Below, piece by piece: positions 1 through 64,000 of a stretch of 64,000 bases of DNA (its first letter is position 1; the number at the start of each line of letters is the position of its first letter). The notes under the pieces are model-generated. The model did not search any database. It had not been told where the DNA came from and worked only from the letters and a program-made list of their open reading frames with translations. Both the position numbers and the translations under genes were made by a program. The stretch comes from Dokdonia pacifica (GTDB taxonomy: Bacteria > Bacteroidota > Bacteroidia > Flavobacteriales > Flavobacteriaceae), in contig NZ_FZNY01000004.1 in the NCBI RefSeq assembly GCF_900188275.1, positions 1 to 64,000 on the forward strand. Reading direction: 5' to 3'.

Positions 1-171
1 AGTGGACTTGCAGGTTTTCAAGTATCAGACAGTATGCTTATAGGTTTAGCCTATGATCGTGAGACAACAGATTTAGGAGATACCACATTTAATGATGGAA
101 GTTTTGAAGTTTTCCTTAGATTTGAACTGTTTAACGAGTATGATAGGTTATTAACACCTAGATTCTTCTAA
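1..171 (+). CDS. PorP/SprF family T9SS membrane protein, C-terminal fragment
   Basis: The reading frame is open from the window edge to TAA at 169-171 and gives 56 residues. It ends in the pattern usual for PorP/SprF proteins: a GLAYD strand, a glycine-rich turn, then a GSFEVFLRFEL strand and a terminal PRFF. PorP/SprF proteins are outer membrane beta-barrels of the type IX secretion and gliding machinery. The next gene, 42 bases on, encodes a PorE-like protein, a usual partner, which supports the call. The N-terminal part lies outside the window. The family call rests on a short tail, so some doubt remains. Confidence 0.7.
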   Translation, partial: SGLAGFQVSDSMLIGLAYDRETTDLGDTTFNDGSFEVFLRFELFNEYDRLLTPRFF

Positions 172-213
172 TAAAAGAGAATAGCATATAATTATTATTT
201 AAAACTAAAATTA

Positions 214-2166
214 ATGAAACTTCACGTTTATATACTAACAGCTTTATTCTCACTAGTAGGAGTGACTAGCTTTGCTCAGGAAGGGAAAATATCTAGAGCA
301 GATAAGAAATTTGATCAGTATGCTTTTGTAGATGCACGTAAAATATATCTTGACGTTGCAGAAAAAGGATATGAATCTGCCGATTTATTCCAAAAACTAG
401 CAGACTCTTATTATTTCAATGCTGAATATACAAATGCAGAAGTATGGTATAAAAAGTTAATTGATACCTACCAAGAAGAAGTTCAACCGGAATACTATTT
501 TAGATACTCACAAACATTAAGAGCTTTAAAAAATTATGAGTTAGCAGATGCTATGATGACTCGATTTAATGACCTTAATGGAACAGATACAAGAGCGACA
601 TTATTTAAAGAGTCTCCAGATTATTTACGTGAGATATCTGAATACAAGAAAAGTAAATATACGCTTGAAGATATAAGAAGTATTAATTCAAGATATTCAG
701 ACTTTGCACCTACCGAATTTGAAGGAAAATTGATTTTTGCATCAACAAGAGATTCTGGAGGAAGTGTTAGACGTATTCATAAATGGAATAACCAACCGTT
801 TTTAGATCTATATCAAACTAGAATAGGTGAACAGTCAGGATCTTTCTCAAAACCATCAAAGTTTAATAAAAAACTAAATTCAAAATTTCACGAAAGTACA
901 ACTGCCTTTTCAAAAGATGGAAGTACAGTATATTTTACACGTAACAATTATACAAAAGGGAGTTATAAGAAAGATAAAAACGGAACAAACAAGCTAAAGA
1001 TCTATAAATCTACTAGAGAAGAAGGAAAGGGATGGACAGAAGCCGTTGAGATGCCTTTTAATAGTGATGAATATTCTACAGCACACCCTGCATTAAATGC
1101 AGATAATACAAAATTATATTTTGCATCAGATATGGAAGGAACTATAGGTCTTTCTGATATTTGGGTAGTAGATATTAATGAAGATGGAACGTATGGTACG
1201 CCTGTTAATGTAGGCCGCCCAATTAATACAGAAGGAAGAGAGACATTTCCTTTTATGAGTAAAAATGGAAACCTATATTTTGCTTCAGATGGTCATCCTG
1301 GCTTAGGAGGATTAGATGTATATGTGACAAGTCCACAATTACAAAACGATGAACAAGAAATTATAAATGTTGGAAAACCTATTAATAGTTCTTATGACGA
1401 TTTTACATTTATAGTAAACGATGAAACCAAATTAGGATACTTTGCTTCCAATCGTAAAACTGGAATGGGGAGTGATGATATTTATCGCTTTGTACAAGAA
1501 ATAATACCATGTGATATTCTAGTAGATGGTAAAGTGATAGATAAAGACTCAGGAGATCCAATCTCAGGAGCAACTGTGCAATTAATAGATAGTTCTGGAG
1601 AAGTGGTTACTTCTATGCTTAGTGAGACCAATGGAGGTTATAATTTTGATACCGCAAACTGTGAAGAGCAATATATCGTAAGAGCTATAAAAGAAACTTA
1701 TAATGGAGATGAAGTAGTATTCACTACACCAGATGAGTCTAAAACGATTACTAATAATTTGAGATTAGAACTTGCTCAAAAACCTATTGAAGTGGGTGAT
1801 GATTTAACAGTACTATTAGAACTTAATCCTATTTACTTTGATTTTGATAGATTTAATATCCGTCCAGATGCAGCTTTAGAGTTAGAAAAAGTAATATCTG
1901 TAATGAAGCAATATCCAACTATGGTGATAGATGCTAGATCGCATACAGATAGTCGTGGAGTAGACAGCTACAACTTAAGCCTGTCTGATAAAAGAGCAAA
2001 ATCTACAGTAGCATATATTATTAGTCAAGGAATAGAGAGTAGTAGAATTTCTGGAGCTGGATATGGAGAAACTCAATTAGTAAATGATTGTGGAAACGAT
2101 GCTAACTGTTCAGAAGAAGATCATCAACTTAACAGAAGATCTGAGTTTATTGTGATCAAAAAATAA
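214..2166 (+). CDS. PorE-like OmpA family protein (TPR, beta-propeller, CRD, OmpA_C)
   Basis: This 650-residue protein has a Sec signal peptide (residues 1-21, cut after FAQ), TPR-like helices (about 25-125), PD40-type beta-propeller repeats (about 160-425, with repeated LYFASD/YFASN strands), a carboxypeptidase regulatory-like domain (about 435-515, starting CDILVDGKV) and an OmpA C-terminal peptidoglycan-binding domain (about 540-650, with FDFDRFNIRP, SHTDSRG and NRRSEF). This domain order is that of PorE of Porphyromonas gingivalis, which anchors the T9SS core to peptidoglycan. The gene follows a PorP/SprF gene in the same direction. It is probably periplasmic and bound to the cell wall. 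Many Flavobacteria carry several such PorP/OmpA pairs, so whether this one is the core secretion copy or an accessory one cannot be told. Confidence 0.8.
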   Translation: MKLHVYILTALFSLVGVTSFAQEGKISRADKKFDQYAFVDARKIYLDVAEKGYESADLFQKLADSYYFNAEYTNAEVWYKKLIDTYQEEVQPEYYFRYSQTLRALKNYELADAMMTRFNDLNGTDTRATLFKESPDYLREISEYKKSKYTLEDIRSINSRYSDFAPTEFEGKLIFASTRDSGGSVRRIHKWNNQPFLDLYQTRIGEQSGSFSKPSKFNKKLNSKFHESTTAFSKDGSTVYFTRNNYTKGSYKKDKNGTNKLKIYKSTREEGKGWTEAVEMPFNSDEYSTAHPALNADNTKLYFASDMEGTIGLSDIWVVDINEDGTYGTPVNVGRPINTEGRETFPFMSKNGNLYFASDGHPGLGGLDVYVTSPQLQNDEQEIINVGKPINSSYDDFTFIVNDETKLGYFASNRKTGMGSDDIYRFVQEIIPCDILVDGKVIDKDSGDPISGATVQLIDSSGEVVTSMLSETNGGYNFDTANCEEQYIVRAIKETYNGDEVVFTTPDESKTITNNLRLELAQKPIEVGDDLTVLLELNPIYFDFDRFNIRPDAALELEKVISVMKQYPTMVIDARSHTDSRGVDSYNLSLSDKRAKSTVAYIISQGIESSRISGAGYGETQLVNDCGNDANCSEEDHQLNRRSEFIVIKK

Positions 2167-2190
2167 TCAAATAAAGATACGTACACATAG

Positions 2191-2221
2191 AAAGCCTTTC
2201 AGAAATGAAGGGCTTTTTTTT
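2191..2221 (+). terminator. Rho-independent terminator after the PorE-like gene
   Basis: AAAGCCTTTC (2191-2200) pairs with GAAGGGCTTT (2207-2216) with one wobble. A T-run continues to 2221. Confidence 0.8.
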
Positions 2222-2222
2222 G

Positions 2223-2246
2223 TATACGCTTTCGCGAAAGCGTATA
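2223..2246. repeat. Flavobacterial palindromic repeat, copy 1 (intergenic)
   Basis: This is a perfect 24-bp palindrome centred at 2234/2235 on the core TACGCTTTCGCGAAAGCGTA. It lies just after a terminator, between convergent genes, and is one of the longest copies in the window. Confidence 0.9.
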
Positions 2247-2278
2247 AAGAAAACATATAGTATAGCAGTAACTTGATC

Positions 2279-2788
2279 TTATGACCAAACAAACAACGTG
2301 TCACTATATGCAAAAAGCTTATAGATAAACAAAACAAGGAATATAACGGTGACAATAAACTTCATAAAGGTAGAAGCTACAAAACCTAAGAAAGAGCCTA
2401 CAGCGGCTTTAAAAGCTGTTTTAGAGTCACTCTGATTAAAGATAAGCTCCCCAATCAATGCACCTACAAATGGGCCTATTAAAATTCCAAATGGAATAGG
2501 AGAAAAAATACCTACAAATAATCCAATCATAGTTCCTATTGCACCAGCCCTACTTCCTCCAAAACGTTTGGTCCCTATAGAGGGGATGATATAATCTAAA
2601 ATAAAAATGAGAATTGCTACAAATAAGGTAATCCCCAAAAAGGTATAATCCATAGGTACCCCTTTGGTAAAATGTAAGACCAAAAGCCCCAACCAACTCA
2701 CTGGAGGGCCTGGCAATACAGGAATAAAACTACCAATAATGCCTAAAAGTACAAGCAATAAACTCAAAAATACAAGAAGTAAATCCAT
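2279..2788 (-). CDS. DUF456 domain membrane protein
   Basis: The 169-residue protein is mostly hydrophobic, with about four or five membrane segments. It carries DUF456 hallmarks: an N-terminal GxIGSFIPVLPGPPVSWLGLL segment, IGTKRFGGSRAG in the middle, and a glycine-rich helix pair (GILIGPFVGALIGEL). The family is of unknown function. It is convergent with the upstream PorE-like gene and divergent from the blaI operon. Confidence 0.85.
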   Translation of the reverse strand: MDLLLVFLSLLLVLLGIIGSFIPVLPGPPVSWLGLLVLHFTKGVPMDYTFLGITLFVAILIFILDYIIPSIGTKRFGGSRAGAIGTMIGLFVGIFSPIPFGILIGPFVGALIGELIFNQSDSKTAFKAAVGSFLGFVASTFMKFIVTVIFLVLFIYKLFAYSDTLFVWS

Positions 2789-2848
2789 CTTAACGTGTGT
2801 AATTACAGACCATATGACGCTTTAAATGTTAATTTGTTACAATTTTTT

Positions 2849-2889
2849 AACTAAAAAATTAGTTTAAACTAAGAATTTAGTTATATTTG
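2849..2889 (+). promoter_or_regulatory. Tandem operator dyads and promoter of the blaI-M56 operon
   Basis: Two near-identical dyads of form AACTAA-N4-TTAGTT lie 18 bp apart: AACTAAAAAATTAGTT (2849-2864) and AACTAAGAATTTAGTT (2867-2882). The second abuts TATATTTG (2882-2889), a perfect match to the Bacteroidota -7 box TAnnTTTG. BlaI/MecI proteins bind dyads as dimers, so these are probably sites for the repressor encoded 67 bases downstream. That would give autoregulation by promoter occlusion. The binding itself is inferred. Confidence 0.65.
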
Positions 2890-2956
2890 TAAGACAATCT
2901 TTAAAATACAACTTTTAAAAAGAATCATTTACAGATCACTAATAGATATATAACTA

Positions 2957-3322
2957 ATGAAACAACTCACAAAAGCCGAAGAAGATATTATGCAAATCCT
3001 ATGGGATCTTAAGGAAGCTAATGTTGCTGCTATTATAGAAAAGTTGCCAGAACCAAAACCAGCTTACAATACAGTATCTACTATTGTTAGAATTCTTGAG
3101 AATAAAGAATTTGTAGGATATCGTAAAGAGGGAAGGGGACATATTTATTTTCCTTTAGTTCAAAAGGCAGACTATAGTAATCAAACGCTTAATAAATTAA
3201 TGAATGGCTATTTTCAAGGGTCATTTAAAAGTATGGTATCCTTCTTTATGAAGAAAAATGACATTAATATGTCTGAAATGGAAGAGATTATGAGAGAAAT
3301 TAATAAAGAAGAAAACCAATGA
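2957..3322 (+). CDS. BlaI/MecI/CopY family transcriptional repressor
   Basis: The 121-residue length and sequence fit the family: an N-terminal winged helix (KAEEDIMQILWDL, then YNTVSTIVRILENKEFVGY as recognition helix and wing) and a C-terminal dimer region. In the classical system a BlaR1 sensor protease triggers cleavage of BlaI and lifts repression. The stop overlaps the start of the M56 gene by ATGA (3319-3322), so the two are translationally coupled. Twin dyads upstream are the likely operator. No beta-lactamase lies in the operon, so the trigger is probably some other envelope signal. Confidence 0.9.
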   Translation: MKQLTKAEEDIMQILWDLKEANVAAIIEKLPEPKPAYNTVSTIVRILENKEFVGYRKEGRGHIYFPLVQKADYSNQTLNKLMNGYFQGSFKSMVSFFMKKNDINMSEMEEIMREINKEENQ

Positions 3323-4908
3323 TACACTATATCCTCCAGATTGTTGCTTATCAATTGCTATTTTTAGTAGTTTATGATGTCTTTTTAAAAAAGGAAACCT
3401 TTTTTAATTGGAATAGGTGTTACTTACTTATCACACCTATACTCAGTTTTATACTTCCATTTATTCAAATAGATGCGATTCGAGAAACGGTTCCAGCTTC
3501 TTATACAATTACATTGCCAGAAGTATTACTGCAAACCAGTCTTACAGATACAACCTTAAATGGAGGAATGCTTGATGAAGTAGTACTTACAGGTACAAAA
3601 CCTATTAATTTTATTACTTGGATACTTACTATATGGGTAGTTGGAATGATTCTGAGTTTAGGCTATTTTGCTTATAAGATTATAAAAATCCAGCTATTAA
3701 AAAATAAAGGAACTTTACAGCAAATAGGAGCATTACAAATTATCACACTACCTAATTCAGATACTGCTTTCTCTTTTTTTAATACTATTTTCTTAGGAGC
3801 AAACCTTTCAGAAATACAACGAGATAATATCATGCTTCATGAGACCATTCATATCAAGGAAGGACACTCATTAGATATGTTGTTTTTTGAAGTGCTTCGT
3901 ATTGTGTGCTGGTTTAATCCATTGGTGTATATATATCAAAATAAAATGATGCTCCTCCAAGAGTACACAGCAGATGCTAAAGTAGTTTCTCAAAACGGGA
4001 AAAAAAGCTATTACCAAAGCTTGTTATCACAAGTGTTTAAAACAGAAAATATTTCATTTATCAATACATTTTTTAATCATTCACTCATCAAAAAACGAAT
4101 TATTATGTTACAAAAAGCAAAATCAAATCAAGTATCTCAATTAAAATATTTGGTCCTCGTCCCTTTAATTTTTGGGATATTAATCTATACTTCCTGTAGT
4201 AATGACAATAGTCTTGAAACTCCTACAGAAGCAAATATTGAAAGTTTAAGTTATGAACTTGCAAAAGGAGAAGATCTAGAAGGTGAGAAACTAAAAACAC
4301 ATCAAGCCTATGAGGCATTTTTAATAGCAAACCCTGATTATGTAGGATGGACGTCAATAAACGAAGAGGGAACTAAACTTTCTTATAGTGTTCATAAGCT
4401 AAGCGAAGGGAAACCAGAAGGATATGCTGAACTTACATATAACAAAGGAGATGAAAGCTATACTGTCTATATGAATCTAGGAACTCCTAAAGCTCCTCCT
4501 ACAGATGATATTACTATGATTAAAGAAACAGTCATCAATCCAGAAGCTGGAGATGACATTCCTTTTGCTATTATAGATCAAGTACCTGTTTTTCCAAATT
4601 GTACAGGAACAAATGAAGAGCGTAAAGAATGTATGAGTAATAGTATCTCTAAGCATGTAAACAGAGGATTTGATACTTCTTTAGCAACGACACTAGGTCT
4701 TACAGGTGTTAACAGAATTTTTGCTTCCTTTAAAATAGATAAAAACGGTAATGTTGTAAATATTAGAACTCGCGCTCCGCATCCTGCACTAGAAACAGAA
4801 ACAAAAAGAGTGTTAGAAACACTTCCTCAAATGCAACCAGGAGAGCAAGATGGACAACCCGTAGGCGTATTATATAGTCTGCCTATTACATTTAAAATCC
4901 AATCGTAA
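3319..4908 (+). CDS. M56 (BlaR1-like) sensor metallopeptidase with TonB-like C-terminal domain
   Basis: The 529-residue protein has N-terminal membrane helices (about 1-20, 34-52, 98-122), a zinc-binding HETIH (H174, E175, H178) followed by a membrane-proximal FEVLRIVCWFNPLVY segment typical of M56 peptidases, and another helix near 275-293. A periplasmic region then ends in a TonB C-terminal-like domain (about 410-529: FPNCTG, a paired Cys 10 residues on, FKIDKNGNV, RAPHPALE, LPITF). The BlaR1 relationship suggests signal-triggered proteolysis of the BlaI protein. In place of the penicillin-binding sensor of BlaR1 it has the TonB-like module, which recurs in small secreted proteins at 55708-57588. 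The sensed ligand is unknown. Confidence 0.85.
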   Translation: MIHYILQIVAYQLLFLVVYDVFLKKETFFNWNRCYLLITPILSFILPFIQIDAIRETVPASYTITLPEVLLQTSLTDTTLNGGMLDEVVLTGTKPINFITWILTIWVVGMILSLGYFAYKIIKIQLLKNKGTLQQIGALQIITLPNSDTAFSFFNTIFLGANLSEIQRDNIMLHETIHIKEGHSLDMLFFEVLRIVCWFNPLVYIYQNKMMLLQEYTADAKVVSQNGKKSYYQSLLSQVFKTENISFINTFFNHSLIKKRIIMLQKAKSNQVSQLKYLVLVPLIFGILIYTSCSNDNSLETPTEANIESLSYELAKGEDLEGEKLKTHQAYEAFLIANPDYVGWTSINEEGTKLSYSVHKLSEGKPEGYAELTYNKGDESYTVYMNLGTPKAPPTDDITMIKETVINPEAGDDIPFAIIDQVPVFPNCTGTNEERKECMSNSISKHVNRGFDTSLATTLGLTGVNRIFASFKIDKNGNVVNIRTRAPHPALETETKRVLETLPQMQPGEQDGQPVGVLYSLPITFKIQS

Positions 4909-4932
4909 TATAAACACCACAGATTAGGAGTT

Positions 4933-6345
4933 ATGACAAGATACATTATAGAAATACTATGCTTTCAAGCAATATTCTTGGTAGGCTATAAGGTCTTTTT
5001 AAAAAAAGAAACCTTTTTTACCTATAACAGAATGTATTTACTCATAACTCCTATACTATCCATCATATTACCTTTTTTAAAGATTGCCGCATTACAGGCG
5101 ATGGTTCCTATCCAGGAAGTAGCTACGGTGCTACCTGAAGTAATATTAGAGAGCTATAATACACCCAATATAGATACTGTAAAACCGACTACTGTTTTGA
5201 TATCAAATACACCTGGCTATAGGTTTAGTTGGATGCATGTATACTATTTAGGTATGGCTATTAGTGCACTTCTATTTAGTTATAAGCTGTTTCAATTTAC
5301 ACGCCTTTTTCGTTTTAAAGAAAAGCAAAAACGAGTCATTATATTACCAGACAGTACTCAGGCATTTACATTTTTTAATTATGTATTTCTGGGAGAGAAG
5401 TTAAGTTCGCTTTCGCGAAAGCATATATTGGCACATGAACGTATACATATCAAGCAAAAACATACATTGGATTTACTGCTTTTTGAAATGCTGCGTATTG
5501 TATTTTGGTTTAACCCATTAGTATACATCTTTCAAAAAGAAATCACACTTATACATGAGTATTTAGCCGATGGGTATGCCCTAGGAAACACCACAAAGAA
5601 GCAGTATTATGAAGAACTATTAAATACAGCTTTTGATACAAAACAATTTTCGTTCATCAATCCATTTTTTAATCATTCAATTATCAAAAAACGAATTATT
5701 ATGTTACAGAAAACAAAATCAAAACAAATAGCAAAAGCAAAATATTTATTCTTAGTACCAGCACTTTTTGCCATATTAGTATACACCGCTTGTACAGATG
5801 CTACAGCAGGAGGAACAGGTTATAGTACTTCAGATAGTGAGATCATTAAAAATATTGAAGTACTTAAAAACTCAATAGCAAAACAAGGAAGCTTAACAGA
5901 AGAAGAAGAGAAAGCTCTTAAAGTATTAACCGCAGTAACTTCAAAGGATGAGAATATTCTAAAAGATAGTACCTATGACGATGTACTAAACGATTTAGAT
6001 ATTCCATTTGGAGTACTAGAACAAGTGCCAGCTTATCCGGGATGCTCGGGCTCTAAAGAAGAAATAAAAAAGTGTACTACTCAAAAAATTAAGGAGCATG
6101 CAACCAAAGAATTTAATGGGAAACTTCCAGAACAGTTAGGACTTACAGGAATAAAAAGAGTAGTAGCTGTTTTTAAAATAGATGTAGAAGGGAATATTGT
6201 AAATGTGCGTGCCCGCGGAGCACACCCAGAACTAGAAAAAGAAGCCATTAGAGTCATCAAAACATTACCAAAAATGATACCTGGTGAAAAAGATGGGAAA
6301 AAAGTAGGTGTATTATATGAACTTCCATTTACGTTCTCACTTTAA
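4933..6345 (+). CDS. Second M56 sensor metallopeptidase with TonB-like C-terminal domain
   Basis: This 470-residue paralog of the preceding gene, 24 bases after it, has the same layout: membrane helices, a zinc motif HERIH (H168, E169, H172), FEMLRIVFWFNPLVY, a helix near 290-305, and a TonB-like domain at about 352-470 (YPGCSG, paired Cys, FKIDVEGNIV, RGAHPELEKEA, LPFTF). A copy of the palindromic repeat at 5408-5422 encodes LSRKH (160-164), just before the zinc helix, where the other paralog reads LSEIQRDN. So the repeat has been accepted inside a catalytic domain. One BlaI repressor serves two sensors, which suggests different inputs to one regulator. Confidence 0.85.
   Translation: MTRYIIEILCFQAIFLVGYKVFLKKETFFTYNRMYLLITPILSIILPFLKIAALQAMVPIQEVATVLPEVILESYNTPNIDTVKPTTVLISNTPGYRFSWMHVYYLGMAISALLFSYKLFQFTRLFRFKEKQKRVIILPDSTQAFTFFNYVFLGEKLSSLSRKHILAHERIHIKQKHTLDLLLFEMLRIVFWFNPLVYIFQKEITLIHEYLADGYALGNTTKKQYYEELLNTAFDTKQFSFINPFFNHSIIKKRIIMLQKTKSKQIAKAKYLFLVPALFAILVYTACTDATAGGTGYSTSDSEIIKNIEVLKNSIAKQGSLTEEEEKALKVLTAVTSKDENILKDSTYDDVLNDLDIPFGVLEQVPAYPGCSGSKEEIKKCTTQKIKEHATKEFNGKLPEQLGLTGIKRVVAVFKIDVEGNIVNVRARGAHPELEKEAIRVIKTLPKMIPGEKDGKKVGVLYELPFTFSL
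5408..5422. repeat. Palindromic repeat, copy 2 (inside M56 gene, LSRK frame)
   Basis: The core GCTTTCGCGAAAGC (5409-5422) is read as L-S-R-K in the M56 protein, 4-10 residues before its HExxH motif. Confidence 0.85.
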
Positions 6346-6372
6346 CATACGGCAATAAATAACTGCCTAATA

Positions 6373-7602
6373 ATGGGTATAAATCATTTTATGACAAGAG
6401 TACTAGTATGTATTGGGTTTATTTGTATAAACTTTTGTGCAATGGCACAGTTTTCTCAAAATAAAGACAATGAGTTAATTCTAGGAACTGTTGATTCACT
6501 CTTTTCAAAAACACTCAATGAGCAAAGAGAAATTTGGGTCCATCTTCCAGAAAAAATAGAAGACGGAAAAAAATATCCTGTCATTTATGTATTAGACGGG
6601 AGAGGGCATTTCCATACAGTTACAGGTATTTTAAAACTCCTTGAAAAATGGAACCTACCCAAATCTATTGTAGTTGGAATTTCCAATACGGATAGAACAA
6701 GAGATTTTACACCCACAAACGTTCCTTTCCAAAGGGGTCATAAGTCTGAAACCTCTGGAGGAGCAGCTAATTTTTTGACATTTATAGAAAAAGAATTGAA
6801 ACCTTTTGTAGAGAGTAAGTATCCTATCGATACGATGAGTACTATCATAGGGCATTCTACAGGAGGTCTTTTTGTACTCTATACCTATACACATCATCCA
6901 GATGTATTTGATAATTACTTAGCAATTGACCCAAGTTTATGGTGGGATAAAGAAAAGTTAGTAAAACAATCAGAAAAGTTGCTTAGTACATCTACATATC
7001 AAAACAAACCATTGTATGTTGCAGTGGCTAATAGCGTAGGGGTAGATACAGTTAAGGTGCGAAAACTTAGATCAGAGCCAACAGAAATGTTAAGAGCAAA
7101 CCTTAATTTTCATGATATTTTAGTAAAAAATAAAGGTCATATAGAATTTACTTGGGATTATCAAGGAAGTGAAGATCATGGAAGTGTAGTGGTACCAGGA
7201 ATGTATAATGGATTACGATCATTGTTTTCATGGTATCCATTTCCAGAAAGATGGAGATTTAATACGCCAAAAGCATATACTGCAGAAGAATTAACAACGC
7301 CTTTTTATACTCATTTTGAAGAGTTAAGTAAACGTTTTAAGCGAGAAGTAAAACCCGATTGGCAGTTTATAAATGATGTTGGCTTTTTTATAGTAACATC
7401 ACATAAATTACCTAAAAAAGCACAAGCCTATTTAGAAATGAATTTGAAGTATTATCCAGAAGAATCAAAGAGTTATGTTGCAATGGGAGATTATTATGTC
7501 ATGATCAAAAAAAAGGATGAGGCTATAAGTCACTTCGAAAAAGCAATTGCCATTGATGGTAATAAAGAAGCTCAAGAAAAATTAAAAAAATTAAAAAAAT
7601 AG
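6373..7602 (+). CDS. Secreted alpha/beta hydrolase, putative esterase (PF00756-type) with TPR tail
   Basis: The 409-residue protein has a signal peptide ending in AMAQ. The start may be the second Met (codon 7, 6391), which gives a more normal signal peptide. The esterase domain has YPVIYVLDGR near residue 68, a nucleophile elbow GHSTGG (S162), and a late EDHGS segment that may give the catalytic His. TPR-like helices end the protein (AQAYLEMNLKYYPEESKSYVAMGDYY). Relatives are IroE/Fes-type or general esterases; the substrate cannot be told. It lies 27 bases after the second M56 gene and is probably a target of the BlaI regulon. Confidence 0.75.
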   Translation: MGINHFMTRVLVCIGFICINFCAMAQFSQNKDNELILGTVDSLFSKTLNEQREIWVHLPEKIEDGKKYPVIYVLDGRGHFHTVTGILKLLEKWNLPKSIVVGISNTDRTRDFTPTNVPFQRGHKSETSGGAANFLTFIEKELKPFVESKYPIDTMSTIIGHSTGGLFVLYTYTHHPDVFDNYLAIDPSLWWDKEKLVKQSEKLLSTSTYQNKPLYVAVANSVGVDTVKVRKLRSEPTEMLRANLNFHDILVKNKGHIEFTWDYQGSEDHGSVVVPGMYNGLRSLFSWYPFPERWRFNTPKAYTAEELTTPFYTHFEELSKRFKREVKPDWQFINDVGFFIVTSHKLPKKAQAYLEMNLKYYPEESKSYVAMGDYYVMIKKKDEAISHFEKAIAIDGNKEAQEKLKKLKK

Positions 7603-7636
7603 ACAGATAAAATAGTATTAAAAAATATAACAATAC

Positions 7637-8842
7637 ATGAAGAGATACCTCATACTTCTTTTTTTTACGAGTATTATTAGTAACGCCGAAGCACAGTCTT
7701 CGGCTTTAACTATTGCAGATAGTTTGTATGCAGTAGGAAGCTATACAAAAGCTATAGAGCAATATCAGTTAATACCAGATCAAAATGCAAAAACACTACT
7801 GCAAATTGCGCGATCGTATCGTGGTTTAGGAAATAAAAAAGCAGCAATAGAAGCCTATGTAGCATCACTTACTCAAAACAAGGAACAACCTATCGCAGCT
7901 ACAGAATATGGAAGGCTTTTAATTTCTAGAGGAAAACATAGTACTGCCGATACTATTTTTATGGAGTTGTCACAAAAGTATCCTGATAATCCAGAATATT
8001 TTTATCAACGGGGGAGAGCATTAAAACTACTTGAAAAGAAAGGAGATTCTCTATGGAAGAAAACAGCAACTACAAAGAGTGAAGAAATATTTTCTAAAGC
8101 TGTACAACTAGATTCTACACATCAAAAAGCACTCTATCAATTAGGATTACATTATTTGGGAAAACGTGATTATCCTGTAGTAGATAAAATCTGTTATAAA
8201 GCTTTAGAGATAGATCCTGATAATGTAGAAATGGTGAATATTTTAGCACAAAATTACTACTTGAGAGGGTGGCATGATGAGTCCATCACTTGGTTTGAAA
8301 AACTAATAGCATTAGGACAAACATCACCTTTCATTCATAATAATTTGGGAGTGAGTTATCGTCAAACAAATAGATATCAGAAAGCAATAGAACAATATTT
8401 GATTTTATTAGGGATAGATGATGAAGATTACGGAGTTCATCATATACTAGCCGAATTATATGGAAAAATAAGAGATATAGAAAAAGCAGAGTATCATGCC
8501 AAACAGGCATTATATTTTAAAGACCTACCATTAGACGATATCTATTATACATTAGGAAACGCTTACCAGATCAATAAAAAATTTGAAAAGGCAATAGTTC
8601 AGTATAGAAAAGTCGTTAAAATAAATCCTTCCAATATACGAGCACAATATAACATTCCTGTGTGTGCCGATAATTATTATGAAAATAAAAAAGAAGTCGT
8701 AAAACTCTATGAACAGTTTTTAGAAAAACATAAAGAGTCCAAAGATAGAGCAGCCACATTTTATAAGACAATGACAGAAAGACGGCTTACTGTATTAAAA
8801 GAAGAGCTTTTTTTAAAAGAAGGAGAAGATAAAAAAGACTAA
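7637..8842 (+). CDS. Secreted tetratricopeptide repeat protein
   Basis: The 401-residue protein starts with a signal peptide (residues 1-19, ending AEAQ). Nearly all the rest is TPR repeats, for example YTKAIEQYQLIPD, KALYQLGLHYLGKRDY, YQKAIEQYLILLG and FEKAIVQYRKVVKINPSN. TPR proteins act as protein-binding scaffolds, here in the periplasm or at the outer membrane. It sits 34 bases after the esterase, which also ends in TPR-like helices, and is probably in the blaI operon. No catalytic domain is visible. Confidence 0.75.
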   Translation: MKRYLILLFFTSIISNAEAQSSALTIADSLYAVGSYTKAIEQYQLIPDQNAKTLLQIARSYRGLGNKKAAIEAYVASLTQNKEQPIAATEYGRLLISRGKHSTADTIFMELSQKYPDNPEYFYQRGRALKLLEKKGDSLWKKTATTKSEEIFSKAVQLDSTHQKALYQLGLHYLGKRDYPVVDKICYKALEIDPDNVEMVNILAQNYYLRGWHDESITWFEKLIALGQTSPFIHNNLGVSYRQTNRYQKAIEQYLILLGIDDEDYGVHHILAELYGKIRDIEKAEYHAKQALYFKDLPLDDIYYTLGNAYQINKKFEKAIVQYRKVVKINPSNIRAQYNIPVCADNYYENKKEVVKLYEQFLEKHKESKDRAATFYKTMTERRLTVLKEELFLKEGEDKKD

Positions 8843-8902
8843 AAACACCTTTTAGGAGAACATCATATAATATTGTAAATTTCATCCAACAAATAAAATG
8901 GT

Positions 8903-9382
8903 ATGAATATGCGTCTTTTGTCTTTAGCTCTTTGTATGCTTATAGCATCCTGCTCAAGATGGGAGACCAAAAAAATTACTACTGAAGATTTCTTAAGTCA
9001 AGAGCAATATATCATAGATATTACTAATGTAGATACCTATCCTATTTTTAATACCTGTGATGAACTCTCTGAGAGCGCAGCTCTAAAAAAATGCTTTGAA
9101 GACCAAGTAACAAGTACATTGTATCAAGAGCTTAGCAATCATACTATTGTAGTACAAGAATCTATAAACGATACTGTTTGGCTAGACTTAATTGTGAATG
9201 AAACAGGAAAATTCTGTTTGGATAGTATTCATCTTAAACCTATGATTCGCAAAGAAATTCCTGAATTGAATGCGTGGATTCATGATGCTATACAAGTAAT
9301 GCCAAAACCTGAGCCAGCTATAAAACGAGGAATATTAGTAAAAACTCGATTTAAAGTACCTATTGTCTTAAAGGTAGATTAA
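8903..9382 (+). CDS. Small lipoprotein with degenerate TonB-like fold
   Basis: The 159-residue protein has a lipobox (IASC, Cys near residue 17) and so is predicted to be membrane-anchored. The rest aligns by eye with the TonB-like ends of the two M56 proteins: a FNTC motif with a second Cys 12 residues on (matching the YPGC...KKC pair), a LIVNETGKFCLDS strand pair where others read FKIDKNGNV, a VMPKPEPA turn matching LPKMIPGE, and a final TRFKVPIVL strand. It closes the blaI operon. Function unknown; it could bind the same ligand or partner as the sensor domains. Confidence 0.55.
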   Translation: MNMRLLSLALCMLIASCSRWETKKITTEDFLSQEQYIIDITNVDTYPIFNTCDELSESAALKKCFEDQVTSTLYQELSNHTIVVQESINDTVWLDLIVNETGKFCLDSIHLKPMIRKEIPELNAWIHDAIQVMPKPEPAIKRGILVKTRFKVPIVLKVD

Positions 9383-9384
9383 TA

Positions 9385-10266
9385 CTATAGTACAAACTTA
9401 TATCCAATAGTAAGATCAACAGGGAACTCCCCATTATCATCTATAATAAAAGAATACGCATCATTATAGTTAAGAGATAAATACCCTTTTCCTAGTTTAA
9501 TATCAGCACCAAGGCCAAAAATAACAGGCCCCTGTAAATTTGAACCAGACGAATCATCTACAGCGATAAGCCCTAACGTATCATCATCTATTTCTTCAGA
9601 TCTTTTTGCCGATGTAAAAGTAACGAGCTTTGTGTTGAGGTATATCTGATAGATAGGGGTTTTTATAAACTTAAAACGATGGTTGATAGAAAATTGAGCA
9701 GCACTATAGTCAAATTCATCACTTGATAAGGTCTGTTTGTATTGAAAAACAATAGCATGACTTGGAAGTGCGGTCGCATCATACAACTCAAAGTCAATTC
9801 CAAATTGCGTATTTGAAGTGTTGTCGGGATTATCTACAAAAACACTATTAGTGATTCCTACAAATCCACCCAGGCGATACTCCATATTTGTAAGAAAACT
9901 GTTCTCTTCATAAGAAGCATCTACTGCTTTATTATAGGCATTAAAAAAACGACGCAAACTCGCTAAGGTTAATTTCACCTTATCGGTATTCATCGTTACA
10001 TCGCCTGTAAGTTCTTGTAGCTGTTTTTTATACTCTTCCTGATATTTTTTACCCTCTTTGGTATTGGTTAATTCTGTAATCGTTGTTCCCTTTTTGGCAA
10101 AGTAACGATACTCTTGATTAACGATATTCCAGAGTAGTGTAATAGGGCCTTCTACATCAGTTTTAAGCTCATAAGATTGATTGTTTACAGAGTAGGTATC
10201 TGTTTGCGCGGTAATCGTTGAAAGACCCAATAGGAGTCCACAACAAAGTAGTGTAAAGCGTTTCAT
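9385..10266 (-). CDS. Secreted protein of unknown function, probable beta-barrel
   Basis: The ORF is open from 10296, but I choose the Met at 10266 because it begins a standard signal peptide (MKRFTLLCCGLLLGLSTITAQ); the 10 residues before it would spoil it. The mature part (about 270 residues) has helices with Lys-rich turns first (ITELTNTKEGKKYQEEYKKQ), then alternating strands such as YRLGGFVGITNSVFV and GLGADIKLGKGYLSLNYNDAYSF, ending in GYKFVL. That fits an outer membrane or periplasmic barrel. The final aromatic-plus-Leu is consistent with a barrel. No family recognised. Confidence 0.6.
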   Translation of the reverse strand: MKRFTLLCCGLLLGLSTITAQTDTYSVNNQSYELKTDVEGPITLLWNIVNQEYRYFAKKGTTITELTNTKEGKKYQEEYKKQLQELTGDVTMNTDKVKLTLASLRRFFNAYNKAVDASYEENSFLTNMEYRLGGFVGITNSVFVDNPDNTSNTQFGIDFELYDATALPSHAIVFQYKQTLSSDEFDYSAAQFSINHRFKFIKTPIYQIYLNTKLVTFTSAKRSEEIDDDTLGLIAVDDSSGSNLQGPVIFGLGADIKLGKGYLSLNYNDAYSFIIDDNGEFPVDLTIGYKFVL

Positions 10267-10312
10267 TAAAAAAGATTTGGATTTTAAAGGTAACAAAAAT
10301 TCTTATTAGTGA

Positions 10313-10454
10313 AACCCAATGTTGAGAAGTCTATAAGACGCGCTCCATATTGTGAGTTGAACTAATCCCGCTAAATGGCGGGATCTTCTTTATTTTTTAG
10401 AATAACCCAATGTTGAGAAGTCTATAAGACGCACTCCATATCGTGAGTTGAACT
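10313..10454. repeat. Two 51-bp direct repeats flanking a hairpin
   Basis: The segments 10313-10363 and 10404-10454 are nearly identical; both begin AACCCAATGTTGAGAAGTCT and end GTGAGTTGAACT, with only a few differences. Between them ATCCCGC (10365-10371) pairs with GCGGGAT (10378-10384), followed by a T-rich stretch. The flanking genes both run on the minus strand. I see no third copy in the window. Confidence 0.75.
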
Positions 10455-10494
10455 CCTCTGGTTTTTTCTAGCAATGTATACGATTTAATAGCTT

Positions 10495-11634
10495 TCATCT
10501 CTTAAAATACCTGCCTTTCCAAGTAAATCCTCCTTTTAAAGAAATCAGGGCAATGTAAGAACTTATAAAAGGGTACCATAACGCACAGAGAGGGTACCAT
10601 AACAATAATTTTTGCTTATTAAAAAATCGTGAAGCTTGTATCAGTAAAATAAAATCAGCTACTATTTTTATGAAGAGTAATATTAAAAACGGTAATGAAT
10701 GTGTATACGCTTTCGCGAAAGCAAAAACAACACCTACCACAAAGGTCAGATTAGACGCTAAAATAAGCACTCCGATGCCTTTTGTCAATGTTTTGGTATA
10801 TCCCGTAGACTTGGCCGCCCAACGTTTTCGTTGCGTTATATAGGATGACCAACGCTCTTGAAATGTCGTTGTAACAATAGCTTGTGGCGACTTGAGATAA
10901 TGAATCTGATTTGGAAATGTTTTTGTAAACTTTTCTAATAGAAAATGATCATCACCACTAGCAATATGAGTATTCCCTTGAAAACCGTTTACCTCTATAA
11001 AACTAGCTTTTTCATAAGCCAAATGCGCTCCATTACATAAAAATGCCTGCTGATTACCAAAACCACCTATCGTAGCCCCAGCAAGACTTAGTGTGTCCAT
11101 CTGCTCAAAAACGTTCAAAAATGTAGAAGAATGTACCGGTAATGTAACAGGACCCGCCACTAGCTTTGCGTTAGTATGCTCTATAAAAGAATCTAACTCA
11201 CGAAGCCATAAAGTTGGCACCATACAATCGGCATCTGTCGTTACAATCCAAGAATAATTTGTGACCGCTATAGCAGTTTGAATGGCATCTTTTTTAGGAG
11301 AATTAGAAGTACGTATACTGTTTAAAATCTTGATGTTTTTTTGAGAATGCTTTTTGATATACAACTCGATACAAGTAACCGACGCATCATCAGAATTATC
11401 ATTAACCAATAAGATTTCATACAAAAATGCAGGGTAGTCTAATTGCCTAATACTATCAAGTAACCTAGGGAGATTCTTTTCCTCATTTCGAAAAGGGATA
11501 ATTATGGAAAATCCTTGTTTAGGAATATTTGCTGAAGAAGTAAAAAGAGGCACTTTCTTATACCCATACGATAACCAAAGGATAAAAAACACATACCCAA
11601 TAATGATAGCATACATGCAGATAAGTACCATCAT
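10495..11634 (-). CDS. Family 2 glycosyltransferase with membrane C-terminus
   Basis: The 379-residue protein has an N-terminal membrane helix and a GT-A domain: FSIIIPFRNEEKNLPRLLDS near residue 42, LLVNDNSDD, TTDADC (metal-binding DxD-type), GDDHFL and QRKRW, the QxxRW-like acceptor motif of processive GT2 enzymes. C-terminal helices follow. A palindromic repeat copy encodes FAFAKAY in the membrane part. It overlaps the upstream flippase-like gene by 4 bases, so the two are coupled; together they may build or move an envelope glycolipid. The sugar is unknown. Confidence 0.85.
   Translation of the reverse strand: MMVLICMYAIIIGYVFFILWLSYGYKKVPLFTSSANIPKQGFSIIIPFRNEEKNLPRLLDSIRQLDYPAFLYEILLVNDNSDDASVTCIELYIKKHSQKNIKILNSIRTSNSPKKDAIQTAIAVTNYSWIVTTDADCMVPTLWLRELDSFIEHTNAKLVAGPVTLPVHSSTFLNVFEQMDTLSLAGATIGGFGNQQAFLCNGAHLAYEKASFIEVNGFQGNTHIASGDDHFLLEKFTKTFPNQIHYLKSPQAIVTTTFQERWSSYITQRKRWAAKSTGYTKTLTKGIGVLILASNLTFVVGVVFAFAKAYTHSLPFLILLFIKIVADFILLIQASRFFNKQKLLLWYPLCALWYPFISSYIALISLKGGFTWKGRYFKR
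10703..10722. repeat. Palindromic repeat, copy 3 (inside GT2 gene, AFAKA frame)
   Basis: TATACGCTTTCGCGAAAGC is read on the minus strand as AFAKAY, in the hydrophobic C-terminal part of the glycosyltransferase. Confidence 0.85.
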
Positions 11635-12608
11635 ATAGACATCGTTTTTTGAGTACTTAAAGAGGTGTCTGTAAGTATAAAATAACTCCCTGGAATTATA
11701 GGAAGTACCATGTTAAAAAACCACATGATACATGTGATGCTCACGATGGTAATTTCTGGTGCATCAATCCACGAAAATACCGCAACAGCTACGCCCGTTT
11801 TAAGGACCACGTCAAAGAGTTGAAGCATCGGTATGATAGAACTTAAAACGTACATAGTAGCAATAAGCCCCATCGCAAGGATATAAGAAACATCCACTTG
11901 AAATAGTACTAATAAAAAGTAAAACTGATGTGCAAATATGAGATAGCGAGCAAACGAAAAAAACAATGCTTTGTGCTTATTAGAAGAAGCAATGGTTTTC
12001 ATAAAATCACGTATACGTTGCCAAGAATACCCTTTGATACTCCAATGGATATGATGTAAAAGTTTAGGAGTGCCATAAAACAAAACGATGAGTACGAGTA
12101 CTAAGATGAGGTAATAACCTATAAATGCAGGAAATAAATAATAACTACAAATCCCAATGCCCAAAACTCCAAAAACAGTCGTAGCAAGCATTTGATACCC
12201 ATTTCCTAATAAGGTCAAAAACAGCGTCTTTTTACGTAATGGAGCAGGAAAAAATAATGCTTTAGCTCCATATTCTCCAATTTTGGCAGGAGTAATCAGC
12301 GATACGATATGCGCTTTTAATGATTGTAAAAGACTTTCTTTTGTAGAAATAGGACTGCAATGTTTTGCTAATGTTTTCCATTTATAAACTTCGAACAGCC
12401 AATTGAGAATAGATAGTAATAGTAATATTGCTATATTGCTATATGTAAATAATGTATTAACATTGCTTTTAAAAACTTCTAAAATTGTAGTCGTATCACG
12501 TGTCACACGTTGCCACACAAAAAGGAGCACCATAGCCAAAATCAAAATTTTGATACTATAGCCTAGGAATTGTGTAGCTTTGTGGGAGTAGCCTCGCATA
12601 ACAAACAA
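11631..12608 (-). CDS. LPG synthase TM-region (UPF0104/flippase-like) membrane protein
   Basis: The 325-residue protein has about eight membrane helices. The pattern fits the lysylphosphatidylglycerol synthase transmembrane family (PF03706): LNWLFEVYKWKTL near residue 65, then SLKAHIVSLITPAKIGEYGAKALFF, and later helices. Such proteins lack the aminoacyl-transferase domain and are thought to move lipids or glycans. Start may be Met1 or Met4 (12599). It is divergent from ruvC with only 27 bases between starts, and its end overlaps the GT2 start by ATGA. Confidence 0.75.
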   Translation of the reverse strand: MFVMRGYSHKATQFLGYSIKILILAMVLLFVWQRVTRDTTTILEVFKSNVNTLFTYSNIAILLLLSILNWLFEVYKWKTLAKHCSPISTKESLLQSLKAHIVSLITPAKIGEYGAKALFFPAPLRKKTLFLTLLGNGYQMLATTVFGVLGIGICSYYLFPAFIGYYLILVLVLIVLFYGTPKLLHHIHWSIKGYSWQRIRDFMKTIASSNKHKALFFSFARYLIFAHQFYFLLVLFQVDVSYILAMGLIATMYVLSSIIPMLQLFDVVLKTGVAVAVFSWIDAPEITIVSITCIMWFFNMVLPIIPGSYFILTDTSLSTQKTMSI

Positions 12609-12635
12609 AGTAACGAATAAAACATATAATTCCTT

Positions 12636-13190
12636 TTGAAAGAAGAAAGAATCATATTAGGTATTGATCCAGGAACCACTATCATGGGATTTGGCTTGAT
12701 CAAAGTAGTAGGTAAAAAAATGGAGTTTTTACAACTTAATGAACTCTTACTTTCAAAATACAAAGATCCTTATATAAAGTTAAAACTCATTTTTGAGCGC
12801 ACGGTCGAACTTATAGACACCTATCATCCGGATGAAATTGCCATTGAAGCACCTTTCTTTGGAAAAAATGTACAGAGTATGCTTAAGTTAGGACGCGCGC
12901 AAGGAGTTGCGATGGCAGCAGGATTAAGCCGTGAAGTTCCCATTACAGAATATCTCCCTAAAAAAATTAAAATGGCCATTACAGGGAATGGAAATGCCAG
13001 TAAGGAACAGGTTGCAAAAATGCTACAATCCCTCTTAAAGATTAAAGAACTTCCCAAAAATCTAGATAGTACCGATGGACTTGCCGCCGCGGTATGTCAT
13101 TTTTATAATTCTGGAAAAATAGAAACGGGAAAGCATTATACAGGATGGGAAGCCTTTGTAAAACAAAATGAGAAACGGGTGAAAAAGTAA
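12636..13190 (+). CDS. ruvC: Crossover junction endodeoxyribonuclease RuvC
   Basis: This 184-residue protein resolves Holliday junctions in recombination repair. The four catalytic acids are present: D11 in GIDPGT, E71 in IEAPFF, and D144/D147 in DSTDGLAAAVCH. ASKEQV lies near 121-126 as usual. The chosen start is TTG at 12636; it puts the first catalytic Asp at residue 11, close to its usual place, and no in-frame ATG is nearby. RuvA and RuvB are not in the window. It is followed after 4 bases by the DUF3667 gene. Confidence 0.93.
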   Translation: MKEERIILGIDPGTTIMGFGLIKVVGKKMEFLQLNELLLSKYKDPYIKLKLIFERTVELIDTYHPDEIAIEAPFFGKNVQSMLKLGRAQGVAMAAGLSREVPITEYLPKKIKMAITGNGNASKEQVAKMLQSLLKIKELPKNLDSTDGLAAAVCHFYNSGKIETGKHYTGWEAFVKQNEKRVKK

Positions 13191-13194
13191 TCTT

Positions 13195-13941
13195 ATGGAG
13201 AAAGATGCTCATAATACGGTATGTAAAAACTGTAACACAGCTGTTTTAGGAAATTTCTGTGCCCATTGCGGACAAAGTACAAGTGTCACTAAGATTACAT
13301 TAAGAGATACTTTTCAGGATTTTTTAAATAGTATTTTTTCTGTTAATGCACCATTGCTGGTCACTTTAAAGTTATCTTTTCTTAATCCAGGAAAATTATA
13401 CCGTGAGTTTTTAAGCGGAAAACGAAAAACATATTATAAACCAGTTCCCTTTTTTATACTCACGACCATTGTATTAATACTCATGCGTATTGTTGTAAAC
13501 TATGATCCTTTTCAAGAAGTCGCAAATAATGGTCTTGATAATCCTAGTTTTGAACGTATGATTGCTACCGCAAAATTTATGTCAAAAAACATTAATAATT
13601 TCTTACTGTTTTTTGTGATTTCATTGAGTCTGTCATTAAAATTGTTTTTTTCAAAATCATATACGCTCGCAGAATATCTGGCTATTTCTTTTTACGCGGT
13701 AGGTATTTATACTTTGTTGGCAACACTAGGCCTTTTCTTAAATAAATTTATAGCGTACACGCTTCAATATGTTCCATTTCTTATAATGGGTATCTATTTG
13801 ATATATGCATTGAATTCGCTTTTCCCTCAGAAGAAAATAAAAGTCACAATAAAAACATTGTTGCTATATCCAATGGCTCTTTTTATCTATATAGTGTTAG
13901 GATTTGGAGTATCATTTTTAATTATTTCATTTAAAAATTAA
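13195..13941 (+). CDS. DUF3667 domain membrane protein
   Basis: The 248-residue protein starts with a zinc ribbon (C10, C13, C22, C25: CKNCN...CAHCGQ), then the DUF3667 signature (TLRDTFQDFLNSIF, LKLSFLNPGKLYREFLSGKRKTYYKP), then four or five membrane helices. The family is common in Bacteroidota and of unknown role. The stop TAA abuts the ATG of hemW with no gap, so it is probably cotranscribed with ruvC and hemW. Confidence 0.85.
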   Translation: MEKDAHNTVCKNCNTAVLGNFCAHCGQSTSVTKITLRDTFQDFLNSIFSVNAPLLVTLKLSFLNPGKLYREFLSGKRKTYYKPVPFFILTTIVLILMRIVVNYDPFQEVANNGLDNPSFERMIATAKFMSKNINNFLLFFVISLSLSLKLFFSKSYTLAEYLAISFYAVGIYTLLATLGLFLNKFIAYTLQYVPFLIMGIYLIYALNSLFPQKKIKVTIKTLLLYPMALFIYIVLGFGVSFLIISFKN

Positions 13942-15078
13942 ATGTCTAGCATCTACATCCATATTCCCTTTTGTAAACAAGCCTGTCACTATTGTGACTT
14001 TCACTTTTCTACCTCTATGGGAAAGAAGGAAGCGATGATTACTGCATTAATTCGAGAGCTAGAATTACGCAAAGAAGAGTTCCAGAATGAGACGGTAGAT
14101 TGTATCTATTTTGGAGGGGGAACGCCTTCGGTATTAGAAACGGAAGAAATTAATCTCTTGATTCAAACGGTATATGAAAATTACCAAGTAACAGATGCGC
14201 CAGAGATCACATTAGAAGCAAACCCTGACGACCTTTCGGAAGAAAAGATTGAAGCTTTATATGCATCACCCATCAATCGGTTGAGTATTGGGGTACAATC
14301 TTTTTTTGAAGAAGATTTGAAACTCATGAATCGGGCGCATAATGCCACCGAGGCTATAGATTCTATTACGCTTTCGCGAAAGCGGTTTCAAAACATATCC
14401 CTAGATCTTATTTATGGTATTCCAGAAATGAGTAATGACCGATGGATCAAAAATATAGAACAAGCACTAGATCTAGGAGTTCCACATATTTCTGCATATG
14501 CACTCACTGTCGAACCAAAAACAGCACTAGAAAATTTTATTAAAAAAGGAATCATTCCCCCAGTAGAAGATGAGGTAGCACAAGAGCATCATGCTATTCT
14601 TGTAGAGCGATTGGAAGCAGAAGGATATCATAATTATGAGTTTAGCAATTTTGGGAAACCCAATTTTTTCTCCCGTAATAATACAGCCTATTGGGAAGGA
14701 AAAAGCTATATAGGTATTGGTCCCGGAGCGCATAGTTATAACGGAAAGCGCCGAGCTTGGAACATTAGTAATAATCCAAAGTATATCAAAGCGATTGAGA
14801 AAGATGAGTTGCCCCAAGATGTAGAAGCACTCACAACTACAGATCAGTATAATGAGTATGTGATGACACGATTACGGACGCAAGATGGTGTTTCATTAAA
14901 AGAAGTAGCGATGCTATTTGGATCAAAAATGCATGCCTACTTACTCCAACAAGCCCAAACACATATTGAAAATCATTTTCTATTTTTAGAAGAAGATCGC
15001 TTGTACGTTACTAAAAAAGGAAAGTTTCTGAGCGATGGCATTGCAAGTGATTTATTTATGCTGAACTTGAGTTCGTGA
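13942..15078 (+). CDS. hemW: Radical SAM heme chaperone HemW
   Basis: The 378-residue protein has the HemW form of the radical SAM motif, C11-x3-C15-x2-C18 followed by F20, GGGTPS near residue 56, and the C-terminal HemN/HemW region. HemW loads heme onto respiratory proteins; it is often misannotated as coproporphyrinogen oxidase, but the CxxxCxxCxF form with no further Cys favours the chaperone. A palindromic repeat copy encodes TLSRKRFQ near residue 145, in a loop of the barrel domain. Confidence 0.88.
   Translation: MSSIYIHIPFCKQACHYCDFHFSTSMGKKEAMITALIRELELRKEEFQNETVDCIYFGGGTPSVLETEEINLLIQTVYENYQVTDAPEITLEANPDDLSEEKIEALYASPINRLSIGVQSFFEEDLKLMNRAHNATEAIDSITLSRKRFQNISLDLIYGIPEMSNDRWIKNIEQALDLGVPHISAYALTVEPKTALENFIKKGIIPPVEDEVAQEHHAILVERLEAEGYHNYEFSNFGKPNFFSRNNTAYWEGKSYIGIGPGAHSYNGKRRAWNISNNPKYIKAIEKDELPQDVEALTTTDQYNEYVMTRLRTQDGVSLKEVAMLFGSKMHAYLLQQAQTHIENHFLFLEEDRLYVTKKGKFLSDGIASDLFMLNLSS
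14368..14384. repeat. Palindromic repeat, copy 4 (inside hemW, LSRK frame)
   Basis: ACGCTTTCGCGAAAGCG is read as T-L-S-R-K-R in HemW. Confidence 0.85.
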
Positions 15079-15221
15079 TTTTTGTTACAGAAAGGTATTT
15101 TGCTTTCTAAATATATTGCAGAATGAGTACGTATTTAATTATATTTTAAAAACGTAATCCAATACCTTGTAACATTCTTTATCTTTAAAGACATATAGGT
15201 ATACATATATAAAATCATCAC

Positions 15222-15965
15222 GTGAAAGCTACCATCCATCACAAAAACCAAACACTTTCAATTGACTTATCACAACCTATAGATATTTCTATTCCGTTAA
15301 GTGATACAGAAAACCCATTAGCTTGGTATTTAGAAAAACCCGAAATCACACCTGTACGATCGGAAGATTGGGTAGGAAAAGTAAGTGAAGGAGGCGATGT
15401 CAATTTTAATACTATCACATTCAACCCACATGCACATGGTACACATACCGAATGTGTAGGGCATATTACAGAAAAAGTATACAGTATTAATAAGCATCTT
15501 ACACAATTCTTTTTTACAGCCGAATTGATCACAGTAGCTGCAGAGCCAAGAGGTGAGGACTTTGTGATTTCAAAAAAACAATTGCAATACGACCTCAAAG
15601 GAAAAAACCCAGAAGCATTGGTGATTAGAACGATTCCGAATATAGACGAGAAAAAAACAAAAAACTGGTCACATACCAATTGGACCTATATTGAAGAAGA
15701 AGCCATGGTATTTTTACGAAGATTGGGAGTAAAACACCTTTTGGTAGATGTACCTAGTGTAGATCGTGAAAAAGATGAAGGCGAGTTGAAAGCGCATAAA
15801 GCCTTTTGGAATCTAGAGGGCAACATACGAATGGACGCCACCATTACAGAAATGATTTATGTACCCCATCAAATAGCCGATGGACGATATATCTTAAATC
15901 TGCAAATTGCTCCCTTTGAAAATGATGCAACACCCAGTAAACCTATTTTGTATAAAATAGAATGA
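15222..15965 (+). CDS. Cyclase family protein (kynurenine formamidase-like)
   Basis: The 247-residue protein is of the PF04199 fold. The metal-binding motif reads HAHGTHTE (residues 70-77) with a further His at 81; the usual form is HxGTHxD, so Glu replaces Asp. Family members hydrolyse N-formylkynurenine or act as lactonases and isatin hydrolases. The start is GTG at 15222; no ATG fits the N-terminus. No tryptophan-degradation genes are nearby, so the substrate stays open. It stands alone between hemW and a convergent lipoprotein gene. Confidence 0.8.
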   Translation: MKATIHHKNQTLSIDLSQPIDISIPLSDTENPLAWYLEKPEITPVRSEDWVGKVSEGGDVNFNTITFNPHAHGTHTECVGHITEKVYSINKHLTQFFFTAELITVAAEPRGEDFVISKKQLQYDLKGKNPEALVIRTIPNIDEKKTKNWSHTNWTYIEEEAMVFLRRLGVKHLLVDVPSVDREKDEGELKAHKAFWNLEGNIRMDATITEMIYVPHQIADGRYILNLQIAPFENDATPSKPILYKIE

Positions 15966-15976
15966 TTTATTAAATA

Positions 15977-16005
15977 GTAAACCCTCCAATCACTGAAGGG
16001 TTTAC
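15977..16005. terminator. Hairpin between convergent genes, possible bidirectional terminator
   Basis: GTAAACCCT (15977-15985) pairs perfectly with AGGGTTTAC (15997-16005) across an 11-base loop. T-runs are weak on both sides. From 16006 to 16146 I see no gene. Confidence 0.5.
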
Positions 16006-16146
16006 AATATCTACCAAGAGTAATTTCTAATTCCCTTGCTGATTAATACAAAAATTCATCTTGATTCTCTGAGTGAGAAATCAAATTTAATTGGCTGTTC
16101 TTAAACAATCAATACAAATTATTTAAGAACAGTTATATTTTTATAG

Positions 16147-16749
16147 TTATTTCTTCAATTGCCAGACATTCCCCTTTTTTTCTAAAAAAATTAGACTTCC
16201 AAATGTATTGTCCTTAAAAGCATAAGTTGTAGTCATAAAAATAACTCCCTGATTTCTTTTTTCATTAGTATATAAATCACTTAGTTTTATAATTACACTT
16301 GATGGGTCACGAAAAAAACTTCTGTATTTAATCCTATCATTTTTCAATTCTTGTACTTTGGAATTTGTAATATTTTTAAAATTGAAATCTCTACAATTTG
16401 ATTTTAAAAATTGACCGCTAACAGGCATTCTCTTTTTATAAATTTTGTTCAAACTATCATAGTTATCTTTAAAAGAGAAAAAGCTATTGGGTTCAAAAGT
16501 TTCATCCAATAGGTATACTAATAAGGGAGACAAGCTATCAGGTCTCTTATTTAATCTGTAAGGTTCTTTTCCTAACTTAAATTCATCTGGTGTAGGTATA
16601 ATATTTAATCTATGATCTATTTTATTTTTATTAAAAGTATTACAGATTAAATTATCTGAAAATAAAATTTCATTTGTTTGATTTTTACATCCAATAATCA
16701 GATTAATTAATGCTATTAAAAAAAGAACTTTGGTCACTATGCCATTCAT
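16147..16749 (-). CDS. Lipoprotein of unknown function, paralog of the next gene
   Basis: The 200-residue protein has a lipobox LIIGC (Cys near residue 21). By eye it aligns with the frameshifted neighbour over its length: IDHRLNIIPTPDEF against DDRKLTIPSPKDL, NCRDFNFKNITNSKVQELKN against NIDNMVFKNLSNTKIETFKN, and a final KKGNVWQLKK against KLNVWYLDKV. The two are tandem duplicates with 4 bases between them. No known family recognised. The Trp near the end of a strand repeated in both suggests a small beta-rich domain. Confidence 0.65.
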   Translation of the reverse strand: MNGIVTKVLFLIALINLIIGCKNQTNEILFSDNLICNTFNKNKIDHRLNIIPTPDEFKLGKEPYRLNKRPDSLSPLLVYLLDETFEPNSFFSFKDNYDSLNKIYKKRMPVSGQFLKSNCRDFNFKNITNSKVQELKNDRIKYRSFFRDPSSVIIKLSDLYTNEKRNQGVIFMTTTYAFKDNTFGSLIFLEKKGNVWQLKK

Positions 16750-16753
16750 TTGT

Positions 16754-17394
16754 TTATGATATCGCTACTACTTTAACCTTATCTAGATACCACACATTTA
16801 GTTTTTGCTTTAAAATACAGATATAAGATTGCCCACAAAGCTTTCCACAATTATATGTGGCTTTAAAAACTATCAATTTTTTACTTGGGGAATAAAATAA
16901 ATTTTCAATATGTAATGATCCGCCTAGATAATATTGTTTTTTAGCTTCTTCTTCGTTAAAATTTTTAAAAGTCTCAATTTTTGTATTTGAAAGATTTTTG
17001 AAAACCATATTATCTATGTTCAAATTGCATGACTTTTTGACTCTTAAAGATGTTTCTTTTAGATAGATATTATCAATATTATTGATATCGATTTTTACAT
17101 CAGATGGAACAGAAAAAATATTAATAGTATCATTAATTAAAAATAATATTGGTCGATCATCAATAATTAAATCTCTTTTTTTACTGTACCTTCTTTTAAA
17201 TCTTTAGGGGAAGGGATCGTTAATTTTCTATCGTCTCTGGTCGTTTCTTTTATTAAATCTTCAATCGGGAAATTAAATTCATTGCAAAAAGAAGAAGGCT
17301 CACTTTTTTGCTCACAAGAACAAAAAAGTGAAGCTACTATTATTAAATAAACTGCCATTTTTTTAATCATCACAAGTGGTTTCATGGTTGTCAT
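16754..17394 (-). pseudogene. Lipoprotein paralog with -1 frameshift at an A7 run
   Basis: The 5' part (17394 to 17167) encodes a lipoprotein start (FCSC lipobox) that stops after EGTVKKEI. If one A is added to the A7 run (minus strand, complement of T at 17176-17182) the frame continues with no stop as KKRDLIIDDRPILFLIND... straight into the 3' reading frame that ends at 16754. The joined product would be about 213 residues and aligns along its length with the 200-residue paralog. The choices are a true pseudogene, a sequencing error in a homopolymer, phase variation by slippage, or programmed frameshifting. The intact 3' half with no other damage argues against old decay. Confidence 0.75.
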
Positions 17395-17477
17395 TATAGA
17401 GAGGTAGAGTTCATAAACTCTCTCATCACTGAAGTGTTTATCGTTTTTTACCTCTTATTTTTAGTATACAGTAATAG

Positions 17478-18041
17478 TCAGTTTCTTTTCTCAAATTTAA
17501 AACTGTTATTTCCATAAACTATTAGATTAACACCTCCGTTAATATTAAAAACTTCCTCTACAAAATTCTTATCATCAATTATGACATTTCCTTGCGCATC
17601 TTCTACATATAATGGATTTTTTTTAGGAAATGTCTCTAAAACAAGATTACCTATCAATTTTTTACTCTTTTCTGAGAACTTTAAAGGTATATTAAGATCA
17701 GAATAAATTAGAATAAGTTTAGTTTCTACATAGGTGTAAAAAAGAGGGAATAAATGATCTTTATCCAGATTATCGTATCTATGGTAATTATCAACTAATC
17801 GATAAATTGACATGATCTCGTCTGATTTTGCACTATTATTTTTATAGGTTAGGCGTAGTTGAATATAGCCATTCTCATTAAAGAATGTCTTTTTATTTTT
17901 AGTCTCATTTATAAATTGAATGATAGCTTTATGAAGTGTTGTTCCTTGAAGATTAACCTCATTAATGTCTATCTGTTGCGCATAACTAAACCCAGAATAA
18001 AGGAAGCAGATATATAAAAAAGTTATAGAAAGTCTTGTCAT
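17478..18041 (-). CDS. Secreted protein of unknown function
   Basis: The 187-residue protein has a clear signal peptide (residues 1-21, ending SYAQQ). The mature part is mixed helix and strand with no motif I recognise; a segment LFYTYVETKLILIYSDLNIPLKF may be amphipathic. Its ATG overlaps the stop of the upstream 678-residue gene by one base (TAATG at 18039-18043 on the minus strand), so it is translated with it and probably works with it, perhaps as a chaperone, immunity or accessory factor. Confidence 0.6.
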   Translation of the reverse strand: MTRLSITFLYICFLYSGFSYAQQIDINEVNLQGTTLHKAIIQFINETKNKKTFFNENGYIQLRLTYKNNSAKSDEIMSIYRLVDNYHRYDNLDKDHLFPLFYTYVETKLILIYSDLNIPLKFSEKSKKLIGNLVLETFPKKNPLYVEDAQGNVIIDDKNFVEEVFNINGGVNLIVYGNNSFKFEKRN

Positions 18042-20077
18042 TAGTTTATATTATTACAAAGATCGTCAAGATCTCCAAGTTGTACATTAAACGTTTGATT
18101 AGAATTGCCGTCAAATTGAGCAATGGCATTACACCCAATAATATAGTGGTTTATTTCATCAAATATCCCAGCCATTTGTTGATCATCTTCAATAATATTA
18201 TTGCTTACTCCATCTGTTCCATCTTGAATGCATGGTGTATGACTGTGAACTGTTGCAACTATAGGAATAAAATATTTATTTAATTGTTGGGCAAATATTT
18301 GTCCTTCGTAGGTCCTATTAGGTGATCCCTGTTCGGCATCATATTGATAATATGTAATACCATTATGTTCATACAAACCTTGCACAGCAACTCCATTATT
18401 ATTACCTTCTTGAGTTATAAGAATAGCTCCATCAAGTGTAAGAACAGAAAACCACTCATTACCATTTTGGCTTAAACTCCATAACTCAATAATACCTTCA
18501 CATTTATCATCATACTCGGCAAGAGGTTTATCGCCTTCATCATAGAAAACATTATTGAAGTCATATGCAAAACTATCTTCAAAACTAACATAACCTCCAT
18601 TTGATAAAGTCTCTAATAGTATAATTTTTACTGGATTTATAAACAAATCCCATCCATAAATTCCATCTCCATGTTCTAAATCTCCTATAATGAACTGCAT
18701 TGCATAAGGTGAAAATTTAATGGTAAATCCTCCTCCTGTATAATTAAAATCAAAAAGCTTGCCATAATCGATATTATTATTAGGCGCAAAACCAGGAACG
18801 TTTCGATCAAGAAAGTTAACGATACCTGCTCCATCTCTAAAATCGTTAGGGATATTAGAAAGTTCATCAAGCAATAACCCTGCATGTTGATAACCTGCAG
18901 TAATACCATCATTATCCCATTGCATATAGAAAATACGATCTGGTCTATCTAATGTTTGTCCACTCACATCTTCTCCATAACTAGCAAATGTAGGCACTAA
19001 TTGATCTCCAGATTGAAAATTTCCTATAATATCCTGTACATTAAAAATACTATATGGCGAGAAGTCGCTATTAGCCATAAAGCTTGCGCTTCCAGGTATA
19101 GTATTGGGATTATCTGTTAAAAAATTATAGGTACTTGGACCTATGTTTTCAATTTCTGTCGAATATGTATACATCAACTCTTCTGGACTATTGTTTTCAA
19201 GATTTGGTATATATCCTTGTGCATGATCACCTATTAACTGATTAATGTGCTGATCTGCAAAGAAATAAAATTCATTGTAAGAATAATAGTCTAAACCATC
19301 AAAAAGCCCAGGAGTGTTTGCATAAGGACCTGGTTGATTTGTGTTAGCATAGTAAATTAAATACGCTGAAATCTGTTGTATTTCCTGATAATCAGAATAA
19401 CTTTTGTGATGATTATACATTAAATCTGCTAGATAATCTGCTAGTAAATTGTTATTATTAATTATTCCTAAAGTAGTATGTCTTATCTGCATACTTGTTG
19501 CTTCGTTATATAAATCTACTTCTTGTTGAAAATAATGCTCATTATATAAATCAAAGGCTTGTGAAGGAGGCATATTTTCTAAAAGGATGCCATTGTAATT
19601 CAATCCACCAAAATCATATAGATTATTATTCCCATGTACCAATTGAAATAAACGAGATTTATCTCGTTGTATTTGACTTTGTGCGCTCAATTCCTCAATA
19701 ATTGCTGGAAGGGGTGCTCTTAGGTTATTTACATAATCATTTTCAAATTCATAAATAGTCTCTCTTTTGAAAAGCTCTTTAACAGCTTGTTCATAGTTCG
19801 GAAAGTTCTCATTTAATCGTTGCTCAATTTCATTTTTTATCGCATTTCTTTGTGCTTGATAAAATGCTTGATATTGAGCTTCTACCAAATTGTTATAGGC
19901 ATTTAGCCATGCATTGGGATCAGTAACAAACTCAAAACAAAAACATGTCTCAGAATCTCTTGTTGGTGGTGGATACGTTGGCCCTCCTTTAGAATTTCCT
20001 GTACTAGATAATTGTCCGTACCCTGTAAAAGATATGAGTACTATGAATATAAGTGTGTATATATGATTGTTTTTCAT
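18041..20077 (-). CDS. Large secreted protein with possible JAB/DUF4329-like C-terminal domain
   Basis: The 678-residue protein has a signal peptide (1-21, ending GYGQ). A long N-terminal region is helical with many Asn, Gln and Tyr residues (about 50-330). The last about 130 residues contain VATVHSHTP (H611, H613), then S625 and D631/D632, with a neighbouring YQYDAEQGSPNRT. That recalls the HxH...S...D metal site of JAB/MPN and DUF4329 proteins, which occur as polymorphic toxin domains, but the spacing is wider than the standard JAMM motif. No homology is certain. It lies in a three-gene unit: a Sel1-repeat T9SS cargo protein upstream (3 bases) and a small secreted protein downstream (1-base overlap). 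Confidence 0.5.
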   Translation of the reverse strand: MKNNHIYTLIFIVLISFTGYGQLSSTGNSKGGPTYPPPTRDSETCFCFEFVTDPNAWLNAYNNLVEAQYQAFYQAQRNAIKNEIEQRLNENFPNYEQAVKELFKRETIYEFENDYVNNLRAPLPAIIEELSAQSQIQRDKSRLFQLVHGNNNLYDFGGLNYNGILLENMPPSQAFDLYNEHYFQQEVDLYNEATSMQIRHTTLGIINNNNLLADYLADLMYNHHKSYSDYQEIQQISAYLIYYANTNQPGPYANTPGLFDGLDYYSYNEFYFFADQHINQLIGDHAQGYIPNLENNSPEELMYTYSTEIENIGPSTYNFLTDNPNTIPGSASFMANSDFSPYSIFNVQDIIGNFQSGDQLVPTFASYGEDVSGQTLDRPDRIFYMQWDNDGITAGYQHAGLLLDELSNIPNDFRDGAGIVNFLDRNVPGFAPNNNIDYGKLFDFNYTGGGFTIKFSPYAMQFIIGDLEHGDGIYGWDLFINPVKIILLETLSNGGYVSFEDSFAYDFNNVFYDEGDKPLAEYDDKCEGIIELWSLSQNGNEWFSVLTLDGAILITQEGNNNGVAVQGLYEHNGITYYQYDAEQGSPNRTYEGQIFAQQLNKYFIPIVATVHSHTPCIQDGTDGVSNNIIEDDQQMAGIFDEINHYIIGCNAIAQFDGNSNQTFNVQLGDLDDLCNNIN

Positions 20078-20080
20078 CTC

Positions 20081-21442
20081 CTAGTTAGTTTTAATGATTT
20101 GATTACTGAAAGTTGATCCATCTACAATGAGTACTGATAAGTAGACTCCTGTTTGTAGTTGGGGAGCGTTCACGTGAATAGCTCCATCGCCAGTAGAAAA
20201 ATTTGAACTAGGAATTTCTAGTTTTTTTATTCCGTTTAAGTCATAAACCTCTAACCCTACTACAGAGGGTTTTTCCAATGTAAATGTAGTCTCAAAAGAA
20301 GTTTGAAAACTATTCGGATGTAAACTAATAGAAGATTGGATTTTACTCTCTAATAACTCTTGACTCATAAAATTACAAAAGACAGGTAATCCAGGTTCAT
20401 TTAATTCAGAAATCCATGTATGGATTTTTGCAATAAATTGGTTTTGTTCTAAATCGTTGAAAAATTCAATTTCTTTAACTTTATAAGTATAATTCTCACA
20501 TAATAAGTTATCTTGAATAAGCGCAGGGAACGACAGATCTAGATCATTAGGAATTATTTTATTTCCAGTAATTTGAAATGAACTCGATAAGCTTAAGTCG
20601 TCTTCTGTTAATGTTAAACTATTATTTTCAGAATCAAGATAAATTTGTATAGCGTGCTCAGAGATTACTTTCTGACCAGACCATTCCAATTCATATAAGC
20701 CTCCATAAAGTTCTGTATCCAAAATTTCATTTGTGTTATTTAAGGGTTCATTGGTATTAACTGAGAACCTTAATTCCTTCAAACCTTCTAGTTCATAACC
20801 CTCTGAATTTAATTTCTCTAAAAGAATTTGACTGTTACTCACATCATTTGAAGAGAGTAGATCAATTCCAGATGTTACATCTTGGTCACAACCCAATCCA
20901 AATAAATGATGTATTGCTAGCCAATGTTGAGCCATTGGATTATTACTTTGTGCAAAGAGATTTATTGCGTTTTGGTAATTCTGATTATTCTCGGTCAATC
21001 CTTTGAAATAAAAATATCCTAAAGCATATATTGCCGTTGGATCTTCCATTTCCACAGCTAATTCAAGATACGTTTGCGCTATATCAAAATCTTGATCTAC
21101 ACTCCAACCATTTTTGTAGAAGTATGCTAAATAGGTAGTAGCTTTTGGATGTCCTAAACCACTAGCTTGCTCAAACAAATCAAAAGCTTTTGAGTAATCC
21201 ACTTCTACATTTTGGAGCATTTCTATTAGTCCTCTCAAATAAAGAGAATTTGGAGTATCAGTCAAACATGATGAAATGTTTAACTCAATAGAATTCAGAG
21301 TTTCTTGTTCTATCTCTATGACTGATGATAGCTTATCAGCAATTTTTTCTACTCTTCTATCGCAGAGATTACTGTCAATTTGAGCAAAAGTGGTTCCCCA
21401 AATAAAAAGGAGAGCTTTACATAATGTAATAGTTCTTTTCAT
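20081..21442 (-). CDS. Sel1-like repeat protein with T9SS type A sorting domain
   Basis: The 453-residue protein has a signal peptide (ending TFAQ), Sel1/TPR-like repeats at about 60-200 (AFDLFEQASGLGHPKATTYLAYFYKNG, YFYFKGL, NPMAQHWLAIHHLFGLG), a beta-rich middle, and a C-terminal domain of the type A sorting class (about 375-453: HPNSFQTSFETTFTL, VYDLNGIKKLEI, LQTGVYLSVLI). It is therefore probably secreted through the T9SS and kept on the surface. It starts the three-gene unit. The role of the Sel1 repeats, protein binding, is known for the family; the partner is not. Confidence 0.7.
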   Translation of the reverse strand: MKRTITLCKALLFIWGTTFAQIDSNLCDRRVEKIADKLSSVIEIEQETLNSIELNISSCLTDTPNSLYLRGLIEMLQNVEVDYSKAFDLFEQASGLGHPKATTYLAYFYKNGWSVDQDFDIAQTYLELAVEMEDPTAIYALGYFYFKGLTENNQNYQNAINLFAQSNNPMAQHWLAIHHLFGLGCDQDVTSGIDLLSSNDVSNSQILLEKLNSEGYELEGLKELRFSVNTNEPLNNTNEILDTELYGGLYELEWSGQKVISEHAIQIYLDSENNSLTLTEDDLSLSSSFQITGNKIIPNDLDLSFPALIQDNLLCENYTYKVKEIEFFNDLEQNQFIAKIHTWISELNEPGLPVFCNFMSQELLESKIQSSISLHPNSFQTSFETTFTLEKPSVVGLEVYDLNGIKKLEIPSSNFSTGDGAIHVNAPQLQTGVYLSVLIVDGSTFSNQIIKTN

Positions 21443-21883
21443 TGATATTAGTTTAAAATATTAATAAAGTGTTCAAAGATGTTTATACAATCTTGTTTTA
21501 CATAGTTAAATTGAGCAAAGTCATGAGATCAATGAGCAAACAAACCATATTCATGACAATACAATTTAATAGTCATGTTTTAGGTATATATGTGTTGATT
21601 ACGACGATATCAATATGCACAGATATATCTACGATAAAATATAAGGGGTGGGAAGCTTAAATATCCTTGAAATAATGATTAGTTAAATAATTACTTCATT
21701 TATATTGTTTTAAAATTAAATAATAAATTTACGTAATTTATTATAAATTCAATTGTCGATTTTTCTTAAGTGTCTGTTATGTAATTGGTTAATAAGTAAT
21801 AATGCTAAAGCTTTAATTAATTACCTTATGTAGCATTCAGAATATTTTTTTATGTTAGTTGAGGAAATACTAAACTTTCTTTT
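21443..21883. other. Intergenic region between divergent genes
   Basis: This is 441 bases of very AT-rich sequence. An open frame at 21469-21660 has no family likeness or start signals, and I do not call it. It must hold the promoters for the minus-strand unit at 21442 and the DUF4260 gene at 21884, but I find no clear TAnnTTTG box. Confidence 0.5.
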
Positions 21884-22228
21884 ATGAAAACAACTTTAAA
21901 ACTAGAAGAACTGGCACAATTTGGACTCGGCATTTACTTTTTTAGTGTACTTCCATTTGCATGGTGGTGGTTTTTAGTATTACTACTTGCCCCAGATATC
22001 GGGATGATTGGGTATGCATTTGGAAATAAAACAGGTGCTTTTTTATATAACTTGTTTCATCATAAAGGAGTTGCCATAGCTATATATTTGACAGGAATAT
22101 ATCTTCAAAATAATATCCTTATGCTTGTAGGCGCTATCCTATTTGCACATGCTGCTTTTGACAGAATACTAGGCTATGGTTTAAAGTATGAAAAAGGCTT
22201 TAAATTCACACACCTCGGAGATTTGTAA
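21884..22228 (+). CDS. DUF4260 family membrane protein
   Basis: The 114-residue protein fits the small DUF4260 family: EELAQFGLGIYFF start, WWWFLVLLLAPDIGMIGYAFG, then NLFHHKGVAI and an end of GYGLKYEKGFKFTHLG. It has three or four membrane segments. Family function unknown. It is about 100 bases before the DUF4230 gene, with no terminator seen between. Confidence 0.85.
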   Translation: MKTTLKLEELAQFGLGIYFFSVLPFAWWWFLVLLLAPDIGMIGYAFGNKTGAFLYNLFHHKGVAIAIYLTGIYLQNNILMLVGAILFAHAAFDRILGYGLKYEKGFKFTHLGDL

Positions 22229-22328
22229 ATTAAAACTTCGATATATTTGAAATAATACAAATCTATGAGCGCAGCGATCTATCATCTATAATCTATCAGC
22301 AAAGCGGTCTTTATAGTATCTTTACAAC

Positions 22329-22946
22329 ATGGAGTTTTTATTTTTAGGACTTGCTTTAGGCGCTATTGTAGCCTATTTTTTATATGGACGCTTTGCTAAA
22401 CGAGGTAATAAAGCAAAAGTGCATTCGCAATCTATGGTGCTTATGGAACGTATCCGTTCTGTATGTAAATTCATTACGGTAGAAGGAGATTTTGCTGAAA
22501 TTTACCACTATGAAAGCTTGCGCGAAAAGTGGATTCAAAAGCTATTAGGCACCAAGAAAGCATTAGTGCTAATAGATGCCAAAGCGCATATAGGTTTTGA
22601 CCTTACGAAAGTTCGCATGGAAGCAGATGAAGAAACAAAAACGATTCGTCTGTACGATTTTCCTTCACCAGAATTACTTTCTATAGAAACCGATTTTAAG
22701 TTTTATGATAAAAAAGAAGGCTGGGCAAATCCGCTTACAAGCACAGATCTCACCGAAATTAATAAAGAAGCCAAACAACATATTGTAGATAAAATCCCAA
22801 ATAGCGGACTCTATAAACAGGCTTCTCAACAGGCACTAGATACGATTATTCTTATTCAAAAATTAGTAGAAACTATAGGGTGGCAATTAGATTATGACGC
22901 CTTAAAAATTACAACTCCAGAAGAACCTCCAAAACTCAATCCCTAG
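22329..22946 (+). CDS. DUF4230 domain protein
   Basis: The 205-residue protein has one N-terminal membrane helix (1-17), then a cytoplasmic or periplasmic domain with the DUF4230 pattern: CKFITVEGDFAEIYHYES, LVLIDAKAHIGFDL, and SPELLSIETDFKFYD. Family function unknown. The stop TAG shares one base with an upstream GTG of the next reading frame, so the two genes are tightly linked. Confidence 0.85.
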   Translation: MEFLFLGLALGAIVAYFLYGRFAKRGNKAKVHSQSMVLMERIRSVCKFITVEGDFAEIYHYESLREKWIQKLLGTKKALVLIDAKAHIGFDLTKVRMEADEETKTIRLYDFPSPELLSIETDFKFYDKKEGWANPLTSTDLTEINKEAKQHIVDKIPNSGLYKQASQQALDTIILIQKLVETIGWQLDYDALKITTPEEPPKLNP

Positions 22947-22954
22947 TGATACAT

Positions 22955-23434
22955 ATGATTCTCGGAAATACAGGAGCTGGTAAAACCACCTATGCACTTT
23001 CGTTAAGAGACAAAGAGCAAGGGGTTATTTTTTCTATAGACCACTGGAATAAAACACTTTTTTTGGATGATAAAACCCCAGAAGATGGCGTCGATTGGTT
23101 TTTAGAACGTATAGAACGGTCTGATATCATGATTCAATCTATAGTGGCACAAATGGCTACTGCAGGAACCCCCGCTATTCTAGACCTTGGATTTGCCAAA
23201 AAAGAGCGGAGAGATCGTTTTTACGCTTTCGCGAAAGCGTATAACATCCCCATCCAATTACATTTTTTAGATATTCCGTTAGAAATCCGAAAACAACGGG
23301 TGATGAAACGTAACCAAGAAAAAGGAGAAACTTTTCAGTTTGAAGTATCAGAAACCGATGTAGAATTTATGGAAACTTGGTTTGAAAAACCAACCCCTAA
23401 AGAGTTAGAACATGCGCATATTATTTCAGCATAA
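22955..23434 (+). CDS. Small P-loop ATPase/kinase-like protein (AAA_33 type)
   Basis: The open frame starts at GTG 22946, but ATG at 22955 places the P-loop (GNTGAGKTT) directly after MIL, as usual, so I take 22955 (159 residues). Later features fit a nucleotide or small-molecule kinase or zeta-toxin-like fold: TPAILDLGFAKKERR as Walker B region and an LHFLDIPLEIRKQRVMKRN lid with basic residues. A palindromic repeat copy encodes YAFAKAY at the helix between them. Substrate unknown. The 3' end overlaps the transglutaminase gene by 23 bases. Confidence 0.7.
   Translation: MILGNTGAGKTTYALSLRDKEQGVIFSIDHWNKTLFLDDKTPEDGVDWFLERIERSDIMIQSIVAQMATAGTPAILDLGFAKKERRDRFYAFAKAYNIPIQLHFLDIPLEIRKQRVMKRNQEKGETFQFEVSETDVEFMETWFEKPTPKELEHAHIISA
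23222..23243. repeat. Palindromic repeat, copy 5 (inside P-loop gene, AFAKA frame)
   Basis: The core TACGCTTTCGCGAAAGCGTA (23222-23241) is read as YAFAKAY. The symmetry is complete, so the gene encodes the full unit. Confidence 0.9.
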
Positions 23435-24371
23435 AATACAAGCTCGTGCAGCATTAGTCGTGACACTCCTATGGAGTACACTAGTGATAGGTCAGGAGTA
23501 TGCCAAGGTAGATGCAACGGTGGCTTTTTATCCAGAGCATTTTGCGACAGATCAGGCACTAGCCACTCAAATCAAAAACGATTTTACCAACCCTAAAGAG
23601 CAATTGCTTGCTGGGTATTCATGGCTTATCAATAATGTTGCCTACGATCCTCAGGAATATTATACCTATAAATTTCAATACCGTATTCTAGAAGAACGCA
23701 ATGAGAAAATGGCAGAAACGCGAGAAGGTATTATTGAAAGAACCCTACAACAAGGAGTAGCCGTGTGTGAAGGATATGCATTGACATTAGAACGTCTTTG
23801 TGAATTATTAGGAATTCAAGCGTATGTGGTACGAGGAGATACCAAAACACAACCTTCAGATATAGGACGTCCTTTTGATAAAAATCATATGTGGATGATC
23901 GCCATTATTGATGAAAAACCAATGTTACTGGACCCTACTTGGGGAGCAGGTAGATACAACGGAACGTTTATAAAATCACCTTCCTATGATTATTTTGATA
24001 CGCCTGCGTCACAATTTATAAAGAGCCATTATCCAGAAGTTTTTGATGATGCCTATATCGATGTTAGCTTATCTAAAGAAGCTTTTAGTAAACAGCCCTT
24101 AGTGATAGATAAACGACTTTCGATAAATCAGATAAGTCCTTTAGAAGGAACAATAAAAGCTAAATCATTATCCAAAGGTATTATCTTTTCTTTAGAAGGA
24201 ATCACAGGAAAAAAAGTAAGCTACTCTTTAGATGGTTTTGAAAAAGTAACGACTGATTTTACGATAGATAATAATACATTACAATGTATGATTGCTACTA
24301 GAACAAAAGCGCAATCATTAGTGATTTATGTAGATGACGCTCCAGTAATTGGATATAAAATAAAAAAATAG
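23412..24371 (+). CDS. Secreted transglutaminase-like protein
   Basis: The 319-residue protein has an N-terminal signal region (hydrophobic 12-27, ending VIGQEY) and a transglutaminase-core domain with the full triad in order: C119 in GVAVCEGYA, H159 in KNHMW and D174 in LLDPTWGAG. Such bacterial proteins are usually proteases or amide-bond enzymes in the envelope. The C-terminal 110 residues are beta-rich, perhaps a substrate-binding module. It overlaps the P-loop gene by 23 bases, so the signal peptide is encoded in the end of that gene. Confidence 0.8.
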   Translation: MRILFQHKIQARAALVVTLLWSTLVIGQEYAKVDATVAFYPEHFATDQALATQIKNDFTNPKEQLLAGYSWLINNVAYDPQEYYTYKFQYRILEERNEKMAETREGIIERTLQQGVAVCEGYALTLERLCELLGIQAYVVRGDTKTQPSDIGRPFDKNHMWMIAIIDEKPMLLDPTWGAGRYNGTFIKSPSYDYFDTPASQFIKSHYPEVFDDAYIDVSLSKEAFSKQPLVIDKRLSINQISPLEGTIKAKSLSKGIIFSLEGITGKKVSYSLDGFEKVTTDFTIDNNTLQCMIATRTKAQSLVIYVDDAPVIGYKIKK

Positions 24372-24376
24372 AATTC

Positions 24377-24736
24377 ATGCATATAGAAGACGTACGGAAT
24401 TATTGTATGGCAAAAAAAGGAGTCACAGAAGAGTTTCCTTTTGATGAGGTGACCCTCGTTTTTAAAGTAATGGGAAAAATGTTTGTTTTAAGTGGATTAG
24501 AACGGATACCTTCGGCCATCAATTTAAAATGTGATCCTGAACGTTCTGCTGAATTACGAGAGCAATACGACGGAAGTATTACAGGAGCTTTTCATATGAA
24601 TAAATTACATTGGAATACACTCATACTTCAAGATTTGCCTCCAAAATTAATTACAGAGCTTATTGATCACTCCTACGACCTTGTCGTGAGTAAAATGACC
24701 AAAAAATTGCGCGCAGAATTAGAAAATTTAGAATAA
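24377..24736 (+). CDS. MmcQ/YjbR family protein
   Basis: The 119-residue protein has the YjbR fold: VRNYCMAKKGVTEEFPFDE start, VFKVMGKMFVLSGL, INLKCDPERSAELRE, then HMNKLHWNTLIL and a final helix pair LIDHSYDLVVSKM. Members have a double-wing fold and were suggested to bind DNA; the real role is unknown. It sits 5 bases after the transglutaminase gene. Confidence 0.88.
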   Translation: MHIEDVRNYCMAKKGVTEEFPFDEVTLVFKVMGKMFVLSGLERIPSAINLKCDPERSAELREQYDGSITGAFHMNKLHWNTLILQDLPPKLITELIDHSYDLVVSKMTKKLRAELENLE

Positions 24737-24882
24737 GATATTTAAAAGTAATTTAGCACGTCATTCAGAATTTATTTCAGAACCTCATTGTACATTCGTT
24801 ATCCGTCTAATGAGAAACTGAAACGAGTTCAGTTTGACAAGATTTAGACCTTTTTACAGTAAAAAAACGCCCATACTTTTTA

Positions 24883-26655
24883 ATGAATCACCCATCTCAA
24901 TTTTATATACATCAAAAATCAATACATCTCAGTTCTCTTAGTAGTATTAAAGGGAAACTGAATGTTTCTAGTACAATACGCGTCCTGTTGTTTCTAGCAA
25001 TTATAGGAAGTGCTTATATCACTTTTGGAAATTGGAAAGTTATGGCGGCAGTCTTGATGGCAGAACTTTCTATATTTATTTTCTTAGTTGTTCGTCATGG
25101 GCAACTTGCCTATAAGCGAGACCTCTTAAAAGCGTTGATTGCTATTAATGAAACAGAATTAAAGGTATTAGATCGTGATTTTTATGACTTGCCTTCCGGC
25201 GAAAAATACCACGATCCGGAGCATTTTTATAGCCAAGATATTGACCTATTCGGGAGAGGGTCTTTTTTCCAATACCTCAATAGAACTGCATTAGAAAGCG
25301 GTGCCAATGTACTTGCGGCAATTACGAAAGCAAATGAGATTACAGACATTCCTAAAAAACAAGCAGCCATTCAAGAACTGAGTTCACTTCCAGAATGGAG
25401 ACAAGAGTTTTCTGCTATTGCGTCCCTAGTAAAAACAGAAGTTCCAGCAACTGCTGTCACAGAATGGTTAAAAGAATATTCCCCATTTGTGCCCAAAAAA
25501 GGAAAGTTAGGCGCTATCATTTTCTCTAGTATTACATTGGCGCTATTAGCAATATATTTTCTAGGCTTTATACATGGAGGTATTGTGATAGGATGGTTTT
25601 TATTGGGACTTGCGATTATAGGAAGGTTTGTCAAAAAGATCAATACCCTTTCGGCACATACAGGTCAAATTCAGAGTACTTTTGATCAATATTATAAACT
25701 ACTTGCCAAAATAGAAGAACAAACCTTTGAGAGTGATCTGCTCAAAGAAAAGAGAGAAAGGATCATCAATACTACTCAAAAGTCTTCTGCAATACTCCAA
25801 CGATTTTCTAAGCATTTAGATGCATTAGATCAGCGTAATAATATCTTAGTGGGGATTATTGCAAATGGATTGTTTCTAAGAGATCTATCCATTGTTACTC
25901 AAATAGAAGCATGGATCAACACCCATAAAGACGATGTTGCTATTTGGTTTGAAATCATTACTTTTTTTGATGCCTATAATAGTTTAGGAAATTATGATTT
26001 TAATCATCCTACGCATAAATATCCTGAAATTACAGATACCCCCGTAACCTTACAAGCAACGCAAACAGCACACCCTCTATTAGATCCAAACAAAGCAATT
26101 CTGAATGATATTACCATAGATACAGAACAGTTCTTTATTATCACAGGCGCAAATATGGCTGGAAAAAGTACCTTCTTGCGTACGGTAGCTTTACAAATCG
26201 TGATGGGAAATATGGGACTACCGGTATGTGCTCAAAAAACAGCCTATACGCCTATAAAACTCATTACAAGTATGCGTACTACCGATAGCTTAACGGATGA
26301 TGAGAGTTACTTTTTTAGCGAACTCAAACGTCTTAAGTTTATCGTAGATGAGATTAAAAATGATCGCTACTTTATCATCTTAGATGAAATCCTAAAAGGA
26401 ACCAATAGCACCGATAAAGCCAAAGGGTCTCGTAAGTTTGTAGATAAACTCGTCAACTCAAAATCTACAGGGATTATCGCAACACATGATCTGAGTTTAT
26501 GTGAAGCGGCTCAAGATTTATCGCAAGTCAAAAACTATTATTTTGATGCCCGTATCGAAGATGACGAACTCTATTTTGACTATACCTTTAAAGAAGGGAT
26601 TTGTCAAAATATGAACGCAAGTTTCTTATTAAAGAAAATGGAGATTGTGGATTAA
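24883..26655 (+). CDS. Membrane-bound MutS-like ATPase
   Basis: The 590-residue protein has two membrane helix pairs (about 31-70 and 210-250), a helical lever region (about 260-400) and a MutS-type ATPase at the end: Walker A TGANMAGKST (421-430), MRTTDSLTDDESYFFSEL, Walker B FIILDEILKGTN and GIIATHDLSLC. There is no mismatch-recognition domain. This kind is common in Bacteroidota and is annotated as DNA mismatch repair protein MutS, but the membrane helices make a repair role doubtful. It stands alone with about 145 bases before it. Confidence 0.85.
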   Translation: MNHPSQFYIHQKSIHLSSLSSIKGKLNVSSTIRVLLFLAIIGSAYITFGNWKVMAAVLMAELSIFIFLVVRHGQLAYKRDLLKALIAINETELKVLDRDFYDLPSGEKYHDPEHFYSQDIDLFGRGSFFQYLNRTALESGANVLAAITKANEITDIPKKQAAIQELSSLPEWRQEFSAIASLVKTEVPATAVTEWLKEYSPFVPKKGKLGAIIFSSITLALLAIYFLGFIHGGIVIGWFLLGLAIIGRFVKKINTLSAHTGQIQSTFDQYYKLLAKIEEQTFESDLLKEKRERIINTTQKSSAILQRFSKHLDALDQRNNILVGIIANGLFLRDLSIVTQIEAWINTHKDDVAIWFEIITFFDAYNSLGNYDFNHPTHKYPEITDTPVTLQATQTAHPLLDPNKAILNDITIDTEQFFIITGANMAGKSTFLRTVALQIVMGNMGLPVCAQKTAYTPIKLITSMRTTDSLTDDESYFFSELKRLKFIVDEIKNDRYFIILDEILKGTNSTDKAKGSRKFVDKLVNSKSTGIIATHDLSLCEAAQDLSQVKNYYFDARIEDDELYFDYTFKEGICQNMNASFLLKKMEIVD

Positions 26656-26687
26656 AGAATGATTTCTAAATGAAATGAATCAAGTAC

Positions 26688-27059
26688 ATGGAAACCGCCA
26701 TATATATAAAAACGGAGCTTTGGAATCAGCTGATTCAATATCATATCAAAGAAGGATGGAAAGTCACTTACAGGTATGATAATTTTGATGTTGGAATTGA
26801 TTTTGATTTAGTGATACTTGAGAAAAATGGAGAAGAGATTTTATTTGGTTGGGATAATTGGGTAGAGGGAGAGTTACAATGCGCTACACATCGAATGACT
26901 GAAATCGAAAAACAATTTGATCAAAAATTTAATAAAGGAACCCCAGAAAACCTGAAGCCAGAAATCATAGCGCAAAATAGAAAATGGCAGTTAGAAAGAA
27001 AATTGAATTCAAAAAATATACTACATCGTGTTAAAATGTTTTTCGGTTTAGGAAATTGA
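26688..27059 (+). CDS. Small protein of unknown function
   Basis: The 123-residue soluble protein has no signal peptide. The N-terminal half has strands (GWKVTYRYDNFDVGIDFDLVILEKNGEEILFGWDNW) and the C-terminal half a charged helix (ENLKPEIIAQNRKWQLERKL). The length, even composition and position 32 bases after the MutS-like gene support a real gene. No family recognised. Confidence 0.6.
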   Translation: METAIYIKTELWNQLIQYHIKEGWKVTYRYDNFDVGIDFDLVILEKNGEEILFGWDNWVEGELQCATHRMTEIEKQFDQKFNKGTPENLKPEIIAQNRKWQLERKLNSKNILHRVKMFFGLGN

Positions 27060-27162
27060 ATAGTGCTTCTTTATAAAAAGCGTGAGGATTCTTAAAAGTA
27101 GGCGAGTCCTAGTAATGAATTATGCACTTTGTTGAGTAACGTTATTATTATAAATCTGATGG

Positions 27163-27702
27163 TTACAAGTTTTTATATTCCCAATAACTTTCTACAGAAG
27201 ACACATCGGTTTTTAACTTTTCATTAATCAACTTTTTCAGTAACAGGAATGCATTAATATATCTATCTTTATATTGGCTTACACAATTATCATCACCTCT
27301 CCATCTTGAATTTTTTACTTCCTCATTAATTTCAGATTCATCTTTAAATGCGTTTCCATTCTTAAGTAAAATTTGTAAAGCATTTCTTCGCATTTCTCTA
27401 AAATTCCCATTAGAAATATAATTTTCACTTGAACTTATTTTTTTAATTATTTTATTGATAAGTTTAACTATTAGTTCTTTTCGTTCTTTGTCAATCAAAA
27501 ATTCATCTAAACTCATTGACATTCCCCCATAAATTAAAGGTAATGACTGTAATGCGAGCTCTTCTTTATATTTAATTATCCAAGAACTAGAATCAAATTC
27601 AGTTACTTCAATTTCATTAATAAGACAGTTTTGCATTGCTTCTACAAAACCATCTTTTGCCCAAAAACCATAATCTTTGAATTCAATAAAACTTGATGCC
27701 AT
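27163..27702 (-). CDS. Orphan protein of unknown function in cassette-like region
   Basis: I start at the Met of MASSFIEF (27702). The frame is open to 27786, but the extra 28 residues (NHATTHNRGCCCN...) are encoded by the inverted-repeat region and look like non-coding sequence. The 179-residue product is soluble and acidic and basic in turn (DEFLIDKERKELIVKLINKIIKK), with no motif I know. It could be an immunity-type or accessory protein. It is the last of three same-strand orphan genes separated by inverted repeats. Confidence 0.5.
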   Translation of the reverse strand: MASSFIEFKDYGFWAKDGFVEAMQNCLINEIEVTEFDSSSWIIKYKEELALQSLPLIYGGMSMSLDEFLIDKERKELIVKLINKIIKKISSSENYISNGNFREMRRNALQILLKNGNAFKDESEINEEVKNSRWRGDDNCVSQYKDRYINAFLLLKKLINEKLKTDVSSVESYWEYKNL

Positions 27703-27772
27703 ATTCTTATCGTTTGTCTCAATATTACAACAACAACCTCGGTTATGAGTAGTTGCATGGTTTAGTAAGTAA

Positions 27773-27808
27773 GCGATAACAAGCAATTATTTTTACACTT
27801 TGTTACGC
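27773..27808. repeat. Inverted repeat at cassette-like boundary
   Basis: GCGATAACAA (27773-27782) pairs with TTGTTACGC (27800-27808) with one bulged base. The adjoining stretch AACAAAGTG...AATAATT (minus strand) recurs in similar form after the next gene near 27115-27140. Confidence 0.55.
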
Positions 27809-27816
27809 AACATTTT

Positions 27817-28509
27817 TTATTCAAACATTTTATGATTTTTAGTCCAATATTCCGCTATAAAATCATATTTGCCTTTCCAATACCCTTGTTCTCTTTTTAT
27901 GTATTTTAATAATTTTTCGTCGTTTTTATTTACTTTGTAGATATAAATTCCGTTTATGTCATTTTCTAAACAACCTAATCCTTCTATTTTTCCTAACAAG
28001 GTTATATTCGTTTCCGTTAATTTATATAATTCACTTCCCCAATCATTATCTGCACATCCACTCCCGTGATAGGAATAATAAAAGTGTGATTTGTTTATTC
28101 TTTTCGAGTTTGGGTAACTATTGAAAGATTCCACGAACTCAAATTTATCGGTTTGAATATTAAATAAAAGTAATTCTTGGATTCCAGGTGTATTTGAAAC
28201 ATAATTCATTAAGATATCAGAATAACCATCTCCATTAAAATCAGAAAATTCAAAGTTAAAAGGATTGTCTTCATGACTATAAATAACTTTTCCATTTGAG
28301 TTTTTAATAGTGAATATTCCGGGGCGTTTTATACATGCCTCATATTCAATTCCATTTATGATTTGTTCTTTACAATCGAAATAAAATTTGTTTAATGTGT
28401 CAATTTCAGTTTGTTCGTCAAGTTTTTTGTCCAATTGATTTTTTTCTTTTTTACAAGAACTAAAAGAAATCAGACTAAATATTAATGCTATGATGAATGT
28501 TTGTTTCAA
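27817..28509 (-). CDS. Lipoprotein with integrin-like repeat, unknown function
   Basis: The 230-residue protein has a lipobox (SFSSC) and so is membrane-anchored. FEFSDFNGDGYSDILMNYVS (about residues 88-107) is an FG-GAP/VCBS-like calcium-binding turn (DFNGDGYSD), which suggests a beta-propeller fragment. The start is TTG at 28509; no ATG lies before the signal peptide. It begins right after an attC-like inverted repeat. Confidence 0.6.
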   Translation of the reverse strand: MKQTFIIALIFSLISFSSCKKEKNQLDKKLDEQTEIDTLNKFYFDCKEQIINGIEYEACIKRPGIFTIKNSNGKVIYSHEDNPFNFEFSDFNGDGYSDILMNYVSNTPGIQELLLFNIQTDKFEFVESFNSYPNSKRINKSHFYYSYHGSGCADNDWGSELYKLTETNITLLGKIEGLGCLENDINGIYIYKVNKNDEKLLKYIKREQGYWKGKYDFIAEYWTKNHKMFE

Positions 28510-28517
28510 ATGTTAGG

Positions 28518-28646
28518 TAACGGTATTGTATATGGCACGTTGCCATATTGTTTAGCTCATATTATTCAGTCGAGACTGAGTTTTATTTGTTGGGGAGATT
28601 TTAAAGTTAGCCAAATTTTGGCAATGTGCTATATACGTTGTTAGCG
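28518..28646. repeat. attC-like imperfect inverted repeat
   Basis: The left arm from TAACGGTATTGTATATGGCA (28518) and the right arm ending in GTGCTATATACGTTGTTAGCG (to 28646) are imperfect reverse complements, with TAAC and GTTA near the ends. Inside are TATGGCACGTTGCCATA (28531-28547) and GCCAAA-T-TTTGGC. The form recalls integron attC sites, but the end boxes do not match the strict attC consensus and no integrase is in the window. Confidence 0.5.
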
Positions 28647-28652
28647 TGCGTT

Positions 28653-29372
28653 TTACATCAATCCAGTTAGTTCATCAAGTCCGCCGCTGATGAGTCTTTT
28701 AAATAATTCTTTCTTTCCAGCTTCATAGAATTCACCTAATAATTTAATGCTTGACTTTCTAAGTCTTGCAAATATTTTACTGAATTCTGTGACTATTTTT
28801 TTCTTTGTGGTTTTTCCTAATTCTCCTCTTAATAACTTGATATCCTCAACAATTTCATTGATTTCTTCATTTTGTTTTGATTCAGGAAGTAATTTAACCT
28901 CCATATAATTCAAGTATTTGTCGATTAAAATCTGTTGCTCTGTTGAAAATGTTGAAGTGTTTGCGTCCTCATCAATTATTTCAAATTCAGAATAAAATTC
29001 TTCTTGATAATTTTTCAAGAATTCCTCTTCAGGAGTCAAGTGGCTTTTATCAAAAACTTTTAACCAACTTATCCATTGTTGAAATTCGCCAATTACTTGT
29101 TTTTCATTTAATCGCTTTACTAGGCTACTGTTACTGTTTTGGGAAGAAGGAGATACATCAATATTGAAAATGGGTGTATTGCCTGGAAATTCTAGTTTGA
29201 CTAATTCAAACTTAAAATTACTTGAACTATCATTATCGTCAAATCGAATTAATTTTTTTTCGTTGTACGTTTTTATTATTAGGCCATCATTATCAACTCC
29301 CAATTTTGATAGTTGAACATTTAATCTGTTCAATGACTGTAATTGTATTAATGGTAAATCTTTTTTATTCAT
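28653..29372 (-). CDS. Orphan protein of unknown function in cassette-like region
   Basis: The 239-residue soluble protein has no signal peptide. The N-terminal half is mixed strand and helix; the C-terminal half is helical and Lys/Glu-rich (EEINEIVEDIKLLRGELGKTTKKK, IKLLGEFYEAGKKELFKRLI). No known domain. It is the first of the three same-strand genes of this region, preceded by TAGTTAGCAT, similar to the ends of the inverted repeats. Confidence 0.5.
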   Translation of the reverse strand: MNKKDLPLIQLQSLNRLNVQLSKLGVDNDGLIIKTYNEKKLIRFDDNDSSSNFKFELVKLEFPGNTPIFNIDVSPSSQNSNSSLVKRLNEKQVIGEFQQWISWLKVFDKSHLTPEEEFLKNYQEEFYSEFEIIDEDANTSTFSTEQQILIDKYLNYMEVKLLPESKQNEEINEIVEDIKLLRGELGKTTKKKIVTEFSKIFARLRKSSIKLLGEFYEAGKKELFKRLISGGLDELTGLM

Positions 29373-29504
29373 TTGGTTTTAATGTATGCTAACTAGTGTA
29401 TATTATCACCCAAAATACTATAAAAATCATAACAGTCACATTTTTAAGTACTTTAATTCAATAATCAAAGCGTTAGTAGCCGTTAAAAACGACTCGATGT
29501 CACC

Positions 29505-29571
29505 TCGAGCGCAGTCGAGAGATCATTATAATCTTCACTATTTTTATGAAAAAGATCTCGACTGCGCTCGA
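29505..29571. repeat. Inverted repeat with 16-bp GC-rich arms
   Basis: TCGAGCGCAGTCGAGA (29505-29520) faces TCTCGACTGCGCTCGA (29556-29571), a perfect 16-bp match with 35 bases between. It stands out in GC from its AT-rich surroundings. Repeats of this type are scattered in Flavobacteriaceae genomes. Confidence 0.75.
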
Positions 29572-29589
29572 TCAGACTATAGAAATACA

Positions 29590-29622
29590 ATTTTACATCA
29601 GTACATTATGCTGATGTAAAAT
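29590..29622. repeat. Perfect 12-bp stem inverted repeat
   Basis: ATTTTACATCAG (29590-29601) pairs with CTGATGTAAAAT (29611-29622) around a 9-base loop. No gene ends here, so it is not an obvious terminator. Confidence 0.6.
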
Positions 29623-29748
29623 CACTCACTCACTTAGCTTTAGTAATATCTAAAAACGAGATAGAAGGTGATGGAGTGCTTTCGCTTTTTCTGCGAAAGT
29701 GTATCGAAATTACCAGCCCTTAAACTTTTAAAACAATTCATTACTTTT

Positions 29749-29920
29749 AAACCTGGATTATGCAATAGAACTTCGTCATGAGGATTGAAACTGCAATAAA
29801 ATATAGCATTTTCTTAGTTTTAGCATAGCATGGCTATGGTTAAACTTAAAAATGTAGTGCAGCGATATATTTTGCAGCAGTTTCAAGACAGAATAGATTT
29901 TCTATTGTATAATACGGGTT
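29749..29920. repeat. Long (about 170 bp) imperfect palindrome, MITE-like or structured RNA
   Basis: Three nested arm pairs share one centre near 29832: AACCTGGATTATGCAATAGA against the complement of the segment ending at 29920, TTGAAACTGC (29786-29795) against GCAGTTTCAA (29877-29886), and CATAGC/GCTATG (29824-29829, 29833-29838). It holds no ORF. The rest of 29373-29945 has no gene either, only the two inverted repeats listed above and a decayed palindromic repeat near 29676-29701. Confidence 0.65.
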
Positions 29921-29945
29921 AAACAACAATCTAAAACCAATTCAT

Positions 29946-30317
29946 ATGAAATTAGGAGCCTTTTCTAGTAGTTTGAGTGTGAAAGACATTCATAAATCCA
30001 AAGCCTTTTATGAGCATTTAGGATTTGAAGTATTTGCAGGAGATATAGAACGTAAATACCTTATTATGAAAAACGGCAATGCACTTATCGGGCTTTTTGA
30101 AGGCATGTTTGAAAACAATATTCTGACATTTAATCCAGGATGGGATGAAAGTGCAAATCCACTAAATAATTTTGATGACGTACGAACCATTCAAAAACAT
30201 CTTAAAGAAAAAGGAATTGCCTTAGAGCGTGAAGCAGAAGAAACCACCACTGGACCTGCCAGTATCGTATTGATGGACCCAGATGGAAATGCTATTCTCA
30301 TTGATCAGCATGTGTAA
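29946..30317 (+). CDS. VOC (glyoxalase/bleomycin resistance fold) family protein
   Basis: The 123-residue protein shows the paired beta-alpha-beta-beta-beta modules of the VOC superfamily: SLSVKDIHKSKAFYEHLGFEVF in the first half and TTTGPASIVLMDPDGNAILIDQH at the end, with an EREAEE segment between. Possible metal ligands are the final Asp/His region, but the enzyme or binding role cannot be set from sequence. It stands alone. Confidence 0.85.
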   Translation: MKLGAFSSSLSVKDIHKSKAFYEHLGFEVFAGDIERKYLIMKNGNALIGLFEGMFENNILTFNPGWDESANPLNNFDDVRTIQKHLKEKGIALEREAEETTTGPASIVLMDPDGNAILIDQHV

Positions 30318-30687
30318 AACTTCATTTTCATTCCCGCGAAGACGGGAATCTTATTTTAGTTTTAACCAAAGCGGGAATCTATAGTCGGAAATGAAAAAAG
30401 AAAATAAAATATTTTTGAACGAATGAATATACCTTAGCTTGACTATTGCCATCATTTAAAAGCAAGAGTGATGTTTTTAAATTTAAATAGAAATTCGGCA
30501 TTCGAAAAGTTGTCGTAAAATTTGAAGTGAAGATTCTGTAAAATTTCAGACTGTTTGAGCATAGCGAGTTTCTGAAATTTAGGAATAGAACGATAAATTT
30601 AGACAAAGTTTCGCCAGCCTAGACTTTTTGTTTCTTTTTTGGCAATGAAAAAAGAAAAGAATGATTAATCATAATTAAAAAAACAGA
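30318..30687. other. Intergenic region with repeat remnants
   Basis: It holds a hairpin ATTCCCGCGAAGACGGGAAT (30330-30349) just after the VOC gene, a probable terminator of a widespread repeat type, and a decayed dispersed repeat. The latter shows as stop-interrupted reading and as mirrored GAAATGAAAAAAGAAAA near 30388 and CAATGAAAAAAGAAAAG near 30643. The minus-strand frame at 30379-30606 is not a gene. Confidence 0.55.
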
Positions 30688-31689
30688 TTGGATAGTTTAA
30701 CACAAGTCGTTTTAGGAGCAGCCGTTGGAGAAGCGGTATTAGGAAAGAAAGTAGGAAAAAGGGCTATGCTTTGGGGAGCCATTGCAGGCACTATTCCTGA
30801 TCTAGATGTTGCGGCACGCTTTCTTACAGATACCATCACTGCCACCGAAATGCATCGAGGATTTAGTCATTCTATTCTCTTTTCAGTTATAATGGCACCC
30901 ATATTAGGTTGGCTCGTTCATCAAATTAAAAAACGAGATGATGTGGGCTGGCAAGGCTGGGCAAAACTCTTTTTCTGGGGATTATTTACACATCCTTTAT
31001 TAGATGCATTTACCACTTGGGGAACACAATTATTCTGGCCTTTTGATTGGCGTCTTGCGTTCAATAATATTTTTGTGATAGACCCATTATATACCCTCCC
31101 ATTTCTTATATGCCTTATCATAGCAGCGTTTATGAAGAAGGGTACGCTTTCGCGAAAGCGTATAAATAACCTTGGTATATATTTGAGTACAGGTTATCTG
31201 GTCGTGACATTATTTTTAAAATGGGCAGCACACACACAAATTACAGAGGCATTAGAAGAACAACAAATTGCCTATTCAAAAGTATCCACACGTCCAGCAC
31301 CGATGAACACCATTTTGTGGAATGCCAATGTAGATGCGGGAGATCACTATTTGATAGGGGATTATTCCTTTTTTGATTCAAAACCTGTTTCCTTTACAGC
31401 CTATCCCAAAAAACGAGAAGCATCTAAAGAACTAGCGTCCAGAGATGAGGTGCAACGTCTTATCAATATATCTGAAGGATGGTATATTCTAGAACAAGAA
31501 AACGGACAATGGATCTATAATGATTTGCGTTTTGGCTTAATCTCTATTGATCCAGCGCGTCCTCAGTTTGTATTTCGGTATGTATTAGAAGAAAAAGAAG
31601 GAGTGATTACCGCTACTGAAGATCGCCCTAATATGGAAAATACCGATGCCGTTTTTGGCAAACTTTGGGAGCGTATTTTAGGGAATTAA
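30688..31689 (+). CDS. YdjM-type membrane-bound metal-dependent hydrolase
   Basis: The 333-residue protein fits PF04307: MDSLTQVVLGAAVGEAVLG start, GAIAGTIPDLDV, EMHRGFSHSILF (His ligands), WAKLFFWGLFTHPLLDAFTTWGT. It has four or five membrane helices and a C-terminal soluble domain (about 210-333). The start is TTG at 30688, which matches the normal N-terminus. A palindromic repeat encodes GTLSRKRINN between membrane part and tail. E. coli YdjM is LexA-regulated; here no LexA box is seen. Confidence 0.88.
   Translation: MDSLTQVVLGAAVGEAVLGKKVGKRAMLWGAIAGTIPDLDVAARFLTDTITATEMHRGFSHSILFSVIMAPILGWLVHQIKKRDDVGWQGWAKLFFWGLFTHPLLDAFTTWGTQLFWPFDWRLAFNNIFVIDPLYTLPFLICLIIAAFMKKGTLSRKRINNLGIYLSTGYLVVTLFLKWAAHTQITEALEEQQIAYSKVSTRPAPMNTILWNANVDAGDHYLIGDYSFFDSKPVSFTAYPKKREASKELASRDEVQRLINISEGWYILEQENGQWIYNDLRFGLISIDPARPQFVFRYVLEEKEGVITATEDRPNMENTDAVFGKLWERILGN
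31143..31164. repeat. Palindromic repeat, copy 6 (inside ydjM-like gene, LSRK frame)
   Basis: TACGCTTTCGCGAAAGCGTA (31143-31162) is read as T-L-S-R-K-R-I, on the soluble side after a membrane helix. Confidence 0.9.
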
Positions 31690-31711
31690 TCATTTGGTTA
31701 TAACAAAAGAA

Positions 31712-31731
31712 GGCTGCCCTTTCGGACAGCC
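31712..31731. terminator. Bidirectional hairpin between convergent genes
   Basis: GGCTGCCC and GGACAGCC pair around TTTC with one mismatch. It lies between the YdjM-like gene and the convergent lipoprotein gene; an AAAGAAGG/CCTAAAATC context gives only a weak T-run. Confidence 0.65.
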
Positions 31732-31778
31732 CCCTAAAATCAAAAATTACTCTTTTTAATGAATAATACCTTGATATA

Positions 31779-33107
31779 TTATTCGTTTCTTGGTGCTCCA
31801 ATTTGAGTTCCAATTACACTTGCATCTGGTTGTGTAATTACTGGACAGTTTATAATCGCTCCTGTTGCTGTCAATAAGTTGGATAAAGAGTTTGCCAATG
31901 GACCAGGATTTGAATTTCCTCTAAAAGGAATTAAGGTACCGTCTTCTAAAAGATCATTAATCTGATCAAAACTTGTTAATATTACGCGCTCTTCTGCTGG
32001 TACTGTAAACTCAGTGATATGTGCATCCCACATTGGTGCATAACGTGTATCACTTGGGTCAATTGGAAAGGTATTTGTAGGATCATTTACTTGACGATCA
32101 CTTATAGAAGCAGTATTTAAACCTTGAAATCCTTGTGGGTTATTAGCATCTGGTGTGATTCCATTTGCTGTTGGGCTAAAAGGTAACATAGACCCTCCTG
32201 GAAATAAACCAAAAGCAGGTAAGTTATTTAATTTAGGCGCATACACTCCTAACTCAATCGTTGCCGGTCCTGGATCTGATGTATCTGTTACAATGTGGAA
32301 GTAGTATGGTTGACCATCATGCCATCCATCTAAAAGTTGCATTACTACAGATGCTTGATCTATCGCTAAGTTTGGATTGTTTAAATCATCTTCATCAGCT
32401 TGACTATTTCCATTTGGATTTGGAATTCTATCGTGTATTCCTGTACTGTTCGCTACTAATTGTGCATTGATCACAATATTACTATCTGGTAATACTACAT
32501 ATGAAGACCAGTTTGCATCGGCAATTGCTCCAGGATTTACTTCAGCAGGAGGGAATCCCACCAAAGCTCCATCTGCAGATGCTGCTCCAGGTGTTAAACT
32601 TCTTGTAGGAGAAAAATCTACAGACCCTTCAAAAATAAGTCTTCCATCTTCTGTCCATTCAGAATTTTGCTCTCCACCAGAACCAATTGCTTCTGCCATT
32701 CTAGGCGCATAAATAATTCCAAGTTCTCTTGCAAAATCTTCGTCAGAAGCTTCTGTAATCACATAATATCCTTCTCTACGTTCTCCACTAGGAAGTGTTT
32801 CCCATCCTTGAAACATTGGGAATCTTGCTGTAGGACCTGCGGGTACTACATTTCTATCTACACGGAAATCTATTCCTAAAATACTTGGTAAAAATACGTT
32901 TTGTGCTTCTGTAAAACTCAGTGCAGGATTGTCTACGTCAAAAGGAGTTCCTCCATCTGCTGCAATACTGTTTAATAATAAACTTGCGGCTGTTGGCGCA
33001 TCTGCTGGAGGGTTTTCACCTCCAGGAGTTGAGTTGTTATCGTCAGAACTACAGCTCGTAATAAATACGGCTCCAGCTACCATTAGTGTGTATATAATCT
33101 TTTTCAT
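31779..33107 (-). CDS. Large lipoprotein of unknown function
   Basis: The 442-residue protein has a lipobox (FITSC) followed by SSDDNNSTPG, the Ser/Asp-rich tether usual for surface lipoproteins in Bacteroidota. The mature part has many Pro, Asn and Asp residues and strand-forming segments (WSSYVVLPDSNIVINAQLV, PYYFHIVTDTSDPG, AHITEFTVPAEERVILTSFD). No domain recognised. It stands alone with long flanks, between ydjM-like and the hydroxyproline regulator. Confidence 0.65.
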   Translation of the reverse strand: MKKIIYTLMVAGAVFITSCSSDDNNSTPGGENPPADAPTAASLLLNSIAADGGTPFDVDNPALSFTEAQNVFLPSILGIDFRVDRNVVPAGPTARFPMFQGWETLPSGERREGYYVITEASDEDFARELGIIYAPRMAEAIGSGGEQNSEWTEDGRLIFEGSVDFSPTRSLTPGAASADGALVGFPPAEVNPGAIADANWSSYVVLPDSNIVINAQLVANSTGIHDRIPNPNGNSQADEDDLNNPNLAIDQASVVMQLLDGWHDGQPYYFHIVTDTSDPGPATIELGVYAPKLNNLPAFGLFPGGSMLPFSPTANGITPDANNPQGFQGLNTASISDRQVNDPTNTFPIDPSDTRYAPMWDAHITEFTVPAEERVILTSFDQINDLLEDGTLIPFRGNSNPGPLANSLSNLLTATGAIINCPVITQPDASVIGTQIGAPRNE

Positions 33108-33549
33108 GATTTTGTGTTTAATTAATTTTTTTCTGTTTATTTTTTTTCTGTATTAGGTTTGTTTGAAAATAATGAGCGCTTTATTTTTAATACATCGGTT
33201 TAGACTTTCCGAATAAGTCATACTTTCTTTCATATTTCAAGAATTGTAATAAAAAGGAAGTTTTTCATATGGTTGATACCTACGCTTTTTTAGCTTTAAA
33301 AAAGATGTAAGTGCTTGTTATACTGCACTTTTTAATTTTTTGACATGTTTCAGAAAGAAAATGTTAAAAAATATAATTAAGGTAATACTGGTAAGAATTG
33401 GTAGAAAAAAAATGTAATGGGTCTTACACAAAACACTCATTTTTAGACTTATAATGGTATAAGAAAAACTTATAGTTGTCTAATTATTGATAGTTTTATT
33501 GAATGTGCAAGTTATGCAACTTTCAAAATAGGATGTATTTGAGTCTTTT
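33108..33549. other. Intergenic region, 442 bases
   Basis: It is AT-rich with poly-T stretches near 33120-33150. It must hold the promoter of the lipoprotein gene (minus strand). I see no gene, hairpin or repeat of note. Confidence 0.5.
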
Positions 33550-34380
33550 TTATGGATAGGAAACTCTATATATAGAAGGACTTACTTTTTTGTGATATTT
33601 AAATTTTCTATTAAAATGCGATAAGGTTTGAAATCCTGAAAGCTCAGCAATCGCTGCAATAGATAATTCTGGATTTTCTTTTAATAGTGTACATGCTTTG
33701 GTAATTCGTATTTCAGTTAAGAATTGAAAATACGTTTTGTTCGTTCGCTTTTTAAAATATTTACAAAACCCATTGGTGCTCATTGCGGCTATATGAGCAA
33801 TATCTTCTAACTGTATAGGATTTGAAAAATGCTGTAAGGAGTATTCAAAAATACGATGTAACTTTTTTCCATCAGCTTCAGATATGTTTTTGGGATATAC
33901 AAAAGTAGAGAGAGGCGTGTAGGCACTTTTAGTGAGTAATTGTATCAGTAACAAAAAGTGAGCTAATCGAGACAAGCCTTCTTGTTGTGCTATGGCATCA
34001 AATATAGTAACGAGTTCTTGCGTTGCTGTTGTTTTGAATCCCGCTTTCGCGAAAGCGTAAAATTCCTGAACCCCTTTTCCTTCATCCAAATCTAGAAACG
34101 AATCACCAAAGGATGTCGGATTAAAGAAAACCGTATGCATTAATGCATCTGTAGCTTCACTTCTAAAAACATGGGGTTGTTGCCCGCCAATTACAAAAAC
34201 ATCCCCTTTCTGAAAATGATGTATAGTGTCTGCAATGAGTAAAGTACCATTCCCTTGTAAGATATGACTAATCTGAAGCTCTTGATGTTGGTGTAATTGC
34301 CCATAAAATTCTCCAGCATCTATCTGAAAAATAATAGCCGTATTACTAGGTTTCGGTATTTTAAAAGGCAATACTTTCAT
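33550..34380 (-). CDS. AraC family regulator, probably of hydroxyproline catabolism
   Basis: The 276-residue protein has an N-terminal cupin sensor (GQLHQHQELQISHILQGNGTL, GDVFVIGGQQPHVF) and a C-terminal AraC DNA-binding domain with two HTHs (LEDIAHIAAMSTNGFCKYFKKRTNKTYFQFL and IAAIAELSGFQTLSHFNRKFKYHKKVSPSIYR). It is divergent from the catabolic operon, and a pair of 21-bp-spaced direct repeats lies between. The ligand is probably a pathway intermediate. A palindromic repeat encodes AFAKA (109-113) in the linker. Confidence 0.85.
   Translation of the reverse strand: MKVLPFKIPKPSNTAIIFQIDAGEFYGQLHQHQELQISHILQGNGTLLIADTIHHFQKGDVFVIGGQQPHVFRSEATDALMHTVFFNPTSFGDSFLDLDEGKGVQEFYAFAKAGFKTTATQELVTIFDAIAQQEGLSRLAHFLLLIQLLTKSAYTPLSTFVYPKNISEADGKKLHRIFEYSLQHFSNPIQLEDIAHIAAMSTNGFCKYFKKRTNKTYFQFLTEIRITKACTLLKENPELSIAAIAELSGFQTLSHFNRKFKYHKKVSPSIYRVSYP
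34042..34059. repeat. Palindromic repeat, copy 7 (inside AraC gene, AFAKA frame)
   Basis: CGCTTTCGCGAAAGCGTA is read on the minus strand as YAFAKAG, in the linker between cupin and HTH parts. Confidence 0.85.
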
Positions 34381-34430
34381 GCTTCAAAGATACTTTATTG
34401 TTTCAAAATGAGTAATTAATTAATAAAAAT

Positions 34431-34463
34431 GGATAATATTGACATAGTATTGGATAATTGACA
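34431..34463. promoter_or_regulatory. Putative AraC-type operator (direct repeats)
   Basis: GGATAAT at 34431-34437 and 34452-34458, each followed closely by TTGACA-like sequence (TGACA at 34440 and 34459), form direct repeats about 21 bp apart, two helical turns. AraC proteins bind such pairs. The site lies between the regulator and the operon promoter. Binding is inferred. Confidence 0.5.
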
Positions 34464-34516
34464 CATTATCGATAGCAGTAATCTATAGTATTTTTAACCT
34501 CAAATTTGGAAGTCTT

Positions 34517-34550
34517 TTTTGATAGTATAAGACAATACCGTATAACTTTA
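34517..34550 (+). promoter_or_regulatory. Candidate promoter of the hydroxyproline operon
   Basis: TTTTG (34517-34521) and TAACTTTA (34543-34550, one mismatch to TAnnTTTG) are 21 bases apart, close to the Bacteroidota -33/-7 spacing, and 11 bases before the start codon. Confidence 0.4.
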
Positions 34551-34561
34551 GAAATTTACAT

Positions 34562-35476
34562 ATGTCAATTCAATGGAAAGGAGTGATGCCAGCCGTCACC
34601 ACAAAATTTACAGAACAGGATACCTTAGATCTTGATATGTTTGCTGTAAACATTAATGCACAATTAGAAGCAGGCGTACATGGAATTGTATTAGGAGGTA
34701 CCTTAGGAGAAGCCAGTACTTTGAGTGATGCAGAAAAAAGCACCTTAACTCAGGAAACTGTAAAATTGGTAGATGGGAAGGTGCCTGTACTTATTAATAT
34801 TGCAGAACAAACTACAAAAGGAGCCATTGCTGCAGCACATACTGCAGAAAGAGATGGCGCTACGGGGTTAATGATGTTGCCACCTATGCGTTATAAAGCA
34901 GGAGATGCCGAAGTAGTTGCATATTTTAAAGCCGTTGCTGAAAGCACATCATTACCTATTATGGTGTACAATAATCCGGTAGATTATAAAATAGAAGTGA
35001 CATTAGATATGTTTGATCAATTATTAGCGTGTGATAACATAGAAGCTGTTAAAGAATCTACCAGAGATATTTCGAATGTAACGCGTATTAAAAATGCATT
35101 TGGCGACCGATTAAAAATAATGACCGGTGTAGATACTTTAGCATTAGAATCCCTCCTTATGGGAGCCGATGGTTGGATAGCAGGACTCGTAGATGCATTC
35201 CCAGCAGAAACGGTAGCTATCTATGAATTGCAAAAAGCAGGACGTATTCAAGAAGCTATTGCTATATATCGTTGGTTTTTACCCTTGCTAGAGTTAGATA
35301 TAAATCCGAAATTAGTACAGAATATAAAATTAGCAGAGGTTCACACAGGAATCGGTACAGAACATGTAAGAGCTCCAAGATTACCATTGTCAGGAGAAGA
35401 AAGAGCACATGTACTAGAAGTGATTAAAAAAGGACTAGAAAGTAGACCTACCTTACCTGATTATAAGAACTTATAA
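34562..35476 (+). CDS. Dihydrodipicolinate synthase family protein, likely 1-pyrroline-4-hydroxy-2-carboxylate deaminase
   Basis: The 304-residue TIM-barrel aldolase-family protein has Y136 in MVYNNP and the Schiff-base lysine K164 in EAVKEST, plus GGTLGEASTLS. With an epimerase, an FAD oxidase and a semialdehyde dehydrogenase nearby, the best role is the deaminating dehydration of 1-pyrroline-4-hydroxy-2-carboxylate to 2-oxoglutarate semialdehyde. Lysine synthesis or N-acetylneuraminate lyase would not fit the neighbours. It is first in the operon. Confidence 0.8.
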   Translation: MSIQWKGVMPAVTTKFTEQDTLDLDMFAVNINAQLEAGVHGIVLGGTLGEASTLSDAEKSTLTQETVKLVDGKVPVLINIAEQTTKGAIAAAHTAERDGATGLMMLPPMRYKAGDAEVVAYFKAVAESTSLPIMVYNNPVDYKIEVTLDMFDQLLACDNIEAVKESTRDISNVTRIKNAFGDRLKIMTGVDTLALESLLMGADGWIAGLVDAFPAETVAIYELQKAGRIQEAIAIYRWFLPLLELDINPKLVQNIKLAEVHTGIGTEHVRAPRLPLSGEERAHVLEVIKKGLESRPTLPDYKNL

Positions 35477-35486
35477 AACCACACAG

Positions 35487-35756
35487 ATGTTAGAAATACG
35501 ACCTTCTTGTGAGCATTGTGATACACCACTTCCGTATGATGCAACCAATGCTATGATCTGTACTTTTGAATGTACCTTTTGTAGTGATTGTGTTGAAAAT
35601 ATATTACAAGAAGTATGTCCTAATTGTGGAGGTGGTTTTGAAAAAAGACCCATACGACCTGCTTCGTTACTAGAAAAGTATCCAGTATCTACAAAAAAGG
35701 TTCATAAACCTGTAGATATTGAAAAGCATTTAGAAAGAATCAAGAAGCAAGAATAA
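35487..35756 (+). CDS. DUF1272 zinc-binding protein
   Basis: The 89-residue protein starts MLEIRPSCEHCDTPLP and has four CxxC-type pairs (CEHC, CTFCSDC, CPNCGGGF) as in DUF1272, a small zinc-ribbon family often found with amino-acid catabolic genes. It lies 10 bases after the deaminase gene and 53 before the dehydrogenase gene. Function unknown; perhaps a regulator or metal-binding helper. Confidence 0.88.
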   Translation: MLEIRPSCEHCDTPLPYDATNAMICTFECTFCSDCVENILQEVCPNCGGGFEKRPIRPASLLEKYPVSTKKVHKPVDIEKHLERIKKQE

Positions 35757-35809
35757 TCTTAGAATGAGTGTAAAGCTATTTATTCATTAAAAATTTAATC
35801 ATTCATACA

Positions 35810-37309
35810 ATGATCACAGGAAAAAATTATATAGGAAATACGTTAAGTGCAAATGGAGTAGTAACGTATCAGACATTAAATCCAAAATTAAATACACCAA
35901 ATCCGACCTCTTTTGTAGAAGCAACTTCAGAAGAAATTGACTTGGCTGTAGCCTTAGCTTCTCAAGCTTTTGATGCCTATCAAAACATATCGGGAGACAA
36001 AAGGAGTGCTTTTTTACATGCGATTGCAGATGAGATAGAAGCATTAGGCGATACACTTGTAGAAACGTATATGTCTGAAACAGGATTGCCAGAAGGAAGA
36101 GCCAAAGGAGAGCGAGGTCGTACGTTAGGGCAATTACGTATGTTTGGAGATTTAGTAAAAACAGAAGATTGGCGTAACCCTACCATTTCTGGAGAAGCAA
36201 ATGAATTACGTCAGTATTTAATTCCATTAGGACCTGTGGTAGTTTTTGGCGCAAGTAATTTCCCATTAGCATATTCGACAGCAGGAGGAGATACTGCCAG
36301 TGCATTGGCCGCAGGATGCCCAGTTATTGTAAAATCTCATCCAATGCATGCTGGAACAGGAGAGTTGGTTGCTAGTGCTATTCAAAAAGCAGCACAAAAT
36401 ACAGAAATGCCAAAAGGTGTTTTTTCAAATTTAAATAGTGCCGGTATTGAAGTAGGAGTACAACTTGTAAAACATCCCATGGTAAAAGCAGTTGGATTTA
36501 CAGGAAGTATTCGAGGTGGGCGCGCACTCTATGATCTTGCTTCTCAAAGAGATGAACCTATTCCTGTTTTTGCAGAAATGGGAAGTATCAATCCTGTAAT
36601 CATTACACAAAAGGCATTAGAGGCACGTGCATCAGAGATTGCACAGACTTATGCAAACTCCATAACATTAGGAGTAGGGCAATTTTGCACAAATCCAGGG
36701 CTTATTTTAGGGATTAAAAGCGCAGAATTAACGATCTTTATAAACGACTTAGGAGAAAAAACCGCTGCAATAGATGCCCATTGTATGTTACATCCTAATA
36801 TTCATACAGCTTATGAAAAAAATGGAGAAGCTGTCATAAATCAACCTGATGCTAGAGTCGTTGCTGTACATCAAGGAGAAATAGAAGAAAATTATGCGCA
36901 AGCAAAAATAAGTACCGTATCTGGAGATGCTTTTTTAAAGAATCCGAAGTTACACCAAGAAGTATTTGGTCCATTTTCATTAGTAGTACAATGTGATGAT
37001 GATAACCAATTATTACAAATTATAAGTCAGCTAGAGGGACAGTTAACAGGAACTATTCTAGCTGAAAAGGAAGATTATAAAGACCTTTCACCCCTTGTAG
37101 AAAGGCTGCAAAACCGCGTAGGGCGCATCATTTTTAATGGAGTCCCTACTGGGGTTGCAGTAGTAGATGCCATGACACATGGTGGCCCTTATCCTGCTTC
37201 TACCGATAGTCGTTTTACCGCTGTAGGAAATCAAGCTATCAAAAGATGGGTGCGTCTTTTTAGTTATCAAGGATTTCCTGAAGAATTACTACCTGGATTT
37301 TTAAAATAA
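35810..37309 (+). CDS. 2-oxoglutarate semialdehyde dehydrogenase (ALDH family)
   Basis: The 499-residue protein has the ALDH catalytic Cys C293 (GVGQFCTNPG), general base E256 (FAEMGS) and the cofactor region (VVVFGASNFPLAYSTAGGDTASALAAGCPVIVK, about 143-175). This sequence type matches the NADP-linked dehydrogenases of the hydroxyproline and sugar-acid routes. In this context it makes 2-oxoglutarate, the end product of the pathway. It has no signal peptide and is cytosolic. Confidence 0.83.
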   Translation: MITGKNYIGNTLSANGVVTYQTLNPKLNTPNPTSFVEATSEEIDLAVALASQAFDAYQNISGDKRSAFLHAIADEIEALGDTLVETYMSETGLPEGRAKGERGRTLGQLRMFGDLVKTEDWRNPTISGEANELRQYLIPLGPVVVFGASNFPLAYSTAGGDTASALAAGCPVIVKSHPMHAGTGELVASAIQKAAQNTEMPKGVFSNLNSAGIEVGVQLVKHPMVKAVGFTGSIRGGRALYDLASQRDEPIPVFAEMGSINPVIITQKALEARASEIAQTYANSITLGVGQFCTNPGLILGIKSAELTIFINDLGEKTAAIDAHCMLHPNIHTAYEKNGEAVINQPDARVVAVHQGEIEENYAQAKISTVSGDAFLKNPKLHQEVFGPFSLVVQCDDDNQLLQIISQLEGQLTGTILAEKEDYKDLSPLVERLQNRVGRIIFNGVPTGVAVVDAMTHGGPYPASTDSRFTAVGNQAIKRWVRLFSYQGFPEELLPGFLK

Positions 37310-37329
37310 ATAATTATCAAATATGGGCT

Positions 37330-37349
37330 TCCCTCCTAGAAAGGAGGGA
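37330..37349. repeat. Intergenic hairpin of a dispersed repeat
   Basis: TCCCTCCT (37330-37337) pairs perfectly with AGGAGGGA (37342-37349) around AGAA. No T-run follows, so read-through into the DUF885 gene is likely. Confidence 0.6.
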
Positions 37350-37376
37350 TCGAGGGAGGTGTTTTAAGATTAAAAT

Positions 37377-39107
37377 ATGGATATGAATAAAGTACTAAGT
37401 TTATTATTGATGATGGGATGCCATCTAGCAATATATGCACAATCCCCATCAGAAAATCTTCAAACTATTATTGAAGAAGTGCAAAATCATAAAGGGTATG
37501 ATTCAGAAGTGTATCCTATGGGATTATTTTCTAAAGTATATTTTGAGGCGGAGTCCGCTTTCGCGAAAGCGCAATTAGAAAAACTCGAAGCGATTTCTGA
37601 AAACTCACTTTCTGAAACCGAAGCGATCTCACTAGCATTGCTACGCTTTAAATTACAAGAGACTGTTGATTATACTACCTATGAACGCTATTTAAATCCA
37701 TTGCTTTCTGATTCGGGATTTCATAGTAGTTGGAATTATATGGTACGTCCCATTACCAATTATGCGCAAGCAAAATCGTATCTCAATAGGCTAAATGTAC
37801 TTCCTGATGTGGTAGATCAATATGTGCCTTTATTAAGAGAAGGACTTGAGAAGGGCGTGTCACAACCTAGGGTGATTTTTAATGGGTATGAGAGTACGTA
37901 TGATTCTCAAATTGTAACCGATTATAAAGAGAGTTTCTATTATGAACCCTTTAAGAACTTACCAAGTTCGCTTACAAGTACTCAGAAAGATTCTTTGCTT
38001 AATGCTGCAAAAGTGGTTATAGAAACTAAGGTAATTCCTTCGTTTAAACGAATCAAAACATTTTTTGAAGAAGAATATTATCCTAAAACACGAAAAACCA
38101 TTGGCGTTTCAGAAACCCCCAATGGGAAGGAGTATTATCAGAATAGGATTCAATACTATACAACACTTGATCTTACAGCAGATCAAATTCATCAAAGGGG
38201 ATTGAAAGAAGTAGCACGGATCAAATCTGAAATGGAAAAGATCATTGCTGAGGTAAACTTTAAAGGATCATTTGCAGAATTTCTAGAATTCCTTCGTACA
38301 GATGAGCAGTTTTATGCAAAGACACCAAAAGAGATTTTAATGATAGCGCGTGACATGGCAAAACGTGCCGATGCACAATTACCTCGTTTTTTTAAAACGC
38401 TTCCGCGAAAACCATACGGAGTGGCTCCCGTTCCTGATGCCATTGCTCCTAAATATACCGGAGGACGCTATGTTGGAACAAGCAAAAATAGTACAGATCC
38501 TGGATATTATTGGGTGAATACGTATGATTTACCAAGCCGACCACTTTATACACTACCATCGTTAACGGTACATGAGGCAGTTCCTGGACATCATTTACAA
38601 GGAAGCCTTAATAATGAATTAGGAGATAGTATTCCAACATTTAGAAGAAATATGTACCTCTCTGCTTTTGGAGAAGGATGGGGACTTTATTGTGAATTTC
38701 TAGCGGAAGAGATGGGTATGTATACCACACCTTATGAGCATTTTGGAAAGCTTACGTATGAGATGTGGCGTGCCTGTAGACTGGTGGTAGATACAGGAAT
38801 TCATGCCAAAGGGTGGACACGCGATCAAGTAGTTGACTATATGGCATCTAATACTGCATTGTCATTACACGAAATCAATACAGAAACAGATCGCTATATC
38901 TCTTGGCCAGGACAAGCATTATCCTATAAGATTGGAGAGATTAAAATACGCGAACTCCGAATAGAAGCAGAAACAGCTTTAGGAGCTGCTTTTGATATTC
39001 GAGAATTTCACGAGGTGATTTTAGAGCAAGGAACCGTAACCTTAGAGATTTTAGAACAACGCGTGAGGGATTGGGTGAAGGAGTCTAAAAAAGATAATAG
39101 AAAATAG
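37377..39107 (+). CDS. DUF885 family secreted metallopeptidase-like protein
   Basis: The 576-residue protein has a signal peptide (ending IYAQ; Met3 may be the true start) and the DUF885 pattern, with the motif HEAVPGHH (H399, E400, H405, H406), and YLSAFGEGWGLYCEFLAEEMG after it. Such proteins are thought to be zinc peptidases. In a hydroxyproline operon it may cut Hyp-containing peptides (collagen, algal wall proteins) in the periplasm. A palindromic repeat encodes SAFAKA (60-65) before the core domain. Confidence 0.8.
   Translation: MDMNKVLSLLLMMGCHLAIYAQSPSENLQTIIEEVQNHKGYDSEVYPMGLFSKVYFEAESAFAKAQLEKLEAISENSLSETEAISLALLRFKLQETVDYTTYERYLNPLLSDSGFHSSWNYMVRPITNYAQAKSYLNRLNVLPDVVDQYVPLLREGLEKGVSQPRVIFNGYESTYDSQIVTDYKESFYYEPFKNLPSSLTSTQKDSLLNAAKVVIETKVIPSFKRIKTFFEEEYYPKTRKTIGVSETPNGKEYYQNRIQYYTTLDLTADQIHQRGLKEVARIKSEMEKIIAEVNFKGSFAEFLEFLRTDEQFYAKTPKEILMIARDMAKRADAQLPRFFKTLPRKPYGVAPVPDAIAPKYTGGRYVGTSKNSTDPGYYWVNTYDLPSRPLYTLPSLTVHEAVPGHHLQGSLNNELGDSIPTFRRNMYLSAFGEGWGLYCEFLAEEMGMYTTPYEHFGKLTYEMWRACRLVVDTGIHAKGWTRDQVVDYMASNTALSLHEINTETDRYISWPGQALSYKIGEIKIRELRIEAETALGAAFDIREFHEVILEQGTVTLEILEQRVRDWVKESKKDNRK
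37556..37572. repeat. Palindromic repeat, copy 8 (inside DUF885 gene, AFAKA frame)
   Basis: CGCTTTCGCGAAAGCGC (37556-37572) is read as SAFAKAQ in the N-terminal helical region of the mature protein. Confidence 0.85.
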
Positions 39108-39182
39108 AGAAAAGAGTAAAGAAAAATATGAACATGAGAAACTAAGATTCGTCGTTCGTATTTCTAATTTCGTATTTTATAT

Positions 39183-40187
39183 ATGACACATAAATTCACT
39201 TGTATAGATGCACATACCTGCGGAAACCCTGTTCGGTTAGTGAGAGAAGGAGGCCCAGAACTTATAGGGAATTCTATGAGCGAAAAACGACAGCATTTTA
39301 TTAAAGAATATGATTGGATACGTAGAGGATTAATGTTTGAACCTCGCGGTCATGATATGATGAGCGGAAGTATCTTATACCCTCCACATGATGCAGAAAA
39401 TGATGTTGGCGTATTATTCATTGAAACTTCTGGATGTCTACCTATGTGTGGTCATGGCACCATCGGCACCATGACTATTGCTATTGAAGAGGGACTTATA
39501 CAGCCTAAAATACCTGGTAAAGTCCGTATGGAAGCTCCGGCTGGATTGGTAGAAATAGACTATCAACAAACAGGTGATAAAGTAGATTGGGTGAAACTAA
39601 CGAATGTTGCATCCTATCTCGCAGCAGAAGGTCTAATAGTGGATTGCCCTGAATTAGGAGAAATTACTTTTGATGTTGCTTATGGAGGGAATTATTATGC
39701 GATTGTAGATCCGCAGAAAAACTTTTCTGGGGTGCATAATTTTACGGCAAGTCAAATTGTGCAGTACAGTCAAGTAGTTCGTAAACGTATAAATGAGAAA
39801 TACCCAGACCATTTTATTCATCCAGAAAATGAGACCATTCGTGATGTGACTCATTTACTTTGGACTGGAGATCCTATAGATCCAACATCTTCAGGAAGAA
39901 ATGCAGTGTTTTATGGTGATAAAGCTATTGACCGTAGTCCATGTGGTACAGGAACATCAGCAAGATTAGCTCAGTTATATGCAAAAGGCAAATTAGGAGT
40001 CAATGAAGCCTATATCCATGAAAGTTTTATAGGTTCTACCTTTGTAGGACGTGTTGAAAAAGAGGTGACTATAGGCAACCATAAAGCAATCATCCCTAGT
40101 ATTCAAGGATGGGCTCGTATCTATGGGCAAAATACGATTACAATAGATGAAGATGATCCTTATGCATTTGGGTTTTCGGTGATATAA
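39183..40187 (+). CDS. 4-hydroxyproline 2-epimerase (proline racemase family)
   Basis: The 334-residue protein has both catalytic cysteines of the racemase/epimerase branch: C89 in MCGHGTIG and C254 in DRSPCGTGTSA. Trans-3-hydroxyproline dehydratases carry Thr at the second place, so dehydratase is unlikely. It turns trans-4-hydroxy-L-proline into cis-4-hydroxy-D-proline, the substrate of the FAD oxidase encoded downstream. A proline racemase would be the alternative, but the full pathway around it favours hydroxyproline. Confidence 0.87.
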   Translation: MTHKFTCIDAHTCGNPVRLVREGGPELIGNSMSEKRQHFIKEYDWIRRGLMFEPRGHDMMSGSILYPPHDAENDVGVLFIETSGCLPMCGHGTIGTMTIAIEEGLIQPKIPGKVRMEAPAGLVEIDYQQTGDKVDWVKLTNVASYLAAEGLIVDCPELGEITFDVAYGGNYYAIVDPQKNFSGVHNFTASQIVQYSQVVRKRINEKYPDHFIHPENETIRDVTHLLWTGDPIDPTSSGRNAVFYGDKAIDRSPCGTGTSARLAQLYAKGKLGVNEAYIHESFIGSTFVGRVEKEVTIGNHKAIIPSIQGWARIYGQNTITIDEDDPYAFGFSVI

Positions 40188-40226
40188 TGAAGTAATGAAA
40201 TAATGAGTTAGTGAAATAATGTAGAA
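40188..40226. repeat. AT-rich degenerate repeat before the S23 gene
   Basis: The segment repeats the motif TGAARTAATGA about four times, e.g. AATGAAGTAATGAAATAATG then GTGAAATAATG. A similar pattern recurs at 41978-42005. Confidence 0.6.
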
Positions 40227-40592
40227 ATGGATAAAACCACTTTCATAAATGCGTTTAAGAGAAGAACAAAAACTTTTGCAGGAAGAATTGTGTTATTTTA
40301 CGATAAACTCCCAAAGGATAGTAGTACCCAAGTTATGGGGAAACAACTTATAAGATCTGCTACTTCAACTGCTGCAAATTATAGAGCAGCTTGTATTGCA
40401 AGGTCAGATAGAGAGTTTTATGCAAAACTATCTATAACTGTAGAGGAAGCTGATGAAACACTATTTTGGTTAGAGCTTTTTGAAGAAACCAAAAAAGCAC
40501 CACTACAAGAATTAAAACCTTTAATGGATGAAGCATTAGAAATTTTAAAAGTATTGGGTTCGGCAAGAAAAAATAGTAAAAATAAAAACTGA
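40227..40592 (+). CDS. Four-helix-bundle (23S rRNA intervening-sequence type, S23) protein
   Basis: The 121-residue protein is all-helical and has the family core: FAGRIVLFYDKLPKDSSTQVMGKQLIRSATSTAANYRAA, REFYAKLSITVEEADETLFWLELF, and a C-terminal helix. Members are encoded in rRNA intervening sequences or as stand-alone genes, and resemble the Avd protein of diversity-generating retroelements. Here it is an odd guest in a catabolic operon, between an AT-rich repeat and a 9-unit tandem repeat, which suggests insertion. No reverse transcriptase or variable repeat is near. Confidence 0.85.
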   Translation: MDKTTFINAFKRRTKTFAGRIVLFYDKLPKDSSTQVMGKQLIRSATSTAANYRAACIARSDREFYAKLSITVEEADETLFWLELFEETKKAPLQELKPLMDEALEILKVLGSARKNSKNKN

Positions 40593-40630
40593 TAAATAAT
40601 TATCTATCGAAAAAATGTTTGTAGTATTTA

Positions 40631-40707
40631 ATTAACCCATTAACCCATTAACCCATTAACCCATTAACCCATTAACCCATTAACCCATTAACCCATTAAC
40701 CCATTAA
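40631..40707. repeat. Tandem repeat ATTAACCC, nine units
   Basis: Nine exact copies of the 8-bp unit run from 40631 to 40702, followed by a partial tenth (ATTAA). It ends 13-20 bases before the TTG start of the FAD oxidase, so a change in copy number could alter its expression. Confidence 0.95.
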
Positions 40708-40719
40708 AATAATAAACCA

Positions 40720-41964
40720 TTGAAACATTGTATTATCATTGGCGGCGGTATTATAGGATTATCCTGTGCCTATTTCTTACATAAATCAGGACATCACGTA
40801 ACGGTGGTTGATCAATCTAAAATGGATGGCGGCGCCTCGTATGTAAATGCAGGGTATTTAGCACCTAGTCATATGATTCCATTAGCTGCTCCTGGCGTTA
40901 TGAAACAAGGACTCAAATGGATGCTTGATAAAAAAAGTCCGTTATATATCAAACCTCGATTAAATTCAGAGTTACTAAAATGGACCTTGGCTTTTAATAA
41001 ATCATGTAATTCAAAACATGTACAACGTGTGGTGCCAGTCATGCGAGAGATTGCTGTGATGGGACGCGATTTATATAATCAAATAAAGCAAGAAGAAGGG
41101 TTTGACTTTCAGTTAGAGAAAAAGGGACTCTTTATGCTCTGTCAATCAGAACATATGCTAGAAGAAGAAAGTCATTTAGTAGACTATGCATTAAAGGAAG
41201 GATTAGTTGCTCGTACGGTTACACCACAAGAAGTACAGCAAATGATGCCTGATGCTCAATTAGATATTGTAGGTGCAACCTATTTTGAATGTGACCACCA
41301 TACGACTCCCGATGAGTTTATGGAAGATTTAAAATCCTACTTAATCCAGTCTGGTGTTACGATTCGAAAAGAAGAAAAAGTGATTGATATTGGGGTTCAA
41401 AATGGAAAAATATTACATGTACAAACAGATAAAGAGCAACTTAAAGCAGATGAGTATGTACTCGCAGCGGGATCATGGACAAGTACGCTTTCGCGAAAGC
41501 TGAACCTGAATCTTTTATTGCAAGCAGGAAAAGGATATCGTATCCAAACCACAACACCAACCGGAATTACCTATCCTTCCATTCTCGCAGAACGAAAGGT
41601 TGCTATTACACCTATGAATGGATTTACACGTTTTGCAGGCACTATGGAGATAGCAGGGATTAATCATACAATTAATACAACGAGAGTAGAAGCTATTGCA
41701 GAAGGTGTCGCACAGTACTTTCCAGAAGTACAGATTTCTCAGGAAGAAAAAAATCAAGCAGCGGCTGGTTTACGTCCCGTATCTCCAGACGGAATGCCTT
41801 ATATCGGGAAAAGTGCAAAATGTAAAAACCTAACGATTGCGACAGGCCATGCGATGATGGGATGGAGTTTAGGCCCGTCTACAGGAAAGTTAGTTCAAGA
41901 AGTTATTGATGAGGTATCACCTAGTATGGATATGACACTTTTTCACCCTGACAGGAGGTTTTAA
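40720..41964 (+). CDS. FAD-dependent D-hydroxyproline/D-amino-acid oxidase or dehydrogenase
   Basis: The 414-residue protein starts with the dinucleotide fold IIIGGGIIGLSCAYFL and the glycine-rich GGASYVNAGYLAPSH, and ends with AAAGLRPVSPDGMPYIGKS and GHAMMGWSLGPSTGKLV, as in DAO-family enzymes. In this cluster it should oxidise cis-4-hydroxy-D-proline to 1-pyrroline-4-hydroxy-2-carboxylate. The start is TTG at 40720, which gives the proper N-terminus of the FAD fold. A palindromic repeat encodes STLSRKLN near residue 258. Confidence 0.85.
   Translation: MKHCIIIGGGIIGLSCAYFLHKSGHHVTVVDQSKMDGGASYVNAGYLAPSHMIPLAAPGVMKQGLKWMLDKKSPLYIKPRLNSELLKWTLAFNKSCNSKHVQRVVPVMREIAVMGRDLYNQIKQEEGFDFQLEKKGLFMLCQSEHMLEEESHLVDYALKEGLVARTVTPQEVQQMMPDAQLDIVGATYFECDHHTTPDEFMEDLKSYLIQSGVTIRKEEKVIDIGVQNGKILHVQTDKEQLKADEYVLAAGSWTSTLSRKLNLNLLLQAGKGYRIQTTTPTGITYPSILAERKVAITPMNGFTRFAGTMEIAGINHTINTTRVEAIAEGVAQYFPEVQISQEEKNQAAAGLRPVSPDGMPYIGKSAKCKNLTIATGHAMMGWSLGPSTGKLVQEVIDEVSPSMDMTLFHPDRRF
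41484..41500. repeat. Palindromic repeat, copy 9 (inside FAD oxidase gene, LSRK frame)
   Basis: TACGCTTTCGCGAAAGC (41484-41500) is read as T-L-S-R-K-L in the oxidase. Confidence 0.85.
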
Positions 41965-42087
41965 TATCAAATGGGATAATAAAGTAATGATATTATGTAA
42001 ATAATGAATATGAATACTATAGGGTAATTGAGTAATTTTAAAACAAAATAGCGTGAAGCTTAAAATTGTATCGAACTGACAAGACTA

Positions 42088-42981
42088 ATGACTGATATTA
42101 CCCTACTTACTTGCAAAGCTTATTTCCAACCGAAAGAAGTTACACCTTATATCGCTACTATTTTACATGAACGAAAGCTTTTACAAGATGCTTTAGAAAA
42201 ACGAGGACTAAACGTAGATTGTACCTATTGGGATGATCCTGAATATGATTGGTCACAAACAAAAACCGTTGTTTTTAGAACCATATGGGATTATTTTGAG
42301 CGATATGAGGAGTTCTCTACATGGATGAACAAGATTAAAAATAAGACGCAATTAATGAATCCAATATCATTAATTAATTGGAATATTGATAAGCATTACC
42401 TAGCAGATTTAGAGAAAAAAGGAATCACGATTGTTCCTACGGCTTATGTAGATACGGGTGCGTATCGTTCTATAGATAGTGTGTGTGAAGAAAATGGATG
42501 GACAGACGTAGTGATCAAGCCTGCTATTGCTGGTGGCGCTTTTCATACCTATAAGGTGCAGCAAAACGAGAGAACTTCTTTTGAAGAACTTTTTCAAAAG
42601 CTAGTAAAAGAGCGTGATATGTTAATACAACCATTTCAAGAAACAATTACGAGTTTAGGAGAAGCGTCTCTTATGGTATTTAATGGGAAATACACACATG
42701 CGATTCTAAAAAAAGCGAAAGCTGGTGATTATAGAGTACAAGATGATTTTGGCGGGAGTGTACATGATTATATACCTACTCCTGACGAAATCGCTTTTGC
42801 AGAAAGGGTTTTTAAAGCTTGTGATCCCATGCCAGCTTATGGGCGTGCAGATATTATTTGGGATACCGATGGAACTATTCTTTTAGGTGAATTAGAAATT
42901 ATAGAACCTGAGCTTTGGATACGTAATCATCCCGAAGCTGCCAATGATTTTGCAGAGGGTATTTTACAGTATTTACAATAA
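42088..42981 (+). CDS. ATP-grasp domain protein (RimK/glutathione synthetase-like)
   Basis: The 297-residue protein has an N-terminal Rossmann-like domain and an ATP-grasp fold: DVVIKPAIAGGAFHTYKV (phosphate-binding loop), MLIQPFQETITSLGEASLMVFNGKYTHAILKK, VQDDFGGSVHDY and ADIIWDTDGTILLGELEIIEPELW (metal-binding acidic end). It resembles stand-alone ATP-grasp ligases such as the DcsG type. Its substrate and its link to hydroxyproline use are unknown; an AT-rich gap of 123 bases separates it from the oxidase. Confidence 0.8.
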   Translation: MTDITLLTCKAYFQPKEVTPYIATILHERKLLQDALEKRGLNVDCTYWDDPEYDWSQTKTVVFRTIWDYFERYEEFSTWMNKIKNKTQLMNPISLINWNIDKHYLADLEKKGITIVPTAYVDTGAYRSIDSVCEENGWTDVVIKPAIAGGAFHTYKVQQNERTSFEELFQKLVKERDMLIQPFQETITSLGEASLMVFNGKYTHAILKKAKAGDYRVQDDFGGSVHDYIPTPDEIAFAERVFKACDPMPAYGRADIIWDTDGTILLGELEIIEPELWIRNHPEAANDFAEGILQYLQ

Positions 42982-43017
42982 AATAACTATTAAGTTTCTT
43001 TAATTGAGACTGTTGTC

Positions 43018-43043
43018 TTATACGCTTTCGCGAAAGCGTATAA
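43018..43043. repeat. Palindromic repeat, copy 10 (intergenic)
   Basis: This is a perfect 26-bp palindrome centred at 43030/43031, between the ATP-grasp gene and the T9SS cargo gene. It is the longest copy. Confidence 0.9.
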
Positions 43044-43135
43044 TATCTTAAAACCATTGAACGTCCCTAAAATACCACTCGTCTATAGTTGCTGATTGCT
43101 TAACGAATTTTATAAAATAGCGGGTCTCTTCGGTC

Positions 43136-43143
43136 TACATTTG
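43136..43143 (+). promoter_or_regulatory. -7 promoter box of the T9SS cargo gene
   Basis: TACATTTG matches TAnnTTTG exactly and lies 27 bases before the ATG. CGGGTCT (43121-43127) and AGACCCG (43160-43166) around it form an inverted repeat. Confidence 0.6.
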
Positions 43144-43170
43144 TTCCTATAAAACAAAAAGACCCGAGCC

Positions 43171-45723
43171 ATGAAGAGATTATTACTTACAACATTTGCA
43201 CTTGCAACTTTTGCAATACAAGCACAAGACGTTCCTTTTAATTGTGATTATAACGCTTACTTGTTTCAATACAATGATGTATATGCAATTGATCTCGCAT
43301 CGGGAAATTCATATGTAACAGCAGAAAATATTACGGAAGGAAATATTAATGCAGCTGGATACAATAGTGCCGATGGTTATATATGGGGTTCTTTATCATC
43401 TCCATCAAAAACATTGGTAAGAATAGGAAAAAACTTTACCACGACAACATATTATATACCAGAATTACCCAATGGTAATAGGTACATTGGAGATGTAAGC
43501 TTAGACGGTGTGTATTATCTCAAGTCTGGAGGTACTACCTATTACAAAATAGATGTACATCCAGAATCTGCTAATTATGGAGAGTATATGGCTACTGAGA
43601 ACTTATCACAAGGAATTAGTATTCACGATTGGGCTTTTAATGCTGCCGATGGAAACTTATATACTGTAGAAAAGAATACAAATATTTTATATCGTATAGA
43701 TCCTTCAAATGGAGTGGTACAATCATTAGGTGAAGTGCCTATCCTATCTGGCTTGAATTATACCTATGGAGCAGTATATTTTGATGTTTCAGGACGTTTT
43801 TATGTGTCTGCAAATCAAACAGGAACTATTTACGTGATTCAAAGTGTTCAAGATTTAGATGGAACCAATGCGATAGATTCAAATTTATTTGCTTTTGGAC
43901 CTTCAAGTGCCAGTAATGATGGTGCACGTTGTCCTACAGCTCCTGTGCCACAAGAAATATGCGATAATGGAATAGATGATGATGGTGATGGTCTTATTGA
44001 TTGTGAAGATCCTTCATGTTCTGGATATGGGAATTGTGAAGTAATTGAGCCTCCAACATCTAGTGCCAATAATGGTGGATTAGAAAGTAATAACAGGCTT
44101 TCTGATGTAATCAATAAACGTAATTATAACCGCACTAAAACAAATTATAGTTTTAATAGAACGCTAGCACCAAGAGTAGATAAAACTACTGCTTACGGAC
44201 AAAGAAATGCAGATGCCTCTATCGTATTAGAAGATTTTATCCCGTTGGAAACTATTCAAGAAGAATATGTAATAGAATCTACTCCAGAAGATTTAATCAA
44301 TATCACAAATGCAACCGAAGTATATGCCGTAGATTATATAAAAGAAGAAACTTCAATTGCTTCTATCCTAGCTTTAAAAACAGAAAATGGGGTATATGAG
44401 CACACAAAATATATCTGTGATCGTTTATTAGGAGGAGAGTTGATTTCTGTATCAACCATAGATATTAATGAACAAACATTTATAAAATCATTGATCAAAA
44501 ACCCTGATGGTACGGTAGAATTTGTATTAAGCCTTTCGGCGAAAGTAATATCAAATGAATCTGAATTTGCCGTAGAGAGTCATTGGAATCTCGATCAGTA
44601 TGAAGAAAATATAACGTATTACAATTTTCAAATATGGTCAAACTCTATAGATGATCTATATCTATTAGGAGAAGAAGTATTAAATCTGCTTAACGTAGAG
44701 AAGCCTATTACTGAATATAATAACTCAACACCACCTACGGTATTTGTGAGAAAAGGAGCTTATGTAAATGGGGCATTAGATTTAGAAATTATTAATACCA
44801 ATCAAACGGAAGAAATCACCTTTGATGCTGGAATCCGAACCACAGAAACTAATGAAGTTACGACTATGACAGATGTAATTGATCTACAAGGCGATTATAT
44901 TACAAATGTTACAATAGAGACTGGAAACTTATTTGATATTGGATTTAGAATCGGTGATGGGATCGCTACACCAGATGACTTATTTATGTCTGATGGACCA
45001 TGGGGAATAGATGATAGTCAAGAAGGAACAACAGTACAAGAGTATATCGTAAGCCCAAATACAGAAGTGTTTGAAACAGATCAGTTTCCGGTAGAAAGAA
45101 ATGTGCATCTAGAAGCAAGTACCAATACCTATGTTGCTGCTTATAGAGCTCTAACGCCTCGATTCCAAGCAGTAGATGTATCTGAATATAGCAGTTTTGC
45201 ATTAGAAGCAAGAGGGACAGGAAATTTAGAAATCACATTTGTAAGACAGAGTATAGATGCGTGGGAAGATCAATACAGACAAACCATAGCATTAACAGAT
45301 GATTTTCAAGAGTTTGTTGTACCCCTAGATAATGCATCTTTAAATGATGTAGTGACCATCGTATTTACAATGATTTCAGAAAGCGGTTCTTTAGAAACGA
45401 AAGAAATGGATCTTCAGCAACTTCGCTTTTCAAATGAATCTGTATTGGCAGTAGATGCCTTTGAAACAGAAAGTACAACCTTAAGGAATTATCCAAACCC
45501 TTTTACAAGTAGTACAACAATACAATTACCACTAATGGCGAGCAACATAAAAATAGAAGTATATGATATGTTGGGGAGAGTAGTAGATCAAAAGGATATA
45601 CAGCCCCATTCAAGTAACCAAGCTATCTCGTATAGTGCACCACAACTGGTTACGGGGATGTATGTCTATAGAATTACAGACGATCAACAACGAACCTATA
45701 CTGGACGATTTATGATTAAATAG
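43171..45723 (+). CDS. Large secreted protein with beta-propeller and T9SS type A sorting domain
   Basis: The 850-residue protein has a signal peptide (ending IQAQ), a propeller-like region of repeated strands (about 20-260; similar to DUF6923 sugar-binding propellers), a calcium-binding ICDNGIDDDGDGLIDCEDPSC-type turn at about 264-284, a beta-rich middle, and a C-terminal type A sorting domain (about 770-850: NYPNPFTSSTTI, VYDMLGRVV, LVTGMYVYRI). It should be exported by the T9SS and held on or shed from the surface. The DGDG turn resembles the linker of other flavobacterial surface proteins. Substrate unknown. Confidence 0.82.
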   Translation: MKRLLLTTFALATFAIQAQDVPFNCDYNAYLFQYNDVYAIDLASGNSYVTAENITEGNINAAGYNSADGYIWGSLSSPSKTLVRIGKNFTTTTYYIPELPNGNRYIGDVSLDGVYYLKSGGTTYYKIDVHPESANYGEYMATENLSQGISIHDWAFNAADGNLYTVEKNTNILYRIDPSNGVVQSLGEVPILSGLNYTYGAVYFDVSGRFYVSANQTGTIYVIQSVQDLDGTNAIDSNLFAFGPSSASNDGARCPTAPVPQEICDNGIDDDGDGLIDCEDPSCSGYGNCEVIEPPTSSANNGGLESNNRLSDVINKRNYNRTKTNYSFNRTLAPRVDKTTAYGQRNADASIVLEDFIPLETIQEEYVIESTPEDLINITNATEVYAVDYIKEETSIASILALKTENGVYEHTKYICDRLLGGELISVSTIDINEQTFIKSLIKNPDGTVEFVLSLSAKVISNESEFAVESHWNLDQYEENITYYNFQIWSNSIDDLYLLGEEVLNLLNVEKPITEYNNSTPPTVFVRKGAYVNGALDLEIINTNQTEEITFDAGIRTTETNEVTTMTDVIDLQGDYITNVTIETGNLFDIGFRIGDGIATPDDLFMSDGPWGIDDSQEGTTVQEYIVSPNTEVFETDQFPVERNVHLEASTNTYVAAYRALTPRFQAVDVSEYSSFALEARGTGNLEITFVRQSIDAWEDQYRQTIALTDDFQEFVVPLDNASLNDVVTIVFTMISESGSLETKEMDLQQLRFSNESVLAVDAFETESTTLRNYPNPFTSSTTIQLPLMASNIKIEVYDMLGRVVDQKDIQPHSSNQAISYSAPQLVTGMYVYRITDDQQRTYTGRFMIK

Positions 45724-45877
45724 TGAGTAAATTATGAAATGCGCTTAAAGTAGGGAAATTGCTTTTTTATCTTACATAAATTAAGAGGGAAATAAATAAG
45801 CAGACATGGCGCATTTTATAGTTTTATAATTAAAAATAGTGAATAGTAATTAGTTTTTAATTGATTTTATGGTGAGA

Positions 45878-45915
45878 AAAAGTCTCCTTGGGGTAGGGCC
45901 CGTGGGGGCTTTTTT
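45878..45915 (+). terminator. Terminator after the T9SS cargo gene
   Basis: AAAAGTCTCC and GGGGGCTTTT flank a GC-rich loop, with wobble pairs, and a T-run follows at 45910-45915. Confidence 0.65.
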
Positions 45916-45948
45916 GTATTTGAAAATAGAATGTGATACATATTATTA

Positions 45949-46407
45949 CTACATATTATGTTTAGCTTTCCATTCATTCATAAGTTGCGCCAATGCTTTA
46001 GCAGACATTCCATAAGTATCAGGTAAAGCCCCTTCGCTTCCAGAAAGTATTTTAGCAATCTGTTTTCCGCTTTTATATTTTGTGTGCTCTTCATTATAGT
46101 TTAATATGACCATTTTATTAGGTCCGATATAATCTGTGCTGAACTCTTTAACATCACTCCATTTAGTAAAATTGGACTTGAAAAGAGTTCGCATTTCAAA
46201 CCCCTCTTCGGTTAATTTTAAATATGAAGTGTTTGGGAATAATTGGATTGTAAATATGATAACACCTAGTCCAAAGAAAATGATAGCAATAACGCCTACA
46301 AAGAATTTTTCTTCAAGCATCAGAAATCCTCCTAATACAAATAAAATACTAACGACTATAAGTATTATGCTTTTTGTTTTTTTCGGTCTTAATGTTTTGG
46401 ATTCCAT
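45949..46407 (-). CDS. STM3941-like membrane protein
   Basis: The 152-residue protein has two membrane helices near the N-terminus (about 13-52), then a PH-like beta domain (SYLKLTEEGFEMRTLFKSNFTKWSDVKEF) and the typical end ALPDTYGMSAKALAQLMNEWK. This matches the STM3941 family of unknown function. The next gene upstream on this strand is 58 bases away. Confidence 0.75.
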   Translation of the reverse strand: MESKTLRPKKTKSIILIVVSILFVLGGFLMLEEKFFVGVIAIIFFGLGVIIFTIQLFPNTSYLKLTEEGFEMRTLFKSNFTKWSDVKEFSTDYIGPNKMVILNYNEEHTKYKSGKQIAKILSGSEGALPDTYGMSAKALAQLMNEWKAKHNM

Positions 46408-46465
46408 AAGAGTATATGATTTATATATATGAAATAAGTATCATGATAAAACATTTAATGACGGT

Positions 46466-47005
46466 TTATTCTAATCCTCTAAATATTCCATCAGTATCTG
46501 CTTCGTTTAAGAATTCTTCGAAATCCATATTTGAATTAGAAAGGTTGTTCTCGACGTTCCACATTTGAGAAGGGATTGCTCTAAAACTTTCTCCTGGATG
46601 ATCATACAAGTCAATGCATAAAATTGGATGTTCATTGTGGTTTACGGTAGTACTATCAATCATAAAAATATATAGGTGAGTATAACTTTTATTTCTATGT
46701 AATAACCGCTCCTTTTTCAACCCTTCATATTTCGTATCACTTAAAAACTCAACATTCGGTTTGAAACCAAGTTCCTTAACAGATTGAGTGATTAAACCAC
46801 AAATTTTGTCCCATTGCTTGTCATTAGAAAAATCAGTTCTTAGAACAAGCACTTCTTTTGTGTCCGGCAGATGTATGATAGTATCATTGGGTTTGGTCAT
46901 TTCATTTTTAGAGGCCGTTTTGTTAGATTGATTATTCGCATCATTATGTGAATTGCAAGAATAAAAGCAAACAGTGACTATTAAAAATAGAATAACTCTC
47001 TTCAT
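46466..47005 (-). CDS. Lipoprotein of unknown function
   Basis: The 179-residue protein has a lipobox FYSC (Cys near 16) and an Asn/Lys-rich tether, then a compact mixed domain (VLVLRTDFSNDKQWDKICGLI, THLYIFMIDSTTVNHNEHPILCIDLYDHPGESFRAIP). No family recognised. The domain looks like a small alpha/beta fold with conserved-type DHPGESFR. Confidence 0.6.
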   Translation of the reverse strand: MKRVILFLIVTVCFYSCNSHNDANNQSNKTASKNEMTKPNDTIIHLPDTKEVLVLRTDFSNDKQWDKICGLITQSVKELGFKPNVEFLSDTKYEGLKKERLLHRNKSYTHLYIFMIDSTTVNHNEHPILCIDLYDHPGESFRAIPSQMWNVENNLSNSNMDFEEFLNEADTDGIFRGLE

Positions 47006-47132
47006 TATAACTACTATTATATTTTTGTGTAAGACAAACTACGTTATTAAAGCGTCTAATTTAATAAATGCATACTCAGTATAAAACTTTAAAAAGCAGT
47101 AAGAAGTTGATAGTTATAGTTTTGAGCATATT

Positions 47133-47897
47133 TTAATCCAGACCCCACCATAATATACTTGTTAAAGCAAAAACAACAAGCACAAAGAGTAGTCCGTTGG
47201 TTCTTTTAATTTTAAAAATTTCTAAGACTTTAATCCGATTTAAAAAGTATACGATTCCAAATAAAACTACAAAACGTAAAATGATACTTAAGATAGTAGG
47301 TCTTGGAATTAAAGTGTCTAGTATTGTAGAAAGTCCGCCAGTACTCTCCATAGAATATTTATATGAAATTATTCCAGAATAAATAGTTGAAAATGCTAAG
47401 TATGTTTGGAGTCCAACGATTAAATACCATCCATATTTTTTACTTTTCCATAATCCATATATACCTATAGGAAACAGTATATAGGGAAATAAATATTCTA
47501 TATAGCTTAGATCCCAATTTGCAATGTCTTCAAAGAAGGCTATGATCATCCTAATATCATTAAATAAATAGTATATGTAGGAGATACTCAAAAAAATACA
47601 AAGGGAAAGTATGGTTTTTGGAAGCGTATCTTTTTCTGTGGGAATTAGGAATTTACCATAACTGATTGCTTTATTTTTGAGTTCAGTTTTTTCTTTTTCT
47701 TTTTCTAATTTTAGTTGATTAGCTTTTTGAATCTTTTGTTCGAATTGAGCAATTTTTTCTGAACTAATAGCTCTCGCATTAAATTCATTTTTGGCAGCAA
47801 CTAATGCTTCCGGTTTGTAACTGCCTTCTTTATAATAAATAATCTCGTAAAGCTCAAAATCTGATCTTTCAGACATTACAGTGTCAAATTCACTCAT
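47133..47897 (-). CDS. Membrane protein of unknown function with Lys/Glu-rich coil
   Basis: The 254-residue protein begins with a soluble helical part (about 1-75, including the charged run KANQLKLEKEKEKTELKNKA, a likely coiled coil), then five or so membrane helices. It is 8 bases after the preceding gene on this strand, so the two form an operon and probably act together. No family recognised. Confidence 0.6.
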   Translation of the reverse strand: MSEFDTVMSERSDFELYEIIYYKEGSYKPEALVAAKNEFNARAISSEKIAQFEQKIQKANQLKLEKEKEKTELKNKAISYGKFLIPTEKDTLPKTILSLCIFLSISYIYYLFNDIRMIIAFFEDIANWDLSYIEYLFPYILFPIGIYGLWKSKKYGWYLIVGLQTYLAFSTIYSGIISYKYSMESTGGLSTILDTLIPRPTILSIILRFVVLFGIVYFLNRIKVLEIFKIKRTNGLLFVLVVFALTSILWWGLD

Positions 47898-47905
47898 TTG
47901 TTGGC

Positions 47906-48778
47906 TTATAATTTTCTATTTGCTTCATAAATAATTCCAGCTGCTTCATATGATTTACCTCTTAAATCCTTCCATATAGGACTTGTAGTTTCTTTGAGTG
48001 AAAATAGATTTGGCGCGGCACCAGAAATTAATGCAATAGCGGTTTGAGTTTCACCAAAAGCGGCAGTAATAATAGAGCCTAAAGCTAGTAGAGAAGTTAC
48101 TACAGCTTTACTTTTTTTGAATTTCCCATTGTTTATTTCCTCTTCATATCTATGAAGCATTTTTTCAAATTCTTCTTTTGCTAAATTTATATTCTTGATC
48201 GATTTTTCCCCAAGAACTTCGGGCATTTTTTTTAATTGCCATTCTTTAAACGCTTCCTTTGCAGAGATAAAACTTTTGCTATTTCTTAAAGCAATTATTT
48301 CTTCAAGAGGAGCATTTTTGTCTGGAATACTTATTAATTGACTTAATTCTATAATTACACCTTCTTCAGTTACGTGATTTAGTTTAGAATAAGTTGTTAG
48401 AAATTCTTCTTTAGCTCCATAAACTGGTAAAGATGTTATTTCATTTACTCCCTGAGGTTTCAAGTCTTCTGTTTTTTCTTGAAGCATTAACCTTGAATCA
48501 TAGAAACTATCTGTGCTTTTTACAGAGAGTGCTTCTCTTAAAACATCTTTTTGCCAATCTTGAAATTCATCTGAATTCCAGTTGTAAATTATTGCTGCAT
48601 CATTTTTTTCTAAATATGAAGCATCAGCATATAATTGTTCAAGCTCTTCAAGTGTTTGATTTCCGATGGGTTTATTGGGAATTGGAATGACAATCCTATC
48701 AAAAGTAATTAATGACTTCCTGAAAATTGCATCTCTGTGATCATATATTGAAAATGTTCCCCATAATTCATTTGCCAT
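47906..48778 (-). CDS. Protein of unknown function with C-terminal hydrophobic segment
   Basis: I start at the Met of MANELWG (48778) and not at 48826, as the 16 extra residues are Asn/Lys-rich and lack conserved look. The product (290 residues) is mostly helical and acidic; a hydrophobic stretch SKAVVTSLLALGSIITAAFG and AIALISGAAPNLFSL lie near the end, possibly membrane-inserting. No family recognised. It is paired with the coiled-coil membrane gene; such pairs are seen in defence and toxin systems, but nothing here proves that. Confidence 0.55.
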   Translation of the reverse strand: MANELWGTFSIYDHRDAIFRKSLITFDRIVIPIPNKPIGNQTLEELEQLYADASYLEKNDAAIIYNWNSDEFQDWQKDVLREALSVKSTDSFYDSRLMLQEKTEDLKPQGVNEITSLPVYGAKEEFLTTYSKLNHVTEEGVIIELSQLISIPDKNAPLEEIIALRNSKSFISAKEAFKEWQLKKMPEVLGEKSIKNINLAKEEFEKMLHRYEEEINNGKFKKSKAVVTSLLALGSIITAAFGETQTAIALISGAAPNLFSLKETTSPIWKDLRGKSYEAAGIIYEANRKL

Positions 48779-48880
48779 AATATATGTTTTTAGATTATTC
48801 TTATTTTGCTCATCATTAATGAACATTTAAAGTTACTTCTTATATTTTTAAGGACCTCAATGGATGTATATACAAAACTA

Positions 48881-48918
48881 AAAGAGGCTCCTATTCACAA
48901 GCGAATAGGAGCCTCTTT
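48881..48918. terminator. Strong terminator hairpin after the TPR/barrel gene
   Basis: AAAGAGGCTCCTATTC (48881-48896) and GAATAGGAGCCTCTTT (48903-48918) form a perfect 16-bp stem with a 6-base loop. The A- and T-ends make it active in both directions; it serves the minus-strand gene ending at 48944. Confidence 0.9.
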
Positions 48919-48943
48919 CTTTAAAACTATAAAGTAAAATATG

Positions 48944-50977
48944 CTACTTCTCTATTTTAAATAGAGGTTTCTTTGTAAGCTGCCATCTTAATTTTACACC
49001 TATTTCAGTAAATTCAAACCCTGCAGCAGTTTCTGAGGCGATAGTACTGTATTTTCCGTAACCACCTACTTGAAAACGTCCAGTGAGATCATAGGTCAAT
49101 TTCGCTTCAGCTCTAAAAAGACTGGTGGCGCTATTGTTTTCTATAAACTGATACCCGCCTGCAACATTGGCACTATACGTCCAGTTGTTCTTTTTTCCCT
49201 GAAGGTCTAAAAATGCTTCTAACGCCTGGTATTTTGAAGGACTAAAATATAAAGTAGGCACTTGGTTTTTAAAACTTAAGAATTGGTAATTAATACCTCC
49301 TTTAAGTACAGGGCGTTTTGTGAATGTATAATACAGCGAAGTAAATAATAAATTACGAGTATTTCCATCGGTTTGCGAAGTGTAGGTATATCCTGTGTAC
49401 CAGCCTAAATTAAAGTTGGTTCCCATATTGTAATTCAGCGTATAGTTATTCATAAAGATTTTCTCATCAATAAGAGAGGCATTAAAGTTTTGTAACTCTC
49501 TGCTGTATCCCACTTTTAGATACTGTAAGGGTAATGGTCTTGACGTTATAAACAAGGAACCATTTACATCAGTATACTCATTAGAAGGAGCATTGGCTTT
49601 TACAAAACCTAAAGTGCTTTCTACCCAAGTATTATTGAGTAAACGATAATGTGCACCCAGACCCAGTGTCGTATTGTATGCCATTTGCTGGCTTACCGTA
49701 TTTTCTGTAGTTCTATATCCATATTGAGCAAACGTTTTAAATCGCTCAGAAAAAGGAATAGTTACACGCGCCATTATAGCATACGCTTCATTATTTCCAT
49801 TATCTACCGTATATGATGTATTTGTATGTACTACTGGAGAAAGGGTATTTTCAATAGTTTTGATTAATCCTTTTGCATCTTTTTGATTTGGATAAAATTG
49901 TAATGTCTTTTGTGCATACCTGTAAGCTTTGGTAAGATTTCCTTGTGCTCTATACGCATTTGCAATACCAAGATTTCCATCAAAAGATGTCGAATCTTTA
50001 GCAAGCATCTTTTCATAGGTAGCAATGCTCTTTTTAAAGTTTCCAGTATACATTCCATAAGTAGCCAGTAAGCTAGCTGTTTTTGTGTTTTCTGGAAATG
50101 CTTCTGATAATTGTGTGATAGCTATTCTTGCTTCTGCATATTTGCCATTCCATAATAAGGCTTGTATATATCGCTCTTTAGCGATTACTATTTTTGTACT
50201 ATCTGTAGTTTTAACCGCTATCGTAACTGCATTTTTTGCTAAGGATAACGCTTCTTTTTCTTTATGATTAGTATGAGCAACAAGTGAACGCCCAGTATAA
50301 GATGCCACCGAGTCTGTCATGGCTGTATATACCGTAGTTGCTTTCTCATATTCTTTTTGAAAAAGATAGATATTTGCTAACAAGCTTTGAGAATCTTTAT
50401 CTGTTGGAAAATCTACCATGTTTTCATTTAAAAGATTGATAGCTACACCAAAAGCCTCTTCTTGCATATGTGCAGAAGCTTTTCCTAAGCGGATATACTT
50501 ACGAGAATTCGTAGCATTAGCATTGCCAGGTTGTACCTCTAAAGCTTTGTTTACATAGATCAATGCTTTGTCATAGGTTTTTAAATTTGAAAGCGTATTG
50601 GCATATCCTAATAAGGCAGAAAAGCTTTCAGGTTGTTCTGTAAGTAATACTTTATAAAATGTAGCAGCTTCTTGATAGTCATTATTCCAAAGTAAGGCTT
50701 CTGCATAATTTAAAGCTACTTCAAAATCTGTAGGGTAGTCTGATTTTAACGAAGTAAACCATGCTTTTGCTTCTTGTGTTTTGTCGTGTAATCCTATAGC
50801 ACGTCCATAACATAAACGCGCTGTCTTGTTAGAAGGGTATTCCTGTAATACTGCTTCAAAAAAATGTTCGGCTTTTTGATATTGACCCGTTTCTAAATAG
50901 GTGAAACCTGTTTCCATCTCTTGTGAGTGACCGTATATTCCTATACATAATAACACTATTGTAAGTACTAATTTCAT
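48944..50977 (-). CDS. TPR protein with YaiO-type outer membrane beta-barrel
   Basis: The frame opens at 51025, but MKLVLTIVLLCIGIYGHSQ at 50977 is a clean signal peptide, so I start there (677 residues). About ten TPR units follow (YLETGQYQKAEHFFEAVLQEYP, YEKATTVYTAMTD, and others, about 25-385), then a 16-strand-like barrel (about 400-677) ending in KLRWQLTKKPLFKIEK. The barrel resembles YaiO. TPR plus barrel proteins serve polysaccharide export in other systems, and a flippase gene lies divergent nearby. Confidence 0.75.
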   Translation of the reverse strand: MKLVLTIVLLCIGIYGHSQEMETGFTYLETGQYQKAEHFFEAVLQEYPSNKTARLCYGRAIGLHDKTQEAKAWFTSLKSDYPTDFEVALNYAEALLWNNDYQEAATFYKVLLTEQPESFSALLGYANTLSNLKTYDKALIYVNKALEVQPGNANATNSRKYIRLGKASAHMQEEAFGVAINLLNENMVDFPTDKDSQSLLANIYLFQKEYEKATTVYTAMTDSVASYTGRSLVAHTNHKEKEALSLAKNAVTIAVKTTDSTKIVIAKERYIQALLWNGKYAEARIAITQLSEAFPENTKTASLLATYGMYTGNFKKSIATYEKMLAKDSTSFDGNLGIANAYRAQGNLTKAYRYAQKTLQFYPNQKDAKGLIKTIENTLSPVVHTNTSYTVDNGNNEAYAIMARVTIPFSERFKTFAQYGYRTTENTVSQQMAYNTTLGLGAHYRLLNNTWVESTLGFVKANAPSNEYTDVNGSLFITSRPLPLQYLKVGYSRELQNFNASLIDEKIFMNNYTLNYNMGTNFNLGWYTGYTYTSQTDGNTRNLLFTSLYYTFTKRPVLKGGINYQFLSFKNQVPTLYFSPSKYQALEAFLDLQGKKNNWTYSANVAGGYQFIENNSATSLFRAEAKLTYDLTGRFQVGGYGKYSTIASETAAGFEFTEIGVKLRWQLTKKPLFKIEK

Positions 50978-51328
50978 GGTGATTGTTTTACAATAGCAAG
51001 GTACGTTTGAGTTACTCTGATACAATCTACAGATACGTACGTTTCGTCGAAGGTAAATGGTATTTGGCGGTCAGACGCTAGCTATAAACGTCAATTGGTC
51101 AGCTACTTGTTGTTTATGTTGACCTCTAAAGTATACTTTGTAAGACATTGTTTCCTATAGTATTGTATATGTTGTGTATACGCTTTCGCGAAAGCGTACC
51201 CAGTATCCTAATTCTATCTAAAAAGTAAGATTCTTACCATTGAACTACAGAGAATGACCACTCGCCGAAAAACAGCTCGGCAGTTGACGTTGATATTCCA
51301 TATTTGTATCAACATTAACACACAGACT
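50978..51328. other. Intergenic region between divergent genes
   Basis: It holds palindrome copy 11, a GCCGA/TCGGC inverted repeat (51263-51278), and a -7-like CATATTTG (51299-51306) about 22 bases before the 44-codon gene. On the minus strand at 51225-51252 the sequence recalls the 5' half of a tRNA, without a 3' half. Confidence 0.5.
51179..51198. repeat. Palindromic repeat, copy 11 (intergenic)
   Basis: Exact 20-bp core TACGCTTTCGCGAAAGCGTA, symmetric to 51177-51200 with small mismatch. Confidence 0.9.
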
Positions 51329-51463
51329 ATGGAATTTACAGTAATAAAAAATCAAACGTGTCTTAAAGTAGTACACAAGAATAGCAGTCAAAATAACCAA
51401 CTTGATACATTACAAGTGGTATATAAACGTCAAGAAAAACCAGTGTATTACTTATATCAATAA
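51329..51463 (+). CDS. Small protein (44 aa) of unknown function
   Basis: I start at the ATG of MEFTVIKNQ (51329), since a -7-like box at 51299-51306 lies inside any longer version from 51254. The product is a short strand-rich protein with basic and aromatic residues (KVVHKNSSQNNQ, YKRQEKPVYYLYQ). It precedes the STAS-like gene by 26 bases and may be cotranscribed. Confidence 0.45.
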   Translation: MEFTVIKNQTCLKVVHKNSSQNNQLDTLQVVYKRQEKPVYYLYQ

Positions 51464-51489
51464 ATAAGTAACCCCAAAATAACATCACC

Positions 51490-51726
51490 ATGAAACTCAC
51501 TATTAAAGAAAAAAATACCGTGCATTATTTAAAAGGTATTTGTGAAGAAAGTCAATTAAAAAAGCTCAAGTGTTATATCCTTGAAAAGCTTCAAGAAGGC
51601 AGTATTGTAATGATCAATTTAGATGAACTAGAAGATACAGATCATAAGGTTGTTTATATGATACAGCGTCTTAAAAAAGTATTGACTAATAGAAGACAAT
51701 TACAGTATAGCAAACTTGCTTCTTAA
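51490..51726 (+). CDS. Small STAS-like protein
   Basis: The 78-residue protein has the strand-helix-strand-helix pattern of STAS domains: HYLKG, a helix LKKLKCYILEKL, SIVMINLDELEDTDHKVVYMIQRL, where family members read a strand, D, and DSSGL; here DTDHK replaces the phosphorylated Ser site. It could be an unphosphorylatable adaptor. The family likeness is by eye only. It is 29 bases before the flippase gene. Confidence 0.5.
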   Translation: MKLTIKEKNTVHYLKGICEESQLKKLKCYILEKLQEGSIVMINLDELEDTDHKVVYMIQRLKKVLTNRRQLQYSKLAS

Positions 51727-51755
51727 AACACAAACGCACCACTAAAATCAACCTT

Positions 51756-52997
51756 ATGTTAGCCCTTACCAAACAACTTAAACGCCGAATTACACCAGAG
51801 CAATTCTTTATGATCAGTGTGTTTCTAGTAAACGGCGGGAATTATCTATATAATCTAGTATTAGGGCGTGTGTTAGGCCCTAAAGCATTTTCTGATGCAG
51901 TCATACTGATTACACTATTATTAGTGTTGTCTTTTATTGCGATGACTTTTCAACTTGCAGTAGCAAAGTTTACTGTCATTTTTGAGTCGGCAACCCTTTC
52001 TCGTTTTATAAAAATGTGTTATACCTATGCTGTTTCTTTTGCATTAGTACTAGGTGCTGGTGTTGTATGGTTTGCAAAAGATTTGCATGCTATTTTCCGA
52101 ACAGAATCGCATAGTATGTTTGTGATCTTTGGTATTGCAATTCCTATTTATTTTATCATGAGTGTGCGTAGAGGAGAGCTTCAAGGAAGTAAAGATTTTA
52201 TCAATCTTTCTATTACGTATCAGTTAGAAATGTTTACACGATTAGCCCTTACCTTTTTGTTAATTAGTATGTTTCAGATAAGTTCATCTATAGCAGTAGC
52301 GATAGGGATTGGGGTGTCATTTCTTGCAGGTGTTTTTCCGCTTAAAAAGAAACAAGGTAACGTGTATCCTACAATTCAACTGTCTGCCAAAGACAAGAAA
52401 TCTATTCTCAACTTTTTTATACTTACTGGCTGTTATGAGCTTACTCAGATTATCTGTAATAATAGCGACATCTTATTAGTGAAGCATTATTTTCCTGCTC
52501 AAGAAGCGGGATTATACGCCTCATTAGCATTAATAGGTCGTGTGGTATATTTTGTAACATGGATGTTTGTGATGTTACTATTACCCACCGTCGTAGATAA
52601 AAAGAAAAAAGGAGAAAATACAAAACCTGTACTTCTCAAATATACGGGATATATTATCGTATTAGCATGTGCTATTGTTGGGTGTACATTTTTATTTCCT
52701 GTATTTTCAGTTCAAGTATTATTTGGAGATGCATACATATCTATAGCTCCTTTATTAGGGTGGTATGCACTTGCCACTTCCTTTTTTGCGGTGTCTAATA
52801 TTTTTGCATATTATTTTTTATCATTAGATCATTATATCCCTGTTCTTATTGCAGCACTTATGGGAGGTTTACAAATTGTGCTAATTGTGTTTTTTCATCA
52901 TGATCTATTTCAAGTAGTGCTTATGCAAGTACTAGCTATGGGGTTATTACTTGTATTACAAGTAAGTTACTTTTTGCTAAAAAAGAATGGATTGTAA
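51756..52997 (+). CDS. Oligosaccharide flippase-like membrane protein (MOP superfamily)
   Basis: The 413-residue protein has about 12 membrane helices and the MOP pattern: FLVNGGNYLYNLVLGRVLGPKAFSDAV at the start, ELTQIICNNSDILLVKHYFPAQEAGLYASLALIGRVVYFV in the middle, and VLFGDAYISIAPLLGWYALA later. Such proteins flip lipid-linked glycans. No glycosyltransferase is in the same direction next to it. The two small genes before it probably belong to its operon. Confidence 0.8.
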   Translation: MLALTKQLKRRITPEQFFMISVFLVNGGNYLYNLVLGRVLGPKAFSDAVILITLLLVLSFIAMTFQLAVAKFTVIFESATLSRFIKMCYTYAVSFALVLGAGVVWFAKDLHAIFRTESHSMFVIFGIAIPIYFIMSVRRGELQGSKDFINLSITYQLEMFTRLALTFLLISMFQISSSIAVAIGIGVSFLAGVFPLKKKQGNVYPTIQLSAKDKKSILNFFILTGCYELTQIICNNSDILLVKHYFPAQEAGLYASLALIGRVVYFVTWMFVMLLLPTVVDKKKKGENTKPVLLKYTGYIIVLACAIVGCTFLFPVFSVQVLFGDAYISIAPLLGWYALATSFFAVSNIFAYYFLSLDHYIPVLIAALMGGLQIVLIVFFHHDLFQVVLMQVLAMGLLLVLQVSYFLLKKNGL

Positions 52998-53001
52998 TAG
53001 A

Positions 53002-53283
53002 CTATTCTACCACTTGAACTCCTTTCCAAAAGGCAACATGGTTTTTGATACTGGTAGCCAGCTCGCTTACTTCTGGATAGAACCAAGCAGCGTCTGCATT
53101 TTGTTTCCCGTTTACATCTAAGGTGTAATAATGTGCTTGTCCTTTCCATGGACATATAGAATGGGTGTCACTTGAGGTATAAAATTCTTTTTTGATACTA
53201 TCGTGTGGGAAATAATGATTCCCTTCTATAACAATAGTATTGTTGCTTTCTGCGATAATAGTATCGTTCCAAATGGCTTTCAT
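53002..53283 (-). CDS. DUF427 domain protein
   Basis: The 93-residue protein shows the DUF427 pattern: MKAIWNDTIIAESNNTIVIEGNHYFPHDSI, then SICPWKGQAHYYTLDVNGK and AAWFYPEVS. The family is thought to be an oxidoreductase-like or sugar-binding fold of unknown role. It is convergent with the flippase gene (4 bases between). Confidence 0.9.
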   Translation of the reverse strand: MKAIWNDTIIAESNNTIVIEGNHYFPHDSIKKEFYTSSDTHSICPWKGQAHYYTLDVNGKQNADAAWFYPEVSELATSIKNHVAFWKGVQVVE

Positions 53284-53353
53284 AGTAATTTATATTTCTG
53301 CGTTTCGCAATTATTAATTTAGATTTAAATTTAAAAAGGGATATATCTTTTTT

Positions 53354-53378
53354 GCTTTCGCGAAATCGAGCTCGCGAG
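53354..53378. repeat. Decayed palindromic repeat
   Basis: GCTTTCGCGAAATCG (53354-53368) has one arm changed, followed by GAGCTCGCGAG. It lies between DUF427 and egtD genes. Confidence 0.55.
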
Positions 53379-53418
53379 ATTCACGACCAAAAGGGAGAGC
53401 ATAGCGTTAAAGTGAATA

Positions 53419-54384
53419 CTACTTCTTTTTAAATAGGTAGTTCTTATAAAACCCTTTACTATCTGTAAATTGATTTGCAATTTGCAATCCTGCTTCATCT
53501 GCAAGCCAACTTACCACGGCGTCATCATATTTCTGACTAATTTCTGTATGAATGGTTTCCCAAGCTTTGAAATTCACATCGAGTTCCAATTTATTAATAC
53601 GTACTTCTTGCTCTTTTTTACTTACTAAGTAACTCTTTGCAGTACCCGTTTCTGGGTCATATACTTCCCAATGTAAAAACTCATCTACATCAAAATTGGC
53701 ATCTAGCTCTCTATTAATTCTATGGAGTACATTTTTATTAAATGCAGCAGTGATTCCTTCTTTATCATTATAAGCATCTAGTATAGTTTGCGGATTTTTC
53801 TTTTGATCAAATCCCATAAACACTAAATCATTAGGATTCATACCTTCTTGGATATTTTCTAAAAACTCAATAGCTTTTGGGTGTAGTAAATTCCCAATAT
53901 TAGATCCTAAGACCATAATCACTTTTTTGCGTGTATTATAGGATGCTAGATCTTCTAAGACTTCAAAATAAGTACCTTGTTGCGGTTGGATATCTATCCC
54001 TGGAATTTCTTTTTCAACGCTTTCTTTTAAGCCGTCTAATACATTTTGACTTATGTCTATAGGTAAGTATGAAAAATCAATGTTTTGTTCGGCTAAATAT
54101 TTTAATAAGACTTTCGTCTTTTTGCCATCACCCGCGCCTAGTTCAATAAGATCAAATCCGTTTTCTGCCTGAAAAGATGCACTTATGGCTTCTTTTTGAG
54201 AAGAGATAATTTCAAACTCACTATTGGTAAGATAATACGTAGGCATTGCCATGATATCTTGAAAAAGCTTATCCCCTTTTTTATCATAAAAGTATTTTGA
54301 TGATAATGATTTTGGGAAAGCAGTAAGCCCTTTTACAACGTCTTCTTCAAAGGTAGAAGTATATGTGATTGTTTTTGTAGTCAT
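53419..54384 (-). CDS. egtD: L-histidine N-alpha-methyltransferase EgtD
   Basis: The 321-residue protein has the EgtD form: FPKSLSSKYFYDKKGDKLFQDIMAMPTYYLTNSEFEI at the start, the SAM site ELGAGDGKKTKVLL, and FMGFDQKKNPQTILDAYND. It makes hercynine from histidine with three SAM. The gene follows egtB by 38 bases on the same strand, so the two form an ergothioneine operon. It lacks a signal peptide. Confidence 0.9.
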   Translation of the reverse strand: MTTKTITYTSTFEEDVVKGLTAFPKSLSSKYFYDKKGDKLFQDIMAMPTYYLTNSEFEIISSQKEAISASFQAENGFDLIELGAGDGKKTKVLLKYLAEQNIDFSYLPIDISQNVLDGLKESVEKEIPGIDIQPQQGTYFEVLEDLASYNTRKKVIMVLGSNIGNLLHPKAIEFLENIQEGMNPNDLVFMGFDQKKNPQTILDAYNDKEGITAAFNKNVLHRINRELDANFDVDEFLHWEVYDPETGTAKSYLVSKKEQEVRINKLELDVNFKAWETIHTEISQKYDDAVVSWLADEAGLQIANQFTDSKGFYKNYLFKKK

Positions 54385-54422
54385 ATGATTAGTTGGTCGT
54401 AATAGCTGATGTGATCTTTCAA

Positions 54423-55583
54423 TTATTTAGCAAGACGGAGGCCTGTAAATTGCCAGCGTAATCCCGTTTGAAAGAAATTGCGATAGGTGGGTCGTGTATG
54501 GTGAGTTGGTGTAGCAACAGAACCTCCTCGTAATACTTTTTGATTTACCATAAACTTACCATTATATTCTCCTAAAGCGCCTGGTTCTTTTGCATATCCT
54601 GGATACGGTAGGTAGGCACTTTCTGTCCATTCCCAGCGTTGTCCCCAATTGAATTGTGATTGGGCAACTTCCCATTCAAACTCAGTTGGAAGACGCATTT
54701 CTTTCCATTGCGCATAAGCAAATGCTTCATAATAGGAGATATGTGCTAAAGGAGCTTCTATATTTATTTTTTGAAGCCCTTTAAAGGTATATTGATGCCA
54801 TTTATTATCTATAAGATGCCAATATAAAGGGGCTATAATTTTTTGTGTTTGTACCCAATCCCAACCTTCTGCATGCCATAATAAGGTCTGTTTATAGCCT
54901 CCTGCATTTATAAACTCTAGATACTCGCCATTAGTAACTAGCCTGTTAGAAATCTCAAAGTCGTGAAGATATACTTTATGTCTTCCTAGTTCATTATCAT
55001 AGCAGAAATCAGTGCCTTGATGTCCAATTTCATAAATACCTTCGGTTATAGAAATCCACTTTTGGGATTGTGATTCTATACTGTTTTCAGAAAAATGCCC
55101 ATCATATACAGGCATCAAAGGATTGTTGCCTAATATGTATTTGATATCTGTAAGTAATAACTCTTGATGTTGTTTTTCGTGATGGATACCGATGGTCAAC
55201 AGTTTTACGATCTCATCATTGGTGTTTTCTTCAAGTAGTTCTATTAATGCTTCGGTGACATAGTTGCGATATGCATATACTTGGGCAACCGTAGGTCTTG
55301 ATAAATTACCGCGATCTGTACGAACTACTCGTTTACCAACACTTTCATAATAGCTGTTGAATACAAAAGCAAAGTCATCACTAAAGATGGTGTATCCTGA
55401 CTTGTGGTGTTTTAATATAAATTCTTCAAAAAACCATGTGGTGTGTCCTAAATGCCATTTAGGCGGAGATACATCTACAATAGGTTGTACGACGTAATCT
55501 TCTGTTTGTAAAGGGGCACAGATGGTTTCTGTATGCGCTCTAGTTTCTTTAAAAAAGTCGAGGAGGGTTTGAGTTGTTATCAT
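54423..55583 (-). CDS. egtB: Ergothioneine sulfoxide synthase EgtB
   Basis: The 386-residue protein has an N-terminal DinB-like part with the iron ligands H47 (KWHLGH) and the HX3HXE motif (H135, H139, E141), and a C-terminal FGE-sulfatase part (GTDFCYDNELGRHKVYLHDFEISNRLVTNGEYLEFI; VLRGGSVATPTHHTRPTYRNFF). It joins hercynine to a thiol with oxygen. No egtA, egtC or egtE is present in the window, so it may take cysteine directly, as some bacterial EgtBs do, and need a lyase elsewhere. OvoA is unlikely as there is no methyltransferase domain. Confidence 0.88.
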   Translation of the reverse strand: MITTQTLLDFFKETRAHTETICAPLQTEDYVVQPIVDVSPPKWHLGHTTWFFEEFILKHHKSGYTIFSDDFAFVFNSYYESVGKRVVRTDRGNLSRPTVAQVYAYRNYVTEALIELLEENTNDEIVKLLTIGIHHEKQHQELLLTDIKYILGNNPLMPVYDGHFSENSIESQSQKWISITEGIYEIGHQGTDFCYDNELGRHKVYLHDFEISNRLVTNGEYLEFINAGGYKQTLLWHAEGWDWVQTQKIIAPLYWHLIDNKWHQYTFKGLQKINIEAPLAHISYYEAFAYAQWKEMRLPTEFEWEVAQSQFNWGQRWEWTESAYLPYPGYAKEPGALGEYNGKFMVNQKVLRGGSVATPTHHTRPTYRNFFQTGLRWQFTGLRLAK

Positions 55584-55629
55584 AGCAAAAGAGTGACCAT
55601 CTATAGGTCACTCTCAAAGTTACTAATTT

Positions 55630-55650
55630 TATACGCTTTCGCGAAAGCGA
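55630..55650. repeat. Palindromic repeat, copy 12 (intergenic)
   Basis: ATACGCTTTCGCGAAAGCG core between egtB and the TonB-like gene cluster. Confidence 0.85.
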
Positions 55651-55707
55651 ACACACGTTAAGACATAGTTAAAGTGTCTTTTGAAGTAATTTTATAGAAA
55701 AAACTTC

Positions 55708-56214
55708 TTACCCTCCTTTACGATTAGAATCACCTTTTGGTATATTGAATGTAATAGGTAATGTATATAATACGGCTACGTTTTTTCCTTTATCCTGACC
55801 TGGAATTAATCTAGGGAGTAGTTGCACTACACGGACAGCTTCTTTTTTTAGTGCTGGACTTGGTGCTTGAGTTGGTGTATAACTTTTTATGTCTGTAATA
55901 ACACCAGTTGTATCTATTTTAAAACTTACATAGACTCTGTATTTACCGTATGTTACCATTCCTTTTGAGGCTTCATCAACATTGAAATTTTCAGCTACAT
56001 GTTTTGAGATATTTTTTGACATACACTTTTTTAACGTAGCGTTATTTTCACCTGTACATCCAGGAAATACAGGGACTTTTTCAACAGTTGCAAAAGGTAA
56101 GCCTTCAGGAATAGCATCTTCAGTGACTTCAATAATTTCTACGTCTTCTTGTGCAAGTAGTGCATTTATTGGAATAAAAAATATAATAAAAAGCAACAAG
56201 GTGATTTTATTCAT
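55708..56214 (-). CDS. Small periplasmic TonB-like domain protein 1
   Basis: The 168-residue protein has a signal peptide (residues 1-22, ending LLAQ), a short acidic tether, then a single module like the TonB C-terminal fold: FATVEKVPVFPGC (C53), second Cys C64, VYVSFKIDTTGVITDI, ALKKEAVRVVQLLPRLIPG and VLYTLPITF. It has no membrane anchor or Pro-rich arm, so it cannot be a normal TonB. The same module ends both M56 sensors at 3319-6345. It is last of four tandem copies and has an extra basic tail (SNRKGG). Confidence 0.7.
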   Translation of the reverse strand: MNKITLLLFIIFFIPINALLAQEDVEIIEVTEDAIPEGLPFATVEKVPVFPGCTGENNATLKKCMSKNISKHVAENFNVDEASKGMVTYGKYRVYVSFKIDTTGVITDIKSYTPTQAPSPALKKEAVRVVQLLPRLIPGQDKGKNVAVLYTLPITFNIPKGDSNRKGG

Positions 56215-56233
56215 GATTATTCTTTTCTAGTTG

Positions 56234-56710
56234 TTATTTTGTTTCAAATGAAATAGGTAAGGAATACAGGACGCTTACATCTTTTCCCTTTTGTTGCCCA
56301 GGTTCCATTTGAGGAATTTTTTTCATTACTCTGATGACTTCTTTTTCGAAATCTTTTTCTGATTTTTCTTTTGGGGCTCGGACTTTTACATTTGTCACAT
56401 AGCCTTCTTTATTTATTTTAAAAACAACATAAAGATAATGTTTACCAGGTTCAAGACCCTTTGATACTTTTTTTATATCAAAGTTTGAACTCACAATAGC
56501 AGAGATGTTATAAGAAAGACATTCCTTAAGTTTTTTATTATCATCTCCAAAACATCCTGGATATACAGGTGCTTTTTCAACGACAGCAAATGGAATATCC
56601 TTTGGTGTTGTCTCTTCTGTTATTTCAATAATTTCTACATCTTCTTGAGCAAGTAGTGCGTTTATTGGAATAAAAAATATAATAAAAAGCAACAGGGCAA
56701 TTTTATGCAT
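56234..56710 (-). CDS. Small periplasmic TonB-like domain protein 2
   Basis: The 158-residue protein has the same layout. Its signal peptide is almost the same as that of protein 1 at DNA level (56651-56710 against 56155-56214), while the mature part has diverged (VPVFPGC against APVYPGC; SKNISKHV against SYNISAIV). That suggests recent duplication or gene conversion limited to the 5' end. The module shows YPGCFG, the paired Cys, FKINKEGYVTNVKVRAP, IPQMEPGQ, VLYSLPISF. Confidence 0.7.
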   Translation of the reverse strand: MHKIALLLFIIFFIPINALLAQEDVEIIEITEETTPKDIPFAVVEKAPVYPGCFGDDNKKLKECLSYNISAIVSSNFDIKKVSKGLEPGKHYLYVVFKINKEGYVTNVKVRAPKEKSEKDFEKEVIRVMKKIPQMEPGQQKGKDVSVLYSLPISFETK

Positions 56711-56728
56711 AACTTCTCCGTTTTCGAT

Positions 56729-57178
56729 TTATTCTACATTAAATGTAATAGGAAGTGTGTAAATAACAGCAACTTTCTTGCCTTTGAATTCTCCAGGCTT
56801 CATTCTTGGAAGTTTTTCAATTACTTTAATAGCTTCTTTTTCTATTTTCTCATTAGGAGCACGACTTCTTATATTTGTAATGTACCCTTCTTTGTCTATT
56901 TTAAAGAATACAAAGATTTCATAATTACCTGGTTCAAGACCTTTGGAAGCTTTTCTTAAATTAAACTTCTTATTTACAAATGCAGAAACATTATTAGCCA
57001 TGCATTTTCTTAATACATCATTGTCTTCCCCAATACATCCAGGATATACAGGGACATTTTCTATGACAGCAAAAGGAACATCTACTATCTCTCCTGTATC
57101 TTCTACCTCTTCTACATCTTGAGAAAATAGCTGGCCATGGGAAAAGAATAAGAATGTTATAATAAGTAAATTTCGCAT
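56729..57178 (-). CDS. Small periplasmic TonB-like domain protein 3
   Basis: The 149-residue protein has a signal peptide (ending LFSQ), then FAVIENVPVYPGCIG, paired Cys, FKIDKEGYITNIRSRAP, LPRMKPGEFKGKKVAVIYTLPITF. It is closest to protein 2. The spacing to neighbours is 18 and 2 bases, so the group is one operon. Partner or ligand unknown. Confidence 0.7.
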   Translation of the reverse strand: MRNLLIITFLFFSHGQLFSQDVEEVEDTGEIVDVPFAVIENVPVYPGCIGEDNDVLRKCMANNVSAFVNKKFNLRKASKGLEPGNYEIFVFFKIDKEGYITNIRSRAPNEKIEKEAIKVIEKLPRMKPGEFKGKKVAVIYTLPITFNVE

Positions 57179-57180
57179 CT

Positions 57181-57588
57181 TTAAAACGTAAACGGAAGCT
57201 TGTATTTACGTACTTCTGGAGTTCCTCCAGAGTGTCCTGGTTTTACATCGGGCATAGACATGATTTTGCGCTTGATCTCTGCTTGTAGCTCTTTAGATCC
57301 ACCTTCCATTCCTTTGATTTCTGGACGTCCTTTTGTATTGATAATCATATCAACCACAACACGAGTTCCACTTTTATGTCCTGCAGGAAATTTAAAACCA
57401 CGTACTACGTGATTTGCTAATTTCTGTCTAAAACAATTGTTCTTTTGATTAATAGAACCATCACATCCTGGCCATGTAGGTGGTACTTCACTAATGGTAA
57501 GTGTGGTGGTACGTTTCATAGATACACCTTCTTGTGCAAAGGATACAGTGCTTGCTAATACGAAAAGAACTAGGGCTAATTTCTTCAT
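57181..57588 (-). CDS. Small periplasmic TonB-like domain protein 4 (divergent)
   Basis: The 135-residue protein has a signal peptide (ending SFAQ) and a more distant copy of the module: VPPTWPGCDG with second Cys 10 residues on, VVVDMIINTKGRPEIKGM for the central strands, MPDVKPGHSGG and a final YKLPFTF. Basic and glycine-rich loops replace the acidic tether of copies 1-3. It is first in the operon, 33 bases downstream of thyA on the same strand. Confidence 0.7.
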   Translation of the reverse strand: MKKLALVLFVLASTVSFAQEGVSMKRTTTLTISEVPPTWPGCDGSINQKNNCFRQKLANHVVRGFKFPAGHKSGTRVVVDMIINTKGRPEIKGMEGGSKELQAEIKRKIMSMPDVKPGHSGGTPEVRKYKLPFTF

Positions 57589-57621
57589 TTTTTTGATTTG
57601 CTTTTTAGTTTATATTGTAGT

Positions 57622-58446
57622 TTAAACTGCGACAGCTCCTTTAATATGAGGATGCGGATCATAGTTTTCTAAGGTGAAGTCATCAAATTTGAAGCCAAAA
57701 ATGTCTTTTACCTCAGGATTTATTTTTAAAGTGGGTAAAGTACGTAATTCTCTAGACAATTGTAACTCCACTTGTTCAAAGTGATTACTGTAGATATGAG
57801 CATCACCAAAAGTGTGTATAAAATCTCCCGCTTCATACCCACATACTTGTGCCATCATCATAGTGAGTAGGGCATAACTGGCAATATTAAAAGGAACACC
57901 TAAGAAAATATCGGCTGAGCGTTGATAGAGCTGACAGCTTAATTTTCCATTGGCTACATAGAATTGGAAAAAAGCATGACAAGGCGGTAATGCAGCTTTT
58001 CCATTGGCTACATTTTCTGAAAATGATTTTGAGGTATCAGGAAGCACACCTGGATTCCATGCGCTTACAAGCATACGTCTGCTATTAGGATTGGTTTTAA
58101 GCGTTTCTATGATATCCGCAATCTGATCAATTTCTTCACCATTCCAACTACGCCATTGATGACCGTATACAGGTCCTAAATCTCCATTTTCATCAGCCCA
58201 TTCATTCCAGATACGCACGCCATTTTCTTGCAGGTATTTTACATTGGTATCTCCATTCAGAAACCATAAGAGTTCATAAATAATAGATTTTAAATGGAGT
58301 TTTTTTGTGGTGACCATTGGAAAGCCTTCAGAGAGATCAAAACGCATTTGATACCCAAAAACGCTCTTGGTTCCTGTACCCGTACGATCTCCTTTTTCAT
58401 TTCCGTTTTCGAGCACATGGCGCATGAGGTCGTGGTATTGCTTCAT
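57622..58446 (-). CDS. thyA: Thymidylate synthase ThyA
   Basis: The 274-residue protein has the classic form: [11 protein letters not shown] near the start, catalytic C156 in [32 protein letters not shown] and [11 protein letters not shown]. It makes dTMP from dUMP with methylene-tetrahydrofolate. It is slightly longer than the 264-residue E. coli enzyme, with an insertion near 139-150 ([13 protein letters not shown]). The TonB-like genes follow it on the same strand, but a functional link is unlikely. Confidence 0.95.
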
Positions 58447-58515
58447 ATGAATTGCCCGTAAAGACGGGTAACTTTTTATCCCTGTAAAACAGGATTGGAT
58501 TATTTATTTTTCTGG

Positions 58516-58538
58516 TATACGCTTTCGCGAAAGCGTAA
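58516..58538. repeat. Palindromic repeat, copy 13 (intergenic)
   Basis: Exact core TACGCTTTCGCGAAAGCGTA at 58518-58537, upstream of thyA. Confidence 0.9.
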
Positions 58539-58818
58539 AATGCACCCTCGCAAAAAGTGCTCTAAAATATAAACACCTTCCGAGCTATACAACGGAAGGT
58601 GCTTGTAGTTATTATAAGTTGTTAACTAATAGTATTACGATCTGCTTTTCTATTATTAGGTTGCAAAATAGTGTATAGTTAAACTCCTGATTTGAAGCAA
58701 AAGAAAGGGATATACTGTTTGCTAAAAAATATTGTAAATAAGGTGGTTAGGTCTTAAGTGTATAATTTTTTTGTCTTCTAAGGGTAACAAAATTTTATGT
58801 AATGGAACATTATAAGTG

Positions 58819-58851
58819 AGACGCAAATGTGAGTGTCTTTAAATGTTCACA
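58819..58851 (+). promoter_or_regulatory. Pseudoknot-like leader element A
   Basis: Stem 1 pairs AGACGC (58819-58824) with GTGTCT (58833-58838). Stem 2 pairs TGTGA (58828-58832) in its loop with TCACA (58847-58851) downstream. Linker loop TTAAATGT (8 bases). It ends 31 bases before the ATG of peptide gene 1. It matches elements B and C with compensatory changes. Confidence 0.65.
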
Positions 58852-58882
58852 ATCAATTATTCATATCGATAAAATTTAATTT

Positions 58883-59068
58883 ATGAAAAAACAGTTGTTA
58901 AACTTTGGAAAAGCTTTAAGTAGCTCAGAGCAGAAAAAAATTAATGGAGGGTTTGGAGTTTTCTTTGATTCCTGTAGCAATATTACCACAAGTCAAGAGT
59001 GTCTTAGTAACCCAACTTGTGCTTGGAATGGAAGTTCATGTTATACTAAAACTCCACACATAGTATAA
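58883..59068 (+). CDS. Double-glycine leader peptide, Cys-rich (peptide 1)
   Basis: The 61-residue peptide has a basic leader MKKQLLNFGKALSSSEQKKI followed by NGG (GG at 22-23), the cleavage mark for C39 peptidase exporters, and a 38-residue core with four Cys (C31, C40, C46, C53; spacing 8, 5, 6) and an end ...NGSSCYTKTPHIV. It resembles bacteriocin- or pheromone-type precursors of Bacteroidota. No exporter lies in the window. The last 16 residues are the same as in peptide 2. The core may form two disulfides or carry modification. Confidence 0.75.
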   Translation: MKKQLLNFGKALSSSEQKKINGGFGVFFDSCSNITTSQECLSNPTCAWNGSSCYTKTPHIV

Positions 59069-59140
59069 TATAATCTGAGACATAGAAGAAGATATATATT
59101 GTAGTTTTTGTATGTCTTTTTCTATGTATTTAACGTATTA

Positions 59141-59168
59141 GGCAGGCTAGAAATAGCCTGCCTTTTTT
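59141..59168 (+). terminator. Terminator of peptide gene 1
   Basis: GGCAGGCTA and TAGCCTGCC form a perfect 9-bp stem with a GAAA loop, followed by six T. From 59169 to 59270 there is a decayed palindrome (59181-59201) and nothing else. Confidence 0.92.
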
Positions 59169-59270
59169 AATGTGTATACTATGCATTTTCGTAAAAGCAC
59201 ACAATTACCTGAAGAGTTATGTAACTAGTAAGGTATCTGTAGGTATTATCAGTTGTTTACGAGGGTATGA

Positions 59271-59465
59271 TTAACATGCATGACCGCGAATGCTTGGACA
59301 ATTCATACAAGTCTCGCTAGGATCAGGAGCGCAAACAGGAACACCTGGTATTCTTGACTCTGTTGGAGAGCAATTTAATTCACTACCTCCCATTATAGTT
59401 GAAGAGTTTGTCAATTTTGATATGACTAGCTTATTAAGATTAAGTGTTTTTTTGTTTTTTTTCAT
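59271..59465 (-). CDS. RiPP precursor peptide with GG leader (RiPP 1)
   Basis: The 64-residue peptide has the leader type of Bacteroidota RiPP precursors (TIGR04149/class I lanthipeptide-like): MKKNKKTLNLNKLVISKLTN, then STIMGG (GG at 26-27). The core (SELNCSPTESRIPGVPVCAPDPSETC...) has five Cys (32, 45, 53, 56, 64) with Ser and Thr that could be dehydrated. No modifying enzyme (LanB/C/M, radical SAM) is in the window, so the final form is open. Paralog: 62300-62524. Confidence 0.7.
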   Translation of the reverse strand: MKKNKKTLNLNKLVISKLTNSSTIMGGSELNCSPTESRIPGVPVCAPDPSETCMNCPSIRGHAC

Positions 59466-59537
59466 AAGGATAATGTGTTTATTAAAATTGATGAAATCTA
59501 CTTCTTATTTAATTTTATTGAGGTAATATATATCACT

Positions 59538-59570
59538 AATTAATCGTAATTCTTAGAATTACGACTAATT
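59538..59570. promoter_or_regulatory. AATTC-type palindrome upstream of RiPP 1
   Basis: TCGTAATTCT-N-AGAATTACGA (59544-59564) with outer arms to 59538-59570 matching in 15 of 16 positions. It covers the end of the regulator gene and lies about 75 bases before the RiPP 1 start. No T-run follows, so it is more like an operator than a terminator. Confidence 0.55.
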
Positions 59571-61294
59571 GCCTTCTTTTTTTTAAGATTTCTAATGTAG
59601 TAAGAAGGTCTAATCCCAGTCTTATTCTTAAAGGCCCTTGCAAAGGATTCTGCAGTATTAAAACCTGCCTCTTCACTAATGGTCTTGACGGTATACTTTT
59701 GTAGTATAGTGTTCTCCCTTAGCTCCTTTAAAATATAATCAATCCTAAGGCTATTGATGTAATTTACAAATGATTTGTCTTTGTGGATATGAATGATTTT
59801 AGGTAAGTATTTTGTGTTAGTAGCACATTTTTTAGCAAGAATGGCTAGTGTAATATCTTTTTGTAAGAATCCTTCTTTTTTTTCAAATTGATCTAATTTA
59901 TGTAAGATAGCAGTAATTGTAGTGTCATCAATACCTTCTAAAAGTAGCTTGGGAGTATTAGATGTGTCATGATTAAGAGTGCTTTTTATTTCTTTATTAT
60001 CTAATTTTGAAATGATACTGTTAAATCGCTCTCTATATATTTTATGCCTATTGAATTGTAGTATAAATAGTGCAATAAGAAATATAATGAAAATGACCAA
60101 ATAAACTGATCTTGTTGCAAGAGTACTTGCTTTACCCTCTAATTGTTTTATAAGTAGCTCTTTCTTTTTTAGAAGTTGCGGAGTATCAAATTCTGAATGA
60201 AGCATATCAACAGTATTTAAATTTCTAGAAGAAATAGTTGTTCTTAGTTCATAAAGTTTTTTGATTATCTCTAGTTGTTTTTGTCTATCACCTTTTTTGT
60301 CATAATAGGTCATTAGGAATTCATAAGCCTCAATAGTACTTGGTACAACTGCATTTGTTTTTGAAACCAATGAATCTACCTTAGTAAAATAGGTTGTTGC
60401 TTTTTCAGCATTATTATAATGTGCTAGTTGTATTTTTCCTAAATAATGTGTCGCTAGGATATAATATTTTTGACTTTCCTGATTTAGGTCTATTTGAGAA
60501 TATCCTTTTAGTAATAGTGACTCTGCTTCTAGGTACTTTTTTTTAAAGAAAAGATTAACCCCTTCATTTATGGTTATAATATCTCCATATGTAGTATTAT
60601 TTCTATAAGCCTTATCTATGATAGTTTTGTAATAATAAGTAGCAGAATCGTACATTTTATTGTTACGCATAGATTCTGCAATTTCAAGAGTAGTCCCTAT
60701 GATTCCTATCGTATCATTCTTTAATATTTTATATGTAAGACACTCTTTATGTAACTCTAGTGCCTGATCATGTTTGCCTATATTTTCTTTTACTAATGCA
60801 ATATTATTTAATATGATATATTTAGATTTTTTATTATCAATACTTTCAGAGAGTTTACGTGCCTTAATGTAATTTTCTATAGCTGCTTCATAGTCGTAAT
60901 AATCATAATAGACAGTTCCAATATAAATATATAGGTATATTTTATATATGTCATCGATATTTTTGCTTTCCCGTAATGCTTTCTCTATATAATTAAATTT
61001 GGTGTCTTTGTCTCTTGCATAATAAGAAAGAAAAAGATATCCATAGTGCCTTCTAAAGGCATTGTCTTCTCCAATTGCTTTTGCCAAATAGCTATTTATA
61101 TATACTATAGAAGAAATGGTATCAGTAGGATTCTGTTGGATTTTATTATGTAAATAATCATATGATTTTCCTGTGAGAGAGTCTGGAATAACATATGTTT
61201 TTTCTTCTTGAGCAAGAATAGTGTATGAGATACATAGGGTGAATAGCAAGAAAAGATAACTTCGTCTATATCTCAACAAATAGATCATTAACAT
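59540..61294 (-). CDS. TPR sensor with transmembrane helix and AraC-type HTH (regulator 1)
   Basis: The 584-residue protein has a signal-anchor or signal peptide (about 1-28, ending TILAQ), TPR repeats (about 35-340, e.g. YYDYYDYEAAIENYIKARKL, KHDQALELHKECL), one membrane helix (about 395-415, SVYLVIFIIFLIALFILQF), and a cytoplasmic AraC-type domain (about 485-575: DITLAILAKKCATNTKYLPKIIHIHKDKSFVNYINSLRIDYIL and TVKTISEEAGFNTAESFARAFKNKTGIRPSYY). The fold suggests a sensor that binds a periplasmic ligand with its TPR part and acts directly on DNA. It lies between peptide and RiPP genes, so secreted peptides are likely ligands, an inference by analogy with peptide-binding TPR regulators of Firmicutes. 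Confidence 0.75.
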   Translation of the reverse strand: MLMIYLLRYRRSYLFLLFTLCISYTILAQEEKTYVIPDSLTGKSYDYLHNKIQQNPTDTISSIVYINSYLAKAIGEDNAFRRHYGYLFLSYYARDKDTKFNYIEKALRESKNIDDIYKIYLYIYIGTVYYDYYDYEAAIENYIKARKLSESIDNKKSKYIILNNIALVKENIGKHDQALELHKECLTYKILKNDTIGIIGTTLEIAESMRNNKMYDSATYYYKTIIDKAYRNNTTYGDIITINEGVNLFFKKKYLEAESLLLKGYSQIDLNQESQKYYILATHYLGKIQLAHYNNAEKATTYFTKVDSLVSKTNAVVPSTIEAYEFLMTYYDKKGDRQKQLEIIKKLYELRTTISSRNLNTVDMLHSEFDTPQLLKKKELLIKQLEGKASTLATRSVYLVIFIIFLIALFILQFNRHKIYRERFNSIISKLDNKEIKSTLNHDTSNTPKLLLEGIDDTTITAILHKLDQFEKKEGFLQKDITLAILAKKCATNTKYLPKIIHIHKDKSFVNYINSLRIDYILKELRENTILQKYTVKTISEEAGFNTAESFARAFKNKTGIRPSYYIRNLKKKKAISRNSKNYD

Positions 61295-61421
61295 TATGTT
61301 TTTTGAAAAATAGTCAATTTATTTTAAAAAGAAGGGAAGGTTTGTCTTTAGCATAAAGTGTGCTTGCAATAAGTGTTGTAACTTGATGAAAATTAGTTTT
61401 TTACACTGCCTTTTCTTTTTT

Positions 61422-61463
61422 TCGAATTCTAAGAATTCCGACTTTTAATTCTAAGAATTCCGA
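61422..61463. promoter_or_regulatory. Two tandem AATTC-type palindromes in the divergent region
   Basis: The 17-bp sequence AATTCTAAGAATTCCGA occurs twice, at 61425-61441 and 61447-61463, 22 bp apart. Each has the AATTCT-A-AGAATT palindrome. They lie between regulator 1 (minus) and peptide 2 (plus) and may be operators for the regulator. Confidence 0.6.
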
Positions 61464-61475
61464 TATTCATTTCTT

Positions 61476-61504
61476 GTTTATCTATTAAAAGCCTTTCATA
61501 TTTG
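61476..61504 (+). promoter_or_regulatory. Candidate promoter of peptide gene 2
   Basis: CATATTTG (61497-61504) has one mismatch to TAnnTTTG, with TTG about 20 bases upstream. It places the transcript start near 61512, before the pseudoknot element, which would then be in the 5' leader RNA. Confidence 0.4.
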
Positions 61505-61546
61505 AGTTTTATAGAGGTACTCCAATCATACTATTTTAAGGAGAGT

Positions 61547-61580
61547 AGACATAAACCTTGAATGTCTCTAAACGATCAAG
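61547..61580 (+). promoter_or_regulatory. Pseudoknot-like leader element B
   Basis: Stem 1: AGACAT (61547-61552) with ATGTCT (61562-61567). Stem 2: CTTGA (61557-61561) with TCAAG (61576-61580). Loops: AAAC and CTAAACGA. It ends 32 bases before the ATG of peptide gene 2. Confidence 0.7.
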
Positions 61581-61612
61581 AGTTCAATTAATTTATTAAA
61601 AAACAACGAATT

Positions 61613-61801
61613 ATGTTAAAATCAATTTCAAATTTAGGAAAGGAATTAAACAAATCTGAAAAAGAACAAATTAACGGAGGCTTTGGAGGTGTTTTCTTTG
61701 ATTATTGTAGTAAAATAGTACTACAACATGAGTGTATTGCAAACCCAGCTTGTGCTTGGAATGGAAGTTCATGTTATACTAAAACTCCACACATAGTTTA
61801 A
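61613..61801 (+). CDS. Double-glycine leader peptide, Cys-rich (peptide 2)
   Basis: The 62-residue paralog of peptide 1 has leader MLKSISNLGKELNKSEKEQI then NGG (22-23) and four Cys (C32, C41, C47, C54) with the same 8, 5, 6 spacing. The core end CAWNGSSCYTKTPHIV is the same in both, and DNA identity over the last about 50 bases is nearly complete, while leaders differ. It stands between regulator 1 (divergent) and peptide 3. Confidence 0.75.
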   Translation: MLKSISNLGKELNKSEKEQINGGFGGVFFDYCSKIVLQHECIANPACAWNGSSCYTKTPHIV

Positions 61802-61812
61802 TATTACCAACA

Positions 61813-61853
61813 AAACAAGATAGACCGTTAAGTGTTTATCTTGTTTCGTTTTT
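61813..61853 (+). terminator. Terminator of peptide gene 2
   Basis: AAACAAGATA (61813-61822) pairs with TATCTTGTTT (61837-61846); CG and seven T follow. Confidence 0.85.
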
Positions 61854-61928
61854 TTGAATTTAACGAGGCCTTATACCTTAATTGATATAAGGTAACTCGA
61901 ATCAATAGAATTATTTTTAGTGAAGGGT

Positions 61929-61962
61929 AGACATAGACCTTGAGTGTCTTTAAATGGTCAAG
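61929..61962 (+). promoter_or_regulatory. Pseudoknot-like leader element C
   Basis: Stem 1: AGACAT (61929-61934) with GTGTCT (61944-61949), one T-G wobble. Stem 2: CTTGA (61939-61943) with TCAAG (61958-61962). Loops: AGAC and TTAAATGG. It ends 30 bases before the ATG of peptide gene 3. Confidence 0.7.
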
Positions 61963-61992
61963 ACTTTTATTATTTTTTAAATATTATGTATT

Positions 61993-62169
61993 ATGAAAAA
62001 ACTAATTTCAAACATTGGGAAAGTTAAGGTTTTAAATAGAGAAGAACAGAAATCAATAAACGGGGCAAGTCAATGCTATTTTGATTGCCATAACAGTTGT
62101 CTTGCTAGTTCTAATGGATGCAGATCACATTATGCTGCTTGCATGGATGTTTGCACTCTTGGTTGTTAG
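61993..62169 (+). CDS. GA-leader peptide with seven Cys in symmetric spacing (peptide 3)
   Basis: The 58-codon gene reads MKKLISNIGKVKVLNREEQK, SINGA (Gly24-Ala25 as likely cleavage mark), then a 33-residue core with seven Cys at 28, 32, 36, 43, 50, 54 and 58, ending in Cys. Spacing is 3, 3, 6, 6, 3, 3, a mirror pattern. The leader is related to those of peptides 1 and 2, and the same leader RNA element lies upstream. The stop TAG (62167-62169) follows directly. Product may be disulfide- or thioether-linked. Confidence 0.72.
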   Translation: MKKLISNIGKVKVLNREEQKSINGASQCYFDCHNSCLASSNGCRSHYAACMDVCTLGC

Positions 62170-62230
62170 CATCATTAATATTAAAAATAAATTGGCATTT
62201 TTGAACATAAAGATGCTTAATTACATACTA

Positions 62231-62263
62231 AAAGAGGGTGTTTATAAATTAAACGCCCTCTTT
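62231..62263. terminator. Terminator between peptide 3 and RiPP 2 (convergent)
   Basis: AAAGAGGGTGTTTA (62231-62244) and TAAACGCCCTCTTT (62250-62263) form a 14-bp stem with one wobble, active in both directions. Confidence 0.9.
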
Positions 62264-62299
62264 AATTTTATTCTAATAATATGGTTTTTAATAAGACAA

Positions 62300-62524
62300 T
62301 TAACAATTTTGTTCGGTCATAATTTGATTATCGCAATCATTAAAACAAGATTTACAAGTAAAATAAAATGTTTCTGGACAAGTTGCAGTTCCCGTTGGGC
62401 AGATATCGGGATTTTTAGTATGTCTTGTTACAATACCTCCCGTACCTCCAATAATAGCTACTGAATCATTTAATCTTGATATAGTTAATTTGTTTAAGCT
62501 TAGTACTTTTTTTGATTTTTTCAT
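62300..62524 (-). CDS. RiPP precursor peptide with GG leader (RiPP 2)
   Basis: The 74-residue paralog of RiPP 1 has leader MKKSKKVLSLNKLTISRLND, then SVAIIGG (26-27) and a core with six Cys (42, 49, 57, 60, 64, 74), Thr-rich (CPTGTATCPETFYFTCKSC). The CxxC pair near the middle is shared with RiPP 1. No modification enzyme is in the window. Confidence 0.7.
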   Translation of the reverse strand: MKKSKKVLSLNKLTISRLNDSVAIIGGTGGIVTRHTKNPDICPTGTATCPETFYFTCKSCFNDCDNQIMTEQNC

Positions 62525-62604
62525 GAGATTTATTTTTTGTTTTTTATTTGGAACAAATCTATCTTTTTCAACGAGCTATGCAAAGGAAAAATGCCTTGTT
62601 TATC

Positions 62605-62625
62605 TCGAAATTTCAGGAATTTCGA
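62605..62625. promoter_or_regulatory. AATTC-type palindrome upstream of RiPP 2
   Basis: TCGAAATTTC-N-GGAATTTCGA has one mismatch in its 10-bp arms and the same layout as the palindrome upstream of RiPP 1, including CTAA after it. It lies about 81 bases before the RiPP 2 start, at the end of regulator 2. Confidence 0.55.
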
Positions 62626-64000
62626 CTAAATAGTTGTATCATTTTTAAGGTTTCTTATGTAGTAAGAGGGTTTGATGCCTGTTTTCTTCTTGAAGGCAGT
62701 AGCAAAGGATTCAGCGGTATTAAAGCCCGCTTCTTCACTAATACTTTTAATGGTGTATAACTGTAAAGTCTTGTTTTCTTTTAATTCTTTTAAGATATAA
62801 TCAATTCTATGATCATTAATATAGTTAATGAACGATTTTCCCTTATGAATATTTATAATTTTAGAAAGATACTTAGTATTAGTACTACATTTTTTTGCTA
62901 ATGAAGTAATATTAATATTAGGTACTAAAAACTCATTTTTAGCTTCAAACTCATCTAATTTTTTCAAGACAGAAGTAATTACCGTATCATCAATATTTAA
63001 TTTCTGAACAGGCGTTGTAGTAATAGGAGTTTTGGGACTAGTTGTTTTTGGCTTTTCTTTATTGTTGAGCTCTGAAATAATAACATTATACCGTTTTCTA
63101 TGTTTCTTGTATCTGCTATATTGAATAATAAATAATAGCATTGATAGTAAAATTAAGAGTCCTAGATATATGGTTCTAGTGTTCGTTTGATCTTCTAATT
63201 TGTCTATTAATACTTGCTTGCTTTTTAATAATTGTGGCGTATCAAAGTCAGCATAAAGTCTATCTGTTGTTTTTAAATTTCTAGAAGAGATGATTGTTTT
63301 AAGTTCTAGAAATTTATTGGTAATATCCAATTGGTTTTTAAAATCACTTTTTTCTTGGTAATATGAAATAAGAAAATCATAAGCAGTACTTGCTTCTGGA
63401 AGTACAAGTTTTGTTTTAGTAAGTATAGAATCTACTTTTAAATAATAGGATTTTGCTTTTTCCTGATTTTTATATTGAAGTTGCTGTATTTTGCCAAGGT
63501 ATATTTGCGATAGGATATAATAGGTTTGACTCTCTGGATTTAATTTTAATGTTGAAGATCCTTCTTTTAATAATTCTTGTGCGCTTATGTAATCTTTTTT
63601 ATAATAAAGATTTATTCCTTCATTAATAGTTAAAATCTTTCCATATGAAGGGATTACTTGATTAGCAATATCTATAATAGTATTATAATAATAGGTGGCA
63701 GAATCGTATTTTTTATTATGACGGAGGGACTCTGCGATGTTTATAACATTGGTAATAGTTCTTATCGTGTCAATAGGTTGTTTTGTGTTTCCATATTCAA
63801 AACATCTTTTGTAAAGTTCTAAAGCTTCATCATGCTTTCCTATACCTTCTTTTACTTTGGCGATATTGGTAAGTAGAATATATTGATATTCTTCTATTTC
63901 ATATTTTTCAACAAGCTTTAATGCCTTTAAATAATATATGAGTGCTTTGTCATATTCATAATAATCATGATAGATACCTCCAATATTTGTATAAACGGGA
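62626..64000 (-). CDS. TPR sensor with transmembrane helix and AraC-type HTH (regulator 2), 5' end outside window
   Basis: I read the minus strand through to 63999 with no stop: residues such as YHDYYEYDKALIYYLKAL and GKHDEALELYKRCFEYG match the TPR part of regulator 1, so the gene is longer than the part from 63330. The membrane helix (TIYLGLLILLSMLLFIIQY) and the AraC-type domain (NINITSLAKKCSTNTKYLSKIINIHKGKSFINYINDHRIDYIL, TIKSISEEAGFNTAESFATAFKKKTGIKPSYYI) are complete. The linker carries a Thr/Pro run (KTTSPKTPITTTPVQ). It is the paralog of regulator 1, at the same place relative to its RiPP gene. Confidence 0.75.
   Translation of the reverse strand, partial: PVYTNIGGIYHDYYEYDKALIYYLKALKLVEKYEIEEYQYILLTNIAKVKEGIGKHDEALELYKRCFEYGNTKQPIDTIRTITNVINIAESLRHNKKYDSATYYYNTIIDIANQVIPSYGKILTINEGINLYYKKDYISAQELLKEGSSTLKLNPESQTYYILSQIYLGKIQQLQYKNQEKAKSYYLKVDSILTKTKLVLPEASTAYDFLISYYQEKSDFKNQLDITNKFLELKTIISSRNLKTTDRLYADFDTPQLLKSKQVLIDKLEDQTNTRTIYLGLLILLSMLLFIIQYSRYKKHRKRYNVIISELNNKEKPKTTSPKTPITTTPVQKLNIDDTVITSVLKKLDEFEAKNEFLVPNINITSLAKKCSTNTKYLSKIINIHKGKSFINYINDHRIDYILKELKENKTLQLYTIKSISEEAGFNTAESFATAFKKKTGIKPSYYIRNLKNDTTI

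Follow-up and report, generated by a model that had tools for sequence, protein, structure and literature searches.

A covarying H-type pseudoknot at near-constant distance upstream of secreted-peptide genes in Dokdonia pacifica and other Flavobacteriaceae

The window (the whole stretch of 64,000 nucleotides analyzed here) harbors three short peptide genes, each preceded by a predicted RNA pseudoknot and an A/U-rich linker. A gene for a putative regulator and a pair of palindromic repeats lie between the first two peptide genes. The features are:

58819..58851, + strand: predicted pseudoknot, copy 1; order AGACGC-AAA-TGTGA-GTGTCT-TTAAATGT-TCACA; stem 1 58819-58824/58833-58838, L1 58825-58827, stem 2 58828-58832/58847-58851, L3 58839-58846; 28.9 bits, E 7e-8 over the window (sequence-only model)
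58852..58882, + strand: A/U-rich linker of 31 nt from copy 1 to the start codon of peptide 1
58883..59068, + strand: peptide 1, ORF of 61 aa; leader ...EQKKINGG; Cys-rich core
59540..61294, - strand: regulator with TPR and AraC-type HTH (PF12833, 8.8e-12; TPR_12), divergent from peptide 2
61425..61463, + strand: two AATTCTAAGAATTCCGA palindromic repeats, 22 bp apart, upstream of copy 2
61547..61580, + strand: predicted pseudoknot, copy 2; order AGACAT-AAAC-CTTGA-ATGTCT-CTAAACGA-TCAAG; stem 1 61547-61552/61562-61567, L1 61553-61556, stem 2 61557-61561/61576-61580, L3 61568-61575; 37.7 bits, E 1.2e-10 over the window (sequence-only model)
61581..61612, + strand: A/U-rich linker of 32 nt from copy 2 to the start codon of peptide 2
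61613..61801, + strand: peptide 2, ORF of 62 aa; leader ...KEQINGG
61929..61962, + strand: predicted pseudoknot, copy 3; order AGACAT-AGAC-CTTGA-GTGTCT-TTAAATGG-TCAAG; stem 1 61929-61934/61944-61949, L1 61935-61938, stem 2 61939-61943/61958-61962, L3 61950-61957; 38.3 bits, E 7.7e-11 over the window (sequence-only model)
61963..61992, + strand: A/U-rich linker of 30 nt from copy 3 to the start codon of peptide 3
61993..62169, + strand: peptide 3, ORF of 58 aa; leader ...EQKSINGA; Cys-rich core

The coordinates, stems and spacers of the preliminary description were all correct when checked against the sequence, with the ATG following after 31, 32 and 30 nt. In an unfiltered scan of the window with the sequence-only model the three copies were far on top (38.3, 37.7 and 28.9 bits, against 9.5 bits for the next-best site) and are thus not chance occurrences. 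Copy 1 diverges most; its stem 1 contains a G.U pair. Peptide 1 had no NCBIfam match, and PF01508 was at threshold; the C-terminal core of peptide 2 is nearly identical to that of peptide 1, and peptide 3 shows a weak likeness to leader_Chryseo (bacteriocin-like) and Bacteroid_pep. The exporter gene does not adjoin the peptides within the window. The TPR/AraC-type protein is a candidate transcriptional regulator of the locus, separate from the RNA element, and the AATTCTAAGAATTCCGA repeat pair is probably an operator. No match to a sigmaA-like promoter was found upstream of the window copies.

The element had been described as belonging to three genes. This holds for the window, but the element is not a local feature: it recurs throughout the family, and a genome may carry as many as about 18-22 copies. 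With the sequence-only model, 17 sites of the source genome pass E<=0.001 and about 22 pass E<=0.03, and a pattern search gave 10-12 sites versus 0-1 for the reversed pattern. Homologs occur across the Flavobacteriaceae, and those among the matches listed include Tenacibaculum, Aquimarina, Bizionia, Lacinutrix, Kordia, Dokdonia and Olleya; family-wide counts in this work are counts among these matches. In genus g128 of the family, which is densely sampled, no copy was seen among them. The covariance models of Rfam 15, including preQ1, SAM-II, SAM-V and Downstream-peptide, had no match in the window at the gathering score, and relaxing the threshold to E 10 or E 5 brought no match at the elements. 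No earlier report of a pseudoknot or structured leader RNA in flavobacteria, or for bacteriocin genes, was found in the open-licence papers searched.

The family consensus comprises a stem 1 of 6 bp, an L1 of 3 nt, a stem 2 of 6 bp, no junction base and an L3 of 8 nt. Most homologs have this 6-bp stem 2, versus 5 bp in the window, and L1 is mostly 3 nt. The layout is that of an H-type fold, with interleaved helices, the 5' strand of stem 2 inside the loop of stem 1, and L3 crossing stem 1. Over the 12 pairs, 95.1% of cells were paired in 68 distinct homologs and 97.3% in 140 homologs from the sequence-only model (both among the matches listed), with 82 two-sided changes versus 24 in shuffles for the former set and 134 versus 39 for the latter. 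Among the matches listed, the unconstrained stem-2 pairs were standard pairs in 164 of 166 sequences, against a shuffled mean of 78, and the stem-1 pair 6-16 was paired in 151 of 166, against 127.6. When divergent copies are included, all six pairs of stem 2 show compensatory change, and even the apparently fixed TGA/TCA and AGAC/GTCT pairs change together; examples are GGACA/TGTCC in stem 1 (at least four genomes), CTGCAA/TTGCAG, GATTAA/TTAATC, CTTAA/TTAAG and CTTGG/CCAAG. Variation at paired positions without compensation, named beforehand as the sign of a mistaken model, was looked for and did not prove to be the pattern, 95-97% of cells being paired. Nested folding of copy 3 gave a result no better than shuffles, but nested folding ignores pseudoknots. 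Some bases are nearly invariant in the stems and loops of the family alignment, while the most variable part is the 3' strand of stem 2. An H-type RNA pseudoknot is therefore strongly supported by the alignments, and the earlier preference for it over a plain protein-binding dyad is borne out by covariation in both interleaved stems.

The genes 3' of the homologs nearly always encode a precursor peptide of 50-80 aa with a G-G/A/S leader site, and among the matches listed the element precedes dozens of genes for exported cysteine-rich peptides in many marine flavobacteria. In the leader window (residues 13-45), GG was present in 188 of 206 downstream peptides and G-G/A/S in 199 of 206 (among the matches listed). 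These peptides span several leader families. They are of the same general kind as the GG-leader peptide/RiPP precursor loci of Bacteroidota (leader_Chryseo NF047798, lant_leader_L1a NF038153, TIGR04149), although most fall below the cut-offs of these curated models. Genes of the downstream type are neighbored by a C39 ABC exporter (Peptidase_C39 with E 1.2e-36 in neighbor L065), HlyD and a VKOR-thioredoxin. The HlyD of the C39-type exporter was found in 21 of 25 genomes carrying the element versus 41 of 274 others (p 1e-12, among the matches listed). The exported peptides are likely bacteriocins or RiPPs. No report of a leader RNA element for GG-leader/RiPP precursor genes of Bacteroidota was found in the open-licence papers searched.

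The position of the element is also constrained. Among the matches listed, the distance from knot to AUG is 27.4 +/- 1.9 nt, whereas the distance from the upstream stop codon to the element varies widely, peaking around 20-30 and 50-70 nt; the conserved spacing could be partly inherited by duplication. The linker is A/U-rich and looks single-stranded, with 2.4% G versus 11% before other window genes, and has A at -3 and at -12 in 88% of copies each (among the matches listed). This agrees with the positive determinants of initiation in F. johnsoniae (PMC6847099). Enough upstream sequence was available for 217 distinct copies, of which 116 lie within 110 nt past a co-directional stop codon (among the matches listed); many lie only 10-60 nt past the stop of a co-directional gene, so that transcription through the element is likely. 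SigmaA-like promoters peak 101-125 nt upstream of copies (16 versus about 3 expected, among the matches listed), and isolated copies with their own upstream promoter keep the element too. In one operon of Tenacibaculum adriaticum (L079), the element stands before seven of ten peptides and before neither the ABC nor the HlyD gene. Three peptides of this operon have no element. Other roles for the region were considered and rejected. A fixed promoter overlapping the element is one; TAnnTTTG was not enriched beside it. A coding uORF is another, since the AUG in L3, present in 143 of 194 copies (among the matches listed), occurs in all three phases and is replaced by other triplets. A Shine-Dalgarno role for the 3' strand of stem 2, which reads AAGGA in one variant, was rejected because this strand is the most variable part.

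The preliminary description had proposed a leader RNA that responds to a ligand or protein and governs peptide synthesis. The pseudoknot stands, and so do its link to peptide genes and its constant spacing from the AUG, while sensing and control are the conjectural part. Our best explanation, to which we give an even chance, is that the element is a cis-acting mRNA module that would set translation initiation of individual secreted-peptide precursor cistrons; judged from sequence comparison, it probably sets the strength of each peptide's production. In this mechanism, an H-type pseudoknot of 35 nt, in many copies accompanied by a hairpin just on its 5' side, would form in the leader or between cistrons, some 27 nt upstream of the AUG. 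Folding may take place during transcription and give a coaxial stack in which L3 (UUAAAUG) runs along stem 1. A protein (a dedicated regulator or a ribosomal protein) or the 30S platform may recognize the invariant bases of the knot, and this recognition would raise or gate initiation at the adjacent start; we considered both an enhancer and a gate. With initiation tuned for each cistron, the precursor level could differ from that of the exporter genes on the same polycistronic mRNA. Against this explanation, the knot stops some 27 nt short of the AUG and so leaves the start site itself uncovered, and three peptides of the L079 operon lack the element. No alternative structure hiding the start and no terminator were seen, and the G-poor linker looks open.

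Secreted peptides are expected in excess of their exporter, which would also be served by an mRNA processing or stability element: the operon transcript would be cut before the hairpin or knot, and the knot would shield the 5' end created by the cut, giving the short peptide mRNAs a longer life than the exporter portion. The many copies directly past a stop codon within operons and the stem-loop just before the element in several upstream regions favor this explanation, which we nevertheless consider doubtful, because a plain barrier needs neither near-invariant bases in stems and loops nor an AUG distance of 27 +/- 2 nt, and isolated copies with their own promoter still hold the element. A small-molecule aptamer controlling peptide translation is unlikely. 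H-type pseudoknots are known aptamer folds in preQ1-I, SAM-II and SAM-V (PMC11625349, PMC6061858), and the invariant L1/L3 bases and junction-proximal pairs look like a conserved core. These riboswitches and glutamine-II/Downstream-peptide resemble the element in size, topology, A-rich L3 and position in bacterial leaders. However, the element has no similarity to Rfam riboswitches even at E 5-10, does not overlap a ribosome-binding site, lacks a visible start-hiding fold or terminator, and serves non-metabolic genes; unlike them, it is copied inside operons before each cistron, and seven repeats in one operon whose exporter genes have none would be unusual for metabolite control.

The operator of gene 32 in T4-like phages acts in cis on translation and has the same layout, a short pseudoknot followed by an unstructured A/U-rich segment that runs to the start, with UUAAA/UAAA units (PMC535899) that recall the UUAAA in L3. 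Repression of this kind, in which a protein bound to the knot spreads over the linker and blocks the ribosome, is improbable here: spreading would allow variable spacing and the spacing is tight, the UUAAA lies within the knot and not in the linker, and no candidate protein is known. Further, the phage operator is that of a single gene bound by its own ssDNA-binding protein, whereas the element serves dozens of unrelated bacterial secreted-peptide genes with conserved bases; no homology is claimed. Very improbable is a feature acting as DNA, such as a dyad operator or a recombination or cassette site. In its favor, stem 1 by itself forms a conserved inverted repeat, and palindromic centers occur in the upstream hairpin; against it, DNA bound by a protein would not be expected to show two interleaved dyads that both covary, G.U pairs and a constant spacing to the AUG.

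The element represents a compact, strongly covarying RNA family without an Rfam match; being tied to a single functional class of genes, it offers a direct handle on exported-peptide production in flavobacteria. The motif also has a practical use, as it flags short precursor genes missed by protein models. Bacteroidota do without Shine-Dalgarno signals, and with a structured element at fixed distance the role of RNA structure in start-site selection becomes testable. An extra hairpin with a palindromic loop accompanies about 58% of copies among the matches listed, the window copies not being clearly among them. It is possible, though rather less probable than our best explanation, that a single trans factor, or the ribosome itself, reads this one pseudoknot and so turns on or adjusts the translation of a cell's entire set of secreted cysteine-rich peptides, and that the self-complementary loop of the hairpin pairs such mRNAs or neighboring copies through kissing loops. 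If true, this would amount to an RNA regulon not described before, in bacteria whose translation makes no use of Shine-Dalgarno signals.

An RNA pseudoknot kept by selection is linked to exported-peptide genes, lies at a set distance from their AUG and is often intra-operon. The window has three copies of this H-type element (58819-58851, 61547-61580 and 61929-61962), and inspection of the sequence re-found the whole plan claimed for them in the preliminary description. Stem 1 is AGACGC/GTGTCT, AGACAT/ATGTCT and AGACAT/GTGTCT in copies 1, 2 and 3, and stem 2 is TGTGA/TCACA, CTTGA/TCAAG and CTTGA/TCAAG. No base separates stem 2 from stem 1, loop L3 has 8 nt, and the ATG follows after 31, 32 and 30 nt. 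When the window was scanned end to end, with filters off, by R1, a sequence-only model trained on 68 homologs, copies 3, 2 and 1 scored 38.3, 37.7 and 28.9 bits, against 9.5 bits for the runner-up site in the whole window.

Because the pattern used to collect homologs fixed AGACA/TGTCT and TGA/TCA, the only pairs that the search itself did not select are those outside these two motifs. Among 166 distinct elements, the free stem 2 pairs hold in 164, 157 and 135 (shuffled means 78, 107 and 114; maxima 98, 121 and 128), and stem 1 pair 6-16 holds in 151 (shuffled 128, maximum 138). Sliding the partners by 1-2 columns left pairing in about 20-70% of these elements. The claimed pairing-preserving changes in the interleaved stems were borne out, with 82 two-sided changes versus 24 in shuffles for 68 diverse elements and 134 versus 39 for 140 distinct elements that the sequence-only model retrieved. 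Uncompensated paired positions, sought in the same two sets of homologs, are few: 95.1% of pair cells hold in the 68 elements (85.0% shuffled, 27-57% slid) and 97.3% in the 140 (89.2% shuffled). When stem 2 was left wholly unconstrained in a regular expression, 232 of 239 elements had at least 5 of 6 stem 2 pairs. Even the fixed pairs co-vary in divergent copies, as GGACA/TGTCC in four genomes, CTGCAA/TTGCAG and GATTAA/TTAATC in the genome of the window itself, and CTTAA/TTAAG and CTTGG/CCAAG elsewhere. Although the shuffles are uncorrected for the relatedness of the sequences, chance pairing is very unlikely because independent changes recur in many genera. The consensus is AGACAY-A-NN-NNNTGA-RTGTCT-NUAAAUGN-UCANNN, with stems of 6 + 6 bp, an L1 of 3 nt, no junction bases and an L3 of 8 nt.

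The comparison with Rfam, also proposed in the preliminary description, gave no match to any Rfam 15 family. Three surveys of structured RNAs (PMC2864571, PMC8632094, PMC11109978) contain nothing similar in those main-text passages that were searched, and a search of open-licence papers found no earlier report. As a cis-acting pseudoknot leader the element is of a familiar general kind, and as an RNA family it is new. Its use is unusual: it recurs 5' of individual cistrons for secreted peptides, in bacteria that lack Shine-Dalgarno signals.

Stem 2 lies 27.4 +/- 1.9 nt from the AUG (194 distinct copies). The distance from the upstream co-directional stop codon is widely spread, with modes at about 20-30 and 50-70 nt, and such a stop lies within 110 nt in 116 of 217 copies. 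The operon of locus L079 (Tenacibaculum adriaticum) runs ABC exporter, peptides, HlyD, peptide; 7 of its 10 peptides have the element in front of them, and neither of the two transport genes does. The three element-free peptides start 13-22 nt past the preceding stop codon, a spacing that coupled translation would predict. Where copies are isolated, sigmaA-like promoters are most frequent 101-125 nt 5' of the element (16 versus about 3 expected in shuffles), so there the element should be within the leader. No sigmaA-like match was found upstream of the three window copies.

The linker between stem 2 and AUG is 91% A+T, with 2.4% G versus 11% before 46 other window genes, and has A at -3 and -12 in 88%. 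In Flavobacterium johnsoniae, initiation is promoted by adenines at -3, -6, -12 and -13 (PMC6847099). The start region is therefore strong and open, and the knot lies immediately 5' of it, leaving it uncovered. We infer that the pseudoknot may act on translation initiation of the cistron directly 3', through a protein or the ribosome. The weightiest rival is an element of RNA processing or stability, and a riboswitch comes second. Repression nucleated by a protein, as for gene 32 (PMC535899), weighs less than either, and a DNA site weighs least.

A companion hairpin ends 0-3 nt 5' of the knot in 132 of 229 copies, at many homologous loci (e.g., L006, L079 and L163), where it occupies the stretch 1-20 nt upstream; the same kind of score is reached by about 27% of far-upstream sequence and 13% of shuffles. 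Its stem shows compensated variation with numerous U.G pairs. Loop and closing pair contain a self-complementary hexamer in 107 of 132 hairpins versus 10% of shuffled loops, a statistic that leans on one lineage because UCGCGA makes up 78 of the 107. There are ten kinds of hexamer, including UUGCAA, CUCGAG, ACUAGU and CUGCAG. From its sequence, the hairpin fits a candidate kissing loop for RNA-RNA pairing, and its palindrome may possibly be a DNA dyad instead. No convincing hairpin was found at the window copies. The palindrome CGCTTTCGCGAAAGCG (58517-58537) resembles both the hairpin loop and repeats of flavobacterial intergenic regions.

The window's genome (5.52 Mb) has the pattern at 10-12 places and the reversed pattern at 0-1. 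The model finds 17 places at E<=0.001, and relaxing the threshold to E<=0.03 brings the number to about 22. Among them is a cluster of about five divergent tandem copies on contig 11 (59647-61179; L200-L207) with altered stem 2 (GATTAA/TTAATC) and changed L1 length. Pattern matches occur in 7 of 18 genomes of the genus, with up to 13 per genome. When the family was sampled evenly, model matches at E<=0.001 occurred in 25 of 299 genomes, most of them without any further match; order and phylum samples added one genome, from another family. A scan over bacteria and archaea with one genome per species found at least 107 stretches, almost all of them in Flavobacteriaceae. Genera among the matches listed are Tenacibaculum, Aquimarina, Bizionia, Lacinutrix, Kordia, Dokdonia, Olleya, Winogradskyella, Mangrovimonas and Ulvibacterium; a few MAGs listed are labelled Cyclobacteriaceae, Bacteroidales or Oligoflexales, which may be binning errors.

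Other features accompany the window copies:
61425-61463: tandem palindromic repeats AATTCTAAGAATTCCGA / AATTCTNAGAATTNCGA, 22 bp apart, upstream of peptide 2 and copy 2
59544-59564 and 62605-62625: palindromic AATTCTNAGAATTNCGA sites, one perfect and one weaker, upstream of two minus-strand lanthipeptide-like genes
59540-61294 and 62626-64000, minus strand: TPR-AraC regulators, adjoining AATTCTNAGAATTNCGA sites
59271-59465 and 62300-62524, minus strand: small genes with class-I-lanthipeptide-like leaders, lant_leader_L1a match below cut-off
The AATTCTNAGAATTNCGA sites are probable operators of the adjoining regulators. Copy 2 may have an activator-dependent promoter, to judge from the AATTCTAAGAATTCCGA repeat pair and the divergent TPR-AraC regulator there. 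The two small minus-strand genes lie directly 3' of the regulator genes and have no pseudoknot.

The distinct downstream peptides (n=206; median 63.5 aa, about 5 cysteines) have GG in the leader window in 188 cases, and in 199 a G with G, A or S after it. Their leaders are of EQKxINGG, class-I-lanthipeptide-like and TIGR04149-like types, mostly scoring under curated cut-offs; with several types, the element is more than the flank of a single gene family. Exceptions without a GG-leader peptide are lipoprotein-like genes at two homologous loci (element at 466-500 of L113 and 1501-1536 of L192), which could reveal other targets controlled by the element. Recurring neighbours are C39-peptidase ABC exporters, HlyD, VKOR-thioredoxin proteins and TPR proteins; an HlyD relative is present in 21 of 25 genomes with the element versus 41 of 274 lacking it (Fisher p = 1.4e-12). 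Peptides 1 and 2 (58883-59068 and 61613-61801) share a near-identical core, CAWNGSSCYTKTPHIV. Cys spacing probably explains why peptide 1 barely reaches the cut-off for Pfam PF01508 (Paramecium surface antigen).
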